20,075 nucleotides of DNA, taken from IMG/VR virus record IMGVR_UViG_3300030108_000709, positions 992 through 21,066 of that record; one strand, written 5' to 3'. Below, piece by piece: positions 1 through 20,075 of the stretch. The stretch comes from a virus. The position numbers and the translations under genes are program-made. How positions within the stretch are numbered: the stretch's first letter is position 1; the number at the start of each line of letters is the position of its first letter. The notes under the pieces were generated by a model, which was given only the letters and a program-made list of their open reading frames with translations, did not search any database and was not told where the DNA came from.

Positions 1-57
1 CTTTCCTCTTTTACCATTCTGCCTATTGTCACTCGTAGTGGTGCTTCTCTATTTGGC

Positions 58-130
58 TCAAATCAATCGTTGTAGGTTTACGATAAAAACCTTCTTTGAC
101 ATCTCTATAACTTAATAGGTTTGCGAGATG
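58..130. repeat. Two-hairpin repeat, copy A
   Basis: Hairpin 1 is AGGTTT (74-79) pairing with AAACCT (87-92) around loop ACGATAA. Hairpin 2 is CATCTC (100-105) pairing with GAGATG (125-130) around a 19-nt loop. This loop differs from that of copy B at a single base. The leader TCAAATCAATCG is at 58-69. Confidence 0.75.
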
Positions 131-242
131 ATTAGTCCGACTCCCATCGATTTGCCTCTATATAGTGCATCTTGAAGCGGTTCTATTCTTGTCCTTGTCA
201 GTTCCGTTTGCCTCCGTGTCTTGCCCCTCATTTCCCTGCCCA

Positions 243-315
243 TCAAAACTATCGTTGTCAGTTTACGATCAAAACTGTCCTTAACACTTCTATGACTTAA
301 TAGGTTTGCGAAGTG
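243..315. repeat. Two-hairpin repeat, copy B
   Basis: Hairpin 1 is CAGTTT (259-264) with AAACTG (272-277), loop ACGATCA. Hairpin 2 is CACTTC (285-290) with GAAGTG (310-315), 19-nt loop. Relative to copy A, two base pairs in each stem are changed on both sides so that pairing is kept. The leader is the variant TCAAAACTATCG. Confidence 0.75.
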
Positions 316-482
316 ATTTCAACCCATAGTTTCTCGTTGTCATTTAACTCAGAGTCACTCCTTGCATCGTATTTCAAACGTTTTGCGTTTTATCACGTTT
401 CTCAAATCCCTTTCACTGCACATTACTTTGATGCTATTAGGCTCACTTCTGTACTATGCGTCTCACGTTGTTTCATCGTTTC

Positions 483-552
483 TCAAATCAATCGTTTAAG
501 GTCTTACGTTAAACCTTTTTAACACCTCTAGGATTGAATCGTCTGCGAGGTG
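483..552. repeat. Two-hairpin repeat, copy C (divergent)
   Basis: Hairpin 1 is AAGGT (498-502) with ACCTT (513-517); one C/A mismatch and one more T-A pair can extend it inward, and ACGTT lies in the loop. Hairpin 2 is CACCTC (523-528) with GAGGTG (547-552), 18-nt loop of diverged sequence. The stem is again fully paired despite differing from A and B. Confidence 0.65.
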
Positions 553-651
553 ACTTCGATTTGATTCGACTTAATCATGACTCGATTCCAAACGATTCCC
601 TTTGTCTTATTGCTTTTTTGTTCGCTTTTATGCGGTTCCGCTTACTTCAAT

Positions 652-690
652 TCAAATCAATCGCTTGCCAGTTCCACGATTAAGAACTGG
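652..690. repeat. Half copy D, folding across a stop codon
   Basis: Only the leader (652-663) and hairpin 1 are present: CCAGTTC (668-674) with GAACTGG (684-690), seven perfect pairs around loop CACGATTAA. The stop codon of the neighbouring minus-strand gene (680-682) sits in the loop. No T-run follows on the minus strand, so it is not a standard intrinsic terminator, although it could protect or pause the transcript end. Confidence 0.65.
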
Positions 691-1318
691 TATCCTTTTT
701 CTTTGTTAATTTCTTTACAATATTTTTTATAGCTGGCTTTATTAAATTGAGAATAAAAGGGCTACTCGCAGCCACAAGGCCAATAATAGCAGTAGAAACA
801 ATAGTGCTCGGTTCTGGGATGTATTGATCCACAAAAGGAACGTCTTCATATAGAGTGATGCACTCAATCTCATCATCTCCTCTTTTATGCCCAATGACAC
901 GTTCTAAGCGTTTTTCGTTACGAAAATCTCCAACTCTTTGATCTTTGGAACTTGGACAAGGTGGTATTACTATTTCTTCTTCTTTAACTTCTGATATCTC
1001 TGTAGCTTGCTTACCTGTTGACGAATCTGCTTGGTTATCAACAGGTGCTTGCTCTGTAATGATGATATTTTGAGGTGTGTAATCAAGAGGAACAAAACCA
1101 GGAAACGGAAAATCGCACGTTGTAAATACACCATTTGGATCTTCCAATAATAAATTACGATTACCAGTATTTTTTATATCACGATGCTGATAAGTACAAC
1201 CAGGAACATCTATCTCAGGTGCTTCAGTTACAGTAATATAATGATGACTATAAGGTTCTGGAACGTCAGGAATATATATCTCAACAATACCTACATCAGG
1301 TATTTCAATCGTAGGCAT
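680..1318 (-). CDS. Conserved phage protein with C-terminal membrane segment
   Basis: A 212-residue protein of unknown function. The N-terminal third is rich in Pro, Ile, Val and acidic residues and contains the motif PGCTYQHRDIKNTGNR followed by a segment with CDFPFPGFVPLDYTP. Both resemble a conserved hypothetical family I associate with marine cyanophages (recalled, not searched). The middle (about 90-125) is acidic and low-complexity. A hydrophobic segment at about 172-195 is followed by a very basic tail (KKLTKKK), which suggests a single C-terminal membrane anchor with the Lys-rich end in the cytoplasm. The start is ATG at 1318, overlapping the end of the preceding zinc-ribbon gene by 14 nt. 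It is the last gene of the leftward transcript, and its stop codon lies inside a hairpin of the repeat array. A structural or lysis-related role is possible but unproven. Confidence 0.8.
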   Translation of the reverse strand: MPTIEIPDVGIVEIYIPDVPEPYSHHYITVTEAPEIDVPGCTYQHRDIKNTGNRNLLLEDPNGVFTTCDFPFPGFVPLDYTPQNIIITEQAPVDNQADSSTGKQATEISEVKEEEIVIPPCPSSKDQRVGDFRNEKRLERVIGHKRGDDEIECITLYEDVPFVDQYIPEPSTIVSTAIIGLVAASSPFILNLIKPAIKNIVKKLTKKKDTSS

Positions 1319-1466
1319 CTCTTTTCTTTAAAATCTCCACCTCTGAAAAGCATTTAGAACAGGACAAATTAGTTATTACTGAAAACTCAGGATAACCATT
1401 CATACCTTCTTCAATATCAATGTCACCACCGATTATTAACTCGTTATCGCACCAATAACATTTCAT
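1305..1466 (-). CDS. Small zinc-ribbon protein (53 aa)
   Basis: A 53-residue protein beginning MKCYWCDNELIIGGDID, with a second motif TNLSCSKCFSEVEI. The two CxxC pairs (Cys3/Cys6 and Cys36/Cys39) are the layout of a one-zinc ribbon. I recall very similar short proteins (CxxC-ELIWGGD-TNLSCPKC) in many marine cyanophages, where their role is unknown. The start is well fixed: the ATG at 1464-1466 overlaps the TGA of the upstream membrane-protein gene as ATGA, implying translational coupling, and the 3' end overlaps the next gene by 14 nt. Function unknown; nucleic-acid or protein binding is the usual guess for such ribbons. Confidence 0.85.
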   Translation of the reverse strand: MKCYWCDNELIIGGDIDIEEGMNGYPEFSVITNLSCSKCFSEVEILKKRDAYD

Positions 1467-1768
1467 TTGATTATTGGCATTGATGGACCTGTCATTTTAG
1501 GTAAACCATTATCTAATATTTTTGGCATCATTCCTTGTACATTGCCAAGAATCTCATTCATAACTTTTGATTTAAACTGCTCTGAAGTTACATACTTGTA
1601 ACCAAAGTACGCTCCACCACTCATTGAAGCTACCATTACAAATGAAATGATACTCAAAACATTAGCAATTTTTTGAAACATGATAAAATTTGCCCTACTT
1701 AAAGCTATGTCTGTTATGAGCATAGCTACATTACTTTTAATTATAGGTCTATCTCCTTTATACGTCAC
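1463..1768 (-). CDS. Small single-span membrane protein, TGPSMP C-terminus
   Basis: A protein of up to 101 residues with one clear membrane segment at about residues 35-60 (ANVLSIISFVMVASM, then GGAYFGYKYV) and a C-terminal part ending KMTGPSMPIIK. I associate this pattern with conserved hypothetical proteins of marine cyanophages. The start is uncertain. The longest form uses GTG at 1768 and has no clear Shine-Dalgarno. In-frame ATGs follow at residues 16 and 30, and an AAAGGAG lies just inside the long form, but about 29 nt before the residue-16 ATG, which is too far for normal spacing. It is translationally coupled to the zinc-ribbon gene through ATGA. One membrane span leaves a holin or spanin role conceivable but unsupported. 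Confidence 0.75.
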   Translation of the reverse strand: MTYKGDRPIIKSNVAMLITDIALSRANFIMFQKIANVLSIISFVMVASMSGGAYFGYKYVTSEQFKSKVMNEILGNVQGMMPKILDNGLPKMTGPSMPIIK

Positions 1769-1803
1769 TCTAGGTCTTATAAACCGTCAGATGATAAGTA
1801 AAC

Positions 1804-2105
1804 CTAACGAGTAGAATTAGCTCTGCTTGATCTAGTTTTACACGCTCCAGAACAATAAATCCTGCGTTGTTCCATTGTATTAAAACTTGTACCACAAACA
1901 GGACACTCTCTTACGAGTATCCCCTCTACTTTTTTTGGTTTTTTACCCCTAAATCTATAGTTCCTGTTTTTTCTTCTTTTTTATTTATTTCTTGCAATAA
2001 CAGTTGATATGCTTGCACGCCGCCTTCTAAACGTAGGATATACTGTCTTTGATTAATTATTTCTTGTTGCCATTCAAGGATCTGTTTTTCAATAGTTTCT
2101 TTCAT
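1804..2105 (-). CDS. Predicted -1 frameshift fusion: coiled coil plus zinc ribbon
   Basis: Reading starts at ATG 2105, follows the coiled-coil frame for 59 codons to AAG at 1929-1931, slips -1 on A AAA AAG (1935-1929), then continues GTA-GAG-GGG for 41 codons to TAG at 1804-1806, giving about 100 residues. The extension contains ECPVCGTSF and RRIYCSGACKTR. Its cysteines (extension residues 9, 12, 26 and 30) form CxxC-x13-CxxxC, typical of a zinc ribbon. The second frame is open further upstream but has no ATG, GTG or TTG before the cysteines; the only ATG, at 1875, would remove the first Cys pair. Frameshifting is therefore the simplest route to translation. Alternatives are a decayed gene or a sequencing indel in the A-run, although the full recoding cassette argues against those. 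Function unknown. Confidence 0.65.
1900..1950 (-). promoter_or_regulatory. dnaX-like -1 ribosomal frameshift signal
   Basis: Three elements appear in order on the minus strand. The SD-like AGGGG (1950-1946) lies 10 nt before the slippery heptamer. The heptamer A AAA AAG (1935-1929) is in the correct zero-frame phase (CAA AAA AAG, then TAG stop). After a 5-nt spacer comes a 9-bp stem: GGGATACTC (1923-1915) with GAGTGTCCT (1908-1900), loop GTAAGA, with two G-T wobbles. E. coli dnaX uses the same heptamer with an upstream SD-like site about 10 nt away and a downstream stem after a similar spacer. Confidence 0.75.
1926..2105 (-). CDS. Short coiled-coil protein (unshifted product)
   Basis: A 59-residue charged protein, MKETIEKQILEWQQEIINQR onward, with heptad-like spacing of I, L, W and Y over residues 3-40 that suggests one amphipathic helix or coiled coil, then a Lys-rich tail ending KNQKK. 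The ATG at 2105 shares its A with the TGA of the preceding gene (TGATG), which favours it over the TTG one codon upstream (2108). The stop at 1926-1928 follows directly on the slippery A-run, so this is probably the normal termination product of the frameshift gene. No function recognised. Confidence 0.7.
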   Translation of the reverse strand: MKETIEKQILEWQQEIINQRQYILRLEGGVQAYQLLLQEINKKEEKTGTIDLGVKNQKK

Positions 2106-2353
2106 CAATACAATGTTTTACCTAGTGTAACCGCAGCATCTTGTTCTGTGAAGTCTTCAGTTGTCCAAATGCTAGTCGTACCATCTTCCTTTGTATAAGC
2201 CTTAATAATTTCGAGATGTTCTACATTTCGTTTGACTCTTTCTTTTTCTTCAGTCGTTAAAGATTCTAAAGCTGCCAATCTATTTATAACAGTCACGCTA
2301 TCTCCAGCATTAGTAAAGATTGTTGTAATTTCTTCTGTGGTACGTTCAGCCAT
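2105..2353 (-). CDS. Hypothetical phage protein (82 aa)
   Basis: An 82-residue acidic protein with a central helix-rich segment, LTTEEKERVKRNVEHLEIIK, and a C-terminal part rich in Thr and Asp (SIWTTEDFTEQDAAVTLGK). The motif of an acidic helix followed by RNVEHLEI is one I recall from small proteins next to fibre genes in marine phages, but no function is known to me. Start ATG at 2353 lies 2 nt after the stop of the upstream fibre gene (TAATTATG), and its stop overlaps the next start as TGATG. It is thus part of the same leftward operon as the fibres. Confidence 0.7.
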   Translation of the reverse strand: MAERTTEEITTIFTNAGDSVTVINRLAALESLTTEEKERVKRNVEHLEIIKAYTKEDGTTSIWTTEDFTEQDAAVTLGKTLY

Positions 2354-2355
2354 AA

Positions 2356-3369
2356 TTAAACAATAGTAAGGGTATCACCAGAACTTACAGTGACGGTGAC
2401 GCTTGAATTTATAGTTATAGGACCTGCTGCCATTGCATTTGATCCACTTAAAGTATAGTCAGCAGCAACAGTTTTTGCATTTTCATAAAAAGCAGCACCA
2501 TTAGTTACAGCAGAAGCACTTATAGAAAAACTTAAAGCTGGTATTCTAAACTTGGTAATATTAGTATCGCCCAAAGTGATTTCATTATCTACGTCTGCTG
2601 CACTAGCCGATGCATCAGAACCAATAAGGATGTTATTATCACCAGTGGTTAAATCATTTGTCCCTGAGGCTCCAGCTTTATAACCTAAAAGAACATTTTT
2701 TGCCCCTGTAGTAACTTTTGTACCAGAACCCCTAGCAGCAAAAAGATTTTGATTTCCAGAAGTGACATCATCCGCAGAATCATATCCTATAAAAGTATTA
2801 TCATTTCCAGTAGTATTAGCCCCAATCCCATATCCAATAAACACTGACCGATCAGTACTATTACTAGAACCTCCATTTGAATATCCTACAAAGGTATTTT
2901 GACCCCCTGTGGTATCAGTACCAGAACCTATCATTACGTTAAAATTATTATCTGTCATGCTGTCTCCAGCCCTGCGACCAATGCAAACATTGTTACCACC
3001 AGTGTCAATAAGCTTGCCAGCATCATCACCAATAGCAGTATTGAATCTGCCTGTAGTCAAAGCAGCTAAAGCATTGCTTCCCACCGCAGTATTAAAATCT
3101 GAGGTTGTTATAGCCGTGCCAGCATTAAATCCTATTAAAGTATTGTTAGTCGCATTTGTTCCATCAAAACTATCTCCAGCATTGGTTCCTCCTACTGTAT
3201 TTTCTTGGGCATCTGAAGTAAGTCCACCACCTCCACCGATCTCTTTTACAGTTCCACCATCATTAACAAATAATTTTTGTGCAGAAGTATCTAAAGCAAC
3301 TTCACCGCTTGTTATATCACTTGTTGTAGGTGTGCTAGTACCTCGTTTTAGCTTGATGACATTAGCCAT
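2356..3369 (-). CDS. Tail fibre with Mtd-like N-terminus and YadA-like head repeats
   Basis: A 337-residue fibre protein. Residues 1-45 (IKLKRGTSTPTTSDITSGEV, then LFVNDGGTVKEIG) resemble the major tropism determinant N-terminal domain that attaches many phage fibres to the virion. Residues about 70-265 are irregular repeats of about 20-30 residues with cores such as NTLIGFNAG, NTAVGSNAL, NTAIGDDAG and NILIGSDAS. These recall the left-handed beta-roll repeats of trimeric autotransporter heads (YadA type), so a trimeric beta-rich shaft or head is inferred. The last 35 residues (AAGPITINSSVTVTVSSGDT) match the end of the fibre at 8079-8852. An AGGAGG lies 9 nt before ATG 3369, the best ribosome binding site seen in this region. 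Probably a receptor-binding or whisker protein. Confidence 0.8.
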   Translation of the reverse strand: MANVIKLKRGTSTPTTSDITSGEVALDTSAQKLFVNDGGTVKEIGGGGGLTSDAQENTVGGTNAGDSFDGTNATNNTLIGFNAGTAITTSDFNTAVGSNALAALTTGRFNTAIGDDAGKLIDTGGNNVCIGRRAGDSMTDNNFNVMIGSGTDTTGGQNTFVGYSNGGSSNSTDRSVFIGYGIGANTTGNDNTFIGYDSADDVTSGNQNLFAARGSGTKVTTGAKNVLLGYKAGASGTNDLTTGDNNILIGSDASASAADVDNEITLGDTNITKFRIPALSFSISASAVTNGAAFYENAKTVAADYTLSGSNAMAAGPITINSSVTVTVSSGDTLTIV

Positions 3370-3389
3370 TGGCCTTTACCTCCTATGGT

Positions 3390-5369
3390 CTAAAATGTTC
3401 CGCCATCTACATCAAAACCAGATGTAGAACCATCCTCCAAAAATGTAACCAGGTCAGACAACGCAACTTGTTTCATCGTTCCATTATCATTACAAACAAA
3501 TCTATCTGCTGTGGCAAGAGTTGTTGATGTTGCAGATGTATTACCGTCCATAATGTTCAACTCAGTTGTTGTAACTGTAGCTCCATCAAGTATTCCAACT
3601 TCTGTTCCTGTTAAATCAGCCAAGGCATCTGCTGTACCACTAGCCATTGTTGCTAGTTCTGTAAGCTGTGCATCTGAGGCTTGCTTTGCATCTAATTGTG
3701 TCTGGATCGCAGAAGTAACACCATCTACATAATTTAGTTCAGTTGTTGTTAAAGTTGCTCCATCTAATATTGCAACTTCAGTTGATGTAAGAAGTGCTAA
3801 TGCAGCAGCAGCACCAGTTTGACAACCTGATAATGCAGTTAAGTCAGCATCCGCAGCCTGTTTAGCATCTAATTGAGTTTGGATATTACTCGTAACTCCG
3901 TCAGTATGATTTAGTTCGGCAGTAGTGGCTGTCACGCCATCCATTATGTTTAATTCTGAAGTCGTTGCTGTGACTCCATCCATTATGTTTAACTCAGAGG
4001 TGGTGGCAGTAACACCATCCATAATGTTTAATTCAGATGCAGTTGCGGTAACTCCATCTAAAATATTTAATTCATTTGTTGTTGCAGTTACACCGTCTAA
4101 TAAATTTAATTCTGCCGTTGTGACAGTTGCACCATCAAGAATCTGTAGTTCTGTTGAAGTTATTGCAGCTAGAGCAGAAGAAGCACCTGATTGCATACCT
4201 GATAAATTATCTAAATCAGCATCATATGCTTGAACATTAGAACCGATTGCTAATCCAAGAGAAGCTCTTGCAGTTGAGCCACTTTCAAGTACAAAGTTGG
4301 AACCATCTCCAACAATAAAATTACCATCAGAAGGAGTAAGACCAGCAATATCAGATAACTGAGCATCAAAAGCCTGTACGTTTGTTCCGATTGCTAATCC
4401 TAATGCTGTTCTTGCTGCACTTGCACTTGTAGCACCCGTTCCACCATCGCTAACTGCAAGAGTTCCTGTGATAGAACTAGCAGAAAGATCAACAGCCATT
4501 TCTGTTGATTCAATTACTATTCCACCATTGGATTTAAGGTCAACACTAAACTCGTTACCAGACTTATCTAAACCATCACCAGCAGTTATATTTCCACCGC
4601 CACTGAATTGTGTATAAGATAAATTATTAGTGCCGACAACAGCAGATCCTTTGTCAGAACTACAAACAAAACCCTGATCGGCATTTGTAGATCCTTGTTC
4701 AACAAAGGTGAACATTCCAGCAGCATCGACACCAGCAGCTAAATCATCTGTTCTTACCCATGTACTTGCCTTACAAAGATACAGTCCGTTCTGACTTGCT
4801 GTACTTTGGTTTTTAACTAAAACTCTTTCATCAGCAGAAACAGCAACACCATCAATAGTTTGCGTTCCAGAAAGTGTAATATTTGCAGTAGTAGCAACCT
4901 TAACACTGTCTTTAATATCTAATCCCTGGCTGACACCATCTACATATCCCTTAGTCGCAAAATGAGCATCGGCTGTAGGCGTAACTCCTGTTACTGGATT
5001 GGTTGCAGCAGCTAATTCGTCTACTCTATTTGTTTGTACACCTGCATCAAAGTCAGATATTTTTGTATGTGCAATAGAAGGGATATCAGCAGCAACTAAG
5101 GCTCTGAATGTAGGTGCAGCAGCACTTCCAGAAGCGGCACCAGCTAAAACATGATTAGTTGTTCTTGTTGTTGTCTTATCAAAAAACGCTCCAGAACCAC
5201 CAACAGTAATAATTGAACTTGCAGAAGGTGGAGTTGATCCATTATCACCAAAACCATAATATAATTTCAGATCGTTTTCGTTAAAGGCTAATTCTGAAGG
5301 AGATAAACTAGAAGGAGCACCAGCCGATCCACTCGCTGCTCTCTTTTTAATTCTTATAGTGTTAGACAT
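3390..5369 (-). CDS. Large tail fibre with ELNILDGVTATT repeats
   Basis: A 659-residue fibre protein. The N-terminus (NTIRIKKRAASGSAGAPSSL onward to about 55) is a likely virion-attachment domain. Residues about 125-255 (ATKGYVDGVSQGLDIKDSVK, then ADERVLVKNQSTASQNGLY) form a domain common in phage fibres. Residues about 405-495 are tandem 13-residue units of the form ELNIMDGVTATTS, flanked by larger repeats with TQLDAKQAADADLTALS and LDGATVTTAELN. The composition (Gly, Ala, Ser, Thr, Asp) fits a long fibrous shaft. A GGAGG lies about 13 nt before the ATG. Its neighbours are other fibre genes, and a chaperone or tip gene is not obvious. Known relatives occur in marine cyanophages (recalled). 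Likely involved in adsorption. Confidence 0.8.
   Translation of the reverse strand: MSNTIRIKKRAASGSAGAPSSLSPSELAFNENDLKLYYGFGDNGSTPPSASSIITVGGSGAFFDKTTTRTTNHVLAGAASGSAAAPTFRALVAADIPSIAHTKISDFDAGVQTNRVDELAAATNPVTGVTPTADAHFATKGYVDGVSQGLDIKDSVKVATTANITLSGTQTIDGVAVSADERVLVKNQSTASQNGLYLCKASTWVRTDDLAAGVDAAGMFTFVEQGSTNADQGFVCSSDKGSAVVGTNNLSYTQFSGGGNITAGDGLDKSGNEFSVDLKSNGGIVIESTEMAVDLSASSITGTLAVSDGGTGATSASAARTALGLAIGTNVQAFDAQLSDIAGLTPSDGNFIVGDGSNFVLESGSTARASLGLAIGSNVQAYDADLDNLSGMQSGASSALAAITSTELQILDGATVTTAELNLLDGVTATTNELNILDGVTATASELNIMDGVTATTSELNIMDGVTATTSELNIMDGVTATTAELNHTDGVTSNIQTQLDAKQAADADLTALSGCQTGAAAALALLTSTEVAILDGATLTTTELNYVDGVTSAIQTQLDAKQASDAQLTELATMASGTADALADLTGTEVGILDGATVTTTELNIMDGNTSATSTTLATADRFVCNDNGTMKQVALSDLVTFLEDGSTSGFDVDGGTF
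3892..4155. repeat. Tandem 39-bp coding repeats
   Basis: About six consecutive 39-bp units, beginning near 3922 and stepping at 3961, 4000, 4039, 4078 and 4117, encode the 13-residue ELN-x-x-DGVTATT repeat of the large fibre. A partial unit lies before the first. The middle units are nearly identical, with most changes at third codon positions. They are likely to expand or contract by recombination or slippage. Confidence 0.85.
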
Positions 5370-5372
5370 GGC

Positions 5373-5594
5373 CTAAAAGTTTCCTCCATTAACGAGTGTT
5401 AGTTTGGTAGTAGTATCATCTACTTTTAATGTACCACTAGATGCGTGATAGTACACCAAAGAATTATCAACTGCACTAGATGTATCTATAGCGGTTGAAG
5501 CTCCTTGGGGTCCTTGAGTTGCCACCGTAACAACCCTTGTCTCACCGTTAACAGTAACGGTATTTTTAGTGGTTGTAATGTTGACTTGACTCAT
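5373..5594 (-). CDS. Small fibre-type virion protein (73 aa)
   Basis: A 73-residue protein beginning MSQVNITTTKNTVTVNGETR, with a single collagen-like GPQG at about residue 29 and ending TTKLTLVNGGNF. The ending recalls that of the large fibre next to it (both close with G-G-x-F). It is short for a stand-alone fibre, and could be an adaptor, or the N-terminal piece of a once longer collagen-like fibre. Its ATG overlaps the TGA of the upstream gene (ATGA), and it stops 3 nt before the start of the large fibre, so the three are probably co-translated. Function unproven. Confidence 0.65.
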   Translation of the reverse strand: MSQVNITTTKNTVTVNGETRVVTVATQGPQGASTAIDTSSAVDNSLVYYHASSGTLKVDDTTTKLTLVNGGNF

Positions 5595-5935
5595 GTGGTT
5601 GTGTAGCCCTCACTCATAAATATCTTACCCTCTAAATAATATTCTTTGAGACCCGATCCATCAACTAATAACACATCGTAAGCTAATATTTCTGGAGTGA
5701 ATGTAGCTGTTTGGGTGTCTGTTAACGCTATAGAAAAAGATCCTGCTGATCTATCTGTATAAGTAACAGCCCAATCTGCATATTTTGTGGAACGTGATTC
5801 ATCCCAAACCTGTGCTGCTACTGTATATCCTGTTAAATTTATTGCCGTTCCAGAGTTATCCTTCAGCACAATAGGAACACTGTGATCTGACCTTCTTTGA
5901 ACGGTCATGTTATATGTTCCAGGTGCTATTGCCAT
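5591..5935 (-). CDS. BppU-like beta-sandwich virion protein
   Basis: A 114-residue protein. The pattern RRSDHSVPIVLKDNSGTAIN, then LTGYTVAAQVWDE and ending LKEYYLEGKIFMSEG, resembles the small N-terminal domain of phage baseplate upper proteins (BppU-type) that links receptor-binding proteins to the tail tip. Here it stands alone without a receptor-binding part. ATG 5935 shares a base with the preceding stop (TAATG), and its own TGA overlaps the next ATG. The assignment rests on recalled sequence pattern only; an unrelated immunoglobulin-like decoration domain is an alternative. Confidence 0.6.
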   Translation of the reverse strand: MAIAPGTYNMTVQRRSDHSVPIVLKDNSGTAINLTGYTVAAQVWDESRSTKYADWAVTYTDRSAGSFSIALTDTQTATFTPEILAYDVLLVDGSGLKEYYLEGKIFMSEGYTTT

Positions 5936-6195
5936 TAGCTATATGGTGATGTTCCTAGTATATCAGTTTTCCATTGTGCTTTTAGTGCATCAGCATCACT
6001 AGCAGCAGCTATATCAGAATCAGCAGGAGCATCTCTGAGTGCCTGTTTTTTAGCAACAATATCAGTTGTACTTGCACCTGTTTCTAGTGCCTTTTGAAAT
6101 TCAATATCAAGTTCTGCAAGTTTTGGTTCTCTAGCAGCACGAATGTTGGTTTTGTGAATTTCTCTGGCTTTAGCCATATCAACGCCAAATCCCAT
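5935..6195 (-). CDS. Small phage protein, AKAREIHKTNIRAAR motif
   Basis: An 86-residue, probably all-helical protein: DMAKAREIHKTNIRAAREPK, then LDIEFQKALETG and VAKKQALRDAP, with a C-terminal LKAQWKTDIL. Proteins with this exact order of motifs are common beside tail-fibre genes of diverse phages, usually paired with the kind of protein encoded just upstream (6199-6399). Their function is unknown to me. The start used is ATG 6195; an internal ATG at residue 7 is possible. It stops as TAATG on the next gene's start. Confidence 0.75.
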   Translation of the reverse strand: MGFGVDMAKAREIHKTNIRAAREPKLAELDIEFQKALETGASTTDIVAKKQALRDAPADSDIAAASDADALKAQWKTDILGTSPYS

Positions 6196-6198
6196 GTT

Positions 6199-6399
6199 TT
6201 ACTCCGTATAAGTCCAAGCGTTTCTGAAACTCCTGTCTGTAGGAATTGCAGACTTATCAACAGTATAAACTGTCTTACCACTAGGGCAATCTTTATCTTT
6301 AATTTGATCTAATGTTAAATCTGTGTTATCTGCTGGAATGACAATAGAAATACCGCCTTCATCATTCTCATAGATAAATCTTTTGTCTGAATTAGCCAT
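6199..6399 (-). CDS. Small phage protein, YENDEGGISIVIPA / DRSFRNAW type
   Basis: A 66-residue protein with the N-terminal motif RFIYENDEGGISIVIPADNT, a middle LDQIKDKDCPSG and the C-terminal IPTDRSFRNAWTY. This family is widespread next to tail-fibre genes and is typically followed by the 86-residue helical protein found here, so the pair probably acts together. No biochemical role is known to me. Start ATG 6399; 3 nt separate its stop from the next ATG. An upstream TTTTCTT-rich gap of about 28 nt shows no clear ribosome binding site. Confidence 0.75.
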   Translation of the reverse strand: MANSDKRFIYENDEGGISIVIPADNTDLTLDQIKDKDCPSGKTVYTVDKSAIPTDRSFRNAWTYTE

Positions 6400-6427
6400 A
6401 AGTTTTTTCTTTTAGTATATCAAAGAA

Positions 6428-6811
6428 TTATTGATCGCCAAAAACAGCACCAAAGTTCATATGGCAATCTTGTAAAGATCCAGTAGTAAAACCAGCACAA
6501 AATCTATAACTGCTAGTTGCCAAGTCCTGTGCACCCATATCCCTAACATTTTCTGGGGATTGATCGTCTTGAATATGACCAGTGGTTAAAGCACAATAAT
6601 TAGTGTTAGACATTGCATTTGTAAATGTAACTGTATAATTACCAACACCATTGTCAGTTAAAGAACTTACATTAAAAGAATCTCTAATAGAAACAGTGCC
6701 TACTCCATCAAAATTTATCCACGATTTTGCTCTACCCACGGCAATCTCCTCTGGAGTTGAACTGTGAGCAGCAGAGGTGTTTTGGATTGTGTTGACTTTA
6801 AGTGTTGACAT
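6428..6811 (-). CDS. Virion-type protein, MSTLKVNTIQ family (copy 2)
   Basis: A 127-residue protein beginning MSTLKVNTIQNTSAAHSS and containing INFDGVGTVSIRDSFNVSSL, then a beta-rich part ending GAVFGDQ. It is clearly paralogous to the gene immediately upstream (6814-7203), which has NGTGTIAIRDSFNVSSI and ends VAVFGD. I recall this family as small structural or fibre-associated proteins in marine phages. It starts at ATG 6811, 2 nt after the stop of its paralogue. It contains several Cys (about residues 73, 105 and 117), where the partner has fewer. Probably a fibre or tail-decoration subunit, but the exact place in the virion is not known. Confidence 0.75.
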   Translation of the reverse strand: MSTLKVNTIQNTSAAHSSTPEEIAVGRAKSWINFDGVGTVSIRDSFNVSSLTDNGVGNYTVTFTNAMSNTNYCALTTGHIQDDQSPENVRDMGAQDLATSSYRFCAGFTTGSLQDCHMNFGAVFGDQ

Positions 6812-6813
6812 AA

Positions 6814-7203
6814 TTAATCTCCAAAAACAGCAACAACATTAAGTTCACAATCAAATTTATACGGACTAGCCCCATGAAACTGAGATACAACCTTAAATGT
6901 TGTTGTTGTGAAAGTATTAAAAGCCCCTAAAACCCTAAAGCCATCTGTAGCTGATGATCCTGCTGTACCTGCTATAGCGTAATTTGCATTACCCATAGCA
7001 TTAGTCATGGTCACAGTTGTAGTACCAGTAGCTTCATCAGTGATACTACTTACATTAAAACTGTCTCTTATTGCTATTGTTCCAGTGCCATTCCAATTAC
7101 ACCATGCTTTAGCAAGCTGTCCTTTTTCTGTTCCACTCGTATTTTGAAATACTGGTGCAGCAGATGAAATGCTTTTAATTGTGCCGACTGCTAATGTACT
7201 CAT
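6814..7203 (-). CDS. Virion-type protein, MSTLAVGTIK family (copy 1)
   Basis: A 129-residue protein with the same layout as its downstream neighbour: an N-terminal MSTLAVGTIKSISSAAPVFQ linker, the core WNGTGTIAIRDSFNVSSI, a Thr-rich beta region with MTNAMGNANYAI, and a C-terminal ELNVVAVFGD. The pair probably arose by tandem duplication and then diverged strongly in the outer half, while the IRDSFNVSS core stayed fixed. That is the pattern expected if the core is a fold or attachment element and the rest binds something variable. Start ATG 7203, 2 nt after the preceding stop. Confidence 0.75.
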   Translation of the reverse strand: MSTLAVGTIKSISSAAPVFQNTSGTEKGQLAKAWCNWNGTGTIAIRDSFNVSSITDEATGTTTVTMTNAMGNANYAIAGTAGSSATDGFRVLGAFNTFTTTTFKVVSQFHGASPYKFDCELNVVAVFGD

Positions 7204-7205
7204 AA

Positions 7206-7514
7206 TTAACTAGGTTTTGGGTTGTCTGTTTTAACCTTTTCACAGGCTGCGTAATATGCTGTAAGTTTACTAGAATCTCCCTTACTATTCCAGTACATAG
7301 CATCTGCAAAGTCACCTAAAGATGGGTAAAGAGGCTTTCTAACAGATTGATAAGCTATAGCTGCTGCTTCAGCATTTAATGTGGTTCGTGCAGCATCTAT
7401 CAGAGATTGATCTAAATCAATTTTAGAGCCATCTGCTTTAAAAGCACCTGTACTATCATCAATAGTTACAGCATCAGGATATGCCTTTCTTATCGCTGTG
7501 TGATCTAAACTCAT
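7206..7514 (-). CDS. Small tail-region phage protein (YPSLGDFADAMYW type)
   Basis: A 102-residue protein. The C-terminal half (RKPLYPSLGDFADAMYWNSK, then AACEKVKTDNPKP) matches a small-protein pattern often seen near tail-fibre genes (consensus roughly YPS-GDQLDALYW and CE-VK-KYPKP). The N-terminal half contains VTIDDSTGAFKADGSKIDLD. No experimental function is known to me. ATG 7514 overlaps the TGA of the upstream gene as ATGA, so it is likely translated together with that fibre-type protein. A fibre assembly accessory role is a guess from context. Confidence 0.7.
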   Translation of the reverse strand: MSLDHTAIRKAYPDAVTIDDSTGAFKADGSKIDLDQSLIDAARTTLNAEAAAIAYQSVRKPLYPSLGDFADAMYWNSKGDSSKLTAYYAACEKVKTDNPKPS

Positions 7515-8059
7515 GCTGACACCTCCATTACTGTGAATGTTGAAATATAACGTGCAAATTTTGTACTTGCTAAAACTGGACTAGATTCATCATCAGATGC
7601 TCTATTAACAAATACATTTTGTGTGCCAGTAGAGTTAGTTGATACTCTAATACTATATGTTATTGCTGAAGTACCTCCAGCAGTATCTAAATACATACCC
7701 TGTTGGCCTGTTGAACCATTGAAAATACTAAGACTAGCACCATAAGTCACTCTAGCTACACCACTAACACTACTTGCGTCACCAATAGCATCAGATATTA
7801 AAGAACCATCTTTATAAAGATACATAAATCCAGCAAAAGCACTTAAAGTAACAGTTGGAATTAATAATATTTTATTAGTCGCACTTGTAGGGGTGATAGT
7901 TACACTAAGACCCGTTATATCGCCCGAAACAACCCCTTCAGCTAAACTTGTAGAAAAAACATCTTTTTTTACTGTTTGTTTTATTTGAGTTATTCCACCG
8001 CCACCACCTGTCGGTACACCTGCTACCGGAATTATGCTGTTGACTTTGATTTGGCTCAT
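7511..8059 (-). CDS. Fibre-type virion protein (182 aa)
   Basis: A 182-residue beta-rich protein. An N-terminal MSQIKVNSIIPVAGVPTG and a glycine run lead into a domain with ITGLSVTITPTSATNKILLI and IRVSTNSTGTQNVFVN. The TPTSATNKI-type segment is a signature I recall from small marine phage structural proteins. The N-terminus is related in style to the MSTLKVNTIQ pair downstream, suggesting a shared attachment leader. The start is ATG 8059. The short upstream gap contains a TATATAAT-like stretch that might act as a promoter, with no clear ribosome binding site. Confidence 0.7.
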   Translation of the reverse strand: MSQIKVNSIIPVAGVPTGGGGGITQIKQTVKKDVFSTSLAEGVVSGDITGLSVTITPTSATNKILLIPTVTLSAFAGFMYLYKDGSLISDAIGDASSVSGVARVTYGASLSIFNGSTGQQGMYLDTAGGTSAITYSIRVSTNSTGTQNVFVNRASDDESSPVLASTKFARYISTFTVMEVSA

Positions 8060-8078
8060 AAATCTATTATATACACTT

Positions 8079-8852
8079 TTATACTACAGTCCATGTCTCA
8101 CCAGAACCAACTGTAACTGTAACTCCGCTTTGAATTTCTATAGGCCCAAAACTACCAGCATTTTTACCATTTGTGATTGTGTAATTTTGTGTCACAGTTT
8201 GATCGTTTTCCCAGAATATTTCATCTGAACCACCACCAACTGCTCCACCTCCAGCAGCAGCCCAACTTAACGTACCAGAAGCATCAGATACAAGAGCATA
8301 GCCAGCGACAGCAGCATCAGCAGAAGGTAATGTCCAAGTAAGACTAGAAGAAACTGTAGCTGGTGCTTGAAATCCTACATAATGGCTACTATCAGCATCA
8401 GCAAAACGTAAATCATTCTGTGCTTGGAGCGTTAAGCCATTAGCATCAAATATCATCTGTTCTGTTCCACTAGAAGAAAATCCCATCACATTGGCAGATT
8501 TTCTAAATAATCCTAAATCTGTATCCGAATCAAAAGATAAAGCAGGAGTAGAAGCACTTGAAGAATCATCTATTAGTAACGGACCTGTCATCGTACCGCC
8601 AGCTTTAGATAATAAACCTAGATTAGCTTGGTCTATATTTCCTATTTCTGTAAAACCACCATTACTTGAGTTTCTTATTTTTAAAATTTTTGAAGTGGTA
8701 TTTAAAAACGGCATACCAGCTACACATTGACTTGAAGCTAAGTCAGATGACTTTGAATTACTTGATTGGATCGCAGCAAAAACAGAGTTTAAATCTGTTC
8801 TTACGTTAGCTCCTGAAGCATTTTCAATAGTGTAGTTTGTTACGTCAGCCAC
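8079..8852 (-). CDS. Tail fibre protein with SKAGGTMTGPL motif
   Basis: A 257-residue fibre protein. An N-terminal segment of about 90 residues (VRTDLNSVFAAIQSSNSKSS) leads to LLSKAGGTMTGPLLIDD, a motif typical of phage fibres in front of a beta-helical or triple-stranded shaft. The shaft (about 100-200) contains SFDSDTDLGLFRKSANVMGF and SSSLTWTLPSADAAVAGYAL. The C-terminus (FGPIEIQSGVTVTVGSGETW) is shared with the fibre at 2356-3369. The start is GTG at 8852, with GGAGG about 16 nt upstream, rather far. It directly follows the gpJ-like gene, the usual place for a side-fibre gene in lambda-like phages. Confidence 0.8.
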   Translation of the reverse strand: MADVTNYTIENASGANVRTDLNSVFAAIQSSNSKSSDLASSQCVAGMPFLNTTSKILKIRNSSNGGFTEIGNIDQANLGLLSKAGGTMTGPLLIDDSSSASTPALSFDSDTDLGLFRKSANVMGFSSSGTEQMIFDANGLTLQAQNDLRFADADSSHYVGFQAPATVSSSLTWTLPSADAAVAGYALVSDASGTLSWAAAGGGAVGGGSDEIFWENDQTVTQNYTITNGKNAGSFGPIEIQSGVTVTVGSGETWTVV

Positions 8853-8876
8853 AATTAAATACTATTTTCCTCCATG

Positions 8877-11800
8877 TTACCCTCCTTTGCCGAAACCAAC
8901 AGCACTATAGGTAAAGTTCCTATCAATACTAGCATTACTTGAGTTTTTAAAATGAACTGTAAAGCCAGTTCCAGATATACTACTTAATTCAAAATAATCA
9001 CCTGTAGCCATATTCTGTGGAGAAATATTAACAGATGGTAAAAAACTATTTAAGTTACCTAATCCAGAAGTTCCAACAAAAAATGGTGCTGTAAATGTAA
9101 CTGCTTTTGCTCCTGCTCCAGATGCTATAACAGAAGATTGTTCAGTTCTTGAAGGCATTGTTGCTGTGTACCCTGCTTGCTGAAGATTCATATTCTGTGC
9201 TGTATCTGCTGTATCTAAAGTAATTCTAAATTGAAATCCTCTCCCTTTAAATGTTCCGTTAGCAAAATCGTTAAATGATGTATATGTAGGAGAACTAGAA
9301 GGATTATCGGTTGTGGTTCGTACAGCAATTTTTGCGTTAGCATCATTAGCAACAGTTCCATCAAAATCTGTCCAAGTATCTATGTTATCTGTTCTATTAT
9401 CAAACTGATCTCCTGTATAAAAACCAACTCCCTGAAAATGTCTTTTTAAGACAAGTGAGAATGTACCACCAAGATCAAGAGTGTCTACAAAATCATAAGT
9501 ACCACTAGCATTTGCTGTTGGATCTATAAGTTTTAATCCTCCAAGAGATGAATCATACACAACATTAGATTTTGTACCATTGTAGGGTGTTCCATCAGTA
9601 TCTTCTCTGTCAGTTTTTACAGTAATAGAATCTAAAATATCAACAAGAGAAAGATTTACACTAGCTGCTGTCGAACTAAACCTACCACCATCATCTTGAA
9701 ATTTAAGAAGATATGTTCCAGCCAAAGCAGGAGCTATGACTTCTGTTGCATTACCAGCTACAGCCTCAATAACATCTTGTGCAGATTGAAATGTAGCAGC
9801 ACCTCCTGTTTGATTTGTATGTCTCACATAAACACGACCACCATGTAAAACATCTATAGCAGTTGCCTGTGTAAATCTTAATCTTACAAACTGTTCATTA
9901 ATAGGTTCAATAGTAAGTCCAGAAACATCTTCTGGTAATGCGGTTTTACCTTGAGCAGTAAATGTTGTTTCAGTAAAATTAGACGATAAAACTAATGCTG
10001 CGTTGTATGAGAATACTTGAATTGTATATGTTCCTTTAACAGTATCTAGAATCTCAAAATCGCTACTGAACACAACTTGAGAAGCATAGTTGCCGTTTTG
10101 TAATTTGTAATTAACTAAATACTGAGTTACACCCTGAACTGGTTGCCAATCAACAATTAATTTACTTCTAGCAATATTATTTATAACCACTGTTTGCTCT
10201 GTAACTGTTAAGTTACTAGGAGGAGAAGCAGGAGCATTTAATACTGATATAGTTCTTGTAGGTAAAGCAGTTCCATCTTCAATAAATGCATATTTATCTT
10301 CGACATAAGATAAAGCTGAAATTGTGTAATTTATATCATCTTCTTCTGCAACTTGAATTACTCTAAATAATTGAGTTTTTAATGTTGTACTAGATATTAA
10401 ATAAGGAGAATTTGCGAGGGGTGCTGATGAAAAAGTAGATTGTGTAACTTTTTCACCTTGATCGTTTATCTTATCGACACTATTTACAGTAATAACTGCT
10501 CCTGTCATATCTGATATAGTTCCAACCTCTACTGTTCCATCAGATAAAATTACACTTATTGTTGGGTTGTCATTCAAAGCTGGCAAACTTGTTTGTGCCT
10601 CTGCGTCAATAGTAATAGTTGTGGTTGTTGCAGCTACTACACGACCACCTCTTCTAGCTCCTGCTCTTACTGGATCGTTTATCTCAATAACAGAACCAGG
10701 TCTTACGGCAATTCCTGCATCTATTGAAGTTGAAAATGTAACTGTCTCACTTTCATTTTGTTCAGCGAAGAGTATTGCACGACCCAATCTTGCAGCCTGA
10801 TTACGAGAAGTACAGGCAAATGCTTTCACTTGCTTAATAATTGTGCCTAGCTTACTTATGGCGGTGCTATCTTCTACGACCTCAAAATCCACTTCTTTTG
10901 AATCCATGTTGAAGTAACTGACAGAAACAACAGAATGACGTTGCTTTAAGCTACTTCCCTGATAAGTAAATCCTGCTTCTCCTACATTGGCTAAGTTAAA
11001 TAAATAACTTGCTGTTGTTGGTTTATCTTGAGATATGGTTACAGAACCAGCAGACCATATTGGCATACATCTCATAACACCAGCTAAATCATTTATCGCT
11101 GCAAATGCTTCCTTTGGACTTTGAATATTTACATTACAACTAAATCTTGCTTCTTTTGCACCTGATCCTGTTCCGTCATCTACTTCTTCATTTGCATATT
11201 TACTAGCAGCTACAAAACTAAATAAATCTAAATTACTTTCAGTAACATGATCTCCTAATCCATATCTAGTATTTGTAAGCAAATCAAGCAAACACATCGC
11301 AGGGCAGTTGGTATAAACAGCAGCACCCATAACTCCATTGAATATGTAGCCGTCTGGATAAACTATTCTGCCAGTTGCATTATCAACAGTAGGAGTACCA
11401 GAACTTGATGCACCTGCTCCTGGTATTCTTACTTTTACACCCCTAATACGATATTTTCTTGTAGGAATACGATTGAACTGTTTACTATCTAAACGAAGAG
11501 CTACATAAGCACTATTAAGATAAGTTGAATCATTATCTATAACTTCTTGAAGGCTGGTGAATTGAAAAGCATTTACTCTATTAGCTTCTGTGCTATCTGC
11601 TGTTATACGACTTACTCGAATATCAACTGGAAAAGCTGTTCCAGCTTCTATTCTGTCTTTATCTAAAGTAACTCTATGATCTCTTGCATAAGCATCTGCT
11701 GTCCTACCACTAACTGAGAGTGAAGTTGGAAATCCAGAAGGAACTGCAAAGCCTCCAGATTGATATTGAATTTCTATTTTGTACTCAACAGTATCTCCTC

Positions 11801-12302
11801 TAATATCTCCATCATCTTCAGCCACCTGGATCTGAGGCCAAGTTAAAGTAATAATAATTGCATCTACATCAGTATTAGTAACTTGTCTGGTAACAGGAGC
11901 AGAAGTAGTTACAGTAACTCCAACGGCAGTAGGTGATCTGCTTTCATCAATATTAGGAATACCACTCATGGCAGTTTGGTTTGACGTTCCAAATTTTGAT
12001 TTAAAAGTTACATCTTTAAAATTAAAATCAGTGTCAGCAGGACTAGCACTTGTAGCTGTTGATTGCAGTATTGGAGTGTCATCAAGAAATACATCTTTTA
12101 AACTTGCATTATCGTATGCAGTTGTTCCTTTCGTAAGACCTTCTTTAGATGCACTAGCAAAACCTTCTATCTCTCCTTCAGATATTAAATCTTGAACAGT
12201 AGCAAAACTTCTACTATGTAAAGTATCAGGAGCACGATAAGGAGGTGGGGGTGGTTTTGGTGGGCCTCCTGCTCCTCTAATAATTTTAGTTTCGTCTGTC
12301 AT
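8877..12302 (-). CDS. J: gpJ-like tail tip / host specificity protein
   Basis: A 1141-residue protein. It opens with a Pro-rich linker (GGPPKPPPPPYRAPDTLHSR) followed by SFATVQDLISEGEIEGFAS, the standard start of lambda gpJ relatives. The first ~650 residues form the tail-hub region (motifs CPAMCLLDLLTNTRYGLGDH and FSCNVNIQSPKEAFAAINDL). Fibronectin type III-like domains follow at about 690-775 and 785-880. The C-terminus is a beta-rich tip ending GFGKGG. In lambda, gpJ forms the central tail tip and binds the receptor, and the same role is inferred here. ATG 12302 overlaps the stop of the gpI gene as ATGA. The length is close to that of lambda gpJ (about 1130). The C-terminal third is probably specific to this phage group. 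Confidence 0.93.
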   Translation of the reverse strand: MTDETKIIRGAGGPPKPPPPPYRAPDTLHSRSFATVQDLISEGEIEGFASASKEGLTKGTTAYDNASLKDVFLDDTPILQSTATSASPADTDFNFKDVTFKSKFGTSNQTAMSGIPNIDESRSPTAVGVTVTTSAPVTRQVTNTDVDAIIITLTWPQIQVAEDDGDIRGDTVEYKIEIQYQSGGFAVPSGFPTSLSVSGRTADAYARDHRVTLDKDRIEAGTAFPVDIRVSRITADSTEANRVNAFQFTSLQEVIDNDSTYLNSAYVALRLDSKQFNRIPTRKYRIRGVKVRIPGAGASSSGTPTVDNATGRIVYPDGYIFNGVMGAAVYTNCPAMCLLDLLTNTRYGLGDHVTESNLDLFSFVAASKYANEEVDDGTGSGAKEARFSCNVNIQSPKEAFAAINDLAGVMRCMPIWSAGSVTISQDKPTTASYLFNLANVGEAGFTYQGSSLKQRHSVVSVSYFNMDSKEVDFEVVEDSTAISKLGTIIKQVKAFACTSRNQAARLGRAILFAEQNESETVTFSTSIDAGIAVRPGSVIEINDPVRAGARRGGRVVAATTTTITIDAEAQTSLPALNDNPTISVILSDGTVEVGTISDMTGAVITVNSVDKINDQGEKVTQSTFSSAPLANSPYLISSTTLKTQLFRVIQVAEEDDINYTISALSYVEDKYAFIEDGTALPTRTISVLNAPASPPSNLTVTEQTVVINNIARSKLIVDWQPVQGVTQYLVNYKLQNGNYASQVVFSSDFEILDTVKGTYTIQVFSYNAALVLSSNFTETTFTAQGKTALPEDVSGLTIEPINEQFVRLRFTQATAIDVLHGGRVYVRHTNQTGGAATFQSAQDVIEAVAGNATEVIAPALAGTYLLKFQDDGGRFSSTAASVNLSLVDILDSITVKTDREDTDGTPYNGTKSNVVYDSSLGGLKLIDPTANASGTYDFVDTLDLGGTFSLVLKRHFQGVGFYTGDQFDNRTDNIDTWTDFDGTVANDANAKIAVRTTTDNPSSSPTYTSFNDFANGTFKGRGFQFRITLDTADTAQNMNLQQAGYTATMPSRTEQSSVIASGAGAKAVTFTAPFFVGTSGLGNLNSFLPSVNISPQNMATGDYFELSSISGTGFTVHFKNSSNASIDRNFTYSAVGFGKGG

Positions 12303-12919
12303 GCTTCTACCTGATTTGTGTCAATTGCTGCACTTATTACAACACTTCCTGTAAATATTTCACCATAAACTATTGGAACGGGAGTACCTGCTCTTGATGT
12401 ATTTTGTACCCCACTAAAACTAAAAGATAATTGAGGATCTTCTTCTGAATTGAACTTTTGAGGTTCTGGTAGTGGAAATAATAAATCAGACACTCCTTGT
12501 AAAACTAAAGAAGCACCAACATATACTGCTGCTTTAGTTAAAAATCCTAGTTGACCAAATGCAACTGCCGACCCTACTTGAGTTTTAGCAAAAGAACTGA
12601 GTCCTAAGGCTGGATTTAAAAAAGCTGCTCCTATTAATGCAGCACCTAATAATACTTTTCCCATTCCTCTGCCAGCACCACTGATAACTGGAATGAAATG
12701 TATATCTTCTTGTCCAACAGGATATGATATTTCATTCTCATCAATCTCATAATTACCAACTTTTACCTGGTAATATTTAGGACCCATGAAACGCTCTACT
12801 TCTGGAAAATTATGTATTAAAAAACTTACAGCCTGAGAAACACTATTTACTTTTATCTCGAACTCTTTATGTCCGATAAATTCTGCTAATTGTCCATATA
12901 ATTTTAACTTACGAAGCAT
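12299..12919 (-). CDS. I: gpI-like tail assembly protein
   Basis: A 206-residue protein. The first ~80 residues (MLRKLKLYGQLAEFIGHKEF to IHFIPVISGAGRG) have the ubiquitin-like pattern of lambda gpI. A hydrophobic, Gly/Ala-rich middle (KVLLGAALIGAAFLNPALG) follows, and then the C-terminal GTPVPIVYGEIFTGSVVIS, also typical of the family. In lambda, gpI is needed for tail tip assembly with gpK, gpL and gpJ, and is not found in the mature virion. The gene sits between the gpK and gpJ homologues as in lambda, overlapping the gpK gene by 11 nt and gpJ by 4 nt. Confidence 0.9.
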   Translation of the reverse strand: MLRKLKLYGQLAEFIGHKEFEIKVNSVSQAVSFLIHNFPEVERFMGPKYYQVKVGNYEIDENEISYPVGQEDIHFIPVISGAGRGMGKVLLGAALIGAAFLNPALGLSSFAKTQVGSAVAFGQLGFLTKAAVYVGASLVLQGVSDLLFPLPEPQKFNSEEDPQLSFSFSGVQNTSRAGTPVPIVYGEIFTGSVVISAAIDTNQVEA

Positions 12920-13610
12920 AGCGATACCTCTTTCCCGTACATTTTAGCAACCATTCAGAGTAAGGCTCTCTACAAGATAGTCTATCGGTTAAATGATGAA
13001 TAACATCTCCCTCAAAAAATAATGCTACATGATTTAAAGTTGGATGCAAAATGCTCATAAGTAATACATCTCCATCTTGTAATTTTTCATCAGGTCTAAG
13101 TTCTCTAAAATTAGTTCGCCAAGCACAGTCCTCAAATAAGGGTTTATTATTAAATTCTTCTAATGTTGTAGGTCTATCCCAATCTCTAAGTTCAATATTT
13201 TTTTCTTCTTTGTACCAATCTCTTACTAAACTCCAACAATCAGTTATACCCCAAACCCATTGCCGACCTAATAAAGGTGGCTTATATCCACAAGGTTCTA
13301 AATATGCCCATTGTTCTGTTTTTGGATTGACAATATGCCAGGGTAAATTACTATCTTCGCAACTAATCTTATCTGCCTGACTAGGAGTTGGAGGTGTTAT
13401 AGGGTGACTATGAACTACTCCAACTATTTCTCCTGTATTATCTGCTTTTACATAATCTTCTGGGTCGATAATAAAACATTGATGATCTGTCATTGAAAGA
13501 TTACGACAAGGAAAATATCTTTCTTTACCTTTTATATTCAACAATAAACCACAAGATTCTTTCGGATCTTCTCTTTGTGCATGAAGTAATGCTTTATATT
13601 GCCAAGTCAT
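12909..13610 (-). CDS. K: gpK-like tail protein: JAB protease plus NlpC/P60
   Basis: A 233-residue, two-domain protein. Residues 1-100 form a JAB/MPN metalloprotease domain with an intact zinc motif: Glu18 (PKESCGLLL) and H67-x-H69-x7-S77-x2-D80 (VVHSHPITPPTPSQAD). Residues ~110-233 are an NlpC/P60 cysteine peptidase domain, with the likely nucleophile Cys125 (GITDCWSLVRDW), catalytic His194 (LNHVALFF) and His205 or His206 as a third candidate. Relatives of lambda gpK combine these domains and act in tail tip assembly and cell-wall opening during DNA entry. Both active sites look complete. ATG 13610 overlaps the gpL stop as ATGA. Confidence 0.93.
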   Translation of the reverse strand: MTWQYKALLHAQREDPKESCGLLLNIKGKERYFPCRNLSMTDHQCFIIDPEDYVKADNTGEIVGVVHSHPITPPTPSQADKISCEDSNLPWHIVNPKTEQWAYLEPCGYKPPLLGRQWVWGITDCWSLVRDWYKEEKNIELRDWDRPTTLEEFNNKPLFEDCAWRTNFRELRPDEKLQDGDVLLMSILHPTLNHVALFFEGDVIHHLTDRLSCREPYSEWLLKCTGKRYRYAS

Positions 13611-14182
13611 TGAACAAACGTACCAATAGAAGGAAATATAGAGCGAGTAGCTTGACGGCCTGGGATACGAACTCCAGCAAGATCCGTAGGAGCAGCAAGT
13701 TCAAATTCAACAACTTCTCTAGTTTCTGTTGATTTACGATCTATTGAATATACTTCTTGCGGAAACTCAGCAGTTGGATCAGCAGTTGCATTTACTCCGT
13801 CAGCAAAGTTAACAGCATCAATAAATTTAGCTAATGTTCTAATTCTTGTAACAGTAGCTCCTGTAAGATCATTACCAGCAGTTGTTTCATTAACAGATAA
13901 AAGTATTGATGAAATCAATCCTGTAGCATTACTGATAGCTATTTTAGGTCTAGGTAACTGTCCTTTTTGAAAAGCAAAACCTGATGCCTGTACAGGAAAT
14001 CTAAGATATTCATTCGTAGCCCAAACTATTTTTCCATTTGCATTTAAGTTGCTTCCAGCATGAAATCTATAAATAGTATTTGCACCATGCAGTGCCGTAG
14101 ATAATTGAAGAGTAAATAATTCAATAATCGCTGATGGATTAATAGATTGTAAATTACTAAATACTGCTGAATTTACTGACAT
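13607..14182 (-). CDS. L: gpL-like minor tail protein, lacking the Cys-rich end
   Basis: A 191-residue homologue of lambda gpL: IELFTLQLSTALHGANTIYR near the start, then YLRFPVQASGFAFQKGQLPR, LAKFIDAVNFADG and EFELAAPTDLAGVRIPGRQA. In lambda the PGR motif is followed by a C-terminal domain with four cysteines that bind a [4Fe-4S] cluster. Here the protein stops about 17 residues after PGR and contains no cysteine at all. The end is a clean ATGA overlap with the next gene, and I see no cysteine-rich continuation in another frame, so the shortened form looks genuine and not like a frameshift error. Expected to sit at the tail tip between the gpM and gpK/I/J products. Confidence 0.85.
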   Translation of the reverse strand: MSVNSAVFSNLQSINPSAIIELFTLQLSTALHGANTIYRFHAGSNLNANGKIVWATNEYLRFPVQASGFAFQKGQLPRPKIAISNATGLISSILLSVNETTAGNDLTGATVTRIRTLAKFIDAVNFADGVNATADPTAEFPQEVYSIDRKSTETREVVEFELAAPTDLAGVRIPGRQATRSIFPSIGTFVQ

Positions 14183-14547
14183 TATGATGCAGGTTCAAAT
14201 ACTTGCCTAAAGGTAGCTTGAATAGTAGCTCTATTGTTAAATGGTATTGATTTAGTCCAGTTTTCGCAAACAAATTTAAAGTTTGAAGCAGTTTCTCCAG
14301 GTAAATGTTCTGAAGGAAAGTCAAAACTATTACTATCATTTGCTCTCGCATCTAAAAATGTTTCTATCTCATCTGCTTCTGTTTCTGATACGTTATAAGT
14401 AAAATTAAAAACCTTTGGATTCTGATGCTGTGCAAGGCCAAAAAGTAAGCGGTGTTCATACCCATCTGCGAAACGAATTGTCCTAGTTAAAGGAGCAGAT
14501 CTCTTTTGTTGTCCGTATGTAGGTTTTATTGAGGGAAACGTAGCCAT
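14182..14547 (-). CDS. M: gpM-like minor tail protein
   Basis: A 121-residue protein of the lambda gpM / phage minor tail family. It has the family's opening FPSIKPTYGQQKRSAPLTRT, then IRFADGYEHRLLFGL, a helical ETEADEIETFLDARANDSNS and the close NNRATIQATFRQVFEPAS. Relatives are distal tail components joining the tail tube end to the tip. Its position between tape measure and gpL homologues is the lambda order. Its ATG shares one base with the tape measure stop (14547), and its own stop overlaps the next ATG at 14182, so translation is probably coupled through M, L, K, I and J. Confidence 0.92.
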   Translation of the reverse strand: MATFPSIKPTYGQQKRSAPLTRTIRFADGYEHRLLFGLAQHQNPKVFNFTYNVSETEADEIETFLDARANDSNSFDFPSEHLPGETASNFKFVCENWTKSIPFNNRATIQATFRQVFEPAS

Positions 14548-16874
14548 TATGCAAGCAATCCTCCTGGTCTTTGTTGTTGTATTATTTCAGATTGTACTGC
14601 AACTGAGATAAGTCGACCAAGTTCTCTACCTTGTTGTTCATCACCTTCGACAGAAGAACCAGAAGCATCTACATTAACTACGATACTTGTTGCACCCATA
14701 GCATGATTTGGAGTTACAACTCCTGTAGCACCTGGACTAAACAATTCTGGCCCTTGTTCTCCAACTAAATAAGTACTGTTTCTTTTTACTGTACCTCCAC
14801 TAGCAACTCTCCTACTAACTCGACCTCCATCACCTAAAGACGAACTTAAATCTTCTGCCACATTTCCAAAACTAAAGATATTACCTAATAAGCTTGCAAT
14901 TCCTTTTTGAAATTGTATTGCCATCATTCTTGCAGCCATATCTAAATAGTGATCTGCTATACGCATAAACATATTTCTGAATGCATCTTGTACACTCATT
15001 GTTCCTTTTATTATTCCTTTAAATGATTCAGAGAATGATTCAGATATAGATTTAGATAATTGAACAATTTGATATCCAGTATCATTTAATTTAATCATTT
15101 CTATATCTAATTTTTCAATTTCATCATTAACTAATCTCATTCCTAAAGCTAAACCTTCTGTAGCTTCTATTAGTTTTGTTATTTTGTCTATCTCATTTTC
15201 TCTTGCAGGTCTATTAACAAGTTCCTCATATTTTTTAATTTCATCATTAACTTTTTTACGAACTCTTAATTCTTGCCTTGCTGTATAACCAACAGTTTCA
15301 TTAAGTTTTATTTGATGTTCTAATTCTTTATTAAATAGATCTTGAGCAATTGTATTATTAATTATTTCGTTACCAACCTTTGTTAACTCTTTAGCGTCTT
15401 TTTTAAGATTTTCTAATTCAAACTCATTCATCATTGAAAAAGCTCCTTCTTTAAAACCTTTTGGATTTTCAATTTTTCTTATTCTTTCTGCTATCTCAGC
15501 AGCATTCAAACCAGTTCTAGAACCAGTTACTGCTCCAAAATTACCACTATTTGGATTATCTAAAATTTGATTTAATTCTCCACTTAGATTTCTAGGTAAT
15601 AAATCAGCAAGTGCTTTAGTAATTCCAAGAAATTGGTTAACTCTTGCCAAACCAGCTTGAAATTGTAAAAATATTTGAGCCAAACTTGTTTGTATCTCTC
15701 TAGTCTCATCTCCATATAGTTTTAATGCAGTAACACCTTGTTCTCCAACAACTGAAGTGGTTTGTCTAATAGCTTCTGCAAATGCAGCTTGTTTACCTTC
15801 TGCTTGTTCTAATAATTGTATTCTTTGTCCAAAAGCATTGTTAGTATTACCTAAAGCCTCTACTAATACATTTGCATCTTTCGTTAAATCTCCTAAAGCA
15901 TCTCCTGTTTTTTTGGTTGCTTGGACTAATAAATCAACTTGTTTACCTAATTGAGTACCAACAATAGAAAGACCAAATCCTAGCCCACCACCTAAAAATC
16001 CTCCAGCAATACCACCAATACCACCACCAACAGATGCACCTATACCTTGACCAAATAACAGAGGAAAACCTCCACCAATTAGACCACTACTAAGAGCATT
16101 TCTTCTTCTACTAGCAAATCCACCAGGCTCGAAAAACATTCCACCTTGTTGAAATTGTCTATTTTGACCAAAAGTTCTATTAAAAAAGTTCTCTCCTGCC
16201 ATTGCCTGTCTAGGGCCAGCAGGTCTTGAAGTTTGATTAGGTGTATCTTGAATTATTGGAGAACGAAGTTCAGTCTCCATCTCTTTTATTCTTGCAGTAA
16301 CTTGCTTAAACCTATCGCTTGTTCTATCTAGTCTTGCCTCAAGAAATCTCAACATACTTACATAATCATTTATAGCTTCTCTAGTATTAGTTGGTCTAAA
16401 TGCCATCAAATCTTCAAAAGTAGTTCCTTGTGCCATTGGAATATTTCCACCCAAATTAGCTGCTTGATTTGCTGCAATCCTGCTAAATTCTTTTATTTCT
16501 TTAAATCGTGCAGTAAAATCTGCTTTCTGAATACCTTGAGTTAAAACATTATATTCTCCACTAAATAGTTTTACATTTGCTCTTGCATCTCGTAATGCAG
16601 CAGAAAAACCTCTAATTTCACCTGCATTATTATTAATTTGTTTTGTATTATTTACAAACGCATTATTAGCTACAATTACTTCATTTCTTATCTGTGCAAT
16701 TCTATCTTTAAATTTTCTAAGTAATTCTGGGGAACCTCCTTTAAGTTCTGGAGCGATCTGTTGTGACTTTATTGATTTGGCTAGATTATCTACAGCCTTA
16801 AGTTGTAGCTGTAAATTTTTTAATTGTTGGGTTTGGGTTCTGACATTAATATTAATTCCGTACTCTGCTGCCAT
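14547..16874 (-). CDS. H: Tape measure protein
   Basis: A 775-residue tape measure protein. The N-terminal ~230 residues are helical (QLKNLQLQLKAVDNLAKSIK), a Gly-rich hydrophobic stretch lies at about 262-306 (GGIGGIAGGFLGGGLGFGLS), and then comes a long coiled-coil-prone region. The C-terminus resembles the lambda gpH C-terminal domain: YLDMAARMMAIQFQKGIASL, then STYLVGEQGPELFSPGATGV. It is short for the family. At the usual ~0.15 nm per residue it implies a tail of about 115 nm. It starts at ATG 16874, 28 nt after the end of the frameshifted chaperone frame, as expected for the chaperone/tape-measure order of siphoviruses. The hydrophobic stretch may take part in membrane passage of the DNA. 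Confidence 0.93.
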   Translation of the reverse strand: MAAEYGININVRTQTQQLKNLQLQLKAVDNLAKSIKSQQIAPELKGGSPELLRKFKDRIAQIRNEVIVANNAFVNNTKQINNNAGEIRGFSAALRDARANVKLFSGEYNVLTQGIQKADFTARFKEIKEFSRIAANQAANLGGNIPMAQGTTFEDLMAFRPTNTREAINDYVSMLRFLEARLDRTSDRFKQVTARIKEMETELRSPIIQDTPNQTSRPAGPRQAMAGENFFNRTFGQNRQFQQGGMFFEPGGFASRRRNALSSGLIGGGFPLLFGQGIGASVGGGIGGIAGGFLGGGLGFGLSIVGTQLGKQVDLLVQATKKTGDALGDLTKDANVLVEALGNTNNAFGQRIQLLEQAEGKQAAFAEAIRQTTSVVGEQGVTALKLYGDETREIQTSLAQIFLQFQAGLARVNQFLGITKALADLLPRNLSGELNQILDNPNSGNFGAVTGSRTGLNAAEIAERIRKIENPKGFKEGAFSMMNEFELENLKKDAKELTKVGNEIINNTIAQDLFNKELEHQIKLNETVGYTARQELRVRKKVNDEIKKYEELVNRPARENEIDKITKLIEATEGLALGMRLVNDEIEKLDIEMIKLNDTGYQIVQLSKSISESFSESFKGIIKGTMSVQDAFRNMFMRIADHYLDMAARMMAIQFQKGIASLLGNIFSFGNVAEDLSSSLGDGGRVSRRVASGGTVKRNSTYLVGEQGPELFSPGATGVVTPNHAMGATSIVVNVDASGSSVEGDEQQGRELGRLISVAVQSEIIQQQRPGGLLA

Positions 16875-16902
16875 TTACTCGACCCAATAAATTACTTCTA
16901 TA

Positions 16903-17440
16903 TTACCGCCTTCTGGGTTTCATGGCTTGTTTTTTTTGCACTTGTTCTTTATATTTTTCTTCTTCTTCGTGTTTTAACTCAAAAAAACCTGCCCAAGCTA
17001 TTAATTCTTCTCTAGTTAAATTTTCTGTAAGTTGTTTTATTGTCATTCCTAACTCTTTAGCTAAAAAAAACAATAAATACCAATCTTTATTAGCTTTTTA
17101 AAGCTGCTTTCGCTTCCTCCACTTTTAAATTTTCTCCAGATGTCATCATTGCCATTTGTATATCTTGTAAAACACCTGCATTTATTTCTCTTCTAAGAGA
17201 AGCCTTATGACCATCTTGAAATAATCTTTTGCCATTTTCATCTAATGCTTTTTCAATCATAAGATTTAAAGCAAATTCATTTCCATCATCACCTTTAGAT
17301 TTAGCCATAATCGATTCTCTTTCTGCAATAGTTAATGGATGCCAATATATTTCTAATACTGTTTCTTTTCCATCCTTTACTTCATATTTATATTTTTGGC
17401 TAACACCAAACTTGTTTCTGAGGAGTTCAATCGCTTCCAT
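16903..17440 (-). CDS. Tail assembly chaperone, frameshifted long form (GT type)
   Basis: The long form reads 115 codons from ATG 17440, then changes frame at AAA-A (17098-17095) and continues GCT AAT AAA GAT TGG for 63 codons to TAA at 16903-16905, giving 178 residues. The extension (KDWYLLFFLAKELGMTIKQL, then TREELIAWAGFFELKHEEEE) is the typical DWYLL...ELaeW...E pattern of tail chaperone C-terminal domains, and has no start codon before its first half. The extension frame is +1 relative to the first; its nearest upstream stop (TAA, 17100-17098) restricts the shift to a few codons. A +1 slip of tRNA-Lys from AAA to the overlapping AAA keeps perfect pairing, whereas -2 does not. Siphoviruses use such shifts to make a minor long form that binds the tape measure. 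Confidence 0.75.
17090..17102 (-). promoter_or_regulatory. Slippery site of the tail chaperone gene
   Basis: The minus strand reads TTTAAAAAGCTAA across the end of the short chaperone frame, whose codons are TTA AAA AGC TAA. T TTA AAA also looks like a canonical -1 heptamer, but the -1 frame closes after 11 codons (ending TGT TTT TTT TAG), while the +1 frame encodes the conserved chaperone extension. AAA-A followed by AGC fits a +1 P-site slip. Confidence 0.65.
17090..17440 (-). CDS. Tail assembly chaperone, short form (G type)
   Basis: A 116-residue, mostly helical protein: MEAIELLRNKFGVSQKYKYE, then LEIYWHPLTIAERESIMAKS and EINAGVLQDIQMAMMTSGEN, ending EEAKAALKS. The pattern of a beta-hairpin start with an LTIAER-type segment and a position just before the tape measure gene identifies it as the lambda gpG-like chaperone that coats the tape measure during tail assembly. 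It would be the major product, with the frameshifted form as the minor one. The start is ATG 17440, after an AT-rich palindromic gap. No strong Shine-Dalgarno is seen. Confidence 0.85.
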   Translation of the reverse strand: MEAIELLRNKFGVSQKYKYEVKDGKETVLEIYWHPLTIAERESIMAKSKGDDGNEFALNLMIEKALDENGKRLFQDGHKASLRREINAGVLQDIQMAMMTSGENLKVEEAKAALKS

Positions 17441-17450
17441 AGTATTCTAA

Positions 17451-17468
17451 TATAATATTTATATTATA
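17451..17468. promoter_or_regulatory. AT-only inverted repeat before the chaperone gene
   Basis: TATAATAT and ATATTATA (17451-17458 and 17461-17468) form a perfect 8-bp inverted repeat with a 2-bp centre in the 34-bp gap between tail terminator and chaperone genes. TATAAT occurs in both orientations, so it could act as a -10 element for the chaperone operon or as a binding site. No convincing -35 box is seen. A terminator is unlikely (no GC pairs). Confidence 0.35.
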
Positions 17469-17474
17469 CTTATA

Positions 17475-17903
17475 TTAAGCGTTTGCTGTAAATTGGCAAG
17501 AAATAATTCCTATAAAATGACTACGATCTTCTATCTGTAACATATTTGGACCAATAATATTACGAACTTTTGGAGTACAACTAAAAGTATCTGTGTAATC
17601 AGAAGCATTAACAGAAGTTAAACCATCTATAACATCTTCACAAATAGCAGAAACAACTGATGTTCCTTTATTTTTTGGTACATAAATATTACATTGAATG
17701 ACACCAGCATAATAATCTGAAGCAGCACCTTGATTTTGTAAAGTTGATTGACCAAAGTTCATAGTCATTACTATGTACTTAGTAGTTTTCCCTGGTTCTT
17801 TAAATGGCACATTATCATAGACCATTTTTATAGTTGGATCATTATCAGTTACTTGATCAGTAACTGCTTTTTCAAAAGCTGCTCTTACATTTACTAAAGT
17901 CAT
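17475..17903 (-). CDS. Tail terminator protein
   Basis: A 142-residue protein. The N-terminal helix (VNVRAAFEKAVTDQ), the segment KYIVMTMNFGQSTLQNQG, the core YYAGVIQCNIYVPKNKGTSV followed by a helix (VSAICEDVIDGL), and the C-terminal strand (HFIGIISCQFTA) match the pattern of phage tail terminator or completion proteins (DUF4128-like; functional equivalent of lambda gpU). Such proteins cap the finished tail and bind the head. Start ATG 17903, 2 nt downstream of the neck gene stop. The next gene to the left is already the chaperone, so no tube gene follows as it normally would. Confidence 0.8.
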   Translation of the reverse strand: MTLVNVRAAFEKAVTDQVTDNDPTIKMVYDNVPFKEPGKTTKYIVMTMNFGQSTLQNQGAASDYYAGVIQCNIYVPKNKGTSVVSAICEDVIDGLTSVNASDYTDTFSCTPKVRNIIGPNMLQIEDRSHFIGIISCQFTANA

Positions 17904-17905
17904 AA

Positions 17906-18460
17906 TTAACCTTCTATGTAACGTAAACTCGACCCAGGTTTTACTGAACCAAAACCAGAGCCAGGTTTAACTCCTAAGAATATTTTACCTTTATCTCTCA
18001 TATTATCTTTAATAATTTCACCTGCTTTACCTTGAATAAAGTTAGCAAGTTCTTGATCTTCTGCACTATAACCAGCATATTCAGCAGCATTACCAATATA
18101 TATATCTGCATCTATAAATTTATAAGCAGTATTAACAGGAAATCGAATTCTAATTTTTGCTATTTGATTTGATAATTCTCTACGTTTTCTTCTTCTTTCT
18201 TCCTTACTAGATGCATATACAGCATCTAATTGTCTTCTTATACCAGCCCAAGGTGAGAAATTATATACTGATTCTCTATCTTTTATTGGTTCTCTTCTTA
18301 CTTTCCAACTAGATGCTAAAAAACCAGTATAAACAGGACTACCTTCTTTTGAAGATAATTCAGCATGTAAATCTCTTATTGTTTGTGCAAAATCAACATC
18401 TAACTGTGACACTGTATTGTTAAAAACCTTATCTCCATTAAATTCTATTTCTTTAGCCAT
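17906..18460 (-). CDS. HK97 gp10-like neck protein
   Basis: A 184-residue protein with the features of the HK97 gp10 / neck (tail-completion) family: an N-terminal helix leading to SPVYTGFLASSWKVRRE (the family's usual TG-L--SW motif), a later IYIGNAAEYAGY strand-turn segment, and a C-terminal helix. A strongly basic insertion (EERRRKRRELSNQIAKIRIR) in the middle is longer than usual and lies where relatives have a loop. Position between head closure and tail terminator genes supports the call. ATG 18460 shares a base with the preceding stop. Confidence 0.82.
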   Translation of the reverse strand: MAKEIEFNGDKVFNNTVSQLDVDFAQTIRDLHAELSSKEGSPVYTGFLASSWKVRREPIKDRESVYNFSPWAGIRRQLDAVYASSKEERRRKRRELSNQIAKIRIRFPVNTAYKFIDADIYIGNAAEYAGYSAEDQELANFIQGKAGEIIKDNMRDKGKIFLGVKPGSGFGSVKPGSSLRYIEG

Positions 18461-18846
18461 TAGAACCTTACAAGCAATATAAACAGATAAGTTTGTCCAC
18501 CTCTTTTAGTATCAATATTTGTAATTACTCCTGTAACTGTTTCACCAGCATAACTAAAAGAAATTTCATCTTCTAAAGTTGGCTGATTATCACCAATTAA
18601 ATCAGGTGTAATATAAAGTTTTGCTTGTCTTGTTTCAACACTACCATCTTCAATTGAATTTATAAATTCAATAGGAACTTTTAAATCTGAATAAGTTGTA
18701 TCTATAGTAATTTGTTCTCCCTTGTCTACGTTATAACTAGAAATACCTTTTTTAATATAAGAAACTGTTGTATCAAAAGAAGTACCTAAATCAGCAACAA
18801 CCTGTTTAGCAACGCTTTTAAATAGTGAATCTAATTGACCTGCCAT
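18460..18846 (-). CDS. Head closure protein
   Basis: A 128-residue, beta-rich protein (DTTVSYIKKGISSYNVDKGE, KVPIEFINSIEDG, AKLYITPDLIGDNQPTLEDE, then GVITNIDTKRGGQTYLFI). The pattern of a small barrel with P-L-EDEI near the C-terminus fits head closure or stopper proteins (SPP1 gp16 / lambda FII type), which close the portal after DNA packaging and receive the tail. The assignment leans on gene order: adaptor, this gene, neck, tail terminator. Start ATG 18846 overlaps the adaptor stop as TAATG. Confidence 0.75.
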   Translation of the reverse strand: MAGQLDSLFKSVAKQVVADLGTSFDTTVSYIKKGISSYNVDKGEQITIDTTYSDLKVPIEFINSIEDGSVETRQAKLYITPDLIGDNQPTLEDEISFSYAGETVTGVITNIDTKRGGQTYLFILLVRF

Positions 18847-19376
18847 TATCCTCTAACTACCCTCATTTGAAAAGTACCTGCTCCACCTAGCATATATGCT
18901 CCAAGATAACTTTGTAACCAAGGATATACATCCATAATATTATTTATAGCTCCAGTTCCCTGGCTATCAGTATTATATTTAACTTGTAAATCTCCTAATT
19001 TAACTTCAGAAAAATTACCATCTTTACCAGTAGTACCAGTAATAGCACCAGTATCATTTGCCAAAGCTCTAGCTAATTCATACTGTGCATATTTTATATT
19101 ATTTGGAATAGTAGAACAACTTAGTTCAACTCTATCTACCTGATAATTAGTTCTTGGAAACTTTAATGCTTGATTTTCGTCACATCTATCACCTTGAAAT
19201 ACAAAAGTATCAATCCATCTTGTAGCAGCTATCAATGATCTATTTTTCTGATCATCTGTTTTATTAGTCCAAGTTGAAGAATCTGGAACTGTTTCAAAAT
19301 AACTATTAGCTTCTGTCAATGTGACATAACTATTAGCAGTTTCACTTTTTATAGTTGCGTTTATAGTAGCTGCCAC
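18846..19376 (-). CDS. Head-tail adaptor (DnaT-like family)
   Basis: A 176-residue protein of the family labelled 'putative DnaT-like ssDNA binding' in phage genomes, now usually seen as the head-tail adaptor. Diagnostic parts are ANSYVTLTEANSYFETV, then NRSLIAATRWIDTFVFQGDR, ALKFPRTNY and IPNNIKYAQYELARAL. The start is GTG at 19376, giving MAATINATIK; no clear Shine-Dalgarno precedes it and no ATG fits the conserved N-terminus better. It is the first gene after the capsid terminator, so it probably needs read-through or its own promoter. It is followed by a TAATG overlap with head closure. Confidence 0.82.
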   Translation of the reverse strand: MAATINATIKSETANSYVTLTEANSYFETVPDSSTWTNKTDDQKNRSLIAATRWIDTFVFQGDRCDENQALKFPRTNYQVDRVELSCSTIPNNIKYAQYELARALANDTGAITGTTGKDGNFSEVKLGDLQVKYNTDSQGTGAINNIMDVYPWLQSYLGAYMLGGAGTFQMRVVRG

Positions 19377-19399
19377 GATTGATAAAGTAATTTAGTTTT

Positions 19400-19405
19400 A
19401 TTGTA
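19400..19405 (-). promoter_or_regulatory. Possible -10 box for the connector/tail operon
   Basis: TACAAT on the minus strand lies between the capsid terminator and the GTG start of the adaptor gene, about 24 nt before that start. A weak -35-like TTGGTG lies 17 nt upstream, within the terminator stem. This is a suggestion only; -10-like strings are frequent in AT-rich DNA. Confidence 0.25.
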
Positions 19406-19411
19406 GCGTAA

Positions 19412-19442
19412 AGAAAAAACCCCACCAATATTTGGTGAGGTT
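19412..19442 (-). terminator. Intrinsic terminator after the capsid gene
   Basis: On the minus strand AACCTCACCAA pairs with TTGGTGGGGTT (10 of 11 pairs, one A/G mismatch) around a 3-nt loop (ATA). The stem is followed directly by a T-rich run (TTTTTTCTTTA). It lies 30 nt after the capsid stop. It probably lowers transcription from the capsid gene into the connector and tail genes, matching the high need for capsid protein. Confidence 0.8.
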
Positions 19443-19471
19443 TAATGACCACATTTTAATCTTAATAAAAA

Positions 19472-20075
19472 TTAAGACTTAAGACCATTGGATAATGGTG
19501 TGTTTACAAAGATCTCAACCATAGGAATTTGGTCGATGTCATAAGTTACACCCCAATTAGATCCAGTTCTTAATGCTGAGTTAGCAGGGTTATCAGCAGC
19601 GTTTGTCCACTTAGTACCCATTACGTGATAAGCACTATGGTAGTCAACAGACATAACATCTTGCTTAGATAAGATGTTTCTTTCTGCTTCAATACCTAAC
19701 TCAGATTGCTGACCTTCAAGAATTACTCCTGACTTCATTAAGTAGCAACGGAACTCCTGACGATTACCAGTAGATGTTGGATCGTTGGTGTTTACCTGAG
19801 AGTCAATTACAACTGTACAACCAGCGAACTGACCGATTGATCTGTCAGTTACACCAACTCCACCACCACCCCAAGTAATGCCTGTACCAGTTGATAAGGC
19901 AGAAGTTGAGAATGTTAGTAGACCTACTTGGTATAAATAATAAGCAACCGCAGGGTGAACTATAAGAAGATCAAGTTCTTCTCCTCTTTCTCCTAAAAGG
20001 GAACGAGCTTCTGCAACAGTAGCAGCAGTAAGATAGTTTGCTTCAGCAGTAGCACTAGAACTACCAATTTGCTTC
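19472..20075 (-). CDS. Major capsid protein (partial, C-terminal ~200 aa)
   Basis: The frame is open to the right edge of the window, so the N-terminus is missing. The visible ~200 residues contain ARSLLGERGEELDLLIVHPA, AYYLYQVGLLTFST, GGGVGVTDRSIGQFAGCTVV, then a gp5-like C-terminal region (GVILEGQQSELGIEAERNIL, then MSVDYHSAYHVMGTKW) ending PLSNGLKS. The order 'helix, VHP-A-YYLY, glycine-rich loop, GRS-G-F-GC-VVIDS, C-terminal strands' is that of HK97-fold phage coat proteins of the type found in many marine phages. Position before the adaptor gene and a strong terminator right after support the call. The ATG at 19738 is internal, not the start. Confidence 0.85.
   Translation of the reverse strand, partial: KQIGSSSATAEANYLTAATVAEARSLLGERGEELDLLIVHPAVAYYLYQVGLLTFSTSALSTGTGITWGGGGVGVTDRSIGQFAGCTVVIDSQVNTNDPTSTGNRQEFRCYLMKSGVILEGQQSELGIEAERNILSKQDVMSVDYHSAYHVMGTKWTNAADNPANSALRTGSNWGVTYDIDQIPMVEIFVNTPLSNGLKS

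Follow-up and report, generated by a model that had tools for sequence, protein, structure and literature searches.

How is a zinc-finger reading frame translated when it begins within the end of another gene and has no start codon of its own? This question is raised by a locus on the minus strand of a phage genome. The DNA analyzed, here called the window, is a stretch of 20,075 nucleotides, the greater part of a virus record of 21,066 bases. A preliminary description of it had proposed a −1 frameshift cassette of the type known from E. coli dnaX, fusing a coiled coil to a zinc-binding module.

The cassette and the phage that carries it

The final zero-frame codons of the short upstream gene are CAA AAA AAG TAG, which puts the A AAA AAG heptamer in slippery phase. 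The zero-frame product is MKETIEKQILEWQQEIINQRQYILRLEGGVQAYQLLLQEINKKEEKTGTIDLGVKNQKK, for which AF2 predicts a single helix at residues 2–48 (pLDDT about 95) and a disordered end after it. Translation of the −1 frame gives VEGILVRECPVCGTSFNTMEQRRIYCSGACKTRSSRANSTR, with the cysteine pattern CxxC-x13-CxxxC, and the predicted helix-finger fusion has 100 residues compared to 59 for the zero-frame product. The hairpin downstream of the heptamer has a folding energy of −14.1 kcal/mol, and its z-score is −2.4 relative to synonymous-codon recoding and −3.5 relative to dinucleotide shuffles. The features of a dnaX-type signal, namely an in-phase A AAA AAG near the end of the ORF, a Shine-Dalgarno (SD)-like element about 10 nucleotides upstream and a stem-loop a few nucleotides downstream, are thus all present in the window. 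When the minus strand was rechecked, each sequence statement of the preliminary description proved correct to the base, including AGGGG, the 10-nucleotide distance, the in-phase heptamer, the 5-nucleotide spacer, the 9-bp hairpin and the absence of ATG, GTG or TTG upstream of the first cysteine in the open −1 frame.

Table 1. Features of the cassette and of neighboring or related genes in the window
Feature	Position	Strand	Basis
Zero-frame ORF (ATG at 2105, 59 codons, TAG at 1928–1926), 59-aa helical (coiled-coil) protein	1926–2105	−	ORF reading, homologues, AF2 single helix
SD-like AGGGG, 10 nt upstream of heptamer	1946–1950	−	sequence; enriched in family
Slippery heptamer A AAA AAG, in zero-frame phase, UAG directly after	1929–1935	−	75/75 homologous junctions
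9-bp hairpin (arms 1923–1915 and 1908–1900), 5 nt downstream of heptamer	1900–1923	−	folding, z-scores
−1 frame, heptamer to TAG (1806–1804), CxxC-x13-CxxxC zinc finger and basic tail	1804–1935	−	purifying selection, AF2
phrog_568 gene (“plasmid stability”)	1463–1768	−	
One-helix membrane ORF, 44 aa	1680–1814	+	
G chaperone gene	17090–17440	−	phrog_344
T chaperone gene	16903–17073	−	

Programmed −1 ribosomal frameshifting is very probably how the gene is decoded. The majority of ribosomes would stop at UAG and release the 59-residue helical protein, while a fraction would slip back one base on A AAA AAG, where two tRNA-Lys would re-pair from AAA-AAG to AAA-AAA. In the virus of the window, the upstream AGGGG and the downstream hairpin would aid this slippage, and the slipped ribosomes would make the 100-residue protein ending in the zinc finger. 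The helix probably self-associates, which would give mixed oligomers in which only some subunits bear a basic zinc-binding head. We infer the synthesis of two products and the slippage on the ribosome from comparison of sequences, and likewise infer zinc binding by the finger and oligomerization of the helix.

The nearest cultured relatives of this phage are the Prochlorococcus siphoviruses MED4-117 and P-HS2. The tail-tip protein of the window is 42% identical to theirs, the membrane protein downstream of the cassette is 72% identical to its counterpart, and both phages have a 59-residue helix of the phrog_20003 family at the same place. The likely start of the phrog_568 gene is, as in P-HS2, the ATG of MFQKIANVLSII rather than an upstream GTG. 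On the opposite strand, the interval between the finger and the next gene is occupied by a conserved antisense ORF for a 44-residue one-helix membrane protein (MIKFALLKAMSVMSIATLLLIIGLSPLYVTLG...). This ORF overlaps the end of the finger frame, and CATG is common to its start and that of the divergent gene MFQKIANVLSII. It has homologues at about 40 loci, and also in P-HS2.

Conservation of the heptamer and the frame relation

It is the comparison with related viruses that makes the programmed −1 frameshift well supported rather than a mere suspicion. The helix, its alignment and the zinc finger, as well as a second helix family, served as queries in scans of viral contigs for homologues, which revealed 74 distinct junctions between a helix ORF and a zinc finger. 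A 75th (L352) was found when the DNA of viral contigs was scanned for the pattern of heptamer, stop and CxxC...YCxxxC. The junctions come from uncultured marine phage contigs of many assemblies, and the 74 fall into 65, 50, 39 and 27 clusters at 95, 90, 85 and 80% identity. Pattern matches outside this phage group lie in other frames or have no upstream ORF, and are regarded as chance (L292, L296, L299, L316, L323, L325, L341, L353, L356 and L362). In addition, a scan of genome contigs gave four weak zinc-finger matches and no cassette, an Rfam search of the region gave nothing above chance, and tblastn in cultured phage records found no relative of the window's helix type. Matches of tblastn to HNH proteins and mycobacteriophage hypothetical proteins were weak and confined to the zinc finger, and were set aside.

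Every one of the 75 distinct junctions has A AAA AAG in the phase of the helix ORF upstream and a finger in the −1 frame relative to that ORF. The preliminary description had named conservation of the A-run along with the −1 zinc frame as a check. This conservation is complete here, and given its recurrence in 75 distinct junctions, the arrangement is far beyond what chance would be expected to produce. In contrast, an in-phase heptamer within the last 90 nucleotides was found in 0 of 28 distinct helix relatives that lack the finger.

Sequencing often misreads an A-run by one base, and the preliminary description had pointed out that homologues joined in one frame, with an A-run of another length, would indicate such an error. 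Among the 75 junctions, no in-frame fusion of helix and finger and no such variant was found; since these sequences derive from many assemblies, a sequencing error is excluded. The wider explanation of an assembly error or a decaying pseudogene, whose two parts were formerly in one frame, is barely credible given that the same frame relation recurs in 75 distinct sequences, that the finger is under purifying selection, and that the stop codon both differs (TAG or TAA) and moves.

The surroundings of the heptamer vary while the heptamer itself is kept. The codon preceding it is GAA, GTA, ATA, AAA, CAA or GCA, with a third base that is invariably A. Its second lysine codon is invariably AAG, compared to 380 AAA and 56 AAG (13% AAG) among the other lysine codons of these ORFs, and the −1 codon that follows can be GTA, GCA, GAA or GTC. 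Because AAG is otherwise rare among the lysine codons and the next −1 codon varies, neither protein forces the closing G of the heptamer. The zero-frame stop, whose identity (TAG or TAA) differs among junctions, directly adjoins the heptamer in 59 of 74 junctions and lies 3–27 nucleotides farther downstream in the rest; the distances are 0, 3, 9, 12, 18 or 27 nucleotides, and the heptamer does not shift along with the stop. For L006 the script counted the first of two heptamers, the second of which directly adjoins the stop. Two in-phase A AAA AAG heptamers stand in tandem ahead of the finger in L182, L193 and L279. Thus the heptamer is retained despite a moved stop, a changed preceding amino acid, or a swap to an unrelated helix.

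The same fusion could also be made by transcriptional slippage, in which RNA polymerase adds one A within the A-run and a minority of transcripts is then translated in the ordinary way. A run of 6–9 A would yield the same protein, slippage of this kind is known in bacteria, for example in Thermus dnaX (PMC5009743), and the run reaches 8–9 in seven distinct junctions. However, it is only A6 in 30 of 74 junctions, and the closing G, the phase and properly spaced SD-like elements are kept although they are irrelevant to RNA polymerase, which makes this explanation very unlikely compared to slippage on the ribosome.

Stimulatory elements and the zinc-finger frame

The preliminary description had recognized three dnaX elements. 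All three are present in the window, but only the heptamer is universal, while the SD-like element (48 of 69 distinct junctions) and the hairpin (38 of 69) are lineage-specific; the hairpin is thus not conserved jointly with the A-run and the −1 frame. The SD-like element is over-represented, with 60% of 40 distinct upstream windows at or below −5 kcal/mol, compared to 10% of background windows from other parts of these ORFs. Members of the main lineage share the window's hairpin, which is broken in about 10 sequences with the same finger spacing and is missing from several lineages and from the majority of the second helix family. Its covariation is slight, as in the change from U-G to U-A in L005 and L149.

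At least one extra promoting feature (SD-like element, hairpin, A-run of at least 8, or second heptamer) is found in 69 of 69 distinct junctions, and those having neither an SD-like element nor a hairpin have an A-run of at least 8 or a second heptamer. The thresholds for these features were chosen after looking at the data, so this regularity is only suggestive. No anticorrelation between SD-like element and hairpin was found across junctions (Fisher p = 1).

The −1 frame has pairwise differences of 13, 10 and 33% at codon positions 1, 2 and 3, and on this codon-position divergence it is under purifying selection. This frame contains no ATG, GTG or TTG ahead of the first cysteine in 70 of 74 junctions. 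The finger could in principle be a separate protein, translated from an internal start or by reinitiation past the helix stop, as GAAGG or GAGGGG occurs downstream of the stop in many junctions and some relatives do have a finger gene with its own start. It is nevertheless a highly improbable explanation of the junctions, given the scarcity of start codons and given that an independent start would need no in-phase heptamer, which all 75 possess.

The relatives with their own start are of several kinds. In L171 and L266 the finger is a 48-residue ORF with an ATG, located 34 nucleotides after a different helix gene. L322, L332, L346 and L347 encode it as a small protein of about 55–65 residues (MIEEFxTxxGFxYKKV...); in L346 and L347 its gene adjoins one whose product is similar to the phrog_570-type proteins of the window. 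L334 has a similar finger ORF at the usual place with an uncertain start codon, and is probably a separate gene as well. These last five loci were found by a pattern requiring AAAAAAGTAR, which biases their shared KKV. The separate genes show that the finger can be made on its own. The preliminary description had counted a finger frame with its own start as evidence against a frameshift; such frames do exist, but as separate genes with another N-terminus and no fused helix, so they do not refute a shift elsewhere.

The AF2 model of the finger has two short strands and two helices, with moderate confidence (pLDDT 75). Weak profile matches connect it to the treble-clef fingers of HNH endonucleases, NinG, YacG and DUF2116, with the best window scores at 13–15 bits compared to Pfam gathering cut-offs of 25–27. 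In fold comparison from this pLDDT-75 model, YacG (4tma) gave a Z of 2.5 and the best match a Z of 3.5, and searches of the PDB by sequence and fold found no clear relative. Synthetic and C2H2 fingers in the PDB search have low E-values that rest on 10-residue stretches, and were given little meaning. On this weak model, the domain may be better called a treble-clef-like finger than, as in the preliminary description, a “zinc ribbon”.

Possible cassette exchange, possible function and comparison with known systems

The finger is found on dissimilar helices. Helix types A and B begin with MKxxIEKQILEW..., while types C and D belong to phrog_20003 (MPRKTTEELQQEL...), yet both groups have the same finger. 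Around and after the first cysteine, L149 (type C) is 91–92% identical to the type-A loci L016 and L075, compared to only 30–41% over the 90 nucleotides before the heptamer. Another unusual feature, the finger's C-terminal tail RLCRSNKRLEKNKKSTSIQL, is common to L053 (type A) and L283 (type D) although their helices are unrelated, which appears to be a sign of mosaic exchange. Exchange near the junction would be the simplest reading of both patterns.

More broadly, the heptamer and zinc finger may form an exchangeable end-cassette that unrelated helix genes at the same locus gain or lose as a unit. The slippery site would be kept as the joint, and the stimulators (SD, hairpin, longer A-run, second heptamer) could replace one another. 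What selection maintains in these marine phages would then be the proportion of subunits with and without the cap, and not the finger as such. We give this proposal somewhat less than an even chance.

The function of the protein is more doubtful. A small late accessory protein, related to assembly or to nucleic-acid or protein tethering, is a tentative suggestion prompted solely by its position among or after the tail genes, and the functional reading as a whole, which draws on this position and weak motif similarity, is equally speculative.

To our knowledge, conserved phage frameshift sites have seldom been described beyond tail chaperones, a few coat or tail-tube proteins, and transposases. 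No description of frameshifting in the helix-finger gene was found in the literature searched, which covered few subscription journals. The preliminary view that such signals are rarely reported outside dnaX, transposases and tail chaperones is supported by the SEA-PHAGES data used by PRFect, in which 2397 of 2476 annotated frameshifted genes are tail chaperones (PMC10885494). The present case combines a tiny gene, one strictly kept slippery sequence and free stimulators, and its single finger occurs on no fewer than two unrelated helix families. As a natural series, the family could be used to ask which frameshift stimulators can substitute for one another. The case would also correct annotation, as automatic callers truncate the gene at the stop codon.

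Like the lambda G/GT chaperones, the helix-finger gene encodes a small phage protein that would be extended by frameshifting in the tail region of a siphovirus, but the two are not homologous. An identity as tail chaperone was rejected, as the gene has no phrog_344 match and the phage has its own G/T pair elsewhere in the window, just before the tape measure gene. Around GCT TTA AAA AGC TAA, the T frame of that pair (NKDWYLLFFLAKELGMT...) is offset by +1 or −2 from the G frame, and a second, different frameshift is probably used there in the same genome.

The phrog_20003 helices of P-HS2 and MED4-117 are encoded at this locus too, ahead of the phrog_568 membrane gene, and are homologous to the second helix type, which bears the finger in other contigs, but they have neither heptamer nor zinc finger. 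The finger extension therefore appears dispensable for phages of this type. The finger itself resembles those of HNH, NinG, YacG and DUF2116 proteins in its CxxC...YCSxxC pattern and basic tail, and differs in that Pfam scores are below gathering and that it is short, fused to a helix and without a nuclease domain.

Known phage C-terminal extensions made by frameshifting include T3/T7 gene 10, Lactobacillus A2 and the Ig-like extensions of Listeria PSA/A118 (PMC5009743). As proposed for the present family, a minority of the protein gains a C-terminal domain because ribosomes shift frame shortly before the ORF ends, and the domain has more than one kind of carrier and can also occur where there is no shift (PMC5009743). 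Here, by contrast, the carrier is a small helical protein rather than a coat or tail-tube protein, the domain is a zinc finger, and one heptamer is conserved throughout.

E. coli dnaX shares with the window the A AAA AAG heptamer, the upstream SD-like element and the downstream stem-loop, but it is an unrelated gene, and in the phage family the SD-like element and stem-loop are optional. Moreover, the shift in dnaX gives the shorter product, while the phage shift would give the longer one. In a minority dnaX arrangement of some bacteria these product roles are reversed (PMC5009743); there, as in the phage cassette, the shift yields the longer product and the zero-frame stop lies directly after the site (PMC5009743).
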